From Phycisphaerae bacterium (GTDB lineage Bacteria > Planctomycetota > Phycisphaerae > Phycisphaerales > Phycisphaeraceae): 64,000 nucleotides of DNA. The notes below the pieces were generated by a model. It had not been told where the DNA came from and searched no databases. It saw only the letters and a program-made list of their open reading frames with translations. The stretch lies in assembly GCA_030425705.1 (NCBI GenBank), contig JAUHZU010000008.1, positions 1 to 64,000 on the forward strand, read 5' to 3'. Of the stretch, positions 1-64,000 are shown piece after piece. A program made the translations under genes and the position numbers. Within the stretch, counting starts at the first letter, position 1, and every line of letters begins with the position of its first letter.

Positions 1-41
1 GCCCACTGTTCGTCGGTGAGTTCTGATCGGGGTGTGGCCAT
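1..41 (-). CDS. IS5-type transposase, N-terminal edge only
   Basis: Only the first 13 codons lie inside the window, reading MATPRSELTDEQW on the minus strand. The pattern R-x-E-L-T-D-E-Q-W is the usual opening of IS5-family (IS427/DUF4096-type) transposases. An AAGGA ribosome-binding sequence lies about 10 nt upstream of the ATG at 41. A decayed relative is present at 28.5-28.9 kb, so this IS type has been active in the genome. The rest of the gene and the IS ends cannot be judged because the window stops here. Confidence 0.5.
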   Translation of the reverse strand, partial: MATPRSELTDEQW

Positions 42-190
42 GAGCAGGAATCCTTTCCATGGCCGATTGGATCATAAGTGCGCCCGTAGCGCAAACTTAC
101 CGCGAAGAAAGTTGTGAAACCGCTTCTGGTCATCACGTACCTCCAGAGTCTGGACCACGACCTGCCCGACACCCAACAAGAGGAGTAGCG

Positions 191-748
191 ATGTCATCGC
201 GATACCTTTTCGCAATGGTCTTTCAAGCATGCCTGCTGATGCTTGTGGGCTGCCACAGCGCGCCCACGCTCCCACCGACCCTGGCTGCAGACGCGATCCC
301 CGAGTTCTCGGCGCTGTCGCTCTCGGGACGGGTCATGCGCGCGCCTTCGGCGTTGCCAGAGGAAGATGTGATGGTGCTGTTTGGATTCTCCCCCGAAGCC
401 CAGGCGGACATGGACCAATGGATCGCTGTGGCAGCGGAGCAGGGGCTGAGCGTGATCGAGGTCGCGGTCCTGCACGACCCACTGGCCCGGCCGTTCGTGG
501 GGATGCTCGCCGGGCGGATGCGTCAAAAGACCCCGACCGAGTCCTACGATCAAGTCTGGCTCGTCACCGACGACGCGGACCGCCTGGCAATATGGATCGG
601 CGAGCACGACCCCGACCACGCATACGCCTACCTGCTCGACGCCGATCACCGGATCGTCCAGGCATGGCTTGAGGGATACGAAGCGTCGGGATTCCACAAC
701 GAGCATGAGTTACCGATGCAATCTATATCCGATGCCATTGCATTCTGA
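191..748 (+). CDS. Lipoprotein with a thioredoxin-like look but no CxxC
   Basis: A 185-residue protein. The start at 191 is chosen because AGGAG lies 5 nt upstream and the product then opens with a signal peptide ending in the lipobox LVGC (Cys20), predicting an outer-membrane or periplasmic lipoprotein. The mature part has alternating strand/helix character: VMVLFGF, then a helix, then VIEVAVLHD, and late VWLVTDDA and AYLLDADHRI. This resembles thioredoxin-like or ATP10/YtfJ-type proteins that end with a line like 'LLDxxGxI'. No redox CxxC is present, so redox activity is not supported. The family assignment is inference. It stands alone between an IS edge and a convergent PEP-CTERM gene. 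Confidence 0.7.
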   Translation: MSSRYLFAMVFQACLLMLVGCHSAPTLPPTLAADAIPEFSALSLSGRVMRAPSALPEEDVMVLFGFSPEAQADMDQWIAVAAEQGLSVIEVAVLHDPLARPFVGMLAGRMRQKTPTESYDQVWLVTDDADRLAIWIGEHDPDHAYAYLLDADHRIVQAWLEGYEASGFHNEHELPMQSISDAIAF

Positions 749-936
749 ATCCAAGACGTTGTCGACGAGCGTCAGATCCTGAGCGTCTACGCGAACTCCC
801 GATCCACATGTATCAGGTCTACCACCGGGTACATTCCTTGTTCAGAGCATTTGTGCTGGAGATACGCTCGCAATGCAGAGTTTGAGTATGCGAACCCCTT
901 CGGGGTCATGCCGACCCCACTCTCTTACTCAATGAA

Positions 937-963
937 ACAGCCACGGCAAAACGCCGGGGCTGT
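937..963 (-). terminator. Stem-loop downstream of the PEP-CTERM gene
   Basis: Inverted repeat ACAGCC-a-CGGC / GCCG-g-GGCTGT with a 5-nt AAAAC loop, 43 bp past the stop of the minus-strand gene at 1007. The U-tract is poor, so intrinsic termination is only likely. A smaller GC hairpin (ACCCCTTCGGGGT) lies nearby at about 895-907. Confidence 0.5.
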
Positions 964-1006
964 CGGTTATCTTGCGGCTTCAGGTTGCCTCACACACGTA
1001 TACGGG

Positions 1007-1669
1007 CTAGCGGCGACGACGCACCATCGCCAGGACGCCGAGCCCGACCAAGGCCAGCGAGCCCGGCTCGGGCACCTGATCAAAGGTCTGGTCCACGTGC
1101 GACATCGTCACCGCGTCGGCATCGTCGTCCGCGAACAGGATGATGTCTTTCTGCACGCTCAGGGTCGTAAGCGGCGGGTTGAACGAGGTCGAATCGGTGA
1201 GCTGCGAGCTGGTCTCGTCGGCGTAGATCACCATCCGGTCGTTGGTGATGCCGGGCAGGAACGTCTCGGTCACCGAGCCGAAAGAGTCGCCCCCCGCCCC
1301 ACCGACCACGGCGATGTCGCCGGTCAGGTTTGCGCCGCTGATGAACATGGTGTCATCAAGGACCGTGACATTGAAGGTAATCAGGGCGTCGGAAGCCCCG
1401 CCGCCCGTCAGGTCCTGGAACGCCCCGACGAAGCTGATGCCCAGGTCGCCGCCGGGGTTCGAGATACCGATGACGTCGATGCCCGAGGCGTCGGGCATGT
1501 CGCCTGTCGCGGCGTAGGTGAAGTCAGAGAAGAGCTTGTCGCCGACCTGGACCGTCCCGCCGTTGGCGATCAGGTCCGCCAGCGTCACCGAAGCCGGCCC
1601 GGCCAACGCCGAGCCCCCCATCGCCATCCCAGCGACCGAGCCGATGAGCAAGCGTGCAACAACATCCAT
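1007..1669 (-). CDS. PEP-CTERM sorted secreted protein
   Basis: A 220-residue exported protein. The start at 1669 is preferred over an in-frame upstream codon because AGAGGA lies about 10 nt before it and the product then begins with a signal peptide (MDVVARLLIGSVAGMAMG, cleavage near SALA). The C-terminus is a PEP-CTERM signal: VPEPGS, then a hydrophobic helix, then RRRR. That signal is recognised by an exosortase, which removes the tail and sends the protein to the envelope or matrix. No exosortase gene is in this window. The middle is acidic and rich in Gly, Asp and Thr with no domain I recognise. A hairpin lies downstream at 937-963. Confidence 0.85.
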   Translation of the reverse strand: MDVVARLLIGSVAGMAMGGSALAGPASVTLADLIANGGTVQVGDKLFSDFTYAATGDMPDASGIDVIGISNPGGDLGISFVGAFQDLTGGGASDALITFNVTVLDDTMFISGANLTGDIAVVGGAGGDSFGSVTETFLPGITNDRMVIYADETSSQLTDSTSFNPPLTTLSVQKDIILFADDDADAVTMSHVDQTFDQVPEPGSLALVGLGVLAMVRRRR

Positions 1670-1902
1670 GGTGTCTTTTTCCTCTCGCGGGCACCACTGG
1701 TGCCTCTTGATGACTATTCGGCCGCCAACCCCATACACCGGGGGCTCGGGCAATGAAAAGTACCGGCTGGCGTCCGGCTGTCAACTGGAATCCACCCCCC
1801 GGGTCAACAATTCCGCGGCAGCGTGTAGCCCAGCAGGCAACACATACCCCAAACCCCCGAAGCTGTGCAGGCTAACCCGTCATGGCGGGCTGCGCGACGG
1901 GT

Positions 1903-2619
1903 TTACTCGCCGAGTTCCTTGATCCGCAGGTCGCGCCAGTGGATCTCCGCATTCTGGCCGGAGTGCACCTGCAGGGCGATGAACCCCTCGGCCAGGGCCT
2001 CGTCCGCTTCGTCGACGTAATCCGCCACCTGTACGCCGTTGAGCCAGGTCTGGATGTGGTTGCCCTCGCACCGGATCACGACCTCGTTCCAGTCATCTCG
2101 CTTCAGCGCGGCACGCTTGTGCGCGTTGTCCTCGCCCTCGACGTTCTGCAGCCAGCCCCGCCGGCCTTCTTCGTACAGCCCCGCGGTCCAGGCCCGGTCG
2201 CTGGGGTCCAGTTCGTACTGGTAGCCGTACACCCGCCCGACCGCTTCGCCTGCGTCGTTCGCGCGTTGGTGCGAACGGTACTGGATCCCCGAGTTGGCGT
2301 GACGAACGAACCGGAACCGGCAGCGGAACTCGAAGTCGCTGTACGTCGCCTCGGTGCGGAGGAAAGTGTTTTGATTGATACGGTCGCCGCTGCCGACGAT
2401 CGCGCCGTCTACGGCCGCGTACTCCGCGTTGCCGCCGACCGCGTACCACCCATTGAGCGACTCGCCGTCGAAGATGGGCACAAAGCCCGCCTTGGGGTCG
2501 TCCTGCACGGACGCCGTGTGGCCGGAGGCGGACTCGTCGGCCTGGATCGCGCTACAGCCGAGTAACAGCGCCGCCACGAGCGCGGCAGACAACAAGCAAG
2601 GCGAGAGGTAGCGGTTCAT
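1903..2619 (-). CDS. DUF1080 (3-keto-disaccharide hydrolase family) lipoprotein
   Basis: A 238-residue lipoprotein. The signal peptide ends in LLGC (Cys22) and is followed by a Ser/Asp-rich linker. The DUF1080 jelly-roll fold runs from about residue 45 to the end. Recognisable family lines are FVPIFDGESLNGWYAVGG, the strand FEFRCRFRF, the motif NSGIQYRS, and a closing line H-W-R-D-L-R-I-K-E. DUF1080 proteins are laminarinase/concanavalin-like, are very abundant in planctomycetes, and some hydrolyse 3-keto-glycosides; the substrate here is unknown. An inverted repeat AACCCGTC/GACGGGTT (1874-1881 and 1896-1903) overlaps the stop codon and may help end transcription, although no T-run follows. 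Confidence 0.85.
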   Translation of the reverse strand: MNRYLSPCLLSAALVAALLLGCSAIQADESASGHTASVQDDPKAGFVPIFDGESLNGWYAVGGNAEYAAVDGAIVGSGDRINQNTFLRTEATYSDFEFRCRFRFVRHANSGIQYRSHQRANDAGEAVGRVYGYQYELDPSDRAWTAGLYEEGRRGWLQNVEGEDNAHKRAALKRDDWNEVVIRCEGNHIQTWLNGVQVADYVDEADEALAEGFIALQVHSGQNAEIHWRDLRIKELGE

Positions 2620-2660
2620 GTTTCAGTCTCCTGTGTGTGTCTACGCGGCACGGGCCGTGC

Positions 2661-3362
2661 TCAGACCGCGCCGCGCTGGATCGTCATCAGCTTGCGGATG
2701 CCCTTCCCGGCCAGATCAAGCAGTGTATCCAGTTCGTCTCTGCTGAAGGTCCCCTGTTCGCCGGTGCCCTGCACCTCGATAAACCGGCCCTGGTGGTTCA
2801 TCGCGACGTTCATGTCGACCTCGGCACGTACATCCAGCGGGTAATCGAGGTCGAGGTGCGCCTGCCCGTCGATCACGCCGACGCTCACGGCGGCGACCGG
2901 GCCGAGCAGGGGCTGGGTCGTGATCAGCTTCTGCTTTCGGGCATGCGCGACGGCCTGCGCCAGGGCGACCCAGGCCCCGGTGATCGCTGCGGTCCGCGTC
3001 CCGCCGTCGGCGCGCAGGACGTCGCAGTCGCAGGTGATCGCCAGGCCCGGCATCTTGTCCAGGTCCACCGCGGCCCGCAGGACCCGCCCGATGAGGCGCT
3101 GGATCTCGGTCGATCGGCCGTCTGTGCCCCGCCGTTTGCGGTCGGGCGTGGAGCCGGGGAGCATCGCGTACTCGGCCGAGACCCAGCCGTGCACCGGGTT
3201 GCCTTGTTCGTCGCGCTTGATCCAGCGCGGCGGGTCCGCGGCGATCGAGGCGGTGCAGAGCACGCGTGTTTCCCCCATCGCGATAACCACGCTGCCGGGC
3301 GCGTTGGTCTTGAACGGCTTGATCGTGGTCGGGCGGAGTTGGTTGCGTCGTCGTGATGCCAT
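2661..3362 (-). CDS. rph: Ribonuclease PH
   Basis: A 233-residue phosphate-dependent 3'-5' exoribonuclease of the PNPase/RNase PH superfamily that trims tRNA 3' ends. Family landmarks are EYAMLPGST at 64-72 (with the P-x-R stretch just after), GRSTEIQRLIGR at 82-93 and CDVLRADGGTRTAAI at 113-127, which form the phosphate and RNA binding surface of the hexamer. Length matches the family (about 235-240). The start at 3362 gives the family N-terminus (RxNQLRP). A TACACT box (minus strand, 3375-3370) ends only 7 nt before the ATG, so the mRNA is probably leaderless. It is divergent from the DUF900 gene at 3437. Confidence 0.95.
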   Translation of the reverse strand: MASRRRNQLRPTTIKPFKTNAPGSVVIAMGETRVLCTASIAADPPRWIKRDEQGNPVHGWVSAEYAMLPGSTPDRKRRGTDGRSTEIQRLIGRVLRAAVDLDKMPGLAITCDCDVLRADGGTRTAAITGAWVALAQAVAHARKQKLITTQPLLGPVAAVSVGVIDGQAHLDLDYPLDVRAEVDMNVAMNHQGRFIEVQGTGEQGTFSRDELDTLLDLAGKGIRKLMTIQRGAV

Positions 3363-3436
3363 AGCCCAGAGTGTACCGGCCCGGTTCTGACACGGCAGAC
3401 ACACACGGTGTACGGGCCTTCCTCTAAACTATCGGG

Positions 3437-4705
3437 ATGACCCGACGTCTTCTTGCCGGCTTGTTGTGTTGCCTGCTCCTGTCCGGCTGCGGCCGTCCGA
3501 TGATGGTCACGCCGACCCTCTTCGCGACCGGCGAGGTCGACCCCTTTTTTGAGCTGCCCGAGGACGCCCGAAAGAGCCGCCTGTCGGTCTTCTACGCGAC
3601 GGACCGGCTGGAGGACCACCCGGGTTGGGGCAACTACGGCCGGCGACGCAGCAGCACGCTCGACCTGGGCACCTGCGAGGTCAACTTCGGTGGGTCCGAC
3701 AACTGGGACACGCTTGTCCGCCTGACCGCTGGATACGACAGCGGCCGGCGCCCGAGTGTCGAGATCGAGAAGACCCGCCGCATCGGCGACCTCTACACCA
3801 CCCGGCGGACCGCGGAGGAACCCACCGGCCCGGCGGAGCCTGACAGCACCGCCAAGGAGTTCCTCCGTCAGATCGAGGCGGCGCTCGAAGCCTCGTCGCA
3901 GCGCGAAATCACGATCTATATCCACGGCTTCAAGAACGGCTTCCACGAAGCGGTCAAGACCACCGCCGAGTACGCGCACTACGCCGGGAACCAGGGTGTG
4001 TTCCTCTGTTACTCCTGGCCGTCTTACAACTCGCTGTGGGAGTACAGCCACGACCGCGAGTCCGCCCGTTTCACCGGCACGCACCTGCGGCAGCTCGTCG
4101 AGTTCCTCGCGGAGCACAGCAGCGCGACGAAGATCAACTTCTTCTGCCACAGCACCGGCAGCCAGGTGTTCGGCACGCTGATGCGTGAGCTGCGCCTCCT
4201 GACCCATGGGCTTGCGCCCGAGGCGGCGCATCAGCGCTACCGCATCGGGCAGACGTTCCTGATCGCCCCGGACATCGATCTCGCGGTGGCGCGCGAACGG
4301 TTCCTCGAAGAAGGTGCGGTCGACCTGTGCGACCACCTGACGATCTACACCTCGGATTCGGATTTCGCGCTCTACTACGCCTCCCGTTACCTGTACCGCG
4401 AGCCGCGGCTGGGCATGGCGGAGGACGACGTGCTGACCGAGGAAGACGCGGCCTGGCTGAAGACGCTCGATAATGTCACGGTCATCGACATCGACCGCCG
4501 GCCGACCCAGACGCTCATCGGGCACACGCACCAGCGGTACAACCCCGCGGTGAGCAGCGACATCCTGCTGATGCTTCGCCGCGAGTTCACCCCCGCCGAA
4601 CGCGGGCTACAGCGGGCCGAGGGCGGGCTGGTCTGGCGGTTCGCGGACGACTACGACGACCGCATCCGCGCCGCGGCCCGGCAGGTCTACCCCGCGCGCG
4701 ACTAG
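3437..4705 (+). CDS. Alpha/beta-hydrolase (DUF900) lipoprotein
   Basis: A 422-residue lipoprotein with signal peptide and lipobox LSGC (Cys18). The DUF900 alpha/beta-hydrolase domain shows FYATDR (52-57), the oxyanion-region motif YIHGFKNGF (161-169), YSWPS (192-196), the nucleophile elbow CHSTGSQ (237-243, Ser239), an Asp in APDID (about 279) and a late GHTHQ (His363/His365) as the likely catalytic His. It is therefore probably an envelope-anchored esterase or lipase of unknown substrate. The ATG is only 6 nt after TAAACT (3425-3430), suggesting a leaderless transcript. The intergenic region with divergent rph is about 75 bp. Confidence 0.85.
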   Translation: MTRRLLAGLLCCLLLSGCGRPMMVTPTLFATGEVDPFFELPEDARKSRLSVFYATDRLEDHPGWGNYGRRRSSTLDLGTCEVNFGGSDNWDTLVRLTAGYDSGRRPSVEIEKTRRIGDLYTTRRTAEEPTGPAEPDSTAKEFLRQIEAALEASSQREITIYIHGFKNGFHEAVKTTAEYAHYAGNQGVFLCYSWPSYNSLWEYSHDRESARFTGTHLRQLVEFLAEHSSATKINFFCHSTGSQVFGTLMRELRLLTHGLAPEAAHQRYRIGQTFLIAPDIDLAVARERFLEEGAVDLCDHLTIYTSDSDFALYYASRYLYREPRLGMAEDDVLTEEDAAWLKTLDNVTVIDIDRRPTQTLIGHTHQRYNPAVSSDILLMLRREFTPAERGLQRAEGGLVWRFADDYDDRIRAAARQVYPARD

Positions 4706-4769
4706 AAGCCCTGCGGGGCACGATCCGCGCTGCCGTATACTGGAACGCAACCCCCTTGCGAGGAACGCC

Positions 4770-5171
4770 ATGAGAACCACCGCCCTGTTCGCCGCTCTGC
4801 TCGGTCTCGCCCCCCTGCTCGCCGTGCTGCCCGGCTGTGAAGGCGAGTCACCCACCAAGGCGATCCCCCGCACGGAAGAGCGATTGGCCGACTACGCGCT
4901 CAACCAGGTCTACAGTGTCCCGATCATGTCCGAGCAGGCGTTCGACGCCGGCTCGTTCAAGTCGCAGATCGACCCGCTGATCAGTCAGTACGGCGAAGAG
5001 GAAGTGGTCGAGAATATCCGCTACATTGCGAACAACCACGCGGACGCGCGGTACCGTATCGCGGCGGTCTTCTCGATCCGGCCGTATGTCTCCAACGACG
5101 AGTTCAACGCGCTCGCGGACGAGGCGCTGGACGAGGCCGAGCGTGAGCAGCTCGATGACATGCTCCGCTAG
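4770..5171 (+). CDS. Small acidic lipoprotein, function unknown
   Basis: A 133-residue protein with signal peptide ending LPGC (Cys23). The mature part is short, acidic and helical, with repeated helix-forming stretches such as EEEVVENIRYIANNHADARYR and a C-terminal Asp/Glu-rich tail. I do not recognise a family. GAGG (4758-4761) precedes the ATG, and a TATACT box at about 4736 is the probable -10. It is followed by a GC-rich hairpin and then the convergent tmRNA gene. Confidence 0.7.
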   Translation: MRTTALFAALLGLAPLLAVLPGCEGESPTKAIPRTEERLADYALNQVYSVPIMSEQAFDAGSFKSQIDPLISQYGEEEVVENIRYIANNHADARYRIAAVFSIRPYVSNDEFNALADEALDEAEREQLDDMLR

Positions 5172-5210
5172 CGCATCGAAGGCAAAGAGCGACCGACAAA
5201 CCGGAAACAA

Positions 5211-5242
5211 CAACAGCCCGCCGGGGTTCCGGCGGGCTGTTG
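5211..5242 (-). terminator. Strong GC stem-loop between the small lipoprotein gene and ssrA
   Basis: A perfect 14-bp inverted repeat (CAACAGCCCGCCGG with its complement) around a 4-nt loop. On the minus strand it lies immediately past the tmRNA 3' end and is followed by a U-rich TTGTTGTTT, so it fits best as the ssrA terminator. It may also end transcription of the plus-strand gene at 4770. Confidence 0.8.
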
Positions 5243-5247
5243 CAAAG

Positions 5248-5627
5248 TGGAGCCGGGGGGATTTGAACCCCCGTCCCGAGACAGTCGGTCAGTGGCTTCT
5301 ACGCGTGTAGTCGTTCGTTTGATCTCACCTCGGCGGCGGGGAGCGACACCCTACACCTCGGCCAGCCGGAGTGTTGTTTAGCTCGCGGACGCTACGGCGT
5401 CATCGTTGAGCGATCTGGCATTGCGTCACCCTCAGGCCGCCGCCAGCAGGCCGCAAGAGGGTGTTGCTGTCCTAAGATTAGGCAGCGAGGCGGGCCGGCG
5501 CGAAGCCGATCCGACCAGCGATGTTATCGTTGGCATTTGTAGTGTTGTGCGTGGTTTTACGAGGCCTACGCACACCTCGACGCGCGACTCACAGACGTTC
5601 CCTGTCCGGTCGATTCCAGTCGGCCCC
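5248..5627 (-). ncRNA. ssrA: tmRNA (transfer-messenger RNA)
   Basis: A 380-nt one-piece tmRNA. The 5' end reads GGGGCCGACTGGAATCGACC, matching the tmRNA opening, and its first seven bases pair with CGGCTCC at the 3' end (5255-5249), with one G-U at the third pair. The T-arm shows GGGGG-TTCAAAT-CCCCC. Discriminator A is at 5248; the genome continues CTT, so CCA is added after transcription. The tag frame is 5534-5478: it begins at GCC and reads ANDNIAGRIGFAPARLAA then TAA, a long 18-residue tag with the expected AND start and LAA degron end. SsrA with SmpB rescues stalled ribosomes. A possible -10 (TAGAAT, minus strand about 5695-5690) would leave a short 5' leader for RNase P. Confidence 0.96.
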
Positions 5628-5809
5628 GTTGTCAAAGAGCGTGCCGACACCCGCGGGTCTCGGCGGCCGGTCTGCCCGGCACATCGTCATTCTACCACTC
5701 CGCCACCGCCCGGTCCGGGGAATCGCCGGCCCGGGTGTGCCGGTTATGCAGATTTGCTGGCCTCGGCCGATCCGTGGGCTACGCTTTGCCCCTGAAGGAG
5801 GCCTTGGGC

Positions 5810-6481
5810 ATGGTGGGCTGGCTTTACATCGAGGGGCAGGTCGCGGCGCCGATCCACGTGCTCGACGTGGACGAGGTGACGGGGGTCATGGACCTGGAGG
5901 TGGCAGGCAAGTTCATCCCGGACCGTGCGGAGCTGCGCGGGGAGGTGGTGATCGAGTACTACGCCTGGCCGACGCGCCGGCGGGTGCGGTGCCTGGACGC
6001 CGAGCGGATCGGCACGCAGCTCATGATCGAGGCGGTAGACGTCGGCCGACCCTTGGGCCAGGACGACCCGGCCGGGGCGTTGGGACCGGCGGAGGACTGG
6101 CTGATCGTGGAGGGCGAGGCGTGGTGCCGGGCCGAGGGGTTCACGGTGGGCACGGCGTTCGGCGCGACGGCAGGCCACTGCATGATGCACGTCTCGCGCG
6201 AGGCGTGGCGGGACCTGCGCGTCGGCGAGCGGGCCCCGCTGGCGGCGGTGGGTGCCGCGGCGGTCCAGGTGGCCGAGCTGCGCAGCGAGGGGACCATCAC
6301 GCCCCGGCTCCGCCCGACCCCGCAGGCCGGCCACCAGCCGCCCGCCGACGTGCGGGTCGTGCGTCTGCGTGAACGGGTCGTGATCCACCTGACCCCGGTC
6401 GCCAGCGACTGGGCGGACGACAGCACGCTGGTCGTCGCGCGGGTGGACCGGGTGGAAGGGTTCGGGAACAAGCTTAGCTGA
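5810..6481 (+). CDS. Conserved-looking protein, function unknown
   Basis: A 223-residue soluble protein without signal peptide or membrane segment. The ATG at 5810 has AAGGAGG 7 nt upstream, which decides the start against an earlier in-frame ATG. The sequence is strand-rich (VVIEYYAW, TLVVARVDRV) with many Val/Arg/Asp residues. One His/Cys/Met cluster, ATAGHCMMH at about 118-126, might bind metal, but this is speculation. No family recognised. It lies between ssrA and a convergent small lipoprotein gene. Confidence 0.65.
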   Translation: MVGWLYIEGQVAAPIHVLDVDEVTGVMDLEVAGKFIPDRAELRGEVVIEYYAWPTRRRVRCLDAERIGTQLMIEAVDVGRPLGQDDPAGALGPAEDWLIVEGEAWCRAEGFTVGTAFGATAGHCMMHVSREAWRDLRVGERAPLAAVGAAAVQVAELRSEGTITPRLRPTPQAGHQPPADVRVVRLRERVVIHLTPVASDWADDSTLVVARVDRVEGFGNKLS

Positions 6482-6489
6482 GGATAAAG

Positions 6490-6699
6490 TTACTGTTCCG
6501 AAGCTTGTTGAAGCGCGCGAATCTGTGCTTCTTTCTCATCAAGTAATCGGTTCTGTTCACGCAACCGATACCTCAGGTGGTCATTCTGTTCTTGGAGAAG
6601 CATGTTCTGCTTCATGAGTGGTTCTACTGCGTGCTCTATAGCTTTGCTACAACATCCCACCGATCCAGCAGTAGTCAAAACAAGCAATAGGTGCCGCAT
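6490..6699 (-). CDS. Tiny coiled-coil lipoprotein
   Basis: A 69-residue protein. The signal peptide MRHLLLVLTTAGSVGC ends in a lipobox with Cys16 (a second Cys follows). The rest is a single heptad-rich helix (LMKQNMLLQEQNDHLRYRLREQNRLLDE), predicting a coiled coil anchored to the membrane by lipid. GGGG sits about 8 nt before the ATG. Its short, polar, lower-GC sequence differs from the neighbouring enzymes. A Braun-lipoprotein-like spacer or adaptor role is possible but unproven. Confidence 0.6.
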   Translation of the reverse strand: MRHLLLVLTTAGSVGCCSKAIEHAVEPLMKQNMLLQEQNDHLRYRLREQNRLLDEKEAQIRALQQASEQ

Positions 6700-6728
6700 T
6701 GTGACGCCCCTTTATCATGTAGCCTCAC

Positions 6729-8273
6729 TCACGCGTACAACGGCCGCAGCTTGCCCTCCAGGTGCCGCATCAGCGGGTCGGCGCTCAGCGGCTTGCCGGT
6801 GATCTTCTCGCACAGCTCAGCGGACTTGTACCGCTTGCCGTGGGCGTGGATGTTCTCGTTCAGCCAGCCGCGCAGCGGCGCGAACTCGCCGCGGGCGAAC
6901 ATGGCATCCAGGTCGCCGAGCTCCTCCCTCGCCTGCTCGAAGAACTGCGCGGCATAGAGGTTGCCCATCGTGTAGGTCGGGAAGTAGCCCATCGCCCCCA
7001 TCGCCCAATGGATGTCTTGCAGGCAGCCCTTCGTGTCGCTCGGGACCTCGACGCCCAGGTACTCCTTGTACCGGCTGTTCCATGCCGCCGGCAGGTCCGC
7101 CACAGCGAGGTCGCCTTTCAGGAGCGCCCGCTCGAGTTCGAAGCGGATCATGATGTGCATGTTGTAGGTCGCCTCGTCCGCCTCGACGCGGATCAGCCCG
7201 GGGGCGACGATGTTTGCCCCGCCGTAGACCTGCTCCTCGTCCAGGCCCGCCACCGCGTCGCCGAAGAAGTCGCGCAGCTTCGGGAAGCACCAGGACCAGA
7301 ACGCCCGGCTCCGGCCGACCTGGTTCTCCCACATCCGGCTCTGGCTCTCGTGGATCGACAGGCCGACCGACTGCCCCATCGGCGTGCCGATGTGCTGCTC
7401 CAGCAGGCCCTGCTCGTAGATGCCGTGCCCGCACTCGTGCATCGTTGAGCCGAGCGCGTCGTTCACGTTGTCCTCGTGGAACCGCGTGGTCAGGCGGACG
7501 TCGTTGCAGTGCGTCCCGCCGCAGAACGGGTGGGTCGAGGTATCCAATCGGCCGCGGTCGAAATCGAAACCGATCGCTTTGGCGACGAACGTCACAAACG
7601 CTTTCTGCTGGTCGATCGGCAGCTTGAGCTCGTTGAAGGCGTTGCTCGGCCCTTTACCGGCCTCGGCCGCGGCGCGGACCTCGTCGAGCAGGCCGACCAG
7701 CCGCTCGCGCAGAGGCACGAACACGCCGGCAACCTGTGCGGCGGTCATCCCCGACTCGAAGCTGTCCGCCAGGGCGTCCCACGGCTCGCCGTCCGCCGCC
7801 CAGCCGTAGCACTCGGCCTTACGCAGGTTCAGCGCGACGACCTTCTCCAGCCACGGCTCGAACCGCTTGAAGTCATTTGCCTTGCGGGCCTCGGCCCACT
7901 CGTGCTTCGCCTGGCTGGTGGTCTCGGAGATCTCGACGACCAGCGATTCGGGGAGCTTCGTCGCCTTGTCGTACGCCTCACGGAGTTCACGGATATTTAC
8001 CGCCGGCTCCGAGTGCGGGTCGGTGGTCACCGCGTCGCTGCCCTCGCACGTCTCAAGCCAGCCCGCGATCCGCGGGTCGGTGCCCATCTGGTGGGTCAGC
8101 CGGGCGAGCTGCGCGAGCTGGCGCGCGCGGTGGGCCAGCCCCTTGCTGGGCATCAGCGTCTCCTGGTCCCAGCCCAGGAGCGACCCGGAGCTCCCCAACA
8201 GGTTGGCCTGCTGGACGTGCTGGATCAGGTCGTCGTAGGCCTGGGGCAGGGTCGCGGTCGCGGCGGTCGTCAT
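6729..8273 (-). CDS. Carboxypeptidase Taq (M32 metallopeptidase)
   Basis: A 514-residue cytoplasmic zinc carboxypeptidase of family M32, which removes C-terminal residues from peptides. The zinc motif HECGH is at 279-283, with the following M32 line GIYEQGL and the downstream HESQSRMWENQVGRS region that supplies the third ligand. Length (about 500) matches the family. AGGAGG lies 6 nt before the ATG at 8273, which fixes the start well inside a longer open frame. The C-terminus has the family ending HxxGKxxxxxELxxxxTGxPL followed by a short tail. Confidence 0.95.
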   Translation of the reverse strand: MTTAATATLPQAYDDLIQHVQQANLLGSSGSLLGWDQETLMPSKGLAHRARQLAQLARLTHQMGTDPRIAGWLETCEGSDAVTTDPHSEPAVNIRELREAYDKATKLPESLVVEISETTSQAKHEWAEARKANDFKRFEPWLEKVVALNLRKAECYGWAADGEPWDALADSFESGMTAAQVAGVFVPLRERLVGLLDEVRAAAEAGKGPSNAFNELKLPIDQQKAFVTFVAKAIGFDFDRGRLDTSTHPFCGGTHCNDVRLTTRFHEDNVNDALGSTMHECGHGIYEQGLLEQHIGTPMGQSVGLSIHESQSRMWENQVGRSRAFWSWCFPKLRDFFGDAVAGLDEEQVYGGANIVAPGLIRVEADEATYNMHIMIRFELERALLKGDLAVADLPAAWNSRYKEYLGVEVPSDTKGCLQDIHWAMGAMGYFPTYTMGNLYAAQFFEQAREELGDLDAMFARGEFAPLRGWLNENIHAHGKRYKSAELCEKITGKPLSADPLMRHLEGKLRPLYA

Positions 8274-8461
8274 GGCGGTCCTCCTGAGCGTGCAAAAAGT
8301 ACGAACAGCGGCTAAACCTTCAAAGCAGGGGCTGCACATACTAACGGAACCGACCCCCCGCTCGTTCACCCGCCATGGCCTACCCGCTCCGAATCTGCCC
8401 GGCCGACCTCTTGGGCCTGTGTATGCTCTGGGGCGGATCCTCCCCACAGGCAGGCGACACG

Positions 8462-9013
8462 ATGAGGCCCGCCCCGACCGCCGACATGGATAGCGGTGTG
8501 ATCGCCCGGGCCCGGGGTGGGCGGGCCGATGCGCAGGCCGCGCTGGTCGGCGCGCTGCAGGACGTGTGGTACCGCTACACGCTGTCGCTGCTGCGCGATC
8601 CCGAGCAGGCCCGCGACGCGACCCAGGAAACCGCGCTGCGTTTCCTCAGATCGCTCAGACGGTTCAACGGGGGCAGCTCGCTTAAGACCTGGTCGCTGGG
8701 GATCGCGACGAACGTCTGCCGAGAGCGTCGACGGCAGCGACAGCACCAGACCCTGCCGACGGAGCCGGGTAAGGCCGATACGTTGCCGGGACCAAGCCAA
8801 CAAGTAGAACTGCGCGAACAGCGGGACCGTCTGCTGCTGGTGCTCGGGGACCTGCCCGACCGGCAGCACGAGGCCGTCGTCCTGCGCTACCTTGAACAGC
8901 TCTCGGTCCGTGATACGGCCGCGGTCATGGGCTGTGCCGAGGGCACGGTCAAGGCCACGCTGAGCCAGGCCCTGCGTTCGCTGCGCCAACGACTGGGGGC
9001 GGACCATGGCTGA
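8462..9013 (+). CDS. ECF-type RNA polymerase sigma factor
   Basis: A 183-residue sigma-70 family factor. Region 2 appears as LLRDPEQARDATQETALRFLRSL with the -10 recognition helix after it (SSLKTWSLGIATNVCRERRR). Region 4 is LPDRQHEAVVLRYLEQLSVRDTAAVMGCAEGTVKATLSQALRSL, an HTH. A Gln/Pro-rich linker separates them. The start at 8462 is the best of several weak candidates; 8486 is possible. Its stop overlaps the next gene by 8 nt, so the membrane protein that follows is its likely regulator. It is divergent from the carboxypeptidase gene. Confidence 0.88.
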   Translation: MRPAPTADMDSGVIARARGGRADAQAALVGALQDVWYRYTLSLLRDPEQARDATQETALRFLRSLRRFNGGSSLKTWSLGIATNVCRERRRQRQHQTLPTEPGKADTLPGPSQQVELREQRDRLLLVLGDLPDRQHEAVVLRYLEQLSVRDTAAVMGCAEGTVKATLSQALRSLRQRLGADHG

Positions 9014-9605
9014 ACGCAGGCAATATCCCCTGAAACGCCAACTGCGCGATGCCCGGCGTGAGCACCTCGCCCGGCCGTACCCCGGCGATCTCGCGGAGGA
9101 CCTCGGACTCACCGGCCGGCCCGTCGCCCGAGCGTGGGGTCTGCGTCTCGGCATCGCGGCGGCCGTCGCACTCACGGCACTGCTTGCAGGGGCCTGGCTG
9201 ATGCAGCACAGCCCAGCCGATCCGGCACGTACCACTGCGGAATCACGCTCCGACATGCCGCAACACGCAGACGGCGATACCCCATCGAACCATGTCGACG
9301 CTGCGCAGAACAACGAGCGGCGCACCCCACTGCGCGTATTTGCCCGTATCGATCCGAAAGTGTTCCAAGTGTTCCAAGACCGCTTCGCCTCCGCATCGCA
9401 GCGAGCGGACCTCGAGGCCCAGAACCAGCTCAGCACGCGCTGGGGCGGCCGCGTCACCCCCCCGCTGCCTGGCTGCTCGACAACAGCGTTATCCGCCGCC
9501 ATCGATGGCGCTCCGCATACCCCGTCCGTGTCTATCGAACTTCCCGAGGGCCTGCACCTGCCGACCCTCACCGTCCCCACCCTTCCACGAAAGGATTTGT
9601 CATGA
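9006..9605 (+). CDS. Single-pass membrane protein, probable anti-sigma partner
   Basis: A 199-residue protein that starts inside the end of the sigma gene (ATGGCTGA overlap) and ends in an ATGA overlap with the next gene, so the three are translationally coupled. Residues 1-45 are basic and cytoplasmic, about 46-66 form one membrane helix (LRLGIAAAVALTALLAGAW), and the remainder is a Pro/Ser/Thr-rich extracytoplasmic region. No zinc-binding HxxxCxxC anti-sigma motif is visible. The anti-sigma role is inferred from position and topology alone. Confidence 0.7.
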   Translation: MAERRQYPLKRQLRDARREHLARPYPGDLAEDLGLTGRPVARAWGLRLGIAAAVALTALLAGAWLMQHSPADPARTTAESRSDMPQHADGDTPSNHVDAAQNNERRTPLRVFARIDPKVFQVFQDRFASASQRADLEAQNQLSTRWGGRVTPPLPGCSTTALSAAIDGAPHTPSVSIELPEGLHLPTLTVPTLPRKDLS

Positions 9606-10027
9606 CCACGATCCGCAAACGTCTACTCCCCGCGTTCCTCCTCGTTGTCTGCTGCGGTGTGGTCGCCGCGGCCGTCAGCCGGGCCTCCGCCAACACCAAG
9701 CAGGACGACTGGGAAGGCCAGATGACCGAGGTCAAGATCATGTCGATGCACCTGGAGATGTACAGCCAGCTGGTCGGACTGATCCAGGATATGCACACGG
9801 TCGCGGATGACGCGTCCGCCAGCGGTGTCATGGCGGTGATGAGCGTCGACGACCACGTGCAGGGCCAGGATCGCATCAAGTTCCTCAACGACATGCTGCG
9901 CGACACCGACGACCCGACGGTCCGCCGGGCGATCCGCATCAAGCTCATCGAGTCGTACAAGGACATGGGCGACAACGACGAAGCCCTCGAGCAGATCGAG
10001 GCGCTGATCACCGCCGAAGACGAGTAA
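9602..10027 (+). CDS. Small secreted helical protein of the sigma operon
   Basis: A 141-residue protein whose ATG overlaps the previous stop (ATGA at 9602-9605). It has a signal peptide or N-terminal anchor (LLPAFLLVVCCGVVAAAVSRASA), then Met/Asp-rich helices: KIMSMHLEMYSQLVGLIQDMH and the C-terminal RRAIRIKLIESYKDMGDNDEALEQIEALI, which resembles one TPR-like helical pair. Position suggests a periplasmic modulator or sensor working with the preceding membrane protein, in the manner of CpxP/RseB-like third genes. That is inference. A strong terminator follows at 10050-10084. Confidence 0.75.
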   Translation: MTTIRKRLLPAFLLVVCCGVVAAAVSRASANTKQDDWEGQMTEVKIMSMHLEMYSQLVGLIQDMHTVADDASASGVMAVMSVDDHVQGQDRIKFLNDMLRDTDDPTVRRAIRIKLIESYKDMGDNDEALEQIEALITAEDE

Positions 10028-10049
10028 GCCCACCCAATCGTCACGCACG

Positions 10050-10084
10050 CCGCCGCGACGGGCCGTCCCGCGCGGCGGTTTTTT
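10050..10084 (+). terminator. Rho-independent terminator of the sigma operon
   Basis: Stem CCGCCGCG...CGCGGCGG (10050-10057 and 10071-10078) with an extra CGGG/CCCG inner stem, followed by a T6 run at 10079-10084. Confidence 0.9.
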
Positions 10085-10113
10085 GCTGGGTATACTCGCC
10101 CGCGCCCCGCGAG

Positions 10114-13100
10114 ATGCCTATGCACAAACACCCCGACCTGACCGAAGCCCGGATCAAGCTGGCTGTCGACCGCCGGCTGAAGCCACGCGTCTATCCCGCC
10201 TCTGCCCCGGTCACGATCCACAAGTGGGACGTCGGCGGTGAACCGGTGCCTTACGAGCAGGCCCGTGAGGCAAGCTACCAGCCGTTCTCGGTAGGCGACC
10301 GCTGGGGTGCCTCGTGGGACACCACTTGGTTCCGTATCACCGGCACCCTGCCGTCCGAGTGGGCGGGTCTGTCAGAGGCCGTGCTGCGCGTCGATCTCGG
10401 TCCCCACCCGACCTGGGCCGAGGGGTTCAGTTGCGAAGGCCTGGTCTACGTGGACGGCAAGCCGACCCGTGCGGTCAACCTCTACCGCGGCGACGCCCTG
10501 CGTTTCACGGACATCCGGGGCGGAGAGGCCTTTGAGGTCTTCATCGAGGCCGCCGCGAACGTCCGCCCGGAGAACGTCGCGACCGGCGACTGGAACGTGC
10601 CCCGCGAACCCGGCGGCGAGCCGCGGTTCACCCTGAAACGCTGCGAGTTGGCCGAGTTCGATCGCGACGCGTGGAAGCTGCTGACGGCGTTCGAGTTGTT
10701 GGCCGGGATGCTGGAGGTCCTGCCCAAGGACGCGCCCCGGCGCGGGCAGGTGCTCTCGGCCCTCAACACCGCGTTGAACCTGTTGGACGACGACAGCCCC
10801 GCCACCACCGCCGACGCGATGGCGGCGCTGCGTCCCGTGCTTGAAAAACGCAACGGCGACACCGCGCACACCGTATCCGCCATCGGGCACGCGCACATCG
10901 ATACCGCCTGGCTCTGGCCCCTGCGCGAAACGATCCGCAAGTGCGCGCGGACCTTCGCCACCGCGCTAGACAACATGGAGGAGTACCCCGGCTATGTCTT
11001 TGGCTGTTCCCAGCCAGTGCAATACGCATGGATGAAGCACCACTACCCATCGATCTACGAGCGCATCCAACAGGCCGTGAAACGCGGGCAGTGGCAGGTC
11101 ATGGGCTCCATGTGGGTCGAGCCGGACTGCAACCTCGCGTCGGGAGAGTCCCTGGTCCGTCAGCTCCTGCACGGCAAGCGGTTCTTCATGGACGAGTTCG
11201 GAGTCGAGACCGACGACGTCTGGATCCCCGACGTATTCGGCTACTCCGCGGCGATGCCGCAGATCATGCACAAGGCGGGCGTGACCTCGTTCCTCACGCA
11301 GAAAATCTCCTGGAACCAGTTCAACCGCTTCCCGCACCACACGTTCAGCTGGCGCGGGATCGACGGCACCGAGGTCTTCACGCACTTCCCGCCGGCCGAC
11401 ACCTACAACGGCAGCTTCACCGCGCAGGAGGTCGCCAAAAGCCAGACCCGCTTCCTGGACCACGACCGCGCGACCCGTTCGCTCTACCCGTTCGGCCACG
11501 GCGACGGCGGCGGCGGACCCACCCGGGAGATGCTTGAGAACGCGGAGCTGCTCCGGGACCTCGAAGGCATGCCGAAGGTGACCCTCGAGCCGACGACCGC
11601 TTTCTTCGAGAAGGCGAAGCAGGACGCGGCGGACCTGCCGACGTGGGTCGGCGAGCTGTACCTGGAGTACCACCGCGGGACCTACACCACCCAGGGCCGC
11701 ACCAAACGCGGTAACCGCAAGGGCGAGCTGGCGCTGCGCGACGCGGAGTTCTTCGACGCCATCGATACGGCATGGAACGGGCCTGCTGAACCGAAGGCGT
11801 CTGAAGCATCCGGCCGGGTTGTCTACGACGTGTTCGACTGCCCCCAAGCCGATCAGCGCGGCGGCCGGGTTGGCTTGCTCAATCGGGCCTGGAAGCTCCT
11901 GCTCACTAACCAATTCCACGACATCCTGCCCGGCTCGTCGATCCACTGGGTCTACGAAGACGCAGCCCACGACTACGAGACGATCCAGCAACTCGCTTCA
12001 AAGGTCCGGGATGACGCGTGTGCACGGCTCGCCGCGTCACAAAACAACGCCGGTGCGACCAAATCCGATGCCCTGTGCGTGTTCAACACGCTCGGTCATG
12101 CCCGACGCGAGGTCGTCGATCTGCCCAGCGGGCCCGCTGTCGCCGAGGTGCCGAGCTGTGGATACGCCGAAACCGGCATCACCACCGCGGAAACCCCACC
12201 GGTATGGACCGAACGGACCGACGCGGCCATCACTCTCGACAACAGCATCGTCCGCGTCACGATCGACACCGCGACCGGCCACGTCACGAGCGTCACCGAC
12301 CACCGCGCCGGCGGTCGCGAGGCCCTCGCGGCCCTGCCGGGCAGCGACAGAGTCGCGGGAAACATCCTCCAGCTCCACCACGACCTGCCCAACAAGTGGG
12401 ACGCGTGGGATGTGGACGTTTTCTACAAAGAACAGTGTGAGACGATCGACCAACTCGACGCGATCGATGTCGTCGAGCAGCACTCTCTGCGCGCGAAGGT
12501 GCGCCTCAGGCGGACGTTCCGCAATTCCACCCTTGAACAAACGATCGTGCTGCGGGCGGGGTCCGCGCGGATCGATTTTGAAACCAAAGTCGACTGGCAG
12601 GAACGCCACCGCCTCCTTAAAGCCGCGTTCCCCGTCAGCGTCCGCAACGAGCAGGCGGCCTACGACATCCAGTTCGGCCACGTCCACCGGCCGACGCACG
12701 ACAACACGAGCTGGGACCTGGCCCGCTTCGAGGTCTGCGCCCACAAATGGGCCGACCTCTCCGAGGGCGGTGCCGCGGCGTCGGGCGGGTACGGCGTCGC
12801 GCTGCTCAACGACTGCAAGTACGGCCACGACATCCGAGACCACGTCATGCGTCTCTCGCTCCTGCGCGGCCCCATCGAGCCCGACCCCGAGGCCGACCTG
12901 GGCGAGCATACCTTTACCTATTCGCTCTTCCCCCACCCAGGCGGCTTCCGCGAGGGCAAGGTGATTGAGGAGGCGTACAACCTGAACGTGCCGCTGGTCG
13001 TACGCGAATCAGGCGACACAGCCGTAGTTCCTGCGACGTCGTGGCTCGAAGTCGATCAGCCGGGCATCATCATCGAGGCGGTCAAGGTCGCGGAGGATGG

Positions 13101-13296
13101 AGACGGGATCATTGTGCGGCTGTACGAAGCGTATGGGGCTCGGCGAGAAGCGAAGCTGTTCATCAGACTACCGGTGACCCGCGCGGTTGAAACCGACCTG
13201 CTCGAACGCGCAACCGGCGAGTTCACAGCGATCGCAGACGACTTGCTTCCACTCACATTCAGACCGTTTGAGATCAAGACGCTACGGCTGCGATAA
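10114..13296 (+). CDS. Alpha-mannosidase, GH38
   Basis: A 1060-residue glycoside hydrolase of family 38, class II alpha-mannosidase, probably cytoplasmic since no signal peptide is seen. HAHIDTAWLWP at 259-269 supplies zinc ligands (His259, Asp263-type). WVEPDCNLASGES has the nucleophile Asp338. Further family lines are IPDVFGYSAAMPQI, FSWRGIDGTEVF and the late FHDILPGSSI. An N-terminal beta domain of about 250 residues precedes the catalytic barrel, as in bacterial/Ams1-type members. The ATG at 10114 or 10120 could be the start. A TATACT box lies about 20 nt upstream (10090-10095). Confidence 0.95.
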   Translation: MPMHKHPDLTEARIKLAVDRRLKPRVYPASAPVTIHKWDVGGEPVPYEQAREASYQPFSVGDRWGASWDTTWFRITGTLPSEWAGLSEAVLRVDLGPHPTWAEGFSCEGLVYVDGKPTRAVNLYRGDALRFTDIRGGEAFEVFIEAAANVRPENVATGDWNVPREPGGEPRFTLKRCELAEFDRDAWKLLTAFELLAGMLEVLPKDAPRRGQVLSALNTALNLLDDDSPATTADAMAALRPVLEKRNGDTAHTVSAIGHAHIDTAWLWPLRETIRKCARTFATALDNMEEYPGYVFGCSQPVQYAWMKHHYPSIYERIQQAVKRGQWQVMGSMWVEPDCNLASGESLVRQLLHGKRFFMDEFGVETDDVWIPDVFGYSAAMPQIMHKAGVTSFLTQKISWNQFNRFPHHTFSWRGIDGTEVFTHFPPADTYNGSFTAQEVAKSQTRFLDHDRATRSLYPFGHGDGGGGPTREMLENAELLRDLEGMPKVTLEPTTAFFEKAKQDAADLPTWVGELYLEYHRGTYTTQGRTKRGNRKGELALRDAEFFDAIDTAWNGPAEPKASEASGRVVYDVFDCPQADQRGGRVGLLNRAWKLLLTNQFHDILPGSSIHWVYEDAAHDYETIQQLASKVRDDACARLAASQNNAGATKSDALCVFNTLGHARREVVDLPSGPAVAEVPSCGYAETGITTAETPPVWTERTDAAITLDNSIVRVTIDTATGHVTSVTDHRAGGREALAALPGSDRVAGNILQLHHDLPNKWDAWDVDVFYKEQCETIDQLDAIDVVEQHSLRAKVRLRRTFRNSTLEQTIVLRAGSARIDFETKVDWQERHRLLKAAFPVSVRNEQAAYDIQFGHVHRPTHDNTSWDLARFEVCAHKWADLSEGGAAASGGYGVALLNDCKYGHDIRDHVMRLSLLRGPIEPDPEADLGEHTFTYSLFPHPGGFREGKVIEEAYNLNVPLVVRESGDTAVVPATSWLEVDQPGIIIEAVKVAEDGDGIIVRLYEAYGARREAKLFIRLPVTRAVETDLLERATGEFTAIADDLLPLTFRPFEIKTLRLR

Positions 13297-13380
13297 GTTG
13301 TCGAGGCACGGTGTGTTGCGGACGACGCGCATTATCCCGTGTGTGACGGGACACTGCGCGTCGCCCGCTAAGACGAAGAA

Positions 13381-13413
13381 AAAACAACCCCGCCGATCGG
13401 GCGGGGTTGTTTT
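13381..13413. terminator. Bidirectional terminator between GH38 and fba
   Basis: Inverted repeat AAAACAACCCCGCC / GGCGGGGTTGTTTT with a short loop. A-tract before and T-tract after make it active in both directions, serving the convergent mannosidase and aldolase genes. Confidence 0.9.
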
Positions 13414-13464
13414 CGTTCGGGTGATTTTTCGACTGCTTCACGAGCAGCTCTTCGCCAGCGGGTT

Positions 13465-14511
13465 TCAGCCCACGGCCGCGCCCGTGCCGATGGTCTTGCC
13501 TACGGCCTTGAGGTCTTCGCAGGCCTCCTTGACGCGCTCGGCCATCGCGGTCTCGGCCTGCTTGAGGTAGGCGCGCGGGTCGTAGAACTTCTTCGCGCCG
13601 ACCTCGCCGTCGATCTTGAGGACGTTGTCGTAGTTCTTAAGCATGTGGTCGACGATCGGCCGGGTAAAGGCGTACTGGCAGTCGGTGTCGACGTTCATCT
13701 TGATGACGCCGTACTCGAGGGTTTCCTCGATCTCGTGCTTCTCTGAGCCCGACCCGCCGTGGAAGACGAGGTAGAACTTCGCGTCGTTGCCGAACTTCGC
13801 CTTGATCGCGTCCTGGCCTTCCTTGAGCAGCTTGGGGCGGAGCTTGACGGCCCCGGGCTTGTACGCGCCGTGCACGTTGCCGAAAGTCGCGGCGAACATG
13901 TACGTGCCGTCGACTTTCGACATGGCGTCGTAGACGCGGACCATGTCTTCGGGCGTGGTGTAGAGGGCCGAGTCGGGGGTGTCGTGGCTGCCGGCCGCGC
14001 CGTCTTCTTCACCGCCAACGACGCCCGCCTCGATCTCGATGACCTGGCCGATCTTGGCCATCCGCTCAAAGATCGGCACGGACAGCGCGAGGTTTTCTTC
14101 CAGCGGCAGCCCCGAGGCGTCGAGCATGTGGGAGTTGTAGAGCGGCAGCTTGCCCTCGGCGACGCGCCGCTCGGATTCTTCGATCAGCGGGATCATGAAC
14201 GTGTCGACCGCGTCCGGCGGGCAGTGGTCGGTGTGGAGCACGACGTTGACATCCAGCTTCGCCGCGGCGCGGTGGACGTGCTCGGCCAGCGAGATCGCGC
14301 CCATCACCATGTCGCCGTTGACCAGGCCCGAGGCGAACTTGCCCCCGCCGGTGGAGACCTGGATCATGCCGTCGGACTTGAGCTCGGCGAAGGCCTTGAG
14401 CGCCGCGTTGGCGGTGACCATCGAACTGATATTGATCGCGGGGTAGGCGAACTTGTTGGTGTAGGCGTTGTCCAGCAAGCGGACATAGGTGTCGTAGTCG
14501 GCGACAGGCAT
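13465..14511 (-). CDS. fba: Class II fructose-bisphosphate aldolase
   Basis: A 348-residue zinc-dependent aldolase that cleaves or forms fructose 1,6-bisphosphate in glycolysis and gluconeogenesis. Zinc-site motif HTDHCPPD is at 93-100. YLVFHGGSGSEKHEI and the following KMNVDTDCQYAF form the second metal ligand and phosphate-binding part. The N-terminus (AYPAINISSMVTANAALKAF) and length match the long (type A, FbaA-like) class II enzymes. Together with fbp at 56.5 kb it covers the gluconeogenic steps around hexose bisphosphate, although the two genes are not linked. Confidence 0.95.
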   Translation of the reverse strand: MPVADYDTYVRLLDNAYTNKFAYPAINISSMVTANAALKAFAELKSDGMIQVSTGGGKFASGLVNGDMVMGAISLAEHVHRAAAKLDVNVVLHTDHCPPDAVDTFMIPLIEESERRVAEGKLPLYNSHMLDASGLPLEENLALSVPIFERMAKIGQVIEIEAGVVGGEEDGAAGSHDTPDSALYTTPEDMVRVYDAMSKVDGTYMFAATFGNVHGAYKPGAVKLRPKLLKEGQDAIKAKFGNDAKFYLVFHGGSGSEKHEIEETLEYGVIKMNVDTDCQYAFTRPIVDHMLKNYDNVLKIDGEVGAKKFYDPRAYLKQAETAMAERVKEACEDLKAVGKTIGTGAAVG

Positions 14512-14608
14512 CGCGGGCTCCTCGGCGGTGGGTGGGGGCGTGTTTCAACTCAAACCGGTCGGCACGGGGGGAATCCCGCGGGCCATCGGTGTCGGACAAG
14601 CCGGGCAT

Positions 14609-14614
14609 TATACT
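14609..14614 (+). promoter_or_regulatory. -10 box just upstream of argJ
   Basis: TATACT with 8 nt before the argJ ATG. No good -35 is visible at the usual distance. The position predicts a leaderless argJ mRNA. Confidence 0.5.
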
Positions 14615-14622
14615 CCACCCCC

Positions 14623-15861
14623 ATGAGCGGACCAGTCGCCCCAACGAACCTGCATAGTCTGACCCGCCCCAAGGGCTTCTCCGTCGCGTCGGGGACCTGC
14701 GGGCTCAAGCCCTCGGGTCGCCCGGACCTGGCCCTGATCGCTGCCGATGCGCCCTGCCCGTCGGCCGGCGTCTTCACCCGAAACAAGGTCAAGGGTGAGC
14801 CGGTCAAGGTCGGCATCCGCCACCTGCGTGCCAGCGGCGGCATGCTCCGCGCCGTGGTCGTCAACAGCGGCTGCTCGAACGTCGCGACGGGCGAACAGGG
14901 CCGGCGGGACGCTGTAGCGATGTGCAGGCAGGTCGCCGAGACGCTGGGCTGCGCGACCCGCGAGGTGGTGCCCTGCTCGACGGGTGTGATCGGCCGGCAC
15001 CTGGACATGGGCAAAGTCCTGCCGGGCATCGGTGCGATTGCCCCGCGCCTCGCCCGCGGCAGGCAGGCCGACGCCGACGCCGCCCGTGCGATCCTCACCA
15101 CCGACCTGGTCCCCAAGGCCGCGTCTCGCACCGTCACGCTCGGCGGCAAGCGCGTCACACTTGGGGGGATCTGCAAGGGCAGCGGCATGATCGCGCCCAA
15201 CCTCGCAACGATGCTCGCGTTCCTGACCACCGACGCCGCGATCGAGCCCGCCCCGCTCAAGGCCCTGCTCCAGGAGTGCACCGCCGGCAGCTTCAACCGC
15301 GTCACCGTCGATACCGACACGAGTACCAGCGACAGCGTGCTCCTGATGGCGAACGGTGCCGCCGGGGGTCGGGTGATCCGCAAGCCCGGCGCATCCTACG
15401 ATGCGCTGCGCGACGCGGCGATGGACCTCTGCCGCGACCTGGCGTATCAACTGGTCTGCGACGGCGAAGGCGCGACCAAGGTGTTCCGTGTCACCGTCGA
15501 AGGGGCGAAGCACGAGCGCGACGCGGACCGCGTCGGGCGCAGCGTGGCCGAGAGCCCGCTCGTAAAGACCGCGGTCCACGGTGGCGACCCGAACTGGGGC
15601 CGGCTGACGATGGCGGTGGGCAAGAGCGGTGCGGCGGTCCGGCCGGAGTTGCTGACCGTGTCGGTCGGGCGGGTGTGCGTGTTCAAGGCGGGGATGCCGA
15701 CCAGGCTCACCGCCACCGAGCAGCGGGCCCTCACCACCGCGATGGCGGCCCGGGAAGTCCCTTTCGCGATCGATCTGGGCCTGGGTGGAGGCCGGTGCGA
15801 GTGGCTGGGCTGCGACCTGTCACGGGAATACATCCGAATCAACGCCGAGTACACGACCTGA
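14623..15861 (+). CDS. argJ: Glutamate N-acetyltransferase / N-acetylglutamate synthase
   Basis: A 412-residue ArgJ that moves acetyl from N-acetylornithine to glutamate in the cyclic arginine pathway; many members also make N-acetylglutamate from acetyl-CoA. The proenzyme self-cleaves before the Thr of the MIAPNLATMLAF motif, here Thr196, giving alpha and beta chains of about 195 and 217 residues. The oxyanion motif is VVNSGCSNVATGEQG. Near the C-terminus GGDPNWGRL and the terminal NAEYTT match the family. The upstream open frame extends far into antisense of fba and is not coding. The mRNA is probably leaderless. Confidence 0.96.
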   Translation: MSGPVAPTNLHSLTRPKGFSVASGTCGLKPSGRPDLALIAADAPCPSAGVFTRNKVKGEPVKVGIRHLRASGGMLRAVVVNSGCSNVATGEQGRRDAVAMCRQVAETLGCATREVVPCSTGVIGRHLDMGKVLPGIGAIAPRLARGRQADADAARAILTTDLVPKAASRTVTLGGKRVTLGGICKGSGMIAPNLATMLAFLTTDAAIEPAPLKALLQECTAGSFNRVTVDTDTSTSDSVLLMANGAAGGRVIRKPGASYDALRDAAMDLCRDLAYQLVCDGEGATKVFRVTVEGAKHERDADRVGRSVAESPLVKTAVHGGDPNWGRLTMAVGKSGAAVRPELLTVSVGRVCVFKAGMPTRLTATEQRALTTAMAAREVPFAIDLGLGGGRCEWLGCDLSREYIRINAEYTT

Positions 15862-16020
15862 CGGTGAGATTTTGGCGAATCGGCCGGGTTTTTATATGAC
15901 AATCCGCCGCCCCAGCGGTATCCTCGTGGTAGAGGGGAGGCAGGGAAGCCCAAACGGATCACAGGGGTACGGACACCCGGTATCTGACCGGTTCGTCTCC
16001 TATCTCGTGGGTGGATCACC

Positions 16021-16533
16021 TTGCTCCGTTGCGGCCTGAGTCTTGTAGAGGTATCGGTAGCCACCTGCCTGATCGCGGTGCTCGCGGCGGTGTCGCTGCC
16101 GATGTTGTCGCAGGCGAACAGCCAGGCCCGGACCAGTGCCTGCCGCGCGAACCTGACACAACTCGGTGAGGTCCTCGTGGCGTACGAGGCAGACCGCGGC
16201 ACCCTGCCTGTGCTGTTTAACCGCGACGACCGCGCGCTGAGCGTACCGACACTCGACGGCCTGGCCCAGTCCTACACCATCGACACCAGCGCACTCCAAT
16301 GCCCCAGCGACGACAGCGGGCTCTACCTCCGATCCGGGACCAGCTACCAGTGGTTCTCCGCGTGGGACGGCCGATCGTTCCATGACATCCAGCCGCTACC
16401 GGAGCGCCCGCTGCTGGCTGACAAGGCACCGCTCCATGACGACCAGGAACCGGGATTCAACGGCCTGTTCTGGGTACCCTCCGAATACCTTGCCGACGCC
16501 CCGCGCCTGGTCGCGGATCACTACGCCCCCTGA
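16021..16533 (+). CDS. Prepilin-like (type II pseudopilin) protein
   Basis: A 170-residue protein with a type IV prepilin N-terminus: a short leader MLRCG then LSLVEVSVATCLIAVLAAVSLPML, with Glu at mature position +5, and a helix continuing into CRANLTQLG, as in planctomycete DUF1559-like proteins. The C-terminal part contains paired Cys residues and a loose globular domain. The only plausible start is TTG at 16021, since no ATG/GTG in frame precedes the leader. The usual DUF1559 H-x-G-G-x-x-F/ADGH ending is not present, so it is a divergent member. Envelope assembly or secretion role is inferred. Confidence 0.65.
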   Translation: MLRCGLSLVEVSVATCLIAVLAAVSLPMLSQANSQARTSACRANLTQLGEVLVAYEADRGTLPVLFNRDDRALSVPTLDGLAQSYTIDTSALQCPSDDSGLYLRSGTSYQWFSAWDGRSFHDIQPLPERPLLADKAPLHDDQEPGFNGLFWVPSEYLADAPRLVADHYAP

Positions 16534-16568
16534 TCGCCGGGCAGCGGATCGGCCGGCCTGGGGTCTGC

Positions 16569-16574
16569 TAAGAT
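16569..16574 (+). promoter_or_regulatory. -10 box of the UAA-anticodon tRNA gene
   Basis: TAAGAT lies 8 nt before the first tRNA base at 16583, the right distance for transcription starting at or near the mature 5' end. No clear -35 is visible. Confidence 0.45.
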
Positions 16575-16582
16575 CAGGCCCC

Positions 16583-16656
16583 GGCTCGGTAGCCCAATCG
16601 GCAGAGGCAACGGATTTAAAATCCGTCCAGTGCGGGTTCAAGTCCCGCCCGAGCCA
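16583..16656 (+). tRNA. tRNA with UAA anticodon (reads UUA, Leu) but class I fold
   Basis: A 74-nt cloverleaf. Acceptor GGCTCGG/CCGAGCC has seven pairs. The D-stem is short (GCC/GGC). Anticodon stem ACGGA/TCCGT has loop TTTAAAA, giving anticodon UAA at 16617-16619. The variable loop is only 5 nt (CCAGT). T-arm GCGGG/CCCGC encloses TTCAAGT. Discriminator A is at 16656; CCA is not encoded. By codon it should be tRNA-Leu(UAA), yet bacterial Leu tRNAs carry a long variable arm, as both other Leu tRNAs in this window do (40307-40392, 40440-40523). It may be charged with another amino acid, be a specialised tRNA, or be a relic. Confidence 0.85.
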
Positions 16657-17053
16657 TGCGCCTCGGTACCGTCATCGGTTGATCTCAACAAACGTAAGGC
16701 GGGACCCTTGTTTACTCCTGCCCCGCGTTTGTCCTTGATCTGTTCAGGCGGGATGCCCCGGGTCTCTGGCATCCTAAACCGCATCCAGGCTAGTTGAATG
16801 GCTATCAGGATTGGGTCCGGTGCTCCAAGATTCGAAATCGAACCCGGACGCCGCGGGCAGCCGTCCTGCCTGGTTGATTACGCAAAGCCGGAGTACCTGG
16901 CCCCAAGTGCTCTTGCCGACTTCACCCTGCATAAGCAGGATGGATCGAGATCGGTTTGCTCTGATAGGAAGGACCGACGACTAGCTGCCGGAACGAGCGT
17001 GCACGAGAAAGAGGTTAGTGTGTAACGGTTCTGGATTGGCTGTGCTTCCCTGT
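16657..17053. other. Intergenic stretch without a supported gene
   Basis: No reading frame here looks coding. A loose inverted repeat pairs CAAACG (16689-16694) with CGTTTG (16726-16731) and has GC-rich arms between them; it may terminate tRNA transcription. A 75-codon frame from 16798 lacks a ribosome-binding site and has atypical composition. Confidence 0.5.
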
Positions 17054-17866
17054 CTACGCGACCGGGCTGATAAGTGTCTCGGCCCCGACAGAAACGTGCA
17101 CCTCGTCGCCCGGTGTGAGTGTGAATCCGCTGTCCGGGACGATACCAGTCCCTGTCATCAGCAACAGCCCACGCGGGAACGATAACTCCCTGCCAACCCA
17201 GTCTGCCAGGGCTGCTGGTTTCTGCTTCATCTTGGCGGTCGAGGTCTGGTCGTCGTAGGCCGTCTTTCCGTCCCTCAGGATCTTCATGCGGATCGGCAGG
17301 TCCGTTACGGCATCGGGGTCGGTGAGTTGGATGCCGGGACCGATCGCCGCTGAGCCGTCAAAGATCTTCGCTTGGGGGAGGTAGAGCGCGTTCTCGCCTT
17401 CGATCGAGCGGGACGAGACATCGTTGCCCGCCGTGTATCCGAGGATCTTCAGCCGGCTGCTGATGAACAGCGTCATCTCGGGCTCCGGCACGTCCCAGTC
17501 GCTGTCCCGGCGGACCCGGATGGGCGAACCGTCGGTGACACAGCGGTACCCGGGGGATTTGAAGAACAGCTCCGGCCGTTCTGATTCATAAATGTGTTGG
17601 TAGAGCCGCGCGCCGATGTCCGACTCGTCAATTCGCGCGTCTTTGCTGCGCAGGTAGGTGACACCCGCGGCCCAGACTTCCTGATCGTCGTCGATGGGCG
17701 GGAGCGGAGCTGACTGACCCACCGCTCCCCCCTCCAAGCAGGCCCGGATGAGTGCGTGCGGGTCGTTGGCCTGGGCCAGTAGTCCCAGTGAAAAACCCGG
17801 CGCGAGCAGTTCGCCGTCGGCCGCCCAACGCGGGCCCGTCGAGGTCTGGTGCTTTGTCAATCGCAT
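17054..17866 (-). CDS. FAH-fold dehydratase, like 2-dehydro-3-deoxy-D-arabinonate dehydratase
   Basis: A 270-residue fumarylacetoacetate-hydrolase-superfamily enzyme. Landmarks are WAAGVTY (65-71), ELFFK (99-103), the metal-ligand stretch VPEPEM (126-131), [11 protein letters not shown] (143-153), and Lys167/Asp170 in [10 protein letters not shown]. This pattern, especially [16 protein letters not shown] and [14 protein letters not shown], matches the KdaD-type dehydratases that turn 2-keto-3-deoxy pentonates into 2-oxoglutarate semialdehyde. The start at 17866 is fixed by AGGA 7 nt upstream. It is the last gene of the catabolic operon. The exact substrate is not known. Confidence 0.8.
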
Positions 17867-17924
17867 AAAACTTCCTGTGTAATGACTGTATTGCCATCGG
17901 ATGAGAGCTGAGACTATCGAGTGG

Positions 17925-18581
17925 CTATAGCACACGGTGTTTGTCCCAGGCCGCTTTGAGTGACGACCCGTTGTCCAGTTCGGCCCGCATCAGGTTCTCT
18001 TTCCGCGCGATCTCGGCCGCCAATTTGAAGACGCGGTCCGCCACTTTGCGGGGCACGACGACGACGCCATCGACCTCGGCGAAAACAATGTCGCCCGGAT
18101 ACACCAGCACGCCGCCACATCGCACGGGCGTGTCGTAGGCCTCCACGGTCAGCCGGCCCTTGGAGTTGATCGGGCGTATGCCGGTGGCAAAGAGTGGGAA
18201 GCCGAGCTCCAGGACCTTGCGGGTATCACGGATATAGCCGTCCATCACAGCGCCAACGGCTCCGCGTGACTTCGCCGCGGCGCTGAACAGCTCGCCCCAG
18301 AACGCGGCGTCCTCGATGCCGCTGAGGTGAGCGACAACCAGATCGCCGGGCTCTAGCGCATCGACCGCTTCAATCTGTATCTGGTACGGAGGGTCGGGTT
18401 CCTCGAACCGGGGTGTCGCGAGCATTGTGCGTGCACGCCCGACCACGACGTTGTCGTGCAGCATCGGGCGGACCCCCGCAGACATCACCTGATCGCGGAA
18501 GCCCAGGTCGTCGAGGATATCTGCGATCACCGCCGCGTAGAGGTGGTCCTTGATGCCGTGCAGGTCGGGGGCTGGGTCCAT
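17925..18581 (-). CDS. RraA-like / HMG-aldolase family protein
   Basis: A 218-residue protein of the RraA/MenG-like family. The family core [12 protein letters not shown]...[10 protein letters not shown] (96-119) keeps the Asp-Gly and Arg-Asp pairs that bind a divalent metal in 4-hydroxy-4-methyl-2-oxoglutarate/4-carboxy-4-hydroxy-2-oxoadipate aldolases. Homologues in sugar-acid operons act as oxo-acid aldolases or decarboxylases. It begins 7 nt after the solute-binding-like gene stop. Its neighbours, the KdaD-like dehydratase and sugar oxidoreductases, favour a role in oxo-acid cleavage over an RNase E inhibitor. Confidence 0.82.
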
Positions 18582-18588
18582 AGCGGTC

Positions 18589-19731
18589 TCAGTTGGGCAG
18601 GGTCGCGCTCAGCGACTGTGTGTATCGGGCCTCGAGCGCATCGAGGCAGTCGGACGGGGAGGTGTCATGGATCAACATGTCGCGGATGGTGTTGCCCGCC
18701 CATTCCTGGAACGCGGGCCAACCCAGGTGGCGCGGGCGGACGAAGGCATGGTCGATCACATCCAGGGTGCCGCTGAAGAACCCGCCGGTGATCGCATCCG
18801 CAAGCGGGTCGGTCCATGCAACACGGTTGCCCGGCTGGCCGCCGTGCTCGGTATAGGGACCGGCCTGAACCCCGGCGCTGCAGAGCCAGGCCCCGTAGGC
18901 ACAGGCCTCCGCGGGGTATCGGCACTTGGCAGACACGGCAAACCCGGCACCCCCGAGGATCGAGCCGGTGCGTTGCGGGATCGCGCCGAAGCGTACCGGC
19001 TTGTCGCGGAAACCCGTCCGGCTGTAGTTGGTGTAGCAGAAGGTCAGCGGGCAGTACGCGACATCGTTGTGCGTGCTCATGTGGTCAAGCATCTGGATCG
19101 GGTTCCAATGCACGCTGGCTGGGTGAGCCGCGGCCTTGAGCCGACGCAGGATGCCGAGCGCATCCAGACCGCGTTCCCGCTCGACGAAACGGACGGCGGG
19201 TTGGTCCATCGCGCCCTGGCCGGCACAGATCGAGATGAAGCTGCATACCGCGTCACAGGCCGCAAGCGGGATAGCCAGCTTCGCGGGCGCATCCGCCAGG
19301 TCTTCCGCGAGGGTGAGGGCGGCGTCCCAGCCAGACGGCAACTCGTCCTTGAACAGGTCGGGCCGGAAGGCGCTGGACTGCATCGCGCCGTCGACCGCCA
19401 GCGCCCATGGATGGTCGCCCAGGGTATAGCTCGCGTGGCTGGGCCCCGCGCTCTGGTCGGCCAGTGTTTGCAGCGTTGCGGCATCAAGGTAGCGGTCCAT
19501 CGCGACTAATGGGCAATGATCCGTGAGCGCCACGCCAAGGTGCGGATGATCGAGGATGATCAGATCGTAGCGCTCCGCGAGCGCGTCGATCGGCGCATCC
19601 CCAAAATCCTTGAGCGATCGCGCCGACCACGACACCCGCACGCCGGTACGCTCGGCGTACAGCGGCGCGGTCGCGACCAGCGGCCCCATCGCGCGCGGGT
19701 GGTCCCAGCCAATCCCGGTCAGCTCGATCAC
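18589..19731 (-). CDS. Solute-binding-like protein without signal peptide
   Basis: A 380-residue protein with the two-lobed extracellular solute-binding (family 1) look: opening GIGWDHPRAMGPL, then YDLIILDHPHLGVAL, LGDHPWALAVDGAM, and FAGAIP-like GGAGFAVSAKC regions. It starts directly at MIELTG with GTG, overlapping the previous stop (GTGA at 19731-19728), so no export signal is encoded. No ABC permease or ATPase gene is nearby. It may be a cytoplasmic ligand sensor or a binding protein turned to another use; an enzymatic role cannot be excluded. Family assignment is from recall of similar proteins in sugar and CoA-transferase clusters. Confidence 0.7.
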   Translation of the reverse strand: MIELTGIGWDHPRAMGPLVATAPLYAERTGVRVSWSARSLKDFGDAPIDALAERYDLIILDHPHLGVALTDHCPLVAMDRYLDAATLQTLADQSAGPSHASYTLGDHPWALAVDGAMQSSAFRPDLFKDELPSGWDAALTLAEDLADAPAKLAIPLAACDAVCSFISICAGQGAMDQPAVRFVERERGLDALGILRRLKAAAHPASVHWNPIQMLDHMSTHNDVAYCPLTFCYTNYSRTGFRDKPVRFGAIPQRTGSILGGAGFAVSAKCRYPAEACAYGAWLCSAGVQAGPYTEHGGQPGNRVAWTDPLADAITGGFFSGTLDVIDHAFVRPRHLGWPAFQEWAGNTIRDMLIHDTSPSDCLDALEARYTQSLSATLPN

Positions 19732-20810
19732 GCCGTCTCCTCGGTCGGTGCTTCGCGGAAGACCCGGACCGGCCGCCCGCCGCCGCGTGACGACTCGAAC
19801 ATCGCGCTGATGAGTTCGACCGCACGCGCCCCCAGTTCGCCGGGCGAATCGTTGCCCGCCTCACCCTTGATCGCCTCAATGAACCGGTGCGGGGGCGTGT
19901 CGCAGTCGTAGGCACCGGTGCCGGACTCGACCTCGACCTCGACGTGCTGCTTGTCGTGACGCCGGACCACGAGGCGCTCACGTTCCATATCGATCATCAG
20001 GACTCCTTCGGTCCCGAAGATGCGCAGGTCGACCTGGAACTTATCGTTGGCGGGGAGTGTCGCGGCACCCGACACGGTGCCGATCGCGCCGTTGTGGAAG
20101 GTCACGCTGGCGGCGTTGTACATATCGACCGGCGAGCCGGGGGCGGTGACGCGTGCGCTGACCGCCGCCGCGCGCAACCCGGTCAGCCACATGAGCAAAG
20201 ACGAGGCGTGCGTGATCTGCCCGTGGCCGTAGCCCCCACCGTTCTCCGCGACCTGCCAGGTGGACGGCTCGGGCTCGGCGAGCGTCGGCTCCCACTGCGA
20301 CATCACCTCGACCGACTCCGCCGCCCCAAAAAACTCCTTCGTAGGCGAGGCCATATGACACAGGGCGTACTCGACCTCGCCGACCGCGCCCTCGTCCATC
20401 AACCGCTTCGCCTGCTGGCTGAACGGCTTGTAGTTCCAACCGTATGGCACGAGCAGCACTCGGTCCTGCGCCTCCGCAAGGAGTACCAGGTCCCACGCCT
20501 GTGCCGGGTCGAGGGTCATCGGTTTCTCACACATCACATGCATGCCCCGGCGGAGCGCGGCCCCGGCATGCTCATGATGCATGTGGTGGGGCGTGCTCAC
20601 CACCACCGCGTCCAGGTCCTGCGCGAGCAGCTCGTGGTAATCCTCGGTGGCGAAGGGGATGTTGAACTGGCCCTGGATCTTGTCCAGCAGTTCCCGGCCC
20701 AACCGGCACACCGCGGCCACCTCCACATCATCACGCGACTGGAGCTGGGGGATGTGGTTGAACGTCGCCCACCACCCCGCGCCGATGATCCCGACCCTGA
20801 CCTTGCTCAT
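19728..20810 (-). CDS. Gfo/Idh/MocA family oxidoreductase (first of three)
   Basis: A 360-residue NAD(P)-dependent sugar/inositol-type dehydrogenase. The Rossmann motif VGIIGAGWWA is near the N-terminus (6-15), the EKP motif is at 95-97 (CEKPMTL), and the C-terminal alpha/beta domain contains GGGYGHGQITHA, which carries catalytic-region residues. The start at 20810 is set by AGGAG 8 nt upstream and yields the canonical N-terminus. The stop overlaps the downstream solute-binding-like gene. Probable reaction: oxidation of a sugar or cyclitol hydroxyl to ketone; substrate unknown. Confidence 0.9.
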   Translation of the reverse strand: MSKVRVGIIGAGWWATFNHIPQLQSRDDVEVAAVCRLGRELLDKIQGQFNIPFATEDYHELLAQDLDAVVVSTPHHMHHEHAGAALRRGMHVMCEKPMTLDPAQAWDLVLLAEAQDRVLLVPYGWNYKPFSQQAKRLMDEGAVGEVEYALCHMASPTKEFFGAAESVEVMSQWEPTLAEPEPSTWQVAENGGGYGHGQITHASSLLMWLTGLRAAAVSARVTAPGSPVDMYNAASVTFHNGAIGTVSGAATLPANDKFQVDLRIFGTEGVLMIDMERERLVVRRHDKQHVEVEVESGTGAYDCDTPPHRFIEAIKGEAGNDSPGELGARAVELISAMFESSRGGGRPVRVFREAPTEETA

Positions 20811-20862
20811 AACGATGCTCCTGACGCGCCGCGACCTGTTTTCCGAACCTGCCCCGCTCCCC

Positions 20863-21819
20863 TCAACCGATCCACCGGTAGCTGGCGATATCACTTTCGC
20901 GTGACTTAGCGATCAACCCGTGCTCGAGCATCCGCTCGAGGTGGCCGGCAAACGGCCAGCACAGGTAGGTCCCATCCGGCCAATCGCCCAGCGCGGCGCT
21001 GGTCTGGTCGATCAGGCCACGCATCGTGATCCCTCCCCCCGCCCCACGGATCGCTCCGCGGAGGGCATCCTCCACGCGGTCGACGTAGCCCAGCCCCAGC
21101 GCCAGGAAGGCATCGCCGGCCTCGCCTTCGTAGGCCGGGTAGTGAGAGGTCAGCACACGCTTGGCCCGCATCGCCATGAGCCGGCGGATAGTCGATTCGT
21201 AACTCGAGGGGTAGCGGTAGGTCGGGGGGAACGCCGGCTCCCCCTCGGCCGTGAGGACCGCATCACCCAGCGCCGCATCCAGGATGATCAGCGACGCGCT
21301 CCGTCTGTCCCAGACACTCAGGTGGCCAAGCGAATGGCCGGGCGTATGCAGGATGTCTACCACCCAGTCCGGGCTCAGGCGCAGCCGCTCGCCACCACGG
21401 AGGGCGAGATCGATAAGGACGTGGCCCGCGCTGGCGCGTATAAAGTCCTTGGTCTCATCTGTCTCGTCGATGCCGTGATCGTGGGCATAGCAGGCGTACC
21501 GCCCGATGATCATCGCCTCGACATCCTGGATCATCGGTCGGTCCAGTTCGTGGCACATGAAGCACGCCTGGGGCGCACGCTCCCGCACCGCGGCGTTGCC
21601 GCCCGTGTGATCAAAATCGATGTGCGAGGTGAGGACGTAGCGGACACGGTCCCAGCCGACACCGATCCGGCCGAGGTAGGGGTCGAGCACCTCCGCGGGC
21701 ATCGGCGCGAGCCCGGTGTCGATGAGCAGCGCCGCCGATTCCCCGAGCAGCAGGTACATGCAGACAAACCGGTCGCCGAGCGGGGCCTGGATGCGATGGA
21801 TGCCGTCTGCGATTTCCAC
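20863..21819 (-). CDS. MBL-fold metallo-hydrolase with HxDxDH variant
   Basis: A 318-residue metallo-beta-lactamase-fold protein. The metal motif reads SHIDFDHTGG (His66, Asp68, Asp70, His71), where the second His of the usual HxHxDH is Asp. HTPGHSLGHLSVW follows, then an Asp in DAALGDAV, and SHYPAYEG. A C-terminal helical extension of about 90 residues resembles the winged-helix-like tails of MBL enzymes that act on thioesters or lactones. Start is GTG at 21819 with AGGAG 7 nt upstream. Given CoA genes on one side and sugar oxidoreductases on the other, a thioesterase or lactonase role is reasonable inference. Confidence 0.85.
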   Translation of the reverse strand: MEIADGIHRIQAPLGDRFVCMYLLLGESAALLIDTGLAPMPAEVLDPYLGRIGVGWDRVRYVLTSHIDFDHTGGNAAVRERAPQACFMCHELDRPMIQDVEAMIIGRYACYAHDHGIDETDETKDFIRASAGHVLIDLALRGGERLRLSPDWVVDILHTPGHSLGHLSVWDRRSASLIILDAALGDAVLTAEGEPAFPPTYRYPSSYESTIRRLMAMRAKRVLTSHYPAYEGEAGDAFLALGLGYVDRVEDALRGAIRGAGGGITMRGLIDQTSAALGDWPDGTYLCWPFAGHLERMLEHGLIAKSRESDIASYRWIG

Positions 21820-21873
21820 GTGGGGCTCCTGTCGGTGCGGGGCGTGTTCGGGGCGGTGTTCCGTGCGGCTGGG

Positions 21874-22668
21874 TCAGCGACCCTTGAACTGGGGCCGGCG
21901 TTTTTCGCCAAATGCCCGGATGCCTTCTGCCGCATCCTCGGTCTGCCAGCAGAGCATGAACGAGTCGTTCTCGTACCGCAGCCCCGCGTCGAGGGAGTCA
22001 CTCATCGCGGTGCGGACGAGGTTCTTAACCATCTGCGCCGCGATCGGCGCGTTGCCCGCGATGGTGCGTGCCAGACCCATCGCGTCGTCCAGGAGGTCGG
22101 CATCCTCCACCACCTTCTGAACCAGACCGATGCGGAGCGCCTCATCCGCGTCGATGATGTCGCCGGTGAGGAGCATCCGCATCGCTTCGCCGGGCCCGAT
22201 GATCCGGGGCAATAACTGGGTCACCCCCCCGCCGCCGTGCCAGCCGAGCTTGATCTCGCCGGCCCCGAACTTGGCCGATCGCCCGGCCAGGCGGATATCG
22301 CAGGTCAGCGTCAGTTCCAGCCCCCCGCCGATCGCGTAGCCCCGCACTGCGGCGATCATCGGCTTTCGGAGTTCCAGCAGCGCCCGGTTGTACTCGACCC
22401 GGTTGCGCAGCGACCAGGTATCGCCGTAAGCGTCCATCGCATGGACATCGCTGCCTGCCGAAAACGCACGGTCGCCCTCGCCGGTCAGCACGACGGCCCG
22501 GACGCTGTCGTCGGCGTTGATCTCGCCCACCAGACGCTGCAGCCCCTCTGCCATCGCCGCCGTGACCGTGTTCAGCTTGCTGGGCCGATTGAGCGTGATC
22601 ACTCCGACCCCCTCGCCCGGAGCATCGCCGGGGTGTTTCTCGTAACGCAGGTCCGTGTGCTCGGGCAT
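21874..22668 (-). CDS. Enoyl-CoA hydratase/isomerase family protein
   Basis: A 264-residue crotonase-fold protein. Landmarks are ITLNRPSKLNTV, FSAGSDVHAMD for the oxyanion hole, PMIAAVRGYAIGGGLELTLTCDIRLAG for the second oxyanion strand and the first Glu region, and FGAGEIKLGWHGGGGVTQLLPRIIG holding the second catalytic-region Glu and the LPR line. It should hydrate or isomerise an unsaturated acyl-CoA. It lies between a family III CoA-transferase and an MBL hydrolase, so a small CoA-thioester module is embedded in this operon. Confidence 0.93.
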   Translation of the reverse strand: MPEHTDLRYEKHPGDAPGEGVGVITLNRPSKLNTVTAAMAEGLQRLVGEINADDSVRAVVLTGEGDRAFSAGSDVHAMDAYGDTWSLRNRVEYNRALLELRKPMIAAVRGYAIGGGLELTLTCDIRLAGRSAKFGAGEIKLGWHGGGGVTQLLPRIIGPGEAMRMLLTGDIIDADEALRIGLVQKVVEDADLLDDAMGLARTIAGNAPIAAQMVKNLVRTAMSDSLDAGLRYENDSFMLCWQTEDAAEGIRAFGEKRRPQFKGR

Positions 22669-22729
22669 CGTGTTGATTCGCTTGGGGTACGTGTGCGTGG
22701 CGCAGGTGACGGGCTCATGCGGTGGCCCG

Positions 22730-23944
22730 TCAGGCCGCCCCGTCCGCCTTCATCTGCTCGATCTTCGCCGTGTTGTAACCCAGCAGCTCGCCGAGCACGG
22801 CACCGGTGTGTTCGCTGAGCATCGGGGGCGGCAGGCGGATCGCCTCGGGGGTCACCGAGTAACGGTTCGGCACGTTCGGCATCCGCAGTTCGGGGGCCTT
22901 GGGGTGCTGGATGGTGGCGATCATGCCGGTCTCGATAACGTGCGGGTCCCGGTCGACGTCGGCGTAGTTGTAGACCGGGCCGGCCCAGATGTTGTGCTGG
23001 TCGAAGATCGCGATCCACTCGGCGGTCGTTTTGGCCGGCAGCTTCGCCTCGACGATCGGGTAGACCTCGTCGCGGCGGGTCGCGCCATCGGACCACTCGG
23101 TCATGCCGCGCAGCGTGTCGTCGTCCAGCGCTTCGCCGAGCACGTGCAGCGGCGCCATCGCCAGCGTGATGTATCCGTCCGCGGTCTTGTAGACGCCGTA
23201 CGGCGCGTTGATCCACGCGTTGGCGAAGGGCATCTCGGTCCGAGGCGGCAGGATGCCAAGGTTCAGGAAGGTCGACATCTCCTGGGCCTGCGCGTCAAGG
23301 AGTGAGGCGAGCATACTGACTTCGATCTTTTGGCCCTTGCCGACACGTCCGCGCGCGATCAGCGCAGCCAGGATCGCCATCGTCGCCTGGTACGCCGCCA
23401 TCACGTCGGCGATGTAGATCGGGCCCGGCCGTGGTGGGTCGTGTCGGCTGCCGACCGAATACATCGACCCGCTGTAGCCCTGCACGACCAGGTCCTGGCC
23501 CGGGCGGGACCTGTAGGGCCCCGACTCGCCGTACCCGGTGATGGAGCAGTAGATGAGGTTGGGGTTGATCTGCGAGAGCGTGTGGTAGTCGACCTTCAGC
23601 CGATCCACGACACCGACACGGTAGTTCTGTAGGAAGACATCGCTCTTCTCGACGAGCCGGTAGAGCGCTTCCAGTCCGTCGGGATGCTTGAGGTTCAGCG
23701 TGACACTGCGTTTGTTGCGGTTGAGCCCCATCAGCGGCGTCGATTCACCCCCGACGGTCGCGTTGGCGATGCCGTGCGAGCGTGTCCACTCGCCATGTGG
23801 CGGCTCGATCTTCAGGACATCGGCCCCCATGTCGCCCAGACGCATCGCGCAGTGCGGCCCGGCCAGCATCTGCGACGCGTCGAGCACACGGATGCCTTCC
23901 AAGGCACCGGGCGCATGGGAGTTGTTCTCAGATGCAGCGGTCAA
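22730..23944 (-). CDS. CaiB/BaiF family III CoA-transferase
   Basis: A 404-residue family III CoA-transferase, which moves CoA between carboxylic acids through an aspartyl-CoA intermediate. Recognisable lines are IRVLDASQMLAGPHCAMRLGDMGADVLKIEPP, NRNKRSVTLNLK, the catalytic-Asp region IYIADVMAAYQATMAILAAL, and the WAGPVYNYADVDRDPH region late in the protein. Start is TTG at 23944, supported by AAGGAG 8 nt upstream. It would activate an organic acid made in this pathway for the neighbouring enoyl-CoA hydratase. Substrate not predictable. Confidence 0.93.
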   Translation of the reverse strand: MTAASENNSHAPGALEGIRVLDASQMLAGPHCAMRLGDMGADVLKIEPPHGEWTRSHGIANATVGGESTPLMGLNRNKRSVTLNLKHPDGLEALYRLVEKSDVFLQNYRVGVVDRLKVDYHTLSQINPNLIYCSITGYGESGPYRSRPGQDLVVQGYSGSMYSVGSRHDPPRPGPIYIADVMAAYQATMAILAALIARGRVGKGQKIEVSMLASLLDAQAQEMSTFLNLGILPPRTEMPFANAWINAPYGVYKTADGYITLAMAPLHVLGEALDDDTLRGMTEWSDGATRRDEVYPIVEAKLPAKTTAEWIAIFDQHNIWAGPVYNYADVDRDPHVIETGMIATIQHPKAPELRMPNVPNRYSVTPEAIRLPPPMLSEHTGAVLGELLGYNTAKIEQMKADGAA

Positions 23945-24006
23945 GTCTTCGCTCCTTCACTGCGATGCCTCAAAAGCCTTGCAGTGGATCTTCGTTACAC
24001 ATACGG

Positions 24007-25110
24007 CTAATCGTCACTAGCGTTGATCTCGTCCACACCTACCACCCGCCGTTCGGACATCGCGCGGTACGCCGCAAAGACCGCGCGCATCGTGCCGAGG
24101 TTGTCCGCCCCACTGTTTGCCGGCGGCCGACCACCTTCGATCGCGCAGATCAATTCGCCCATGGTGGCGGAGAACGCGTCGGGGAACCACATGCGGGAGA
24201 AACGCGGCTCGATCCAGGCACCGTCGCCTTTCCGCTGGATTTTCAGGGTCGAATAGGTGAGGTGCGGCCAGCCGATCTCGCCAACAAGTACCGCCTCGCT
24301 GCCCTGAACGCGGTAGCGGATACTCAGGTCGTTCGACCAGTTCGTGCCATCGTCGTGGCTGGTCGCGAAGAACCCGTCGTCGTAGAACATCGTGTACTCG
24401 GCGATCGTCTCCCCGTGGAACGGCTGGCCGGGCACCTTGCGTCCGTGCGCGAAGACGGCAGACGGGTCCCCGAACAGCCAGCGCATCTGATCGATGTGAT
24501 GGACACTCATGTGCAGGACCATCAGGCGGTTGTACTTCTCCTGCTGGTAGTAGTCCTGCCACGGCATACTGATGCGCATCGTCATCTGCGCGGTCAATCG
24601 CTCGCCAAGGACGCCGCCGCGGATCAGCGTCCGCGCCGCGTTGATCGATGGGTCCCACCGGCCGTTCTGGTTGACCGCCAAGGTAACGCCCCTCGCTTCC
24701 GCGCTACGCACCACCCGCTCCGCCTCCCCGAAGGACACCGCCAGCGGTTTCTGCGCCAGCACGTGCTTGCCCGCGTCGATCACGCGCAACGCCACCTCCG
24801 GCTGCAGGTCCGGCGGCAGCGCGATATCGACGATGTCCACCGCCGGGTCGGCCAGCAAGGCATCCACCGACTCGTGCACCTTCGGGATGTCACGCAACTC
24901 CGCGACGGCCCGTGCGTTGGCCTGGGTCCGGCTGGTGATCGCGACCACCCGAAACCCCGCGGCCTGGTAACTGGGGAGGTGCGCGTTAGCGACGATATTG
25001 CCCGCACCGATACACCCGATCCCGAGCGCATCGGGCGCGTCAGGGATCGGCCGGGTGTCGAGCGCATCGCCCTCGATCGCTGGCAACGTAAGAAGCGGCT
25101 GTTCGCTCAC
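24007..25110 (-). CDS. Gfo/Idh/MocA family oxidoreductase (second of three)
   Basis: A 367-residue dehydrogenase. After an N-terminal extension of about 28 residues the Rossmann motif is GIGCIGAGNIV (30-40). The EKP-equivalent reads AQKPLAVSF, so the usual Glu is Gln. The C-terminal domain has NRLMVLHMSVHHIDQMRWLFG. The GTG start at 25110 overlaps the stop of the preceding gene (GTGA), indicating coupling. An ATG-initiated longer form with poor N-terminal sequence is less likely. Role: oxidation of a sugar or sugar-acid; probably works in series with the other two paralogues. Confidence 0.88.
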   Translation of the reverse strand: MSEQPLLTLPAIEGDALDTRPIPDAPDALGIGCIGAGNIVANAHLPSYQAAGFRVVAITSRTQANARAVAELRDIPKVHESVDALLADPAVDIVDIALPPDLQPEVALRVIDAGKHVLAQKPLAVSFGEAERVVRSAEARGVTLAVNQNGRWDPSINAARTLIRGGVLGERLTAQMTMRISMPWQDYYQQEKYNRLMVLHMSVHHIDQMRWLFGDPSAVFAHGRKVPGQPFHGETIAEYTMFYDDGFFATSHDDGTNWSNDLSIRYRVQGSEAVLVGEIGWPHLTYSTLKIQRKGDGAWIEPRFSRMWFPDAFSATMGELICAIEGGRPPANSGADNLGTMRAVFAAYRAMSERRVVGVDEINASDD

Positions 25111-26207
25111 GGCTTCGCCACCTCCATGCACCGGCCCCCACCCGCGCTTGAGTCGTAACACGCCTTCATTACTGCCGCGATGTCTTTCGCGTGGCTCGCG
25201 GGGACGGTGCTCGCGGACTTGCCCTGCGCTGCGTCACGGAACGCCGCGATCTCATGGAAAAAGAACGACTTGTTCGCGACGATGTGCCATTTTTCCCAGG
25301 GCGTCGGCTCTCCGGCCCAGGGCACCGCAAACGTCGTCTCGTTCCACCGAGTCCAGCCCTTGGCGTACCCGCCCGACGCCTCCTTCAGATACAGGTCGTA
25401 GCGTTCTGGCAGCATCTGGATGCGCAGCGTCCCCTTGGTCCCATACATCGTGATTTCCCAGGTCTCCAGCCAGTCGTGCGCCTCCCACGAGGTGAAGTCG
25501 AAGCTCAGCAGCATCTTGTCGTACTCCAGCGCCGCTACCGCCGCGTCCTCGAGTGAGTCTTCGCCGGAGAAGCCCTGGTGCTTCGAGACCTTTGCGGTCA
25601 CGTTGTTCGGCACGCCGAAGAGGTGGACGATCAGGTCCATCAGGTGGCAGCCGTCCTCCCAGAAACAGCCGCCGAGATCGTTGGGCAGGTTGAACCAGCG
25701 GTGGGTCGCGTCGCCGGCAGGCCCCGCGCCGTGGACGCGGCTCTGCACGACTTCGCCCAGCAGGCCGTCGGCCAGCACACGTTTGGCAAAGTCGATCATC
25801 GGTGAAAAACGGAAGTTGTAGCCGACCTGCACGATCGCCCCACTGTCACGCCGCGCCTTATCCGCCGCTTCGACGAGCCGCTGCAGGTCGTCCGGGTTGG
25901 ACCCGCCCGGCTTCTCGACAAGCACGCTCTTTCCCGCTTCGAGGCAGGCGATGCTGTAATCAACCATCTCATAGGTCCACGGCTCGACCACGACGCCGTG
26001 CACCTCCTCGCTGGACAGTACCTCGTCCCGCGTGAGGATCGGTGCTTCGACATACTCGGACAGGGCCCGCAGGCCATCGGCGTTACTCGGATCGGGGTCC
26101 GCGACGCCGATGAGTCGCACGCCCTCGATCCGTCGGCCGACATCCAGCCGGACCGACACGTGCGGGTGGGTGATCCCCAGGCAAGCGAGTCCGAAGTCCG
26201 TAGCCAT
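25107..26207 (-). CDS. Gfo/Idh/MocA family oxidoreductase (third of three), first gene of the operon
   Basis: A 366-residue protein at the head of the operon. The N-terminus ACLGITHPHV is a diverged Rossmann motif (G-x-x-H-P-H instead of GxGxxG), known in a subgroup of this family. LVEKPGGSNPDDL gives the EKP motif, and WEDGCHLMDLIVHLFG is the catalytic-domain His/Asp line. ATG at 26207 has GGAG about 9 nt upstream. The leading gap upstream holds a possible operator and promoter (26243-26285). Whether it still binds NAD(P) normally is uncertain because of the altered glycine motif. Confidence 0.87.
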   Translation of the reverse strand: MATDFGLACLGITHPHVSVRLDVGRRIEGVRLIGVADPDPSNADGLRALSEYVEAPILTRDEVLSSEEVHGVVVEPWTYEMVDYSIACLEAGKSVLVEKPGGSNPDDLQRLVEAADKARRDSGAIVQVGYNFRFSPMIDFAKRVLADGLLGEVVQSRVHGAGPAGDATHRWFNLPNDLGGCFWEDGCHLMDLIVHLFGVPNNVTAKVSKHQGFSGEDSLEDAAVAALEYDKMLLSFDFTSWEAHDWLETWEITMYGTKGTLRIQMLPERYDLYLKEASGGYAKGWTRWNETTFAVPWAGEPTPWEKWHIVANKSFFFHEIAAFRDAAQGKSASTVPASHAKDIAAVMKACYDSSAGGGRCMEVAKP

Positions 26208-26242
26208 GATCGTGCTCTCCGAAGTGGTGGGCGTCCGCCGAG

Positions 26243-26285
26243 TATAGTAAATTTTCACTCATGCGTACCAAAAGTTTCACTATAT
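26243..26285 (-). promoter_or_regulatory. Possible operator/promoter of the catabolic operon
   Basis: An AT-rich patch in GC-rich surroundings directly upstream of the operon. On the plus strand TTTCACT occurs at 26253-26259 and again at 26275-26281, exactly 22 bp apart; TATAGT and ACTATA at the outer edges also make an inverted pair. On the minus strand TACTAT is a fair -10 about 36-41 nt before the ATG. The 22-bp spacing (two helical turns) suits a dimeric regulator. No regulator gene is adjacent. Confidence 0.45.
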
Positions 26286-27152
26286 TGATTTTTTCGCCTC
26301 GAGATGGACCAATCCGGCAGACCTGCTCCTGTTCATTCCGGCGCCTTCGCACGGGCTTCCATGCCCCCATCATCAGGGCGTGGACAGCAGCGGTCGAGAT
26401 CGCGTGGACCGAGCACTTCCCTCAGACGGGCGTGACAACCTGTCGTTTTCCCGGGACGCCTAGTGCCGACCGCAACTGCTGGACACAACAGCGGGAGTTG
26501 CGGTGGTCTCTGGGAAGGTTCGGTTCCAGAGACAGAAGTTTGCCGGCTCCACCTAGTTGCTGGGGCTAGTACTGGTGTTGGGATCCGCGTGGCCGTGCTG
26601 AGCAACTGAGAAGACCGAGGAGGCGACCGAGGCATGATGATGCTTAGTCAACACACTACCTTGACAAATGCAGCGGTTGCTAGAGCCAAGAGACTGGGTT
26701 TGTGAGGATCGCTGCTTTAGGACTGAGCGTCGACTTGCCGGTCACGGGGCCGAATGCGGAACTGGGCCTGCTCATTGTCGCGTCGGTCTTCATCTCCCCA
26801 CTCGACCAGAAGCGTGTGGTTTTCCTTCGAACAGCGCGTGCATGGGCCCTGTCGTTGGGGGTACTTGCCCCTTGCCGAAGCATTAGGTCTTCCCCCCGAT
26901 CATCTTGCACCACCGCTTGACGTTTAGGGAAGCTGAGTTCCATCCCGTTCGCGCTCTTGCGTCCCATGTCCCGTCTCTGTCTGCGTGATACCGTTCCTTC
27001 TTTCATAACTCATGTCATATACGCCAGACGTACGCGGGCTCGCGCCAGTTTTCGGACTGATTCTAATCAGAAGGGGTGGCGGGCAGACCCGATGTAGACA
27101 ACGCCATTTCAATGACTTGTGACAAAAACTGCACCCGCTTGGGGTACTGTGA
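26286..27152. other. Long non-coding or decayed stretch left of the island
   Basis: No frame here looks like a real gene: the longest frames lack ribosome-binding sites and have irregular composition. It could be eroded coding DNA. At its right edge, just left of the tRNA-end repeat, the minus strand reads a short hairpin (ACCC...GGGT at 27145-27133) and then T5 (27128-27124), where the terminator of an uninterrupted tRNA-Leu gene would be expected. Confidence 0.45.
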
Positions 27153-27165
27153 TGCCCGGGAGAGG
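27153..27165 (-). repeat. Copy of the tRNA-Leu(GAG) 3' end, candidate att site (left)
   Basis: TGCCCGGGAGAGG is identical over 13 bp to 40307-40319, the discriminator, acceptor strand and part of the T-stem of tRNA-Leu(GAG), in the same orientation. A duplicated tRNA 3' end is the mark left by tyrosine-integrase insertion. Confidence 0.7.
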
Positions 27166-27228
27166 CCGGTCTAAAAACAGATCATTCTGCCATAAACGCA
27201 GATATATAGGTTTTTATAACAGTTTTAC

Positions 27229-27286
27229 TTGCCACGAAAAATTCTCAATATTGACACATTTCGTGGCAAAAAATCGTTCCAAAATC
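27229..27286. repeat. Inverted repeat and arm-like site at the left island end
   Basis: A perfect 11-bp inverted repeat (TTGCCACGAAA at 27229-27239, TTTCGTGGCAA at 27259-27269) around a 19-nt AT-rich spacer, continuing into AAAAATCGTTCCAAAATC. The part from 27262 matches 40175-40197 apart from a 2-nt gap and two substitutions. Suggested role: integrase or regulator binding. Confidence 0.6.
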
Positions 27287-27394
27287 CCGCTGACTTCGAG
27301 GGAAACCCTGCTGTTCAAGTGGCTGGATCTGGATGTCGACGTGGTGCACAGCCCATGCTGATCATGGTGCAGGCAGGGCTTAGGCACCAGCGCG

Positions 27395-28222
27395 CTATGC
27401 CGGCGCATGAAGCACTAGCTCCGCTTCGATGGCGGAATGGTCGCTGAGCCTATCTTCGCGCCAGACATGGATGTAGCGGCAAACGCTGGCCGACACGGGA
27501 CCGCTAAGCAGCAGGTGATCGAAGCGACGCTGGGCGACGTGCGACTTCCGCCTAAGCACAAAACTGTACCCGGGCTGATGACCGTGGAGTTCCCGAAACA
27601 CGTCGGAGAACCCATGCGACTCCAGGCCGCGGAGGACGTTACGCTCGGCCGCATCCCAGCGTTGACCGTCTCCATGTCGGATGCGTCGCTTCCTCCGGAC
27701 CGTCCCATCGGGGCGGACTTTCTGGGCCCACGTGACGCAGCTACCGTCCGCCAGCTCGGACTGCGGGGTGTTGAAATCACCGCACAGGATCCTGGGGGCA
27801 TCGCTATGCCGTGCCAGGGCCGAGTAGATCCCTTCCAGCGTCTCAACCTTCTTCCAGCCGTTGCTGGAGCCGGGTGGAACATGCGCGCCATAGATCTCCA
27901 GGGCGACCCCCGGGAGGGTGACACGAACCGGGAGCACCTTCTCAGACCACGGCAGATCCAGCACGCGGTCTTCAATCCGAGTAAGCGGGTATCGGGAGAA
28001 CACCGCCACGCAGTCACGCGCCTTGCTTTGGGGTGCGCGGGGCGGGCAGGTCACTAGGGAGTGTCCCAGCCCACCCATGGACATAAGTGGGAGCAGCCGC
28101 TCCAGGGTGACCGCGGTGACTTCCTGGAGCACAACGATGTCGGGCGACCGTTCGATGACTGCGGCGGCCTGTCTCGATGCAGCGGCCACCCGACGCGCCG
28201 TGTTCCAGGAAATCAGACACAT
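27395..28222 (-). CDS. Endonuclease/exonuclease/phosphatase (EEP) family protein
   Basis: A 275-residue protein of the EEP (DNase I/exonuclease III-like) superfamily. Motifs are SWNTARR (5-11, catalytic Asn), VVLQEV with the metal-binding Glu, the His of YGAHVPPGSS, GDFNTP (Asp/Asn pair), RFDHLL, and LSDHSAIEAEL with the final Asp-His. There is no signal peptide, so it is cytoplasmic. It may cut DNA or RNA, or act as a phosphodiesterase. It is the only intact enzyme gene in the putative island and lies near its left end. Basic residues (VRRKRRIRHGDGQRW) inserted before the last third could bind nucleic acid. Confidence 0.88.
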   Translation of the reverse strand: MCLISWNTARRVAAASRQAAAVIERSPDIVVLQEVTAVTLERLLPLMSMGGLGHSLVTCPPRAPQSKARDCVAVFSRYPLTRIEDRVLDLPWSEKVLPVRVTLPGVALEIYGAHVPPGSSNGWKKVETLEGIYSALARHSDAPRILCGDFNTPQSELADGSCVTWAQKVRPDGTVRRKRRIRHGDGQRWDAAERNVLRGLESHGFSDVFRELHGHQPGYSFVLRRKSHVAQRRFDHLLLSGPVSASVCRYIHVWREDRLSDHSAIEAELVLHAPA

Positions 28223-28546
28223 GCAGCCTTCAGCCCCTAACCAATTCGTTCTCCGACATCATCCCGCCGATACACGCCCTACTAATCAGCCAGATTGGCG
28301 ATGGGATGATGACCAGTTTTGAGGCCCAGATGTCGGCATCGGGGCAGACACATTCAAAGCAACGATACCATCGCAAGAAAATCGCAGAAGACCACAGGCT
28401 GCGCCCCTTCGCCGATCTGGCTCAGCAGCCGATCAAACCATCAACGGTTCACGCATAGTAACTGGACCATAGATCCCGAGGGGGTCATGCAAATGCGGGA
28501 AGCAATACAACCCAGGACGATCACCAGAAGCTGGCTGAAAAGTGAT

Positions 28547-28915
28547 TCAGGAAATGCTTTCTTCCAAGCGTTGTCTTGCCCGCGTCGTAACCTTGGCAGT
28601 TTTTGTAGAGGGAGCGTCGGCCTTGACGCTTTGGTTGCCAAGTACGCCCGCCTGGGGCGTGGGTTTCTTGCCAACTTGGCCGCGCATTTTCTCGCGCAGT
28701 TTGTAGTGGATGCGTACACATGTGCCGTCGAGCTGCCAACGCCGATCGCAGTGCACCGCCCCCAAGGCGGAAACTCGTAGGGCATGTGCCGCTACGCGCA
28801 GCCAGTGCGGGCGAGGTAGAGGATGCCATTGACGACTTCGCGCACCTCGACGGTGCGTAGCCGGCCGCTGGGGTAGGCGCCAGCGATCAACGGAGCATTC
28901 TGTGACACTGCGCAT
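28547..28915 (-). pseudogene. Decayed IS5-type (IS427-like) transposase
   Basis: Read on the minus strand across frames, the segment gives SGRLRTVEVREVVNGILYLARTGC, a stop, then PYEFPPWG, a frame change, then WQLDGTCVRIHYKLREK and GNQSVK. These are the standard successive motifs of IS5-family transposases (VREVVNAILYVLRTGCQWR, LPHDFPPW, RWQxDGTWxRIHxxLRE, DSQSVK). The in-frame stop at the W-R position and the frame change make it non-functional. The catalytic DDE part downstream is too eroded to trace. The flanking 28223-28546 and 28916-28992 hold no other recognisable gene. Confidence 0.8.
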
Positions 28916-28992
28916 CGGCTAGGTCTATTGGGCAGAGCTTCCCTTCCATGCCTCATTTATCAGGGATACGGGGGATGTTCTCACACACGTTC

Positions 28993-31900
28993 TTAGCCAA
29001 CCGCAGTTCGTCGGTTTGACTGGCGTCGTGAAAGCACTACCGCGAGGCCGCCGAACATTATGAGGGAGCCCGGCTCGGGGACGCTGGGATCGGCTTGGAG
29101 GTCCACACCCCAACCGGCGAGAACCAGGCCCAAGTCGCTCTGACCGACCCATCCGTCACCGTCAAGGTCGCCGAGGGAGCTGTCTCCAGCCGCAACAGGG
29201 GTTTCCCATTGAGCTAGAACCAGGTCGAGGTCCTCGACCCCCACGACGAGGTCGCCATTCGCATCGCCGGTCACGTTGGCAAACGCGATGACCGCCTGGT
29301 CCTCATAGCGGATGGACCAACTTAGGAGTCCGTTGATCCCAAGGCCCGTGACCTGGCTGAACGAATCTGTCAGCGAGGCGGCTTGGATCAGAGTGACCTC
29401 ATCCCCCAGTTCAATCCCGATGAGTGAGTCAGCCTGGAGGGCCAGTGTCCCGCCAAGTTGGGCATCACCGGTCGCCTGCAGTACAACGGTGCTGGGGGTG
29501 AGCGGGTTGGCCTCAAAGCGGCTTCCGGGCTGCAACAGGAGGTCGCCGTCGATCGCCAGTCCGATGCCGCCCGACGAGACGCTCAGCGTTCCGCCCACAT
29601 CGAGCCGGTGTGCCCCGTCGAGGTCGACGGTGCCCCGTCCGATGATTGCGCCGTCGCCGATGATGCGGAGGTCAGACCCTGACGATCCGACGGTACCGTC
29701 GAGGAGCAGGTCGTATGCGACCTCGAACAGCGCGGCGTTGACCCGCAGCGTGCTCCCCCCCGTGATGATGACACCGCCGTTACTGATGAAGCTACCCACC
29801 GAGGCGTGGACCTGAGAGCCGGCTAGGATGTCGAGCGAGCCGTTGTTCACAAACGCCGAGCCGTCCCCCGCGATCACAGCATCCGACGCCACGAAGCGAG
29901 TGTCGATCCCAGAGCCGAGTGTCAGCGGGCCCATCAGTTCCCACTCCACGGCTCGACTCATCACCATAGAACCTGTGCCAGAAACCGGACCGACGCCAAA
30001 ACGCAGCGAGGAGGTCCCAGCGCTCCCGGTGGTTCGGAGGTCACCCTCGAGCGTGAAGGTGTCGGAGAACCGGACGTCAGACCCGGGCTGTAAATCAAAC
30101 GTCGTTTCCAACACGGCCCGCTGCCAGTGCACCACACTGCTGCTAGTCGCGCGGACGCGGCCGTCGCCGAACATTCGAACCTCTGAGGCGTTCATAATGC
30201 CCTCAAGGTTCAGGATGGCACCCTCTAACAGCCCGATGTCAGAAAGCAGCGCGACACTGTCCAGGGCGCTGGGCCTGCCGTCGTCGGATGGCGCGACCCA
30301 CAACGGGGTGTCGCCGTTGATCTGCCGGTTGCCGGAGATATGGCCGCCGACAAGCACAAACTGAGCAGGATGGTTGTCCATGGCGAGAACCGATCCAGTC
30401 AAATCCAGTGCGCCAGCGATCTCGATCGTCGAACCGGCCCCTTGAGGGATCAGTGACAGCTCGGAGACATGAAGGTCGTAGCCCAGCCGGAAGGTGCCTT
30501 GATTCTGTGTGAATGTACCGAGGCTGGTGGGCACGGTGCCGAGGGTGAGCCGGCCCTGATCGACGTGGATCGTGCCGCCGGTGTTGTCCCAGGCCCCGGC
30601 GAGGGTGGCCTGGCCACCGGCCATGACTTCAAGCTGGCCGGTGTTACTGAGCTGGTCGAAATCGAGTACTCCGCCGTTCGTCGCTCGGAGGGTACCGCTG
30701 TTAGCGGTTGTCCCCAGCAGGACCACCCGTCCGGTCGCGTCGTTGGCCTCGACCAGCCCTGTGTTGGTCAGCGTGTCGGCCTGTAGGGTGCCGATCGTCG
30801 CTCGGAGTGTGCCGTGGTTGTCCTGCCCCGAGCCGTCCAGCAGGAGTGTGCGGGTCGCGGCGTTCTGCAGGATCGTACCGTGGTTGGTCTGGGCCTTGAG
30901 CACCAAGTCCGGCCCGACGCCGAACGCGTCGCCGTTCTGCACCGTAACGCCCGCGCCGATGACAAGCCCGTCGCCGCCGACTTCCATCGCCTCGTCGCCC
31001 GTCACGACGACTGTCCCACCACCACTGAGCGTGTACGGCTGGGTACCGGCCCAGCGGAGTTGCCCGTTCGTACTCAGTGTGACCGTTCGGCCGGCGGCGA
31101 CGGCGAGGTCGCCCTCGATCACTGGGCCCCGGTTGGGGTGCGCACGCATGTCCCAATCGAAATCCACGATTACATCGCGTAGGAATACGCTCGGTTCGAA
31201 ATCGTAGGGCTGTGAAGCCGTCAATGTCCCACCGATGATCCGGCTCCCCGAAAGACCGAGTTGCAACGCTCCGAAGATCGTCGAGAGGTCGGCTGTTTGC
31301 CCGGTGTTGTCCCAGTCAGTGTTGTGGTGCATCCTGACCGTGGCGTTGGATGTGCCAGTCAGCGTGCCCAGGTCCGAGGTCTGGAAGTCGCCCGAGATCA
31401 CAAGCAAAGCCCCGTCGTCCAGCAACACGTTTCCAGTATTCGTCCAGTCGTCAAGGAACTCTGCCCACCAGCCGTCGCCGATATGAATAGTGCCCTGGTT
31501 TTCCCACGAACCGTTGCTCGAAACCCCCAAGTCGGCACTCCCGTTGGTCACGTCAATCGTGACGCCCTGGCCGAACACTGTGTGCCCGTCGCTAAAACGA
31601 AACTCGGTACCATTGATCGTGCCTAAAGTGCCAGTACCGGAGATCGTTTGAGGGCCATGGAACTGATAGCTTTGAAGATGGGAAAAGTCACCGTCGACCT
31701 GGAGTGTGGCGTCGTCCAGCTCTAGGCCGTTGGTGATAAACCACACCGAGCCTAGTAGGTCCAGTGATTCGATCGCTGTCCCGTCGAGCGTCGCGGTAGT
31801 GACTCGCTCAAAGTTGTTGTCCTCGACACCGCGTATCCGCCCTCCCTGGATTGTCCCACCATTCAGTTCGAGGCCAGCGATGCTGCCATCCACCAATAAG

Positions 31901-32895
31901 ACTTCGCTGGGCTGCAAACTCAGGACACCGGTAATACTGACCGTTGCGTCGTCGAGCGATTCGATGGTGCCGAGGCCACTCATTGAGAAGCTACCACCCA
32001 ACTCGAGATATGCGTTGTCGTGGACTCGGATCGTGCCGAGGTTGTTCCAGTCAGTATCGAGTTGGATGTAGGCATTACTGAAACCCTCAAGCAGGCCTGA
32101 GTTCGTGAACGAATCCGACCCGGCGTCAGCCCGAAAATCGGCCCCGTTGCCCCGGATCAAGAGGGTGCCGTCGTTTACCCAGTGGCCGCTGGTCAGGACG
32201 AGGTCGCCGCTCTGCGTGTCGATCGTCGTAGCGGCACCGATTGTCGCGGTCGCACCCGGGGAGATATAGAAAAAGCGTTCGCTATGGAGCCGGAGCGTGC
32301 CGTCGCCTGCGACCCCAGCAGCGGTGCCGGTGAACTCAATGCCTCGGCCGTTGCTGCCCGACTGTTGATAGAGATCAACGACTGCCCCGCCCGACAGTGT
32401 CAGCGTGTTTTCGACCTCAAACGAGTTGTGAGTCATCGAGAGGTTCCCGGCCAGGGTGACGCCTTCCAGGTAGAAGTAGTCGCCCGAGTCGCTGACGAGT
32501 TGGCCGTTAGACGCCGTGATCACCGCGTCCTTGATACGGCCGTTGTTCAGTTCGATGGTGCCATCGAGCAGGGCGATGTCATCGGCCGAGAACACCGCGC
32601 CGTTACGGATCAGGAGGGTGGCGTCGGCGCTATCGAGAGTCAACGTGTCCACGTCGATGTTCAGGCCACTAAGGGTCACGGTGTATGGCGAACCCGCCGC
32701 ATTGATGAGGACGTCGTAAAACGTGAACCCGGCGTTGTCGGGGAAGTCGGCCGACGACCAGTTGGCGGGGGCGTTCCAGTCGCCGTTTGCCGCTGTCACC
32801 CAGTCAGACTGAATCTGTGTTTGGCCCGTGACGTCCGCTGCATAGAGAAGGAGTGCTGCGCCTAGAAGTAAGTTAGTTTTGAAGCGTAGTGGCAT
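28993..32895 (-). CDS. Giant secreted beta-strand-repeat protein with dockerin-like end and PEP-CTERM
   Basis: A 1300-residue exported protein. A signal peptide (NLLLGAALLLYAADVTG) is followed by 'W...DWNAPANW' and then a very long array of short beta-strand units such as 'VTLSGGAVVDLYQ' and 'LTNTGLVEAND', the autotransporter-associated beta-solenoid style. Near the C-terminus are two EF-hand-like repeats (GDANGDLVVGVEDLDLVLAQW and GDLDGDGWVGQSDLGLVLAGW), like dockerin type I, then VPEPGS, a hydrophobic helix and RR: a PEP-CTERM exosortase signal. No autotransporter barrel is present. It is probably a surface or matrix fibre. GAGAGAAG precedes the ATG. It lies 72 bp downstream of a paralogous giant gene. 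Confidence 0.88.
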   Translation of the reverse strand: MPLRFKTNLLLGAALLLYAADVTGQTQIQSDWVTAANGDWNAPANWSSADFPDNAGFTFYDVLINAAGSPYTVTLSGLNIDVDTLTLDSADATLLIRNGAVFSADDIALLDGTIELNNGRIKDAVITASNGQLVSDSGDYFYLEGVTLAGNLSMTHNSFEVENTLTLSGGAVVDLYQQSGSNGRGIEFTGTAAGVAGDGTLRLHSERFFYISPGATATIGAATTIDTQSGDLVLTSGHWVNDGTLLIRGNGADFRADAGSDSFTNSGLLEGFSNAYIQLDTDWNNLGTIRVHDNAYLELGGSFSMSGLGTIESLDDATVSITGVLSLQPSEVLLVDGSIAGLELNGGTIQGGRIRGVEDNNFERVTTATLDGTAIESLDLLGSVWFITNGLELDDATLQVDGDFSHLQSYQFHGPQTISGTGTLGTINGTEFRFSDGHTVFGQGVTIDVTNGSADLGVSSNGSWENQGTIHIGDGWWAEFLDDWTNTGNVLLDDGALLVISGDFQTSDLGTLTGTSNATVRMHHNTDWDNTGQTADLSTIFGALQLGLSGSRIIGGTLTASQPYDFEPSVFLRDVIVDFDWDMRAHPNRGPVIEGDLAVAAGRTVTLSTNGQLRWAGTQPYTLSGGGTVVVTGDEAMEVGGDGLVIGAGVTVQNGDAFGVGPDLVLKAQTNHGTILQNAATRTLLLDGSGQDNHGTLRATIGTLQADTLTNTGLVEANDATGRVVLLGTTANSGTLRATNGGVLDFDQLSNTGQLEVMAGGQATLAGAWDNTGGTIHVDQGRLTLGTVPTSLGTFTQNQGTFRLGYDLHVSELSLIPQGAGSTIEIAGALDLTGSVLAMDNHPAQFVLVGGHISGNRQINGDTPLWVAPSDDGRPSALDSVALLSDIGLLEGAILNLEGIMNASEVRMFGDGRVRATSSSVVHWQRAVLETTFDLQPGSDVRFSDTFTLEGDLRTTGSAGTSSLRFGVGPVSGTGSMVMSRAVEWELMGPLTLGSGIDTRFVASDAVIAGDGSAFVNNGSLDILAGSQVHASVGSFISNGGVIITGGSTLRVNAALFEVAYDLLLDGTVGSSGSDLRIIGDGAIIGRGTVDLDGAHRLDVGGTLSVSSGGIGLAIDGDLLLQPGSRFEANPLTPSTVVLQATGDAQLGGTLALQADSLIGIELGDEVTLIQAASLTDSFSQVTGLGINGLLSWSIRYEDQAVIAFANVTGDANGDLVVGVEDLDLVLAQWETPVAAGDSSLGDLDGDGWVGQSDLGLVLAGWGVDLQADPSVPEPGSLIMFGGLAVVLSRRQSNRRTAVG

Positions 32896-32967
32896 CTTCT
32901 CTCTCGAAAGTGTGCGATGGCTGTTGGGGTTCAGTAGCGGCCGTTGTGAGGTACAGAATGGACCCGA

Positions 32968-35900
32968 TCAGGCGTGCAATTCGGTACGTCGGCGGCGTGA
33001 TAGTAAGAAGGTGCCGAGCAGGAGTGTCAGGGCGGCCGTTGGCTCAGGGACATTCCCCTGCGGCGTGATACCCTGTCCCCAATTCGCGATAACGATACTG
33101 AGGTCGGACGAGCCGACCAAGCCATCTCCCGAGACATCGCCTAGCGAGAGGTCGCCTGGTGTCACACTACCACCCCAGTTTGCCATGATGATGTCCAAGT
33201 CTTCAACACCGACATAATCGTCGCCTGAAAGGTCGCCGAGTACATCCAGCGGGACGTGGATCAGCGCACCGCCCTCGGGGAGGATCAGGCCACCCTCGTC
33301 GATAAACTGGTGGTAGTAGAGGTTCAAGCCGTTGAGATTGAGGCCCGAGCCCGCGCCGAGGACCAGCCGATCAACGTAGAGTGCTTCGTCCTGGGAGTCT
33401 GCCAACGCATTGTCGGTCTCGTCGACCAGACGGACCAGGCCGATCTGGTCATCACCTAAGACGAGTTCACTTAGCGCGAAGTTGTTGTCAAAGCCGGCGA
33501 GGACCGCGCCCATGTCCCGCCCACCGACCTCGATGTCGGCGTTACCCTCCATCAGCAGAGTGAGTTGTTCCAGCCCAGCCATATCGGCGGCCGAGGTGCT
33601 TTGCATCTCCATGGAGGCGGTGTCCAGGTGGATGGTTGCCGCCTGGACCGCGTCGAGAACGAGGTCTTCGCCAAGAATAAACCGGTCGGTAACTCGCACA
33701 CGAACCCCAGGGCTGTCCAATCGGAGGAAGACCTCGTCTCCTTCTCCGGCCAGGCGCAGAATGCCGGCTTGCAGTAACCCCCCAGACAGATCGATGAGTG
33801 AGCTGGTGCCTCGGGCGTTGAATGTACCGTCGATGACCAGCTCGCCGCCGGTCATGATGACCTGGCTGTAATGTTCGCCCTCGCTGTACTGAGGCGAGAA
33901 CATCGACAAGTCACCAGCCTGGAGCCGACCGCCGTTGATTGTGACACGCCCTCGCGCGATCGAGACCTCCCCGGACAGTTCCGCGAGGCCGTTAGTCATC
34001 TCGAAGATCGCGGGTAGGACGGTCTGGCTCGCGTCCAGACTTAGATTGATCCCCGCAAGGTGTCCGCCGGCGACGCGGAAGACGGCGTCATCATCGTCCG
34101 ATCGCAGGACCGTGGTGTAGTTTGCCTGCATCGAGCCGCCCAGGAGCTCGACCCTGCCACCCTCGCGAATGGACAAGGTCCGAACAGCAAAGCTCCCGTC
34201 GTAGATCTCGACCTTGGCGTCGGCCGTTGTAGACTTCGACTCGACTCGGAGTGAGCCGTCGGGAAGCGACACCAACCCGCCGTGCTGCTCGAACAGCGCA
34301 TCGGTGTGACTTGCAACGATGTCGATAAATCCCCGGTGGTAATCCCCGGGGATGTTGACACTGCCCGCGTTAAGAACGAAGGTGGCCGGTGCGTTTACGC
34401 CTGATGCAACAATGAGCGAACCCGGGTTCTGCTCGCTCATGTTAGGGGAGGCGAGTTGTAGGGCCCCGCCGCCCATCTGGAAGGATGCAGCTTGGCCAAC
34501 TCCACTGACGGTCAATGTTTTGGCGTTGAGTGTACCGCCGTCCATGCCCGAGATAGTGTTGTTGATCCCGACGGTGCCCTCAGGTCCCAAGTCGACTTCG
34601 ACCTCGCCGATCGTATGCAGCCCGCCAAGCAGGTGCAGCGGGCCCGAGGCCGTGGCGATGATATCGCCCTGGGCCTGGACGTGGTCGTGGTACGTACCGC
34701 TTGCGTTGAGCTGGGTGGTGTCGGGGATGAAAAGCGTGTCGCCGAGGAAGTGCGTGATACCGGCGTTACTGAAGCTGCCAAACTCCGTCGCGGTGTCAAA
34801 TCCTGCGGGGAGCGAGATGACGGTGTCGGCGAGCCCAACGATGTTGGCGTTCGCGGCGTTGAGCAGCGGATTCGCCGCGAGATTAATCAGGCCGCCCTCG
34901 GCGCGGAATGTGGCGTTGGACCCATGAAGATCTAGCGTACCATCGCTGACCAGCCCGTCTTGGATCGCAAGCGTCCCGCCGGTCAAGTCGTAGTTCCCAA
35001 ACGGCGTGATGATCAGCAACCCGAACGAGGCTATGCCTCCGGTTTGTTCGATCGCGCCGACGGCATCACTTTCCTCGCCTCCGACGACGACCGCCTGCGC
35101 GCTCAGGTTGCCACCGTTCAACTGATAGCGGGCATCGACGTTCGAAGTCCTGGCCGTCTGGAGTGTGAACTCCCCAATCACATCGACGGTGCCGGCGTTC
35201 TGCTGGAAGAGGCTCGTCACATTGGGCCCGCTCGCACCGATCCTTAGGGCACGCATCGACATCAGGCCGTTGTCTATGCGGACCAAGCCGTTGTTGAAAC
35301 GCAGCTCGCCTAGGTCCGCCGTCCCGCCGGTCTGGATAAACTCGGCACTGCCATCGTCGCCAAAGAACACAAACCCGGCCGGTGCGACACCCGAGACATC
35401 GAGCGTGCCTGCAAGCAGCTCATACCGTGCGGCACCATCGGCGGTACCGGTGCCGAGATAGAATCGGTATGCCGAAGTCACAACCCCGCCGGATTGGACG
35501 AATGTTACATCCCCGTTGCCCTGGGATGAGGCAGACGTAGCGTTGAGGCGCATCGAATCGTGGGTCGTGATACTGCCGCCTGACAACTCGTAGCGCAAGT
35601 CGGCGTCGTTGTATCTCGCGCGGAGGGTCATGAAATCCGCGACGATGTCGCCGCCGGTGTGTAGGACTGCATTGTCCTGGCCGTCGACGGTGAGGGATGT
35701 TGCGTTGAGTGTCCCGCCAGTGAACTGGAAGTCGCTGTTAAACCCCATCTCGAGTCGCTCGGAGAAGTTCGCGGTCCCGCCGGACTGGTGGTAGGCGACC
35801 TGGTTAGGCCAAGCGCGGAGGTAAAGACCGCCTGCGTTAAACGTGCCACCGCTGATCTCGATTGTGGCTGTGCCCGGACCAGCGTAAGAATCTTCGACAT

Positions 35901-38900
35901 CGCCAGTCACGGTCAGTGTTCCGCCTGTGACACGGAGGGTGCCGGCGGCGTGTTCCTCGAAGACCAATTCGCTCACGTTGAGGACACCGGTGCCCGAGAG
36001 CTCGTAGACCCCGCCGGGTCCAGCGATTTCACCGAATCGTAGAGAACTGATGTCCGCAGTACCGCCACTCTGTTCCACGAGCCCGGTGCCGCCCGAGCCC
36101 ACACGGAGCACCGGGCTGATGAGTTGGCCAGAGGTCAGACGGAGTGTCCCGTTCGAGCCCACACCGTCGCCGAGGTAGAGGTCCGCATGCAGCGTGCCGC
36201 CGGCGATCTCGATCGCGTTAGGGGTCGTGCCGCCGATGTGAACGGTGTCGGCGGAAAGTGAGCCGCCTTCGAGCCGCAGCGTACCGGGACTCGTACCCAC
36301 CCCGACCCACACGTCGCCGACAACCGTCAGCGAGTCGGCCGTCTGCCGCACCGTCGCGCCATTGAATACCTCGAAACCAGGGAGGTCGCCGACATAGTCC
36401 CCAGTCAAGTCCACGGGGGAACCGATCAGGGTGCCGTTCGAGAGCGCGGTGAGATCGAGGTCGATACCCAGGCCAAATCGGGCATACCCGATCGTCGTGT
36501 TCTGAACATCGACCTCGAAACTGCCGGTCTGCAACTGGCCCCCGAGCCAGTCCAGACGCGAGACGACATCCAACCGCAGGGTGCCGCTGACGGCCAGGTC
36601 GTCCTCAACGACCAGGCGCGTATAGTCGTCCACTAGGAGCCCCTGAACCGCCACGGCTTGGGGCATGGAAACCGTCAAGAAGTCAGCCGACTCAAGCGAG
36701 AGATGGCCGGCTAGGTCGATCCCGCCCGAGAAGGTGATATCTGATTCGGCGAACACGGAGAGGTCGCCCATCCCGGTGACCTGGGCCGAGAACTCGACAG
36801 GGTCGAGTACAGTCAACGTTCCGTCCCCATCGATCGTCAGGCCGCTGCTTAGGAGTACGCTTCCAGGACCGGGCAGGTCCGGCGTGCTTAAATTGCCCCC
36901 CGCTAAGGTCACCGGGTTAGTGTAGTCGGCGCCAAGGTCTGCGAGTAACAGTGTCCCGCCGGAAACGCGGAACGCTTCGAGAGATGGGACCGAAAGGCGG
37001 ACTAAAGCGCTGTCTTGGATCACAGTGCCTTCGGAGGTATCGCCAAGTGCATCGACCTCGATGAGGTCAAGCATGCTGCCACCTCGCACCGTGGTTTCTC
37101 CGAGATAGTTGTTGCTGCCGGCGAGCGTAAACAAGCCCCCCTCGAATGTCAGTGCCCCGGTCCCGGAAATCGCACCGTCCAGACTTATCCCGGCACCACC
37201 GCCTGTGTCCCGCAGGGTCAGTCCTGTGACGACCTCGAACGGCCCGGCCAACTCAACCAGTCCCGCGACCTTAGATTCCAGCGTACCCGACTGCACATGC
37301 CACTCGTTGGCGAAGGACCCGGCAACCGCCAATCGGACCTGCCCGCCATCGATGATGATCGACTCGCTTACGACGACCGATAGGTCCAGGCGGCCTCCGG
37401 CTGCGACGGTCGTGTCCCCATCGGTCGCCCCCAACCCCATCGTGTGGGCGACTTCGACCCGGCCGCCGGCGATATGGACGGCGCCTGTAAACGTATTGGC
37501 GCTTATCAGCCGGGTGGTGCCCGGCCCGAGGTGCGACAAGCCCACGGCGGAGCCACCAGCGTCGGAAATCACGCCCCCGAGACTGAGCGTCCCCGTGCCT
37601 GCACCCAGACGCAACGTCCGGCTGCTATCCGGGATCAGTTGTAGGGTGGCGGAGAGCGAAGAGTTCCCGGATGCCCCAAGGACAAGAGCACCCCCACCCG
37701 GAAGGGCCCCAAAGTCCAAGACATCCGTCGCCCCTGCAGAGTACGCGGCGACCGAGCCCACTAGCAGTTGGCCGCCCGTCGAGGCCCCCGCGAGGAACTG
37801 AGCCGGGTCCAGATCTGCCTGCAATAGGAGCGAGCCATCACGCAGGTCCACCGAGTTCAACGCGACACTGTTAAGTAAAGCATCACTACCTGCGGACCGA
37901 TCGACGCCCAGTGTCCCGTCGGCCTCAACCGACACACTGCCGCCACTCCCGACGAGTGAGCCGGCACCATTTACCAACAGGGTGCCACCGTTGACGGTGG
38001 TCGCCCCGGTATGCGTCGACCCGGCCAGGAGTTCAACCCGGCCGCTATTCACGACCATCCCCCCATCGTGAGTCAACCCAGTCGCCGTCAACCGGACCGT
38101 GCCTGAAGGCGCAAAGACTAAGTCGCCCGTACCGGTGACGCCCCCAGTGAGCGTGAGTGTCCGACCGTTATTGGCACCAACGACTGAACCAGAGCCCGGC
38201 GAAAGGAACAGGGTGCCGTCGAGTTGGCCCCCAAGAACCGTGCCGAGGTCGCCGCCGCTGAGGGTTACATCGCCGTCGTGTGCGCCCGCGTCGAGCCAAA
38301 GCCCACCCGTGCGGACATCAAACGACTCGTCGGAGCCGATACGGAGATAGACTTCCGCGCCGTCAATCACCGATGTACCCGCGACGCCAAGTGCAAGGGC
38401 ATGAGACAAGTAAACAGCGCCGCTGTTTGCAGTGAAATCGCCTGACCACCCGGCATTGTTCCCGGAAAGCCAAAGCGCCCCGGCACCTTGCATCACCAGC
38501 CCCTGCGATCCGGCGGCGATGACCCCGCTCAGGTTGACGGCCGTGCCCTCGGCAGAGACAACGACCAGATCGTCATCCAGAAAACTCACGCCAGTCGCGA
38601 TCGTCAAATCGCCCGCGTCCACTTCGGTCACGACTTGTGCCTGCCCCCCTATGCCCGCGACATCGAAGGCCAGATCGCCGTTTGTAAGCCAGACCAGGGT
38701 CCCGTCGCTGGCCTGACGTACTTCACCCACGGATGCCGTCTGCCCGCCCAGCGAGATCGACGCGAACGCACCATTCAGACCGTCATCAAACACGGCGATT
38801 TCATCGGTGGCATCCGGTACTTGTGTAGTCCAGTTCAGCGGTTCGAACCAATCACCACCGCCAGGCAGCCCCCAAGTCTGCGTCGCTCCATAGGAGACGA

Positions 38901-38964
38901 TGGCAGGCAAACCGGCTAACAGCCCCGCAATGCAGGGGACGGCGAAGGACTTAGAAGTCTGCAT
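32968..38964 (-). CDS. Giant secreted beta-strand-repeat protein with dockerin-like end and PEP-CTERM (larger paralogue)
   Basis: A 1998-residue exported protein with signal peptide (IAGLLAGLPAIVSYGA), then TWGLPGGGDWFEPLNWT and repeated autotransporter-associated strand units (GNNAGWSGDFTANSGAVYLS; GLTHDGGMVVNSGRVELLAGS; LSHLGPGTTRLISANTFTGAVHI; FTLAGSNNYLGETTVRGG). The middle has many 'LSGGxxxxxxL..QSGGTA' turns. The end has paired EF-hand-like units (GDLSGDDYVGVEDLDIIMANWGG and GDVSGDGLVGSSDLSIVIANWGQ), then VPEP, hydrophobic helix and RRRR. Same architecture as the 1300-aa neighbour, so the pair probably arose by duplication and divergence. GGAGGG lies about 7 nt before the ATG. A 660-bp non-coding leader precedes it. 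Confidence 0.9.
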   Translation of the reverse strand: MQTSKSFAVPCIAGLLAGLPAIVSYGATQTWGLPGGGDWFEPLNWTTQVPDATDEIAVFDDGLNGAFASISLGGQTASVGEVRQASDGTLVWLTNGDLAFDVAGIGGQAQVVTEVDAGDLTIATGVSFLDDDLVVVSAEGTAVNLSGVIAAGSQGLVMQGAGALWLSGNNAGWSGDFTANSGAVYLSHALALGVAGTSVIDGAEVYLRIGSDESFDVRTGGLWLDAGAHDGDVTLSGGDLGTVLGGQLDGTLFLSPGSGSVVGANNGRTLTLTGGVTGTGDLVFAPSGTVRLTATGLTHDGGMVVNSGRVELLAGSTHTGATTVNGGTLLVNGAGSLVGSGGSVSVEADGTLGVDRSAGSDALLNSVALNSVDLRDGSLLLQADLDPAQFLAGASTGGQLLVGSVAAYSAGATDVLDFGALPGGGALVLGASGNSSLSATLQLIPDSSRTLRLGAGTGTLSLGGVISDAGGSAVGLSHLGPGTTRLISANTFTGAVHIAGGRVEVAHTMGLGATDGDTTVAAGGRLDLSVVVSESIIIDGGQVRLAVAGSFANEWHVQSGTLESKVAGLVELAGPFEVVTGLTLRDTGGGAGISLDGAISGTGALTFEGGLFTLAGSNNYLGETTVRGGSMLDLIEVDALGDTSEGTVIQDSALVRLSVPSLEAFRVSGGTLLLADLGADYTNPVTLAGGNLSTPDLPGPGSVLLSSGLTIDGDGTLTVLDPVEFSAQVTGMGDLSVFAESDITFSGGIDLAGHLSLESADFLTVSMPQAVAVQGLLVDDYTRLVVEDDLAVSGTLRLDVVSRLDWLGGQLQTGSFEVDVQNTTIGYARFGLGIDLDLTALSNGTLIGSPVDLTGDYVGDLPGFEVFNGATVRQTADSLTVVGDVWVGVGTSPGTLRLEGGSLSADTVHIGGTTPNAIEIAGGTLHADLYLGDGVGSNGTLRLTSGQLISPVLRVGSGGTGLVEQSGGTADISSLRFGEIAGPGGVYELSGTGVLNVSELVFEEHAAGTLRVTGGTLTVTGDVEDSYAGPGTATIEISGGTFNAGGLYLRAWPNQVAYHQSGGTANFSERLEMGFNSDFQFTGGTLNATSLTVDGQDNAVLHTGGDIVADFMTLRARYNDADLRYELSGGSITTHDSMRLNATSASSQGNGDVTFVQSGGVVTSAYRFYLGTGTADGAARYELLAGTLDVSGVAPAGFVFFGDDGSAEFIQTGGTADLGELRFNNGLVRIDNGLMSMRALRIGASGPNVTSLFQQNAGTVDVIGEFTLQTARTSNVDARYQLNGGNLSAQAVVVGGEESDAVGAIEQTGGIASFGLLIITPFGNYDLTGGTLAIQDGLVSDGTLDLHGSNATFRAEGGLINLAANPLLNAANANIVGLADTVISLPAGFDTATEFGSFSNAGITHFLGDTLFIPDTTQLNASGTYHDHVQAQGDIIATASGPLHLLGGLHTIGEVEVDLGPEGTVGINNTISGMDGGTLNAKTLTVSGVGQAASFQMGGGALQLASPNMSEQNPGSLIVASGVNAPATFVLNAGSVNIPGDYHRGFIDIVASHTDALFEQHGGLVSLPDGSLRVESKSTTADAKVEIYDGSFAVRTLSIREGGRVELLGGSMQANYTTVLRSDDDDAVFRVAGGHLAGINLSLDASQTVLPAIFEMTNGLAELSGEVSIARGRVTINGGRLQAGDLSMFSPQYSEGEHYSQVIMTGGELVIDGTFNARGTSSLIDLSGGLLQAGILRLAGEGDEVFLRLDSPGVRVRVTDRFILGEDLVLDAVQAATIHLDTASMEMQSTSAADMAGLEQLTLLMEGNADIEVGGRDMGAVLAGFDNNFALSELVLGDDQIGLVRLVDETDNALADSQDEALYVDRLVLGAGSGLNLNGLNLYYHQFIDEGGLILPEGGALIHVPLDVLGDLSGDDYVGVEDLDIIMANWGGSVTPGDLSLGDVSGDGLVGSSDLSIVIANWGQGITPQGNVPEPTAALTLLLGTFLLSRRRRTELHA

Positions 38965-39627
38965 GTTGTCCCTCCAGAAGATAACTTAGAACCGACAGAT
39001 ATCAAACTGGGTTACCTAGCAAGAATGCCATTACCAAGCGATTTACATCGGACTTTATCACATAGACGGGTCGAACCGAAGTCTGGCACTGCCGAATGGC
39101 CCTGATTCCATGCCGGAACCCCTTCCGACCACCTTCTTTGGTGTGAAAGAGGCCAGTTCTCCGCGAGACTTAGGTCAGACTGTTTCCATTTGCACTCCCC
39201 GACTACGCGCCGGGGTTCTACTGCACGAAGTCTACAACGCGAGCGGCTCTGGCAGAAGCCCAGAGCCGCCGTAAACCGGTTGCCTCGGATCCCTGGTCGG
39301 GATCGGCGGGCCATTTCTGGGCCATCCAGCCGGTTCCACGACAATACGGCGAGACTGATCGCCCGGCCCGATACCAATGCGGTCGAGTTTTCGTCGTCAC
39401 AGCGGTCCTGCTGGCTCCCCCCTGCGTCGCCCCGTACCCGCCATCCATGGTCACGCCGCCCCACAGGTGCCGCGCCTGGCGGGGTGGTTTTAGAAGCACC
39501 CCGCGTCTCCTGACACCGGCCCCTTAATCCTCGCCCGATTTGCGTCATGATCTGATGCCCCCCTTGGTTAGCCCGGCAGCGTGTGACGGGCTGTTTCATG
39601 CGCGTTCACCCCTGTATGGAGACCCCC
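38965..39627. other. Long upstream region of the giant-protein genes, no supported gene
   Basis: It holds a perfect 10-bp hairpin GCGGCTCTGG/CCAGAGCCGC (39243-39252 and 39260-39269, 7-nt loop) and a smaller one AGCCCG/CGGGCT at 39570-39592 followed by GTTT. A 195-codon frame on the minus strand spans most of it but lacks a ribosome-binding site and has a composition unlike coding DNA here. It could be an mRNA leader for the giant genes or eroded element DNA. Confidence 0.45.
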
Positions 39628-39826
39628 ATGCCGATCACGATCAACGTCGGACTCAACCGGAAGACCAGCCAGAACTACAACGCGGAGGGTTGCAGCATCA
39701 ACCTCACCGCGGAGTTGGACCACACGCTGCTCCACGACCCGCCCCAGCTGCAGGACCAGATCGGCCGGCTGTATGCCGAGGCGGAAGACGCCCCGGACCG
39801 GCAGACGCAGACGGCTGCCAGTTCAG
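39628..39826 (+). pseudogene. 5' part of a small planctomycete gene, truncated
   Basis: ATG at 39628 has GGAG 7 nt upstream and opens MPITINVGLNRKTSQ, continuing for about 66 residues through a helix QLQDQIGRLYAEAEDA. This N-terminus (I-x-V-N-V-G-L-x-x-K) resembles a family of small proteins frequent in planctomycete accessory DNA; I recall it but cannot verify. After about 39826 the same frame runs antisense through the integrase-like gene, so the natural 3' part is gone. The junction looks like a deletion scar. Confidence 0.5.
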
Positions 39827-40149
39827 CTTCCCACCCAATCCAATCGCGACGGCATACCGAGTGCCTTAACCTTGGCATCCCTAAAGGCCCGGGCAACCTT
39901 CTGGAGCTGACACTCCTCGCCCTGCTCCTCCGTGTCGTCACGCATCTTGGCCAGCGCGGTGCCGTAGGCCTTGCGGTCCGGCTTCCTGAAGGCGGAGCCG
40001 AAGGACTTCTGCTTGCCGTCGATCCCCTTCACCCACTGACCACCCTTGACCACCTTGCCCTTGCGTTTGCCGTACGGCTTCCAGGTGAGTTCCTGGCCGC
40101 CGCCGTTGCTCCGCGCCATACGGCGTCTCCCGTCAATACTCGTTGTCAT
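39823..40149 (-). CDS. Integrase N-terminal-like fragment (arm-binding-domain style)
   Basis: A 108-residue basic protein. The stretch WKPYGKRKGKVVKGGQWVKGIDGKQKSFG has the look of the AP2-like/arm-binding N-terminus of planctomycete tyrosine integrases (G-x-W-x-K-x-I-x-G-K-x-x-x-F-G). It then has a helix and stops at DWVGS with no catalytic R...HxxR...Y domain. So it is either a truncated integrase or a stand-alone DNA-binding protein. It starts toward tRNA-Leu(GAG) and its 3' end meets the truncated plus-strand gene at 39826. A good promoter is at 40155-40182. MARSNG at 40119 is an alternative start. Confidence 0.55.
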   Translation of the reverse strand: MTTSIDGRRRMARSNGGGQELTWKPYGKRKGKVVKGGQWVKGIDGKQKSFGSAFRKPDRKAYGTALAKMRDDTEEQGEECQLQKVARAFRDAKVKALGMPSRLDWVGS

Positions 40150-40154
40150 GGGCG

Positions 40155-40204
40155 GATATAGGCGCGCACCGATCCGTGGCAAAACCGTTCTAAAATCGTG
40201 GCAA
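40155..40204 (-). promoter_or_regulatory. Promoter of the integrase-like gene overlapping two CGTGGCAA repeats
   Basis: On the minus strand TTGCCA (40182-40177) and TATATC (40160-40155) are spaced 16 bp, a good -35/-10 pair 6 nt from the ATG at 40149. On the plus strand CGTGGCAA occurs at 40175-40182 and 40197-40204, 22 bp apart, with CCGTTCTAAAAT between. The first repeat covers the -35, so a protein bound there would repress the gene. The same motif recurs at 27262-27286. Confidence 0.6.
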
Positions 40205-40274
40205 GCTATGTGAGAAGGGCGAATTGCAGCAATCAGATAATGCCACAAGACAACGCAAAACAAGGGGTTCTAAG

Positions 40275-40301
40275 AAACAAAAACCCAGCCGTGCGGCTGG
40301 G
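40275..40301 (-). terminator. Terminator of the tRNA-Leu genes
   Basis: Stem CCCAGCC/GGCTGGG (40284-40290 and 40295-40301) with a 4-nt loop; on the minus strand it is followed by TTTTTGTTT. It lies directly past the 3' end of tRNA-Leu(GAG). Confidence 0.9.
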
Positions 40302-40306
40302 TCAAG

Positions 40307-40319
40307 TGCCCGGGAGAGG
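40307..40319 (-). repeat. tRNA-Leu(GAG) 3' end, candidate att site (right)
   Basis: The 13-bp TGCCCGGGAGAGG here forms the end of the functional tRNA gene and recurs at 27153-27165 in the same orientation. An element inserted here would keep the tRNA intact by supplying its 3' end. Confidence 0.7.
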
Positions 40320-40392
40320 ATTCGAACCTCCAAGGAGTTTTACCTCCACCGCGACCTCAACGCGGCGCGTCTGCCAGTTCCGCCACCCGGGC
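40307..40392 (-). tRNA. tRNA-Leu (anticodon GAG)
   Basis: An 86-nt class II tRNA. Acceptor GCCCGGG/CCCGGGC, D-arm GGCGGAACTGGCAGACGC, anticodon stem CCGCG/CGCGG with loop TTGAGGT (GAG, reads CUC/CUU), a long variable arm (TGGAGGTAAAACTCCTT region) typical for Leu, and T-loop TTCGAAT. Discriminator A is at 40307; CCA not encoded. It is followed by its terminator and then the putative island. Probably cotranscribed with the tRNA-Leu(TAG) upstream. Confidence 0.95.
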
Positions 40393-40439
40393 TTGGGGGC
40401 GAGCCGCACAGTATAGCCCCATCCGGCGGGGGTCTGCAA

Positions 40440-40523
40440 TGCGGGTGAAAGGACTCGAACCTTCACGGGTGTTACCCCACCAGAACCTAAATCTGGCGCG
40501 TCTGCCAATTCCGCCACACCCGC
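40440..40523 (-). tRNA. tRNA-Leu (anticodon TAG)
   Basis: An 84-nt class II tRNA with acceptor GCGGGTG/CACCCGC, D-arm GGCGGAATTGGCAGACGC, anticodon stem CCAGA/TCTGG with loop TTTAGGT (TAG, reads CUA), long variable arm (GGGGTAACACCC-type stem) and T-loop TTCGAGT. Discriminator A is at 40440; CCA not encoded. It is 47 bp upstream of tRNA-Leu(GAG) and divergent from hscB. Confidence 0.95.
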
Positions 40524-40543
40524 ATGGTGCGCGGGCATGATAC

Positions 40544-40549
40544 TACACT
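40544..40549 (+). promoter_or_regulatory. -10 box just upstream of hscB
   Basis: TACACT lies 6 nt before the hscB ATG, with no ribosome-binding sequence between, predicting a leaderless mRNA. Confidence 0.5.
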
Positions 40550-40555
40550 CTGTGG

Positions 40556-41089
40556 ATGCAAGACCCCTTCGCCCTGCTGGGTATCGAGCCCATGTTCAAC
40601 CTGGACCGTCAGGACCTGGAGGCCCGCTTCCTCGCGGCGTCGGCCCGCTGCCACCCCGACCGGTTTACCGACCCGCTGGACCAGGCCGACGCCGCGGAGC
40701 GGATGTCGCAGCTCACCCAGGCCCACCGTGTCCTGCGCGACGATGAGCGACGGGCGCGGGCGCTCCTGGCGCTCCGGCAGGACGGTGCCGACAGGTCTAC
40801 GGATGAAGATCAGGCCCTGCCGCCGGACCTGCTGATGGAGATGATGGAGGTCCGCGAAGCGATGGACGACGCGGTCTCGCTCGGCGACCAGCCGGCGGTC
40901 GAGAAGCACCGGGCCTGGGCCCAGGAGAAACGGACCGGCTACCTCGCCGCGATCGGTAAGCTGTTCGATCAGGAACCCGGGGACGCCAACGCGGCCGCGA
41001 TCCAGTTGCAACTCAATGGGCTGCGCTACATCGAGCGGATGCTGGAGCAGATGCCGGCCGTGGATGATGCGTCGGCCGATTCGAAGTAA
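40556..41089 (+). CDS. hscB: HscB-type Fe-S cluster co-chaperone (J-domain)
   Basis: A 177-residue protein. An N-terminal J-domain (about 3-75) carries the HPD tripeptide at 33-35 in RCHPDRF, which stimulates an Hsp70. The C-terminal helical domain (about 90-170) includes PPDLLMEMMEVREAMDD, the HscB line that binds the IscU scaffold. Length matches HscB (170-175). It would help HscA move Fe-S clusters from IscU to targets. No isc genes are nearby. No ribosome-binding site precedes the ATG. Confidence 0.9.
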   Translation: MQDPFALLGIEPMFNLDRQDLEARFLAASARCHPDRFTDPLDQADAAERMSQLTQAHRVLRDDERRARALLALRQDGADRSTDEDQALPPDLLMEMMEVREAMDDAVSLGDQPAVEKHRAWAQEKRTGYLAAIGKLFDQEPGDANAAAIQLQLNGLRYIERMLEQMPAVDDASADSK

Positions 41090-41097
41090 AGAAAAAA

Positions 41098-41130
41098 GGT
41101 CTCGCCCGGGGAGGCAACCGGGACGAGACC
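41098..41130 (-). terminator. GC stem-loop after hscB, with the T-tract on the minus strand
   Basis: Arms GGTCTCGcCCGG and CCGGgaCGAGACC around a short loop. The A6 run lies before it on the plus strand, so as an intrinsic terminator it works for minus-strand transcripts, although no minus-strand gene starts to its right before coaD. It may stop antisense RNA entering hscB. Confidence 0.5.
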
Positions 41131-41353
41131 CGATCCAGGGTCGTTTGGGGGCCGGCGTCGGCCGACCGTTTGTCGCGTGTCTCGGGCGTCGTTGTTGTGC
41201 CCGTCTCGCTTCGGGGGGAAGTAACTGATTCAGAACCCGGCGGGGCCAGCGATCGCTCGCGGAAAACAGCCGACGCGCCCCCCGGGGTTCTGGGCGTGCA
41301 GGGTGTGCGGGCTGTGCGGACGGCCGACCGGGCTGAGGGGCTCTGAGGGGTGG

Positions 41354-41359
41354 TATACT
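41354..41359 (+). promoter_or_regulatory. -10 box just upstream of coaD
   Basis: TATACT (within GGTATACT) is 6 nt before the coaD ATG; leaderless transcription is predicted. Confidence 0.5.
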
Positions 41360-41365
41360 CGCGCC

Positions 41366-41950
41366 ATGACCGACGCCGACCCTGCCGAGACTCCGCCGCC
41401 CCCGGGCCACCGCCGGAAGATCGGTCTGTTCCCCGGCACCTTCGACCCGATCACCAACGGCCACCTCGACGTCATCCGCCGTGGCCAGTACCTCTTCGAC
41501 GAGCTGGTCGTCGCGATCGGCAGCAACCCGGCCAAGCGGGCGATCTTCACGATCGATGAGCGGATCGAGATGATCCGTGACCTGATCCGTACCGAGTGCG
41601 AGGCGCACGTCGTCGTCGCGTCGTACGAGGGGCTGACCGTGGACTACGCCCGCAAGCTCGGGGCGACGGCCATCCTCCGTGGCCTGCGCAACGTCACCGA
41701 CCTGAACTTCGAGTTCCAGCTCGCGCTGACCAACCGCACCATCGCCGATATCGAGACCGTCTTCGTTATGTCCGGCGAGGCGTATGGCTTTACCAGCTCG
41801 ACCCTCATCAAGCAGATCGCCGCGGGCGGGGAGATCGACCGCCTCCTGCCGCTGATCCCCGGCCCGGTACTCGAGCGGCTGAAGGACCGCAAAGACTTCT
41901 TTGGCGGGACGCTGCCCTGGCGGCACATCGACCACCTGAAGAACGAGTAG
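41366..41950 (+). CDS. coaD: Phosphopantetheine adenylyltransferase
   Basis: A 194-residue enzyme that joins ATP and 4'-phosphopantetheine to dephospho-CoA, the fourth step of CoA synthesis. The nucleotidyltransferase motif GTFDPITNGH is at 24-33, LRGLRNVTD at 104-112 and FTSSTLIK (the ISSTxVR motif) at 142-149. It has an N-terminal extension of about 17 residues rich in Pro, and a C-terminal extension of about 20, both longer than in E. coli CoaD (159). The next gene starts 2 nt after its stop. Confidence 0.96.
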   Translation: MTDADPAETPPPPGHRRKIGLFPGTFDPITNGHLDVIRRGQYLFDELVVAIGSNPAKRAIFTIDERIEMIRDLIRTECEAHVVVASYEGLTVDYARKLGATAILRGLRNVTDLNFEFQLALTNRTIADIETVFVMSGEAYGFTSSTLIKQIAAGGEIDRLLPLIPGPVLERLKDRKDFFGGTLPWRHIDHLKNE

Positions 41951-41952
41951 CC

Positions 41953-42330
41953 ATGATTACCCTGCTGGACCACATCCAGTTCGTGATGCTGCCGGGACAG
42001 GAATCCGAGGCGCGGGCGTACTACGTCGGGCTCTTGGGGATGGAAGAAGAGCCCAAGCCGGGGGACTACGCCTCCAGGGGCGGGTGCTGGTTCCGTGCGG
42101 GGGCCGTCTCGGTGCACCTGGGGACGGACGCGGGCTTCGTAGCCCAGGACAAGCCGCACGCGGCGTTTTGCGTGTCGGACCTGGACGCTCTGGTGGCGAA
42201 ACTGGCCGCGGCGGGTCACGAGATCGAGTGGGAGGGTATCATCCCCGGCCGTAAACGCCTTTACACCCATGACCCCTTCGGCAATCGGATCGAGCTGATC
42301 CAGGACGGCGATGGGTTCAGCCAGCGGTAG
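41953..42330 (+). CDS. VOC-family (glyoxalase-like) protein
   Basis: A 125-residue vicinal-oxygen-chelate fold protein. The first beta-alpha-beta unit begins LLDHIQFVMLPGQESEARAYYVGLLGM, with a metal-ligand His in the HIQ position. The second has HAAFCVSDLDALVAKLAAAG, and it ends RLYTHDPFGNRIELI with the final Glu ligand. Such proteins include glyoxalases, fosfomycin-resistance enzymes and dioxygenases; the exact reaction cannot be told. It starts 2 nt after coaD stops, so they form one transcript, and a DEAD-box gene follows 27 bp on. Confidence 0.88.
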   Translation: MITLLDHIQFVMLPGQESEARAYYVGLLGMEEEPKPGDYASRGGCWFRAGAVSVHLGTDAGFVAQDKPHAAFCVSDLDALVAKLAAAGHEIEWEGIIPGRKRLYTHDPFGNRIELIQDGDGFSQR

Positions 42331-42357
42331 CGCCTCCCCGCCCGCGAAGAAAGACCC

Positions 42358-43725
42358 ATGCAATTCAGTGACCTCCGGCTCGCCAAGCCGATCCTCCGTG
42401 CGATCGACCAGGCCGGCTACACCACCGCTTCACCGATCCAGGCCCGCGCGATCCCCCCCGCCCTCGAAGGGCGCGACATCCTCGGCTGCGCGCAGACCGG
42501 CACCGGCAAGACCGCCGCCTTCGCCCTGCCCGTGCTCCAGGCGCTGGCCGACCAACCGCACGCCGGTGGCAAGCGCCTGCCCCGCTGCCTGGTGCTCAGC
42601 CCGACCCGCGAACTGGCCGCCCAGATCGGTGAGAGCTTCCGCGACTACAGCCAGTTCCTCGACGTCCGCGGCGTCGTGGTGTTCGGTGGCGTAAACCAGA
42701 ACCCGCAGGTCAAGAAGCTCAACGCCGGGGTCGACGTCCTCGTCGCGACACCGGGCCGGCTGATGGACCTGATGAACCAGGGGCACGTCAACCTCAGCCG
42801 GGTGGAGACGTTTATCCTCGACGAGGCGGACCGCATGCTCGACATGGGTTTCATCAACGATATCCGCAAGATCTCCGCGAAGGTCCCGAAGAAGCGGCAG
42901 ACGCTGCTGTTCTCCGCGACGATGCCCAGGTCGATCCGCGGCCTGGCGAACGACCTGCTGCGCAACCCCGTGGAGATCGAGATCGCCCCCGCCGCGACGC
43001 CGGCCGAGCGGATCCAGCAGTTTGTCTACTTTGTGGACAAGAAGGACAAGCCGGCGATGCTCGCGCACCTGCTGGGCCGGCTGTCGATCACCCGGGCGAT
43101 CGTCTTCACGCGGACCAAACACGGCGCGGACAAAGTCTGCCGCAAGCTCCGGCAGGCCGGCTTCGAGTCCCAGGCGATCCACGGGAACAAGACGCAGGCC
43201 GCCCGGCAGCGGAGTCTCAAGGGGTTCCGCTCGGGCAAGGTCGCGGTGCTCGTCGCCACCGACATCGCGTCGCGCGGGATCGATGTAGACGACGTCTCGC
43301 ACGTGTTCAACTACGACCTGAGCAACGACCCGGAGAGCTACGTGCACCGGATAGGGCGGACCGCGCGGGCCGGCAGCTCGGGCGCAGCGATCTCGCTGTG
43401 CGACCGGGAAGAACGCGGCTACCTGCGGGACATCGAGCAGCTCATCGGCATGAGCGTCGAGGTCTTGCGCGACCACCCCGAGGACATCCCCCCCGGCGCC
43501 GAGCCCGAGCCCGGCGAGGTCATCACCCCACCCCACAAGCGCTCGCGCGGCGGGGGCGGCGGCAAGCCCCGGCCGGGCGGTCGGCCACGCGGCGGCCCCA
43601 AGAAGAAATCCGCTCGCCGCGGCGCACATCCCGGCACCCCCGGCAAGCCCGGCGGCGGGGCCGGCAAACGACCGGGCAAGAAAAACAACCGCCGCAAGCC
43701 CGGCGGCGGCGGGCGTCACAAGTAG
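42358..43725 (+). CDS. DEAD-box RNA helicase, RhlE-like
   Basis: A 455-residue ATP-dependent RNA helicase. Q-motif region GYTTASPIQ (20-28), motif I AQTGTGKT (45-52), PTRELAAQ, DEAD at 155-158, SATMP, and in the second domain VLVATDIASRGIDVDDV and HRIGRTARAG. Residues from about 390 form a Gly/Lys/Arg/Pro-rich tail (SRGGGGGKPRPGGRPRGG and so on) typical of RhlE/CsdA-like enzymes, for unspecific RNA binding. Likely roles are ribosome assembly or mRNA turnover. It is probably in the same transcript as coaD and the VOC gene. Confidence 0.95.
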   Translation: MQFSDLRLAKPILRAIDQAGYTTASPIQARAIPPALEGRDILGCAQTGTGKTAAFALPVLQALADQPHAGGKRLPRCLVLSPTRELAAQIGESFRDYSQFLDVRGVVVFGGVNQNPQVKKLNAGVDVLVATPGRLMDLMNQGHVNLSRVETFILDEADRMLDMGFINDIRKISAKVPKKRQTLLFSATMPRSIRGLANDLLRNPVEIEIAPAATPAERIQQFVYFVDKKDKPAMLAHLLGRLSITRAIVFTRTKHGADKVCRKLRQAGFESQAIHGNKTQAARQRSLKGFRSGKVAVLVATDIASRGIDVDDVSHVFNYDLSNDPESYVHRIGRTARAGSSGAAISLCDREERGYLRDIEQLIGMSVEVLRDHPEDIPPGAEPEPGEVITPPHKRSRGGGGGKPRPGGRPRGGPKKKSARRGAHPGTPGKPGGGAGKRPGKKNNRRKPGGGGRHK

Positions 43726-43777
43726 CCACGCCACCCGACACTCCCTGATACTTACGACGAACGACAGCCCCGACCCC

Positions 43778-44449
43778 ATGGACTACCGCATCATCAGCAT
43801 CGGCACACTCAGTGTGAACGAGCTCTGGCAGCAGCAGGGCCCGGCACGAACGCCTCATGCAACCACCACACTCATCACCACCGCGAAGCGGCGCATCCTG
43901 GTCGATCCCGGCCTGCCGCCGCAGGTGATCACCGCCCGCCTGGCCGAGCGCAGCGGGCTGACGCCCGACGATATCACCGACGTCTTCCTGACCTGCTTCC
44001 GCCCGTCCCACCGGCTCGGGCTCGACGCGTTCCCCGATAGCCGCTGGCTCATCAGCGAGCGCGAACGCGAGGCGGTCGGCACGGCGCTTGTCGCACAGTT
44101 CGAGGACGCCCCGGACGACGAGGTCCGCACCATCCTGCAGCACGAGATCGCCGTCCTCAAGAAATGTACCGCCGCGCCCGACAAGCTCGACGAGGGCGTG
44201 GACCTGTTCCCGGTCTACGGCTACACGCCGGGCACCTGCGGGCTGCTGCTGAGCCACCCCTCGCGTACCACGCTGGTCGCTGGGGACGCCGTGCCCACCA
44301 TCGAGCACCTCGAACGCGGGCGGGTCCTGCGCGGCTGCTACGACATCGAGCAGGCGCAGGAGAGCTTGAAGGAAGCGATCGAGATCGCCGAGGTCATCAT
44401 CCCCAGCCACGACAACGTGTTCATCAACCCGGTGCGCGGCCCGTTCTAG
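43778..44449 (+). CDS. MBL-fold protein lacking most metal ligands
   Basis: A 223-residue metallo-beta-lactamase-fold protein. The fold is clear (RRILVDPGLPP, LTPDDITDVFLTCFRPSH, GYTPGTCGLLL, LVAGDAVPTIEH, VIIPSHD). However, the HxHxDH site reads TCFRPSHRLGL and the usual HTPGH reads YTPGT, so most zinc ligands are missing. It may be a non-catalytic member or use another centre. Its stop (TAG) overlaps the stop of the convergent kinase gene inside CTAG at 44446-44449. Confidence 0.8.
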   Translation: MDYRIISIGTLSVNELWQQQGPARTPHATTTLITTAKRRILVDPGLPPQVITARLAERSGLTPDDITDVFLTCFRPSHRLGLDAFPDSRWLISEREREAVGTALVAQFEDAPDDEVRTILQHEIAVLKKCTAAPDKLDEGVDLFPVYGYTPGTCGLLLSHPSRTTLVAGDAVPTIEHLERGRVLRGCYDIEQAQESLKEAIEIAEVIIPSHDNVFINPVRGPF

Positions 44450-45183
44450 GCGTCGGCCGACCAAGCGTCCAGGGTAGATGCAGGCCATTGCAAAACACGG
44501 TCCGCGTGCCGGCTGTGCTGGTTGACGCGCTGGGCGTTCAGGCGGTCGTTCTCGGCCACGCGCTGGTGCGCCTCTTCGATCGACCGCCCCACCGCCATGT
44601 GCCGACGGACCAGCCAGGCCTCGGCCTGTTTTGCGGGCGTCTCCAGGTACCAGCGAACGCTCGCCAACTCGTCAATCGCGGTCCAGGGCAGCTCGTCGAG
44701 CAGCAGGTAGTTACCCTCGGTGAGGATGTAGCGGGTCTGCGGGATGACGCGGTACTCGCTGCGGCCGGAATAGACCGGCTCGTGGCAGGCGCGGTCGTAG
44801 ACCGGGGTCTCCAGTGTTGTACCGCGTTGCGCCGCGCGGGCGAGCAGCTTGAAGTAGCCGAGCGCATCAAAGGTGTGCGGTGCGCCCTTCCGTGCTGATT
44901 CGCCGCGGCGTTGCAGCGCTTCGGCGGAGAGGTGGAAGCCGTCGAGCTCGAGCAGCGCCGCGCTGCCGGGCTCGGCGCGGTTGAGGTGGATACACAAGGC
45001 GCGGGCAAGCGTACTCTTGCCCGAGCCCGGCACGCCTGCGATGGCCGCGATGGTCCGTTGCGGGTGGTGCTGCTGCTCGAGGCGTTGGAGCTCGGCGGCG
45101 AGGGTCGCGATGCCGCGGCCGTCGAGCGTTAGTGTCGCGGGACCGGCGGGTGTCGCGGGGTGGAGCCCGGGCGTGGGTTGCAT
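44446..45183 (-). CDS. P-loop kinase of the uridine kinase / pantothenate kinase-like (YggC/FrcK) type
   Basis: A 245-residue P-loop kinase. Walker A GVPGSGKS is at 50-57, followed by a Walker-B-like LLELDGFH. ARKGAPHTFDALGYFKLL and PVYDRACHEPVYSG are the substrate-region lines shared with fructose-transport-system kinases and YggC-type nucleoside kinase-like proteins. Then ILTEGNYLLLDELPWTAI and a LID RRHMAVGRSIEEAHQRV with the closing NDRLNAQRV. It phosphorylates a small molecule, perhaps a sugar or pantothenate-like compound. TACACT lies 6 nt before the ATG. Divergent from the M20 peptidase gene. Confidence 0.85.
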   Translation of the reverse strand: MQPTPGLHPATPAGPATLTLDGRGIATLAAELQRLEQQHHPQRTIAAIAGVPGSGKSTLARALCIHLNRAEPGSAALLELDGFHLSAEALQRRGESARKGAPHTFDALGYFKLLARAAQRGTTLETPVYDRACHEPVYSGRSEYRVIPQTRYILTEGNYLLLDELPWTAIDELASVRWYLETPAKQAEAWLVRRHMAVGRSIEEAHQRVAENDRLNAQRVNQHSRHADRVLQWPASTLDAWSADA

Positions 45184-45189
45184 CAACGC

Positions 45190-45244
45190 AGTGTAGCCGG
45201 ATGCACGGCCGCTTCTAAATCCCGGCTCATCGAGCGACTACACT
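45190..45244. promoter_or_regulatory. Divergent -10 boxes for the kinase and M20 genes
   Basis: TACACT at 45195-45190 (minus strand) is 6 nt before the kinase ATG, and TACACT at 45239-45244 (plus strand) is 6 nt before the M20 ATG. The whole intergenic region is 67 bp. Both mRNAs should be leaderless. Confidence 0.5.
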
Positions 45245-45250
45245 AAGGCC

Positions 45251-46423
45251 ATGGCCATCACCCCCCCCGCCGGCGTGATCGAACTGCTCCAGGCGATGGT
45301 GCGCATCGATACCGTCAACGGCGGGGTCACCGGCGTCGACCGCGCGGAGGCCCCGCTGGCCGAGCTGCTCGCGGGCTACGCCGGGGCCTGGCTGATGGAG
45401 ACCGAGTTGCTGCCCGTCGAGGGGCAGGCCGACCAGCTGCTCATCACACACCGCGTCGGCGAGGACCGGCCGTGGGTCCTGCTGGACAGCCACATGGATA
45501 CCGTTTCGGTCGCGGGGATGACGATCGACCCGTTCAGCGCGGAGATCGTGGATGGCAAGCTGTTCGGCCGGGGGGCCTGCGATACCAAGGGCACCGGCGC
45601 CGCGATGCTCTGGGCCCTGCGCCAGTACGGGCTGAGCAACGATCGGCCGAACAACATCGCGCTGCTCTTCTCGGTGAACGAAGAGGTCTCGATGAGCGGG
45701 ATCAAGAGCTTCGTGGCCAACGACCTGCCGCGGTTCGATTGGTCGCCGCACCTGGTGATCGTGGGCGAGCCGACCGAGCACCTGCCGGTGATCGCGCACA
45801 ACGGGTGCCTGCGGTTTGAGATCACGACACGGGGCCAGGCGGTCCACTCCTCGGTGCCCTGGGAAGGCCGGTCCGCGATCCGGGACATGGTCAAGGCCTT
45901 GGGCGTGATCGATGCGGGCTACATCGCGCGGCTGGACGCCGAACACGACCTGACCGGGCGGGCGGCGTGCAGCGTAAACCTGCTGCGCGGCGGGTCGGCG
46001 CCCAACATCGTGCCCGAGCACTGCGCGTGCGAGGTCGACCGCCGGCTCGTCCCCGGCGAAGACGCGGAGCAGGTGCTCGACGACTTCCGTGCCTTGCTCG
46101 ATCCGCTGGCCGACGAAGACCCCGGCTTTGACTATGACATCACGGTCCGGGTCCGGCACCCCCCGCTGCTGCCGGAGCACAGCGCCGCGGCACTGCCGCA
46201 CGTCCAGGCCGCGCTTGCCGAGCACGGCATCCGCCGGCCCGTGGTCGGTGCGCCCTTCGCCACCCACGCGGGCTACCTCGGCTCGGCCGGCCTGCCCACG
46301 ATCGTCTTCGGCCCCGGCAGCCCCTACCCCGCCCATACCAAGGACGAGTGGGTCTCGGTCAAGGAGATCGAGCAGGGGGCAAGGGTCTACAAGTCGCTGA
46401 TGCGCGCGGAACTCGCCGACTAG
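45251..46423 (+). CDS. M20 family metallopeptidase (ArgE/DapE-like deacylase)
   Basis: A 390-residue di-zinc amidohydrolase. Metal and catalytic residues: LLDSHMDTV with His81 and Asp83, GRGACDTKG with Asp111 as bridging ligand, NEEVSMSG with the general-base Glu144/Glu145, GEPTE with Asp/Glu ligand, and a late AxPFATHAG...FGPG with the final His. The dimerisation insert begins with GQAVHSS. Family members include acetylornithine deacetylase, succinyl-DAP desuccinylase and aminoacylases. With argJ present an arginine role is not required, so substrate is left open. TACACT is 6 nt before ATG. Confidence 0.92.
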
Positions 46424-46509
46424 CCCGGCAATCTCACTACAATGCCGGATTCGTCCCGGGCGGCGCTGCGATCCGGCCGCCGCCCTGCCCTTGTTTGCTG
46501 GACCCCGAT

Positions 46510-48204
46510 ATGCCAGAACACGCCCTGAACAAGTTCTCCTCCCGCATCACCCAGCCCAAGAGCCAGGGCGCGAGCCAGGCGATGCTCTACGCCACCGGGC
46601 TCACCCCCGACGATATGACCAAGCCCCAGGTCGGTATCGCCGCCTGCTGGTACGAGGGCAATCCCTGCAACATGCACCTGAACGACCTGGCCGGGAAGGT
46701 CCGCGAGGGCGTCGTGCAGGCCGGCATGGTCGGGATGCGGTTCAACACGATCGGCGTGTCCGACGGCATCTCCATGGGCACCGACGGGATGTCCTTCTCC
46801 CTCCAGTCCCGCGACCTGATCGCCGACTCGATCGAGACGGTCATGAGCGCCCAGTGGTACGACGGGCTGATCGCCCTGCCCGGCTGCGACAAGAACATGC
46901 CCGGCACGGTCATCGCCATGGGCCGGCTCAACCGCCCTTCGATCATGGTCTACGGCGGGACGATCAAGCCCGGCTGCACCACGATCAAGGGCGAGCAGGA
47001 AAGTCTTGACGTCGTCAGCGCGTTCCAGTCCTACGGCCAGTCGCTCGCCGGGACGATCACGGAAGAAGAGCGCAAGCAGATCGTCGCCAAGTCCTGCCCC
47101 GGCGCGGGGGCGTGCGGTGGCATGTACACCGCGAACACGATGAGCAGCGCGATCGAGATGCTCGGACTCTCGCTACCTTACTCGTCCTGCACACCGGCCG
47201 AGGACAATGCGAAGCAGGACGAGTGTGTGCAGGCCGGTCACGCACTCTGCCGACTGATGGAGACCAACCTTAAGCCGCGCGATATCGTGACCCGTTCCTC
47301 GTTCGAGAACGCGATGGTGCTGGTCACCGCGCTCGGCGGATCGACCAACGCCGTGCTCCACCTCATCGCGATGGCCCGTGCGTTCGACATTGAATTGACC
47401 ATCGACGACTTCCTGGCCGTGAGCAACCGCATCCCCCTGCTCGCGGACCTCAAGCCGTCGGGCAAGTACGTGATGGAAGACCTGCACAAGGTCGGCGGCG
47501 TGCCGGCCGTCATGAAGTACCTGCTCCGCGAGGGGTTGATCGATGGGACACAGAAGAGTGTCACCGGCAACACGATCGCCGAGAACCTCGACCCGCTCGA
47601 CGACCTGGAAGCCAGCCAGGCAATCATCCACCCCGTCGAGGCCCCGCTCAAGCCCCGCGGGCACATCAGCATCCTCCGAGGAAACCTCGCCCCCGGCGGC
47701 GCGGTCGGCAAGATCACCGGCAAGCAGGGCCTGCGCTTCTCCGGGCCCGCCCGCGTGTTCGACTGCGAGGAGGACATGATCGCCGGCCTGGAGCAGGGCC
47801 AGATCCAGAGCGGGGACGTGATCGTGATCCGCTACGAAGGCCCCACCGGCGGGCCGGGCATGCCCGAGATGCTCACGCCGACCAGCGCGCTGGCCGGGGC
47901 CGGCTTCCTCGACGATGTCGCCCTCATCACCGACGGGCGGTTCTCCGGCGGGAGCCACGGGTTCATCATCGGCCACGTCGTGCCCGAGGCGCAGGAAGGC
48001 GGGCCGATCGCCCTGGTCCGCGACGGCGACACCGTCACTATCGACGACGAGACGCACACCATCGCGGTGGACCTCAGCGATGCGGAACTGACCCGCCGCA
48101 GGGCCGCCTGGACCCAGCCGGCCTACAAGGCCAGCCGGGGCACGCTGTGGAAGTACATCAAGAACGTCAAGGACGCGTCGCAGGGCTGCGTCACCGACGA
48201 GTAA
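46510..48204 (+). CDS. ilvD: Dihydroxy-acid dehydratase
   Basis: A 564-residue Fe-S dehydratase of the branched-chain amino acid pathway, converting 2,3-dihydroxy-isovalerate or -methylvalerate to the 2-oxo acid. Cluster cysteines are Cys53 (NPCNMH), Cys126 (GCDKNMPG) and Cys202 ([11 protein letters not shown]). The C-terminal half carries [14 protein letters not shown] and [11 protein letters not shown] near the active site. Length and pattern fit the shorter IlvD type with a [2Fe-2S] cluster. The ATG at 46510 gives the family N-terminus ([21 protein letters not shown]). A TACAAT box at 46437-46442 is a possible -10, giving a leader of about 60 nt. Confidence 0.96.
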
Positions 48205-48220
48205 ACCGGATTGTGAATAC

Positions 48221-48249
48221 TTGACGGGCTCGGCCAAGTCGGGCAAACT
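48221..48249 (+). promoter_or_regulatory. Promoter of the TetR-type gene
   Basis: TTGACG (48221-48226), 17-bp spacer, CAAACT (48244-48249). It is followed at 48265-48272 by GGAGGTGA, 4 nt before the ATG, the strongest ribosome-binding site in the window. Confidence 0.7.
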
Positions 48250-48276
48250 AAGCGCAGTTCACATGGAGGTGAACCT

Positions 48277-49014
48277 ATGCATGACGCAGGACGCGTGCCA
48301 ACCGATCGTCACACCGAGCCGAACTTTGCCGGTGTTTCCCCGTCCCAGCCAACCGCCCCGGCGGTGGTCCCTCCTCTTGACGGGGTAGACGGCTCCCCCC
48401 TACCCCTGCCCCGCAAGAAGCCGGCCACCTGCCTCGACGAGTCGCAGGTGCTCGACGCCACCTCTCGCGTCCTCCGCGAGAAGGGCTACGACGGCACAAC
48501 GATCCGCGCGATCGCCAAGCAGCTCGGCTGCGCGGTCGGCTCGATCTACCGCTACTTCCCGGACAAGCGGGCGTTGCTCGACGGCGTCTGTCAGCGGCGG
48601 TTCGAGCCCGTCGCCGAGCAGGCGGAGCTGCGTTCGGGCGTCCTGACCTCGGTGCAGAAGTACGCCCGGGTCGCCGCGGAGCAGCCCGAGCTGTACCGCC
48701 TGATGTTCTGGCTGGCGAGTGTCGGCAAGCAGCAGATGGGCGAGGCGCTGCCCGCGGTCACACGGCGGATCATCGCCGGGTGGGCGGAGTCGCTCGGCGA
48801 CCAGACCCGGGCCAAAGCCCTGTGGGCCCAGCTCCACGGCTGCATCATGCTCGGCCTCGCGCCGGACCAGGCCGTCACCCTGCTCGACCTCTCGGGCGTT
48901 GCCGATCCGTCTCGGCCGGTGCTCCCCAACACGCCCTCGGCGGTGGCATTTGCGCAAACCTCTGACGCCTCCTCGACGAAGGTAAGCGCGGCGCGTGAGA
49001 CCGTTGGACGGTAG
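48277..49014 (+). CDS. TetR/AcrR family transcriptional regulator
   Basis: A 245-residue regulator. A long Pro-rich, unstructured N-terminus (1-50) precedes the TetR HTH: LDATSRVLREKGYDGTTIRAIAKQLGCAVGSIYRYFPDKRALLDGV (about 59-104), with the recognition helix VGSIYRYF. The C-terminal ligand/dimer domain includes YARVAAEQPELYRLMFWLAS, a line common in TetR_C_33-type (WHG) members. The extra N-terminus is unusual; the strong ribosome-binding site at 48265 supports the long form. It sits alone between ilvD and ispE; target unknown, possibly itself. Confidence 0.9.
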   Translation: MHDAGRVPTDRHTEPNFAGVSPSQPTAPAVVPPLDGVDGSPLPLPRKKPATCLDESQVLDATSRVLREKGYDGTTIRAIAKQLGCAVGSIYRYFPDKRALLDGVCQRRFEPVAEQAELRSGVLTSVQKYARVAAEQPELYRLMFWLASVGKQQMGEALPAVTRRIIAGWAESLGDQTRAKALWAQLHGCIMLGLAPDQAVTLLDLSGVADPSRPVLPNTPSAVAFAQTSDASSTKVSAARETVGR

Positions 49015-49062
49015 CGGGCCCGGTCCATTCCATACGAACATTTGCGGGGACTGTACCTGCGC

Positions 49063-49995
49063 ATGAGCCCTGCGAAGCACCCCCTGGTCGAGGCCGCACC
49101 GGATACGCTGCGGCTATTCTGCCCGGCCAAGCTCAACCTCGCGCTCTCGGTGGGTCCGCCGCAGCCGGACGGGCTGCACCCGATCGCGAGTTGGATGGTG
49201 CCCATCGACTTCGGGGATACGTTGACGCTCCGCCGGTGTCGTGCGCCAACGAAACCGTGCATCGCCTATGCCGAGGATGCGCCGCGCCCTTCTAAGATCG
49301 ACTGGCCGACCGAGCACGACCTGGCCGTACGCGCCTGGCATGCGTTGGAAGCGCACCTCGGCCAACCGTTGCACGTGGAGCTATCGCTGGACAAGCGCGT
49401 GCCGACCGGTGCGGGTCTCGGCGGTGGGTCCGCGGACGCCGCCGCGGTGCTGGACGGGCTGAACCGCTTATTCGAGCTGTCCCTCTCGGAGCAAGAACTG
49501 CTCGCTCTGGCCGCTACGCTCGGGGCCGATGTGGTCTTCCAACTCGGGGCCCGGCGTCAACCCACCGGTGCCGTGGTCAGCGGTATCGGCGAAACGCTCG
49601 AGCCGCTGCCGCCCCGGCCGCCGTGCCCGGTCTGTGTGGTTTTGCCCGCGTTCGGCTGCCCGACGGGCGATGTCTACCGCGCCTTCGACCGGTCGGCCGG
49701 GCATCAACCCGATCGGCTGGACCTGAAGGCCGTGCGAGACCTCGCGGCACAACCTTTGGACTCGGCAGCGCCGTTGTGGAACAACCTCGCGCAGCCGGCC
49801 ATGATGGTCCGACCGGAACTGAAGCGCATCCGAGACATGATCGCCGTCTCGGGGCACACCCCGCACGTCACCGGGTCCGGCTCGGCGTTGTTCGTCATCC
49901 CGGCCGACCCCGCCCCCCATGCACTCGAACGCACCCGCAAACAGCTGGCAACGACGACCGGCTGCCCGGTCGTGCTTACCACCACCGCGGGCTAA
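49063..49995 (+). CDS. ispE: 4-diphosphocytidyl-2-C-methyl-D-erythritol kinase
   Basis: A 310-residue GHMP kinase that phosphorylates CDP-ME in the MEP isoprenoid pathway. The substrate motif PAKLNLALSV is at 21-30, the ATP-binding GHMP motif PTGAGLGGGSADAA at 114-127, and the late GSGSALFVI line is present. ATG at 49063 is chosen since the upstream TTG adds only seven unconserved residues. Its TAA overlaps the stop of the convergent membrane-protein gene (CTAA at 49992-49995). Confidence 0.93.
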   Translation: MSPAKHPLVEAAPDTLRLFCPAKLNLALSVGPPQPDGLHPIASWMVPIDFGDTLTLRRCRAPTKPCIAYAEDAPRPSKIDWPTEHDLAVRAWHALEAHLGQPLHVELSLDKRVPTGAGLGGGSADAAAVLDGLNRLFELSLSEQELLALAATLGADVVFQLGARRQPTGAVVSGIGETLEPLPPRPPCPVCVVLPAFGCPTGDVYRAFDRSAGHQPDRLDLKAVRDLAAQPLDSAAPLWNNLAQPAMMVRPELKRIRDMIAVSGHTPHVTGSGSALFVIPADPAPHALERTRKQLATTTGCPVVLTTTAG

Positions 49996-52280
49996 CCCGA
50001 TGACTCCTCGGGTTCGAGCCGGCGGACCGCCGCATCGATCCGCTGGCGCGTTTCGTCGTCAAGCTGCACCGCGGGGTCGAGGTAGGCCAGCGCATCCAGT
50101 TCCAACGCCCGGCGGTAGTGATCCAGTGCCTTGGCTTCCTGACCGAGATCGTTATACAGGTCCGCGAGCGCAACGGTGTCCGGCAGGTTGTACGGGGATA
50201 ACACCAGCAGTGCTTCGTAGGACACCGCCGCATCTTCGCGTAGCGTCTCGTCATCGAGCGCGTCGGCGCCCTGGAGCATCAGCGAGGCGCGGAGCCGGTA
50301 GGTGGCCGAGGTGGCGAAGCCCCGGGTGATCTGCGCGTCCAGCGGGGCCAGCGCAAGCCGGTACGCCTCCCGCGCCGCGTCCAGCCGGCCCTCGCCCGCC
50401 AGCATCAGCATCTCGTCCCGCCGGACGATCGCGACCCACCGCGCGGCGGTCGAGTCGCTCGGCTGGGCCTCGGCCGCGGCGTCGAGGTCCGCCAACGCAC
50501 GGTACGGCTGATCGGTTGCCAGGGCGACGCTCGCACGCGCGAGCAGCCGCTGATGCCGAACCACCGGAACCACGACGCACACAGCCAACACGACCGCCAG
50601 CAGACCGCCCCCCGCAAGCACGAACCCGCTTTGCCGGTACCGCTGCGGGGCCACAGGGGCATCCGGTTCACCACCCTCGCCGGAGGCCGCGAGACCGAGC
50701 GCAAACCAGGCCGGCACCGCCGTCGCCATGAGTTTGAAGGCCATATCGATCTGGCTCTGCACCAGCACCGCCGTCGCCATGCCCAAAAGCCCGAGCGTCA
50801 GCCCACGGCCGCCGGTCCGTGGGCTCTGCCCGATCAGGGCCAGGACTATGACAAACCCCGCCGCGCCGGCGAGCCAGAGCAGCGCCAACGCCGCGTCCAT
50901 CATCGCGTACTGAATCAGGTACTGCGTGACAAAGATTGCGCCGGCGACCAGCAGTGCCGCAATCACCGGCGGGCGGTGCAGCAGCTTGACGGAATACACG
51001 TGGCTTGCCTTGGCACGGTCTGTTTCTGTGTCCTGCCGCGCCGCTGCCCGCGCCGCGCCCCACAGCCAGCACAACGCGAGCACACACCACGCCGCCCCGC
51101 CCAGGCCGAGCATCGTGACCCAGTCCACAAACACGTTATGGGCGCTGTCCACGTTCTCCGGTGACAGCGGGTTCTTGTGGGCGAGGTAGCCGTACTTGTA
51201 GCCCGCCAAGCCGACACCGGTCAGCGCCGACTGCGGCAGGTCGTCCTGTACAACCCGCGCCGCCGCCTGCCAGTAGTGGTAGCGGAACAGCAGACTACGC
51301 TCCCCCTCGGCCGACTCCGGCGGGCCAGCCGCACCGCGCAGGATGACAACCACGATCGGCAGCGCGACGGCCAGCAGCGCGAGCACGGGCACCCCGCTGC
51401 GCCACCGGGCGTGCCCCATCCGCCAAACCAGCCCCAGCACCCCGGCCGTGATCACGATCGCGCCGAGCGCACCGGTCGAATGCGTAAACCACACGGCGGC
51501 GAGACCGCAACCCCCGGCCCCCGCGCAGGCGGGCCCGGCCCAGGCGAGGCGCTGCTCCTCCCGGAAGCCGAAGCCCAGCGACGCGCACAGCCCCAGCACC
51601 GCCCCGCCGGCGGCCAGCGTCCCCAGCGCGTTGGAAAAGCCGAACGGCCCGGTCGCATCGATCGACGCGGTCCGCCGTTCGATCAACTGGTGCTGCGATG
51701 AGCCGGGGCGGATGCCCTGCTGCTCCAGGAGCGCCATCTCGTTGGCCTGCCACCACGCGAGGTCGCGCGGCTTCTGGACCAGGACGTCGTAGCCGGCCTG
51801 AAGCCCGACGGGCACCATCATGGCGATCACGACCCCTACCATCCAACGCCTTGCCGACGGCAGCCGGCCGACGTGCGCCGCTGCGACGGCCAGCGCCACC
51901 CCGGCCGTCCAAGACCCGGCCGGCAGCAGGTTGTCGCTGTGCCGGGTGCCCTGCCAGAGCGCTGCCGCGATGCCCAGCCCAGCCAGCGCCAGCCAGGGCC
52001 ACCTCAGTCGACCACCCCGCTGGACGTAGAACGCCAACGCCAGCACCGCCCCAACGACCGCCAGCAGGTGCCAGACCACCGCACCGGCCGGGCCGAAGTG
52101 CGTCGTGATCAGTGCGTTGCCACTCAGGCGCGGATCGCTGGTAAGGTACAACTCCGGGAGGAAGCCGACGACCAGCGGCAGCACCGCGGGCACCGCGACC
52201 AACGAGCCGGCGATCAGCGCCGGCCAGGGCGACGGCGTCGCCGCGTCGTTGCTTTGCGATCGTTGGGCTCGTTCGGCCAT
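49992..52280 (-). CDS. O-antigen ligase/polymerase-like membrane protein with C-terminal TPR
   Basis: A 762-residue integral membrane protein. About a dozen hydrophobic helices fill residues 20-580. A large extracytoplasmic loop contains the Wzy_C/WaaL-like stretch LTGVGLAGYKYGYLAHKNPLSPENVDSAHNVFVDWVTMLGLGG, whose A-H-N-x-F/Y is the characteristic line of O-antigen ligase superfamily members. After the last helix (about 560-580) a soluble part has TPR-like helices (YRALADLDAAAEAQ, TVALADLYNDLGQEAKALDHYRRALELD). It probably joins or polymerises envelope glycans. No glycosyltransferase cluster accompanies it here. Confidence 0.85.
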   Translation of the reverse strand: MAERAQRSQSNDAATPSPWPALIAGSLVAVPAVLPLVVGFLPELYLTSDPRLSGNALITTHFGPAGAVVWHLLAVVGAVLALAFYVQRGGRLRWPWLALAGLGIAAALWQGTRHSDNLLPAGSWTAGVALAVAAAHVGRLPSARRWMVGVVIAMMVPVGLQAGYDVLVQKPRDLAWWQANEMALLEQQGIRPGSSQHQLIERRTASIDATGPFGFSNALGTLAAGGAVLGLCASLGFGFREEQRLAWAGPACAGAGGCGLAAVWFTHSTGALGAIVITAGVLGLVWRMGHARWRSGVPVLALLAVALPIVVVILRGAAGPPESAEGERSLLFRYHYWQAAARVVQDDLPQSALTGVGLAGYKYGYLAHKNPLSPENVDSAHNVFVDWVTMLGLGGAAWCVLALCWLWGAARAAARQDTETDRAKASHVYSVKLLHRPPVIAALLVAGAIFVTQYLIQYAMMDAALALLWLAGAAGFVIVLALIGQSPRTGGRGLTLGLLGMATAVLVQSQIDMAFKLMATAVPAWFALGLAASGEGGEPDAPVAPQRYRQSGFVLAGGGLLAVVLAVCVVVPVVRHQRLLARASVALATDQPYRALADLDAAAEAQPSDSTAARWVAIVRRDEMLMLAGEGRLDAAREAYRLALAPLDAQITRGFATSATYRLRASLMLQGADALDDETLREDAAVSYEALLVLSPYNLPDTVALADLYNDLGQEAKALDHYRRALELDALAYLDPAVQLDDETRQRIDAAVRRLEPEESSG

Positions 52281-52657
52281 GCGGCGGGCAGTGTCGGGAA
52301 AGAAAAACCAAGCCTACGATAGCAGCCGGGCGTGCGCTCGGTCGGGATGCACGTCGGTGCTGAGGGTCGAGCCGCGCATAAAAAACCCCCCTCGGGCTGG
52401 TGGGCATCCCGAGGGAGGGGAGGGAGAAGGAAGCGAGCGTTTGGCCAGCCCTGGCCGGCTATCGGGGCGGACCCTTTCGGAGCGGGGCCCCGGGTCGGGC
52501 TCCTTGCCCTGCACGAGACGCCTAAGGCCCGTCCCGTCAATCCGTGTCATGCCTCGTCCGCGAGGTGTGCCACGCTCGATTCCCTCATGCAGTCGGTCAA
52601 TGAATTCCTTGAAACAGAACAGCGAGAACAAACACACGTCCCGCGACGCGGTGAAAC
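52281..52657. other. Intergenic region downstream of dcd, no supported gene
   Basis: Apart from the terminator at 52380-52416 it contains no frame with coding character. It is GC-rich, with short G-runs and C-runs, and includes the promoter-side region of the O-antigen-ligase-like gene. Confidence 0.5.
52380..52416 (-). terminator. Terminator on the minus strand past dcd
   Basis: Arms CCCTCGGG/CCCGAGGG around an 11-nt loop; on the minus strand the stem is followed by GGG and TTTTTT. It lies about 240 bp past the dcd stop, suggesting a long 3' UTR. Confidence 0.75.
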
Positions 52658-53230
52658 CTAATCGACCTTCGGCAGGACCAACCCGGTCTGGTCCTGGTAC
52701 TTGCCGGCCTTGTCGGCGTAGCTGATGTCGCAGGGCTCCTCACCCCGCAGGAAGATCATCTGCGCGATGCCCTCGTTGGCGTAGATCTTTGCGGGCAGCG
52801 GCGTCGTGTTGCTGATCTCAATCGTCACCTTGCCGCGCCACTCCGGCTCCAGCGGTGTGACGTTCACGATGATGCCGCAGCGGGCGTAGGTGCTCTTGCC
52901 GACACAGATCACCAGCACATCGCGGGGGATGCTGAACACCTCGACCGTCTCGCACAGCGCGAAGCTGTTGGGCGGGATGATGACGTGGTCCTTGCCGGTG
53001 TCCCGGGTATCGACGGTGACGAAGTTGCGGTCATCGAACTGCTTGGGATCGACGATCGAAGCCCCGCCGTCCAGCGGCGCGTTGGTGAAGATCTTGAACA
53101 GGGTCCCGACGCGGACGTCGTACCCGTAGCTGGACACGCCGTAGGAGATCTTACCCTGCCGCTTCTGGGCGGGCTCGAAGGGCTCGACGACGAGCAGGTC
53201 GCGGATCTGGTGGTCGCTCAGGACGGGCAA
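52658..53230 (-). CDS. dcd: dCTP deaminase
   Basis: A 190-residue enzyme that deaminates dCTP to dUTP for thymidylate supply. Family lines are [19 protein letters not shown], the signature GKSTYARCG (111-119) and VTIEIS with the catalytic Glu138, then [15 protein letters not shown] and the C-terminal [11 protein letters not shown] lid. Length equals that of E. coli Dcd. Start is TTG at 53230 with GGAG about 10 nt upstream; no ATG fits. It lies about 240 bp from the upstream DHH phosphoesterase gene and may be transcribed with it. Confidence 0.94.
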
Positions 53231-53473
53231 AGGGATCTCACTCCGGGCCCCGATTCAGGGCCCAAACATCGACGGGTCGGTGTAACTGTGAACCAGGCCC
53301 CAGATGACTCGCGTTCACAACGCGGGCAATGTACCACTACATCTGGTGGACGCAAGCGAAAACTGAACAAAATGTGGGACTATTGGCAACCGAGGTGGCA
53401 CGTCAACAGCACCGCTCCTCATGCGTCAATCCATCCACCGTGTTCTTGATAGGAGACGACACCAACCGACAGG

Positions 53474-54538
53474 TTATCCCCGGCCAGCGGCCGAAGAGGC
53501 ATCGACCGGCGCTTGGACGGCCGCTTCCAAGGCCTCCACCACGCGGGGCAGCACCTGGTCCGCCGGCTCAAACAAGCGGGCGCCAGCAGCCCGGGCGTGT
53601 CCCCCGCCGCCGAACGCCCCCGCGACCTCGGCAACATTCACCGCACCGGGCAGCGGCTTGCTGCGGAAGCTGATCCGCGTCTGCACGCCATCGTCACCCT
53701 GCACCTCGCTGAGCAGCGCGATCGCGCGGATCGAGCCGACCTGCTGGGGGATGTCGATCAGCCGTTCGGTCTCCTCCGGCCGGGCACCCGTGGCCTCGAA
53801 ATCCTCATGCCGGAGCACCATGACCGCCGCCCGTCCGTCGGCCAGGAGCTGCAGCGAACCGACCGCACGGATCAGCAGCGCGAGCTTCTCCACCCGCTCC
53901 GCCTGTTCGAGCAGGCCATAGAGCAGTGCGTGATCGACGCCCTGCTCCAACAGGTCGGCGGCGAGGCGTAGTGTGCGTGGCGTGGTGTTGGAGAACTTGA
54001 ACCAGCCGGTGTCCGAGGCGATACCGGTAAACAACGCCTCGTTCATCCGCTGGCGTGCCTCCGTATCCAGCGTCACGCCGTCCAGGAGCTTGGTGACGAC
54101 CTTGGCCACGATCTCCGCGGCGGCGGCGGCGGTCGCGTCGATAAAGCGGGACGCGGCGTCGATGTCGCCGGACAGGTGGTGGTCGAGGATCAACGTGTTC
54201 GCCAGACGCGGCCGGACCAGCATGTCCAGCGGGCCGATCTGTGACCAGGCGCCGGTGTCGACGATGACCAGCCGGTCGGCTTCGGGCAGTGGTTTCTCGG
54301 GGTCGAACACCTCGATGCCCGGGGCATGGGCGACGCGTTCGAGCGAAGGGAGTATTGGCGACACGAGCAGACCGGACGCACGCTTCCCCATGGCACGCAG
54401 GGCTGTCACCAACGCGACCACCGACCCCGCGGCATCGCCATCGGGCTTGGTGTGGGTGAGGACACAGATCCTGCCGGGCTCGTCCCGCAGGAGCGCCGCG
54501 GCCTGTTCGAGGTCGAGATTAGAGGTGTAGGAATCCAA
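53474..54538 (-). CDS. DHH-family phosphoesterase (NrnA-like oligoribonuclease/pAp phosphatase)
   Basis: A 354-residue DHH-DHHA1 protein. Motif I-II THTKPDGDAAGS (28-39), motif VDTG (93-96), the DHH triad Asp119-His120-His121 in LILDHHLSGD, then FTGIASDTGWFKFSNTTP. The C-terminal DHHA1 domain ends with the substrate loop GAFGGGGHARAAGA. NrnA-type enzymes degrade nanoRNAs and pAp and replace Orn in many phyla. The context, with dcd downstream and ribF upstream, suits a nucleotide-metabolism role. The ribF gene starts the block; gaps are short (43 bp). Confidence 0.9.
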   Translation of the reverse strand: MDSYTSNLDLEQAAALLRDEPGRICVLTHTKPDGDAAGSVVALVTALRAMGKRASGLLVSPILPSLERVAHAPGIEVFDPEKPLPEADRLVIVDTGAWSQIGPLDMLVRPRLANTLILDHHLSGDIDAASRFIDATAAAAAEIVAKVVTKLLDGVTLDTEARQRMNEALFTGIASDTGWFKFSNTTPRTLRLAADLLEQGVDHALLYGLLEQAERVEKLALLIRAVGSLQLLADGRAAVMVLRHEDFEATGARPEETERLIDIPQQVGSIRAIALLSEVQGDDGVQTRISFRSKPLPGAVNVAEVAGAFGGGGHARAAGARLFEPADQVLPRVVEALEAAVQAPVDASSAAGRG

Positions 54539-54581
54539 AATCGGTGGGTCTGTGGCGTGAAGCCGGTTCGGTCTGCGGCGG

Positions 54582-55526
54582 TTACATCAGGCCTTCGCCC
54601 GAGCCGTCCGCGGCGGCTAGCGCTGCATAGCGGATATCCCGCTGCAGTTGCGTAACCAGATCATCGGCATTTGGGAAAGGGTACTGATCCCTCATCCATC
54701 GGGCAAAACGGATCGTGAGCGGCCGGCCGTACAACCCGTCCGGTTCCGCGGGTTCATACCCGATCAGGTGTGCCTCCATCGCGAGGCGGCGCTCCCCGAA
54801 CGTGGGCTTCGTGCCGACACTGATCGCCGCGGGGTAGACCGTCCCGTCGTCCAGAACGGCCTCCCCGGCGTACACCCCGTCCATCGGCAGGATCCGACCG
54901 GCCAAACCGGCCATGTCCAGGTTCGCGGTCGGGATGCCGATCGTCCGCCCGCGCTGCTCGCCCTTCACGACAGAAACAGTGGCCTCCCACGGCCGGCCCA
55001 GACACGCGGACACGTCACGCATCCGCCCCCGCCCGACCAGCCAACGCACCAGCGAGCTGCTGACCGGGGCGGTGCTCTGGTCGCTCAGCCCGACCGTTAC
55101 CCGCCCGAGCGCACGGACCGCCAACCCGCGTTGCGCCCCGAGTTCGGCCATGAGCGTCATATCGCCCCCCCGCTTATGGCCGAAGCGGAAGTCATCGCCC
55201 TCGACGAAGCCGACGGCGTGGTGCTCGCGGACCAGTTGATCGACAAAGGCCTCCGCCGACAGCGCGAGCATCGCTCGGTCCGGCCGGAGCACAACCACCC
55301 GGTCGGCCCCGGCTTCACGCAGCCAGCGGGCACGCTCCTGGATCGACGCGACCTGGGGCGGGTTGTGATCGGGCTTGAGCAGTGCGACCGGCGGCGGGTC
55401 GAAGGTGACAGCCGTCACGCCGGCACCGAGCTCCGTCGCCAAGTCTCGCGCCGCGCGCACGATGGCCTGGTGACCGATGTGGACGCCATCGAAGTTGCCG
55501 ACGCAGATGATCGAGGGCTCGCTCAA
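54582..55526 (-). CDS. ribF: Bifunctional riboflavin kinase / FAD synthetase
   Basis: A 314-residue enzyme. The N-terminal FAD synthetase part has the nucleotidyltransferase motif GNFDGVHIGH (10-19) and the SSSLVRWLV line (ISSSxIR type). The C-terminal riboflavin kinase has TIGIPTANLDM and GVYAGEAVL plus HLIGYEPAEPDGLYG. It makes FMN and then FAD from riboflavin. Start is TTG at 55526, which gives the family N-terminus; a TATCAT box lies 9 nt upstream (55541-55536), again suggesting little or no leader. Confidence 0.95.
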   Translation of the reverse strand: MSEPSIICVGNFDGVHIGHQAIVRAARDLATELGAGVTAVTFDPPPVALLKPDHNPPQVASIQERARWLREAGADRVVVLRPDRAMLALSAEAFVDQLVREHHAVGFVEGDDFRFGHKRGGDMTLMAELGAQRGLAVRALGRVTVGLSDQSTAPVSSSLVRWLVGRGRMRDVSACLGRPWEATVSVVKGEQRGRTIGIPTANLDMAGLAGRILPMDGVYAGEAVLDDGTVYPAAISVGTKPTFGERRLAMEAHLIGYEPAEPDGLYGRPLTIRFARWMRDQYPFPNADDLVTQLQRDIRYAALAAADGSGEGLM

Positions 55527-55598
55527 GGTGCCGGGATGATAGCCCAACACGACAGCCGTGACCGCTGCATGCTTTGGGCTGTGCGACCTGAGCCGCGG

Positions 55599-56384
55599 TT
55601 ACTCGTTGCCGGGCCGGCCGGGGTTACGGTGGTCCGCAAAGTACTCCCAGTCGTCGTTCTGGCCCAGATTGACGCCGAAGGAGGTGATCTCCAGCGTGCG
55701 CGAATCCTGAATGCGGTAGAACTCGACGTGGCCATCGGCGAAGCTCAGGGGTGTGCCCTTGAAGTGGAAGTCGACCGGCCAGTCGCTCCAGGTGTATTCC
55801 TGGCTCGAACCCCAGGCGGTGCCCTCGTAGCTGTTGATGACGGCACCGCGGGGGTCGGCCTCATCCAGCATCAGGAACGTCTCGGTCGGCTTGGGGATCA
55901 GGTCCGCCTCACGAGCCGGCTCGATCTTCCCGCCCGTCCAGCCGGGGATCCAGCCGTTGAGGAAGTTGCTTATGGAGTAGCTGCGGATGTAGTCACGGGT
56001 ATCGGCAGGGCACAGATAGATCTCGATCGCCTCCTGCATGTACTCCCACAGCGCCCCGCGCTCCAGGTCTTCCATGTATTCGGTCGGCGCGCCCGAACGG
56101 TCGGCCCGCTGGACCCAGTTGTTGACCGGGGTATAGCCGGTGATGTCCGGGCCGATCGAGTTGGCCAGGTAGTCGGGGTAGTCTTCCGCGCCGACGAGGA
56201 CGCCTTTGTTATCAGTGGAGAACGATTCCCAGGAGATCGCGAACTGCTTGAGGTTCGACTGGCACTGGGTCATCCGCGCGACCCGGCGTGCCGAGCCGAG
56301 GGCCGGCAGCAGGATCGCGATCAATAGCGCGATGATCGAGATAACAACCAGCAGCTCAATCAGGGTAAAGGCACGACGTTTCAA
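55599..56384 (-). CDS. Prepilin-type protein (DUF1559-like, H-X9-DG style)
   Basis: A 261-residue prepilin. The leader MKRRA is followed by [32 protein letters not shown], the classic type IV pilin/pseudopilin helix with Glu at +5; Ala instead of Gly at -1 is common in planctomycetes. Later [12 protein letters not shown] and the C-terminal [12 protein letters not shown] match the 'ADGH' family of secreted planctomycete proteins. The start is TTG at 56384, fixed by AGGAGG 6 nt upstream; an in-frame ATG at 56414 would place the ribosome-binding site inside the gene. Probably part of a type II-like secretion or envelope structure. Confidence 0.88.
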
Positions 56385-56535
56385 GGCAGGCCTCCTATGA
56401 GTAGGGAGATGCATGCGGAGAAAAGAGGGGACCGCACTAACAGCTTAAGGCCTGAAGGGCCTTTATCTGGACAGAAATCTCGCCTAAATTAAGAGCAGGG
56501 CGCTAAAAACCGGGCTGGCGCTACGAGAAAAGGGG

Positions 56536-57549
56536 TCAGGCCCGCACCGGCTCGTTGATGAACCGCATGGCTTCTTCGACGTTCCGCGAGCTGCCGATGA
56601 CCAGCGGCGTCCGGTCATGGACGTCCTGTGGCATGACATCCAGGACCCGCTGTCCGCCGGCCCCGATCGCGCTGCCCCCGGCCTGCTCGGCGATAAACGC
56701 CAGCGGGTTGCATTCGTACATCAGCCGCAGCTTGCCCGCGGGCTGCTTGGTTGTCGGCGGGTACATAAAGATGCCGCCCTTGACCAGGATCCGGTGGAAG
56801 TCCGCGACCAGCGACCCCACGTACCGCGACGAGTAGCCCCCGCCCTCGGGGTGCTTGGACCAGTGCAGGTACCGCTGGTACGGCTCGGGGAAGCTATGCA
56901 GATACGCCTCGTTGACCGAGTAGGTCCCTGCGTGCTCGGGCATCTTCATGTGCTCGCGGGTCAGCAGGTACGCGCCGAACTGCGGGTCGAGCGTGAACTG
57001 GTGGACCCCATGCCCGCAGGTGTAGACCAAGACGGTAGACGAGCCGTAAAGCACGTAGCCCGCGGCGACCTGGGCGCTCCCCGGCTGGAGGACGCTCTTC
57101 TCCGCACCCTTGATGTCTTTCGGGTTGCGGAAGATCGTGAAGATCGTGCCGACCGAGACGTTGACGTCGATGTTGGACGAGCCGTCCAGAGGGTCGAACA
57201 TGATGATGTAGGAGTCGTCGTCGTCGACTTCCTGGAGGACGCGCGGCTCGTCGTCTTCCTCCGAGGCGATGATGCCGACGTTACCGCGGTATCCGAGCGT
57301 CCGCTTGAGTGCGTCGTTGGCGATGATGTCCAGCTTCTTGACCTCTTCGCCCTGGACGTTGGTCGAGCCCTCGTCGCCCCAGACGTCGATGAGCCCGGCC
57401 CGCCGGACGTACGACGCGATCATCTTCGTCGCCAGCGTGATACCAGAAAGGAGCCAGGAGAACTGGCCCGAGGCGTTGGGGAACTGCTGCTGCTGTTCCT
57501 GGATGTGCTGGCCGAAGGTGACGAAATGCCCGTCGCGCTTGATCGCCAT
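56536..57549 (-). CDS. fbp: Fructose-1,6-bisphosphatase class I
   Basis: A 337-residue gluconeogenic phosphatase. The acidic metal site shows ASEEDDE (Glu97/Glu98) and the signature FDPLDGSSNID (118-128). Further lines are VNEAYLHSFPEPYQRYL, YVGSLVADFHRIL, GGIFMYPPTT and AFIAEQAGGSAIGAGGQRVLDV. Start 57549 has GGAG about 8 nt upstream and the standard N-terminus; a GTG further up adds 12 residues of little interest. Class I enzyme length (about 335) fits. It complements fba at 13.5 kb functionally. Confidence 0.95.
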   Translation of the reverse strand: MAIKRDGHFVTFGQHIQEQQQQFPNASGQFSWLLSGITLATKMIASYVRRAGLIDVWGDEGSTNVQGEEVKKLDIIANDALKRTLGYRGNVGIIASEEDDEPRVLQEVDDDDSYIIMFDPLDGSSNIDVNVSVGTIFTIFRNPKDIKGAEKSVLQPGSAQVAAGYVLYGSSTVLVYTCGHGVHQFTLDPQFGAYLLTREHMKMPEHAGTYSVNEAYLHSFPEPYQRYLHWSKHPEGGGYSSRYVGSLVADFHRILVKGGIFMYPPTTKQPAGKLRLMYECNPLAFIAEQAGGSAIGAGGQRVLDVMPQDVHDRTPLVIGSSRNVEEAMRFINEPVRA

Positions 57550-57631
57550 CGCGGTCGCTCCATGGGTGAAGGCGTAGGCGGGCACGATACCGCATCCGGT
57601 GGCGCGCTGCCGCGACCGGCGGGGCCAGAGA

Positions 57632-58366
57632 TTAGTGTGTCAGTGCGTAGGCCAGCAGGTTGGCGTTGATCAGGCGGGCGTTGCGGATCTCGTTGCCCCC
57701 GCAGCAGCAGCAGCCCCCGCCGGCGTTGCCCGTGTCGTTGAGCCCGATGGGCGAAAACACCAGCCGCAGCCGGCCGTCGATGGGCATCCCCAGCACCGCG
57801 GGGCCACCGGTGTTGCGGCGGACCTGCACCTGATCGATGTCGTAGAGCGTGTGGAACAGGGCGTGCTCGGTCGTCAACGGCGTCATCGCGTCTCGGCCGT
57901 ACAACTCGGCGATCACCGCACGAAAGCTGTCGGCCCAGGCCCGGTTCGAGCATCCCGCCGACGCCAGCACAAAGCCCCCACGATCGACATACGCCTTGAG
58001 GTTCTGCTTCTCGGCGTCGGAGAGCGAAAACGCCTTCTCACCGCTGAAGATTACGAACGGATGGCTGAAAAGCGCATTGCTGTCGAGCGCGACCGGCACG
58101 AAACGGCGATGGATGTCCTGGCCGGTCTCCCGGGCGAACGTCGTGAGGAACTCGTCCGCGAAGCACACGCCCGAACGGCCGCCATCGTAGGTCACCAGAC
58201 CGACCGTGATGCCGTCGCCGATCGGCGGGGCCGGGTCCGGTGTCTGCCCCTGCAGCCGCGGCACGACCGAAGCGGTCCCCGCGGTGGCCACCGAAAGCGA
58301 GAGCGAAACGATCGCCGCCGTGATGAGGCCGGTGAACAGGATCGTGTGCATCGGGCGCGGGGTCAT
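57632..58366 (-). CDS. DUF4159 secreted protein with a Cys4 cluster
   Basis: A 244-residue exported protein (signal segment ILFTGLITAAIVSLSLSVATAG). The DUF4159 domain (about 50-240) has a flavodoxin/glutamine-amidotransferase-like look: LVTYDGGRSG, FVIFSGEKAFSLSDAEKQNLKAYVDRGGFVLASAGC and FSPIGLND. Near the end GGGCCCCGGNEIRNARLINANLLAYAL contains four adjacent Cys, a possible metal site. Its ATG overlaps the upstream stop (ATGA, 58366-58363). DUF4159 proteins regularly close MoxR/BatA-type operons of planctomycetes; exact function is unknown. Confidence 0.85.
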   Translation of the reverse strand: MTPRPMHTILFTGLITAAIVSLSLSVATAGTASVVPRLQGQTPDPAPPIGDGITVGLVTYDGGRSGVCFADEFLTTFARETGQDIHRRFVPVALDSNALFSHPFVIFSGEKAFSLSDAEKQNLKAYVDRGGFVLASAGCSNRAWADSFRAVIAELYGRDAMTPLTTEHALFHTLYDIDQVQVRRNTGGPAVLGMPIDGRLRLVFSPIGLNDTGNAGGGCCCCGGNEIRNARLINANLLAYALTH

Positions 58367-59967
58367 GGCGGGTCCTCTCGGTTGGACGGGCAGCGCGGTT
58401 CAGACAGCCGGCGGAAGTAGGCGCTGGTCTGGTCCCGGTAACGGGGGGGCACCTGCCGCATCAGTGCTTCGGGCAGCACGCCCTCGTCACCGTCCTGCAG
58501 TGTTTCATCGTAGCCGCCCGAGGCCTGAGGGTCACGGATCGCCTGGTTTTCGTCGTCACCGCCGCCGAGGTTGGCCAGACCGGACTCGATCTCCGCGAGC
58601 GACTCGCCCAGCCCGGTCGCGAGCGAGGCCGCGTCGTTGCGCGCCGCGTCCGCGAGGGCCTGAGCCCAGGCCGAGCGCTGCGGAGAGGCAGAGGTGTCGC
58701 CGCCGGCATCGGCCGCATCCGCGGGAGCAGACAGGCCCGCGATCTCCAGACCGGCCAACGCCTGGGCCAACGCATCCAACTGCTCGGCAAACGCAGGGCT
58801 CGCGTCGCTGGCCTGCCGGAGGGCCTCCGCCAACGCCTCGGCCTCATCGCGCAACGCCTGCCACTGCTCGGCCAAGCCCGCGGCTGCGGCGGGATCGTCT
58901 GCCGCGGCCGCTCGGGCCTGCTCAGCTAACGCCATCAGATCGCTTACCAACCCGGCCAGACGCCCCATCAGCCCGGACACGGCCGCGCCGGGCGCGTCCA
59001 CCCCAGTGCCGGGACGCAACGCGCCAGACTGCTCCGTTTCGTCGGGCTGCAGCGTGCCCGAATCGCCGTCGATTTCGGGTATCTCGGGCTCAGGCAGGCG
59101 AGGTGTGATCGTGTACCGCCGAGTCCTTCGGCCGTACGCCTCCAGGTGGAACGTGACGGCCTCGCGGAGACCCCGCAGCTCCAATGCATACTCTCCCGGC
59201 CCCGAACCCCGGAGTGCACGGCGATCGATCGGCCGACCTTCCTCGTCCAGCATCACCGCCTCTACCGTATCGGGCACACGGCCATACGCCTCGGCCAGAA
59301 CCTGAACGTCGTCCCCAGCCTCGGGCGTGGCGGGGGACCAGCGCACCTCGAAGCGGGTCAACGAGAACGGCGGAACGTCGGCCAGCGGGAACGCGTATCG
59401 CAGGATGCCCCGGCCCGGAAGCATCGGGAATACGGCGGCCGTGACGACCCACAACAGCACCACGCCCGCCACCGCAACGGCCTGCCAGGACAGACGGCTG
59501 AGCGGCACCACCGAGGCGGGGCGGGCGCTCGCGCTCGCGCGGTCGGCGGTATCGGCCGCGCGCCGGCGGAGTTCCTGGGCGAGCGGGTCTTGTTGGTCTT
59601 CAAGGGACAACGCCGTCGCCACGGGCTCCGCACGGAGCTGCAATTGATGGTCCAGCAGCGCCGCCGCCTGCAGACGGTGCCGCCGACGCCGCAACGGCAT
59701 CGGCACGAAGAACACCAAGGCAAGCACAGCCCCGGCCAGCCACAACACACCGAGCGGCACGCGTACCCACGGGGCGAAGGGCCACAGCCCATCCGCCACG
59801 ACCAGCAACCACAGGCCGAGCAGGAGCAGCGCGAATCCGTAGAGGGCTTGCCGCACCAGGTCGATGCGTCGCACGCGGCACAGTACACGGTCCGCCCGCG
59901 CCTCAAGCGGCGAAGGAGACATGCCTCGCTGCACAGGCGTTGGTACGGGTGGGTGGAGTGTCGTCAC
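58363..59967 (-). CDS. DUF4175-like membrane protein
   Basis: A 534-residue protein. Two close hydrophobic helices (residues about 33-85: ALYGFALLLLGLWLLVVADGLW and VPLGVLWLAGAVLALVFFVPM) are followed by a basic segment and a third helix (QAVAVAGVVLLWVVTAAVF). Then come an Ig-like or beta region (FEVRWSPATPEAGDDVQVLAEAYG) and a long Ala-rich, predicted coiled-coil stretch (ALAEQARAAAADDPAAAAGLAEQWQALRDEAEALAEALRQA). The GTG start at 59967 overlaps the previous stop. Architecture resembles DUF4175-type proteins found with VWA genes. It is presumably an envelope partner of the two VWA proteins encoded upstream. Confidence 0.75.
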   Translation of the reverse strand: MTTLHPPVPTPVQRGMSPSPLEARADRVLCRVRRIDLVRQALYGFALLLLGLWLLVVADGLWPFAPWVRVPLGVLWLAGAVLALVFFVPMPLRRRRHRLQAAALLDHQLQLRAEPVATALSLEDQQDPLAQELRRRAADTADRASASARPASVVPLSRLSWQAVAVAGVVLLWVVTAAVFPMLPGRGILRYAFPLADVPPFSLTRFEVRWSPATPEAGDDVQVLAEAYGRVPDTVEAVMLDEEGRPIDRRALRGSGPGEYALELRGLREAVTFHLEAYGRRTRRYTITPRLPEPEIPEIDGDSGTLQPDETEQSGALRPGTGVDAPGAAVSGLMGRLAGLVSDLMALAEQARAAAADDPAAAAGLAEQWQALRDEAEALAEALRQASDASPAFAEQLDALAQALAGLEIAGLSAPADAADAGGDTSASPQRSAWAQALADAARNDAASLATGLGESLAEIESGLANLGGGDDENQAIRDPQASGGYDETLQDGDEGVLPEALMRQVPPRYRDQTSAYFRRLSEPRCPSNREDPP

Positions 59968-62159
59968 AGCAGCCCCCCCCGGCGGCGGAGCACCCACTCC
60001 AGCCCGAACGCGCCGAAGACCAGCGCCATCACGGGCCATTGCGCGAACCGATACACCGGCGTGCGGTCCTGCCGGCGCGCGACCGCGATCTCCCGCAGGT
60101 GGTCGATCACCGGCTGAGTTTCATCCAGGGCCAGGCAACGGCCGCCCGTCTCCTCCGTGATACGGCGCAGCACCTCCGGCCGGGCCGACGTGTCCCGCCG
60201 TTCGGGCGATCGGTCCACCACCGCCAGCCGTACCGTCAGCGGGTGCGCCGGGTCGATCAGGTCCGGGTGGTCCGGCGCGGTAAGCGCGAACAGGTACACG
60301 CCGGTCTCTTCGGGGGTGAAGGTGGCCTGATAGCCCCCGGAGGCGCTCGCGACCAGGCCGGTCAGTTCTTCCACCGCTCCGCGGGGTGCCGTGACCCGCA
60401 CGACGGGGTTGAAGCCCTCGCTCAAGGCGTATCGCGTGTCGATCCTGATCGCGACCGCCCCGCCGGGCTCGGTCGCGAGGCGGTCGAGCGCAAGGGCTAC
60501 ATCCTGCCCCGGCAGGAATTCGCCGCCGGACGCGAGCCACTGCAGCGCTCGGGTCCAGAACACGGCATAGACCGAGCCGAGGTCGTCCAACTGCGAGGGC
60601 AGGAGTTCCCACCGCCAGAGCCCGTCGGTCAGGACCGCCATCGTTACGCCGGCCCCGACCCGGAGCGTCGCCAGCGCCGCACTGTCGGGCCCTTCGCCCG
60701 CCTGCTCGAGCAGGACCACCGATGCGGACTGCCGGCCATCGACCCGCGTCACCGCCAGCATGCCCGGCAGCCGGGTCATGGCCCGATCCCCGCCCAGTTC
60801 CGTCAGCGGGTTCCCACGCGCCGCCTCGCTGACCGCCAGCCGCAACGGCTGGGCCTCGCGTCGGCCGAACCGCACGGGGCTGATCTGCGCGGCGACACGT
60901 GCGCCCTGCGTCTCTGCCTCATCGAATGCGTCGCCGCGTGCGAAGACCACCGCGCCGCCGTGGTCCCGGACATACGGCACGAGCGCCTCCACGACCTCAG
61001 CCGGCAACAGCCGCTGGACCTGCCGCCCCAGCACCACCACATCAAACCGTTGCAGAGCGTCGGCGGTCAGGTCGCCTGTAAGCGGGCTGTCGGGGCCGCG
61101 CGTCGTGATCTGGCGGTCGTCACCGAGCGCGAACACCGCGGTCAGGTCGTAGCCCGGGTGCGAGCCGATCAGCCGGGCCAGTGAACGCGTATCCCAGTAC
61201 GGTTCGCCCTCAACCAGCAGGACGCGTGTCTTCTCCCTTGTCACCTGGACAAAGACGTCTTCCTGGTTGTTCTCTGCGTAGGACTCCGCGGCCCCGATCA
61301 CGGTGACCCGGCAGGCATAGCCATGGACACGGGCCGGCTCGCGCGGGCCGAGTGTCGGCTGGATTTCGAACCGCACCTGTTGCAACGGGGCATCCAGCCC
61401 GACCTCCGTCGAAGCGACCGGCGTTCCCTCGAGCAGCAGTTCGACGACCGCACGCCGGCCCGCAAAGCCGCGCTGGTACACCTGCGCCAACACTTCGGTG
61501 CCCTGCCCGTCGAACAGCCGGTCACTGAGCGCCCACGCCTGGACGGACGCATCCGGTGCGCCCAGCGGCGCGCCCACGGGCACCGCAAAAACCCGGCCGG
61601 CCGATGTAGAGGCATCGAGCGCGGCGCTCGCGGTCGATGATCCCCGGGTGTCATGCCCGTCGCTGAGCAGGACGGTGGTCACGCCCGGGTGTGCCGCGAG
61701 CGCGTCGTAGAGGTGTGTGGCCTGCCCGTCGGCCACCAACTCGGTCGGGTCGGTTGGCGCGGCCTGATCCGCAAACCCGACCACCCGGACGCGTGCGTGC
61801 TCCGAAAGTGCAGCGCGGGTTTCCTCGGACAGCCAGGTCGCTTGGAGGGCATCCAGTCGGCTCAACTCCCCGGGGCCGCCCGGCAGTTCGGCGTCTTGCT
61901 CGGCCATGGACAACGAACGATCGACGAGCAGCACCAACTCGGGCAGCAGCCCGGGGACCGAATCGGTGGGCCGGGTGATGCTCGGCCCCAGCAGGACCCA
62001 GCCGAGTGCTGAGAGACCGACCAGCCGGAGCACCGCGCCCCACCACCGCCGGTCGTGCCGCACCGCAAGCCAGACGACGGCAACGACAGCAGCGCCCACC
62101 AGCAGCAGCGCGACGGGCCAGCCCAGGGGCGGGCGGAACTCGGCGAGGACCGGCATCAT
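59964..62159 (-). CDS. VWA-domain membrane protein with glutamine-amidotransferase-like part
   Basis: A 731-residue protein. Two N-terminal helices (WPVALLLVGAAVVAVVWLAV; LRLVGLSALGWVLLG) are followed by a VWA domain beginning LVLLVDRSLSM (MIDAS D-x-S-x-S at 80-84) and continuing TVLLSDGHDT. The second half has VLLVEGEPYWDTRSLARLI and FDVVVLGRQVQRLLPAEVVEALVPYVRDHGGAVVFARG, the GATase1-like domain usual in this family. It ends with a C-terminal helix VMALVFGAFGLEWVLRRR. ATG at 62159 overlaps the upstream stop (ATGA). It is part of the Bat-like operon. Confidence 0.88.
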   Translation of the reverse strand: MMPVLAEFRPPLGWPVALLLVGAAVVAVVWLAVRHDRRWWGAVLRLVGLSALGWVLLGPSITRPTDSVPGLLPELVLLVDRSLSMAEQDAELPGGPGELSRLDALQATWLSEETRAALSEHARVRVVGFADQAAPTDPTELVADGQATHLYDALAAHPGVTTVLLSDGHDTRGSSTASAALDASTSAGRVFAVPVGAPLGAPDASVQAWALSDRLFDGQGTEVLAQVYQRGFAGRRAVVELLLEGTPVASTEVGLDAPLQQVRFEIQPTLGPREPARVHGYACRVTVIGAAESYAENNQEDVFVQVTREKTRVLLVEGEPYWDTRSLARLIGSHPGYDLTAVFALGDDRQITTRGPDSPLTGDLTADALQRFDVVVLGRQVQRLLPAEVVEALVPYVRDHGGAVVFARGDAFDEAETQGARVAAQISPVRFGRREAQPLRLAVSEAARGNPLTELGGDRAMTRLPGMLAVTRVDGRQSASVVLLEQAGEGPDSAALATLRVGAGVTMAVLTDGLWRWELLPSQLDDLGSVYAVFWTRALQWLASGGEFLPGQDVALALDRLATEPGGAVAIRIDTRYALSEGFNPVVRVTAPRGAVEELTGLVASASGGYQATFTPEETGVYLFALTAPDHPDLIDPAHPLTVRLAVVDRSPERRDTSARPEVLRRITEETGGRCLALDETQPVIDHLREIAVARRQDRTPVYRFAQWPVMALVFGAFGLEWVLRRRGGLL

Positions 62160-64000
62160 GCGCGTGCCTCCCGCCGTGCAAACCCCAGCAGCAAGAGCGA
62201 CTCGGCACCGATGCACAGCAACGCGCCGGCCACGAGGTACGGCCACAACGCGACGTCATCCCGTCGCACGTCCCACGCTGTATGGGAAGCCGGCTGCACG
62301 CGGGCCGCGGAGTCGCTTGATGCGGTGTCGGCTGTTTGTTTCAGGTCCGACTCGGCGGGGTCGAGTGCGACCCACTGGCCTGCCGTCAACTCGCCGGTGG
62401 GCCCACCTGCTACGTAAGCCCCGGGGTGCTGCGCGACGCCGCGGTCGCCCTCAGCCGGTCGGCCGGGCCGCTCGGTGTCCGGCCCATGCAGCGCCGCGGC
62501 AAGCCGATCGCCGGGCCGCAGGGGCTTGGGCACCGCCGGCCCAGGAACAAGGTAGCGCAGCAACTCGTTGACCAACGGCACAAACACCGGTTGCGAGGCG
62601 ACATCGGACTGTGCCGGATCGATCGTCGCGTTGAGCACCGCAAACCTGCCGCGGCCGACCCGCCCCAGCGCGAGCATGGTACGCCCGTCGGCGGTTGAGA
62701 GCAGTACCTCCGCACCCTCCCGCGCCGAGGCCTGCGATACACCCGAAAGCGAAAGACCGACCACCGACGCGCGTGCCGGGCCCTCGAACACCCGCAGCAC
62801 CGGGTGGTCGAACCGTGCCGACGCAACGACCCCGGCCGAAGCGGTGCCGGGCTGAACATCAAGCGGTACCCATGCCAGATCGTAGAGGGCGTCTACCGAA
62901 GCCGGGCCGTCCGCGATCCACAGGACCCCGCCGCCCGCATCCAGGTGGCGGCGTAGCTTCGCGGTGAAATCATCACTGAACCTTGTCGCAATGCACACCA
63001 CCCAGCACGCCGAAGGATCATCAAGGTCGCCGGCCACCTCTTCCAGGCGGTCGGTGTCTCCGATCGCGACCGTGTAACGCGATGTGTTGTCGTCGGGCGT
63101 GAGCGCCAGCCCTAACCGGTAGACGGCCGAGTCGGCGTCCGGATGGAACGCGCTGGTGAACACGACGACGGGCTGGGCCTCGCGGACCTCGGCGAAGAAG
63201 CCGGCCTCGTCGTCGTAGGCGAACGTATCGCCGGTCTGCGCGCGGACGCGGAACATCGCGCCACCCGGCTCCTGCGGGACCAGCTTGATCGAGCGGGTGA
63301 CTACCGCGCCGGCCGCAAGTGTCATCGACACCTCTGCCGAATCGCCCGCCCCCTCGGCAAAAAGCGTGATCGGTGCGGCTTCATCCCCAAAGTTCCGCAA
63401 CGCCACGGTGAGTGTTGTGGGCAGCCCAGCGGTCGGCGGGTAGGGCGCGACATCGACCAGTTGGACGGCGATGTTGTCCTGCGCCGCCGGGCCGAAGGCC
63501 AGTTTCTCCAGCAGGACCCCGGGCGTGCGTGTTGCGAGCACGCCGTCTGCGCGGGCCGAGGCCTGACCATCGCTGAGGATCAAGACTTTGCCCGCCCGGT
63601 CCAGCTCGGCCAACGCCGACTCGGCGAGCCGGAGCGCGTCCTGCAGGTCGGCCGTCTCATAAGTACACATCGACGCCTGCAGCCGGGCCCGCAGTTCCGA
63701 CATGTTGCCACCGGGCTCAGGCAACAACGGCCGGGGCGACCGGCCGGCCAGGACGACCCACGCGGTGTCCGAAGCCGGGTCGAGCCCGGCAAGCTCCGCG
63801 TCGGCGCGTTGGACGGCTTGCTCGAACAGCGAGGTGCCGCGTTCGGCCCGCTGCATCGAGGCCGAGATGTCGATCACGATGATGACACACCGGCCCTGAC
63901 CCGTTGTGGCGACCGCTTCGCGTTGCCAGCGGGGCTGCATAAACGCCGCGACGACCGCCGCCAGCGCCAGGACGCGCAGCAGCAGCAGGACGAGGTGGCG
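62156..64000 (-). CDS. BatA/VWA-domain protein, 5' end outside the window
   Basis: At least 614 residues, with the N-terminus cut by the window edge. The visible start RHLVLLLLRVLALAAVVAAFMQPRW is the second helix of a BatA (Aerotolerance regulator N-terminal) domain. A VWA domain follows, VIIVIDISASM with MIDAS D-x-S-x-S and then VLILSDGQAS. Then CARDB-like strands (LPTTLTVALRNFGDEAAPITLFAEG), a flavodoxin/GATase-like part (GGGVLWIADGPASVDAL) and a last membrane helix (LWPYLVAGALLCIGAESLLLLGF). BatA-type genes usually follow MoxR ATPase and DUF58 genes, expected just beyond 64 kb. Confidence 0.9.
   Translation of the reverse strand, partial: RHLVLLLLRVLALAAVVAAFMQPRWQREAVATTGQGRCVIIVIDISASMQRAERGTSLFEQAVQRADAELAGLDPASDTAWVVLAGRSPRPLLPEPGGNMSELRARLQASMCTYETADLQDALRLAESALAELDRAGKVLILSDGQASARADGVLATRTPGVLLEKLAFGPAAQDNIAVQLVDVAPYPPTAGLPTTLTVALRNFGDEAAPITLFAEGAGDSAEVSMTLAAGAVVTRSIKLVPQEPGGAMFRVRAQTGDTFAYDDEAGFFAEVREAQPVVVFTSAFHPDADSAVYRLGLALTPDDNTSRYTVAIGDTDRLEEVAGDLDDPSACWVVCIATRFSDDFTAKLRRHLDAGGGVLWIADGPASVDALYDLAWVPLDVQPGTASAGVVASARFDHPVLRVFEGPARASVVGLSLSGVSQASAREGAEVLLSTADGRTMLALGRVGRGRFAVLNATIDPAQSDVASQPVFVPLVNELLRYLVPGPAVPKPLRPGDRLAAALHGPDTERPGRPAEGDRGVAQHPGAYVAGGPTGELTAGQWVALDPAESDLKQTADTASSDSAARVQPASHTAWDVRRDDVALWPYLVAGALLCIGAESLLLLGFARREARA

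Follow-up and report, generated by a model that had tools for sequence, protein, structure and literature searches.

A short-armed leucine tRNA gene near argJ

The window, by which we mean the whole stretch of 64,000 nucleotides analysed here from a contig of a Phycisphaerae bacterium (Planctomycetota), carries argJ, a small open reading frame and a tRNA gene in succession on its forward strand (Table 1). Homology to argJ starts at residue 299 of an over-extended reading frame at 13759-15861. ARAGORN calls the tRNA gene, at exactly 16583-16656, as a tRNA-Leu(taa) of 74 nt, and the gene belongs to the tRNA family of Rfam (RF00005), with a score of 63.1 bits (E 2.5e-11) against a cut-off of 29 bits. 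In the ARAGORN cloverleaf the acceptor stem has 7 bp, the D-stem 3 bp, and the anticodon and T-stems 5 bp each. Class I tRNAs have a variable loop of 4-5 nt and class II tRNAs a variable arm of at least 10 nt, as set out in excerpts of PMC7609411; the variable loop of this tRNA, CCAGT, has 5 nt, which places it in class I and not in class II. The anticodon UAA and the discriminator A73 mark it as a leucine tRNA.

An initial annotation of the window, made from the sequence alone, had proposed a class I leucine UAA tRNA at this position, and ARAGORN, RF00005 and the 5-nt loop agree. It had also pointed to the long variable arms of the other leucine tRNAs of the window; these arms are indeed present in the genes at 40306-40392 (GAG) and 40439-40524 (TAG), both class II, which score 55.6 and 49.6 with RF00005. 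Its count of three D-stem pairs stands, but its view of this as a defect does not, as the class II leucine tRNAs of the family and leuZ of Escherichia coli share both the 3-bp D-stem and the D-loop pattern. Folding of the 74 nt gives -34.2 kcal/mol (z -4.44, with none of 200 shuffles as stable), although the minimum-energy fold lengthens the anticodon stem and is not a plain cloverleaf there. Allo-tRNAs are named 8/4 or 9/3 for the lengths in bp of their acceptor and T-stems; such a tRNA is ruled out here by the 7-bp acceptor stem and the 5-bp T-stem.

Table 1. Features of the tRNA gene and its upstream neighbourhood
Feature	Position	Strand	Basis
argJ; syntenic anchor, upstream of the tRNA both here (class I) and in G054 (class II)	14653..15861	+	NF003802 465.3 bits; PF01960 457.4 bits; synteny
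Small pseudopilin-like ORF in the argJ-tRNA interval, with a counterpart in G001	16021..16533	+	Weak GspG match under its cut-off; no Pfam match
Class I tRNA-Leu(UAA); no other reader of UUA found in the genome; CCA not encoded	16583..16656	+	ARAGORN; RF00005; genome tRNA inventory; sequence
A9 and GCCC (positions 10-13), rewired D-stem 5' strand; C12 and C13 mark class I	16591..16595	+	C12:G23 and C13 in 45/45 class I, 0/37 class II
D-loop AATCGGCAGA, with A14, A15, G18G19 and A20a; one base off E. coli leuZ	16596..16605	+	Alignment; determinants from excerpts of PMC9976931
D-stem 3' strand GGC (positions 23-25), partner of positions 10-12	16606..16608	+	Cloverleaf; alignment
Anticodon TAA, gene position 35	16617..16619	+	ARAGORN
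Variable loop CCAGT, 5 nt, in place of the 16-17 nt arm of the family's class II UAA tRNAs; last base U48 pairs with A15	16627..16631	+	Alignment
Discriminator A73	16656..16656	+	Sequence; A73 in 183/183 distinct class I sequences

Conserved stems and a rewired D-stem

All 880 stem cells of 44 distinct planctomycete class I sequences hold standard pairs, a result that is partly built in, as the finder set a minimum of 6 of 7 pairs for the acceptor stem and of 4 of 5 each for the anticodon and T-stems; D-stem pairs were not required. Control pairs slid by one position were standard in 53% and 46%, and compensatory changes are many in the acceptor, anticodon and T-stems. The end pair is G1:U72 in 18 of these 44 sequences and G1:C72 in the tRNA of the window.

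These data bear on the possibility, raised in the initial annotation, that the gene is non-functional, i.e., a decayed or untranscribed copy that resembles a tRNA in score only. A class I shape is unexpected for leucine, and a scan of 16400-16900 found no sigma-70-like promoter or terminator consensus. However, this is the only UAA tRNA found in the genome, the same form occurs in 22 of the 51 genomes of the family (its own included) with stems kept through compensatory changes, and the D-stem pairs, on which the finder made no demand, are standard in 44 of the 44 planctomycete class I sequences. The chance that the gene is such a copy is close to negligible.

The two classes also differ within the D-stem. 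C12:G23 together with C13 was found in 45 of 45 class I sequences, 43 of which have A9, while G12:C23 and G9 were found in 37 of 37 class II sequences. The sequences compared come mostly from searches blind to the D-arm, with some loci from a whole-tRNA query; viral and D-arm-selected sequences were left out, as were class I sequences of the Actinomycetota sample identical to D-arm-selected ones. Since the D-stem differs by class without exception, these alignments indicate that the variable loop did not merely shrink: the core of the tRNA appears to have been rewired with it.

Probable recognition by LeuRS

The initial annotation assumed that bacterial LeuRS requires class II features. This premise does not hold for E. 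coli, where, according to the relevant part of PMC9976931, the long variable arm is not crucial and tRNA-Leu variants lacking it remain active. The same text gives as determinants of E. coli LeuRS A73, A14, the A15:U48 pair, G18G19 and A20a, plus D/T-loop contacts, a set that was measured in a different phylum from that of the planctomycete host. The tRNA studied here carries A73 and the hinge set of A14, A15:U48, G18G19 and A20a. Because this set is retained and does not include the variable arm, charging by LeuRS most likely persists. If transcribed and used by the ribosome, as we infer, it would then read the rare UUA codon as leucine.

A73 is invariant among the distinct sequences of both classes (183 of 183 class I from all sets and 38 of 38 class II). 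At 15:48 the 183 class I sequences, uncorrected for kinship, have A:U in 147, G:C in 27, G:G in 7 (all viral), A:C in 2 and G:U in none; these counts would fit a Levitt pair kept in most class I sequences.

UUA codons and their reader

The genome that holds the window (4.1 Mb in 21 contigs, 98.7% complete) has 49 RF00005 tRNAs, three of them in the window and 46 elsewhere; the latter were also run in ARAGORN. Its other leucine isoacceptors, GAG, UAG, CAA and CAG, are all class II (4/4). A second, class II tRNA-Leu(UAA) gene, the presence of which had been a question from the outset, is rejected: there is no UAA tRNA among the other 48 tRNAs, and the UAA pattern has one match genome-wide. As the genome is 98.7% complete, a second UUA-reading gene is unlikely to have been missed.

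Several other tRNA calls in this genome were noted. A gene at G000:C13:3225-3299 (L029:46-120) is called as Ser(UGA); it has a short loop and the body of the genome's initiator tRNA, with a GGG/CCC anticodon stem, C1 facing A72 and a UGA anticodon, and a pattern for it matches only this genome among the 51 of the family at up to two mismatches. An 84-nt tRNA at G000:C13:239985-240068 (L038:46-129) joins a long arm and a leucine-type D-arm to the proline anticodon UGG; an ordinary tRNA-Pro(UGG) lies elsewhere in the genome (L021). A second tRNA-Arg(ACG) at G000:C16:160901-160973 (L034) differs from the copy at L018. Within the window, ARAGORN calls a 99-nt tRNA-Pro(CGG) at 48522-48620 with poor D and anticodon stems. 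It is probably a false call, because it is absent from the Rfam list and the genome has another tRNA-Pro(CGG) (L017).

UUA was predicted to be very rare, and it is: TTA occurs 8 times in 22,784 homology-supported codons of this genome, or 0.35 per 1000 codons. We compared TTA with the majority residue at conserved positions in stretches of family genomes (15 with the class I and 14 with the class II form; 1.27 Mb in all), leaving out TTA targets and counting homologous positions in related genomes separately. Leucine was the majority at 46 of 63 TTA positions in class I genomes and at 54 of 78 in class II genomes; by the same measure, the other leucine codons gave 72-88%, and Ile ATT, Val GTG and Met ATG gave 5-15%. 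When the host genome was compared with its relative G001, all eight TTA positions in conserved context corresponded to leucine, and five of the eight are TTA in both genomes. One of the eight is residue 288 of the argJ reading frame, probably just upstream of the true start. The alignments thus indicate that UUA is read as leucine, with the tRNA at 16583-16656 as its only reader found.

The initial annotation suggested that another synthetase may charge this tRNA, or that UUA may have been reassigned. The class I shape and the rarity of UUA could be taken to favor such a change, and the tRNA-Phe and tRNA-Lys of the genome (55 identities each in whole-length alignment) are nearly as close to this tRNA as is its best match, tRNA-Leu(CAA), with 57. 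However, the listed LeuRS determinants are kept, and a single bacterial LeuRS of the genome passes the curated cut-off (six weaker matches fall below it). TTA faces leucine as often as it does in class II genomes, and at eight of eight positions between the host genome and G001, and a relative, G054, has a class II tRNA-Leu(UAA) at the same locus. Hence reassignment is rejected by the codon data, and the alternative as a whole, that of a different synthetase or a changed meaning of UUA, is very improbable.

The tRNA could also have a regulatory role. The bldA tRNA of Streptomyces, which is class II and differs in this from the tRNA of the window, offers a model in which UUA marks conditionally expressed genes and the tRNA is made on demand. 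Like bldA, which is the precedent as described in part of PMC4255298, the tRNA here would read a rare UUA codon in a GC-rich genome, and both the low TTA frequency and the single gene copy found would suit such a system. However, TTA is used freely in two other class I genomes, G009 (25 in 4,225 codons) and G060 (37 in 4,200); the class I form is therefore not tied to TTA rarity, and we think bldA-like regulation unlikely.

Distribution of the class I form

Among the 51 genomes of the host family (own genome included), 22 have the class I form, 19 have the class II form, none has both and 10 have neither (3 with only other matches and 7 without any). For this count the anticodon loop and T-loop were matched together, at any distance from each other and without regard to the D-arm, and the classes were told apart by match spacing, by eye. 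Thirty loci of the family were fetched, and a UAA tRNA was confirmed in 27 (16 class I and 11 class II). In a sample of the phylum, the class I form is present in 28 of 392 genomes, from 11 families; these 28 were found by class I spacing, and 20 were fetched, 5 were already in the set and 3 (G612, G619 and G674) were dropped.

When named genomes were scanned for a D-arm pattern, at least 119 stretches matched. Among 80 listed loci, 78 hold an ARAGORN tRNA-Leu(UAA) of 74-77 nt, and 72 are Actinomycetota by title (Mycobacterium, Nocardia, Gordonia, Corynebacterium, Microbacterium, Arthrobacter and others). The rest of these 80 comprise two Planctomycetota and one each of Rokubacteriota, Chloroflexaceae, Deltaproteobacteria, Myxococcales, Pyrinomonadaceae and an entry titled plainly 'bacterium'. 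Whole-genome searches of 26 genomes with D-arm matches found the class I gene to be the only clear UAA tRNA in 23, as judged by eye. In G325 and G326 the class I matches lie within tRNA arrays and are accompanied by a class II-spaced match; G314, also among the 26, is ambiguous, and G303 and G312 carry additional, unfolded matches. The statement that no genome has both forms is limited to the 51 genomes of the host family; outside it, G380 combines a class II UAA tRNA with one of class I type. Both classes also occur in a sample of 139 Actinomycetota genomes, from which 30 fetched loci gave 6 class I tRNAs (one from the centre genome), 14 class II tRNAs and 10 loci without a UAA tRNA. On these searches, the class I form appears patchy in Planctomycetota and frequent in Actinomycetota, and present in phages and tRNA arrays.

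History of the locus

The initial annotation had named a standard class II form at this locus in a related genome as evidence against its proposal. Such a form does exist: G054, of the same family, has a class II tRNA-Leu(UAA) about 0.2 kb after argJ. However, it does not imply decay of the class I gene; together with the conservation described above, it points to conversion in place. In the window's genome and in G001 the order is argJ, one small reading frame and then the class I tRNA. Of 14 class I stretches, 10 have argJ no more than 7 kb from the tRNA, upstream in eight (G000, G001, G018, G024, G009, G060, G048 and G061, of which G000 is the genome of the window) and on the other side in two (G002 and G013); it was not seen in the stretches of G007, G010, G059 and G003, the last of which is short. 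Of the eight class II stretches, argJ is near the tRNA in that of G054 and was not found in the other seven. The genes downstream of the tRNA in G054 recur 3' of the class II tRNAs in G019 and G011 and lie 7-10 kb downstream in G047. G054 thus links the two kinds of neighbourhood. The simplest account of this synteny, which rests on G054 and the class II genomes sharing its downstream genes, is one ancestral locus that may bear either form.

The acceptor strands agree with a local origin in part. In the f1 set, which includes a few loci from other families of the order, each of nine class I strands is within 0-2 bases of a class II UAA strand of f1; the agreement between classes is weaker in f26, f40 and f54. 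Acceptor strands of the two classes differ by a mean of 1.97 within families, a value dominated by f1, and 3.13 between families. The tRNA of the window shares with the class II gene of G054 its acceptor strand save one base, as well as its argJ neighbour. On a LeuRS tree of 27 family genomes (without G054, G006 and G017, and with 6 of the 27 rows covering about half of the protein), the class label needs 2 changes, against a mean of 9.3 for shuffled labels, and a value as low was obtained in 0 of 500 shuffles. As the class label is clustered on this tree, the class I form would seem to have been inherited mostly vertically within the family. Descent from another class I tRNA of the same genome by a change of anticodon is ruled out by the class II UAA gene at the locus shared with G054; the identities to the genome's own tRNAs given above are not decisive alone.

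We propose that the class I gene arose in place from an ancestral, argJ-linked class II tRNA-Leu(UAA) gene. In this conversion the variable arm of 16-17 nt would have become a loop of 5 nt, G12:C23 would have become C12:G23, position 13 would have changed to C and G9 would mostly have changed to A.

Class I tRNA-Leu(UAA) genes also occur on viral contigs and in tRNA arrays, and some of them could have been the source of this change. A TAA tRNA was found in 80 of 80 viral loci fetched from at least 80, and 80 of 81 such genes have 73-78 nt. The arrays of G022 and G037 carry class I leucine tRNAs, and the tRNA is matched in 28 named phage records, of which 20 have a tRNA-Leu, of whatever anticodon, annotated under the match. 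The D-arm is near-identical across Planctomycetota, Actinomycetota and viruses, which may mean that the body of a foreign gene was acquired. Hence the interior of the resident gene may derive from recombination with a class I tRNA-Leu(UAA) of a phage or tRNA array and not from a local deletion, with the function of the product the same as under our preferred explanation. However, the viral and named-genome sets were chosen on the D-arm, so that likeness in this part is built in, and a leucine tRNA with a short arm may require this D-arm structurally and have reached it by convergence. The outer parts of the gene, moreover, look local in the host family: acceptor strands lie 0-2 bases from those of class II genes, the locus is shared and the class clusters on the LeuRS tree. 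We regard import of the interior as a credible possibility, though not as the expected course of events.

The viral contigs with the class I form (L395-L474) have a median of 3 and up to 21 tRNAs per stretch, and this tRNA stands alone in 21 of the 80. The tRNA arrays, with up to 19 tRNAs in 3 kb, lie on G037:C32 (L051, L073 and L071) and G022:C180 (L054 and L065); these arrays and contigs of G037 and G022 have short leucine tRNAs with CAG, CAA and GAG anticodons, and G022 also has UAA. A more speculative view, to which we give rather little weight, is that the class I tRNA-Leu(UAA) is a mobile, self-consistent UUA decoder on phages and arrays that has repeatedly replaced the interior of class II genes in several phyla, perhaps escaping nucleases or toxins that recognise class II tRNAs.

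Discussion

The gene at 16583-16656 is very probably a working leucine tRNA that arose by in-place conversion of a class II gene linked to argJ, is most likely charged by LeuRS and reads the rare UUA codon. This conclusion is drawn at the level of sequence, from the structure of the gene, its being the only UAA tRNA found in the genome, the kept determinants, the shared locus, the concerted change of the core and the alignment of TTA with leucine. A new code or a new synthetase is not the case. The tRNA appears ordinary in function; it is unexpected in form, and we rate the form as more widely spread than the cited texts suggest.

The tRNA resembles bacterial class II tRNA-Leu(UAA), such as E. 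coli leuZ, in its anticodon, A73, A14, A15, G18G19, A20a, U48 and 3-bp D-stem. Unlike it, the tRNA of the window has a 5-nt loop, C12:G23, C13 and A9, whereas class II tRNAs have an arm, G12:C23, G or A at position 13 and G9. The class I tRNA-Leu(UAA) of Actinomycetota shares the length class, the anticodon, the D-arm GCCC..GGC and the short loop, but differs in its acceptor strand, which is mostly of the GCCCCNN type. In Mycobacterium tuberculosis, leuX (Leu TAA) and leuV (Leu CAA) are given as 74 bp in table 1 of PMC9336784, in the part of it available to us, and we liken leuX to class I by this length alone; an excerpt of PMC11541572 names Leu-2, -3 and -5 of this species as especially having a long loop. 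The cluster-encoded tRNA-Leu(TAG) of two mycobacteria also has a short variable loop, as described in part of PMC6582537; it is, however, an extra isoacceptor beside the normal one, while the tRNA of the window is a single chromosomal gene.

The human mitochondrial tRNA-Leu(UUR) is an organellar tRNA with a weak anticodon arm. By analogy the tRNA studied here is like it in having A73, A14 and no long variable arm, and passages of PMC9976931 state that the mitochondrial tRNA is recognised by its LeuRS without a long arm and that A73 and A14 give it its identity. The literature searched, of which subscription journals are mostly outside our coverage, yielded no description of a class I tRNA-Leu(UAA) as such, which is no proof that the form is unpublished.

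A long variable arm is given as typical of cytosolic tRNA-Leu in the parts of PMC9976931 and PMC7609411 that deal with it. Our results suggest that this arm is absent from the sole UUA reader found in many bacteria, including mycobacteria and corynebacteria. This calls for caution in tRNA annotation and in studies of enzymes that use the long arm to tell tRNAs apart. Class I tRNA-Leu(UAA) would be a natural test of what LeuRS needs, and it appears to offer a clear case in which the core of a tRNA was rewired upon loss of the arm.
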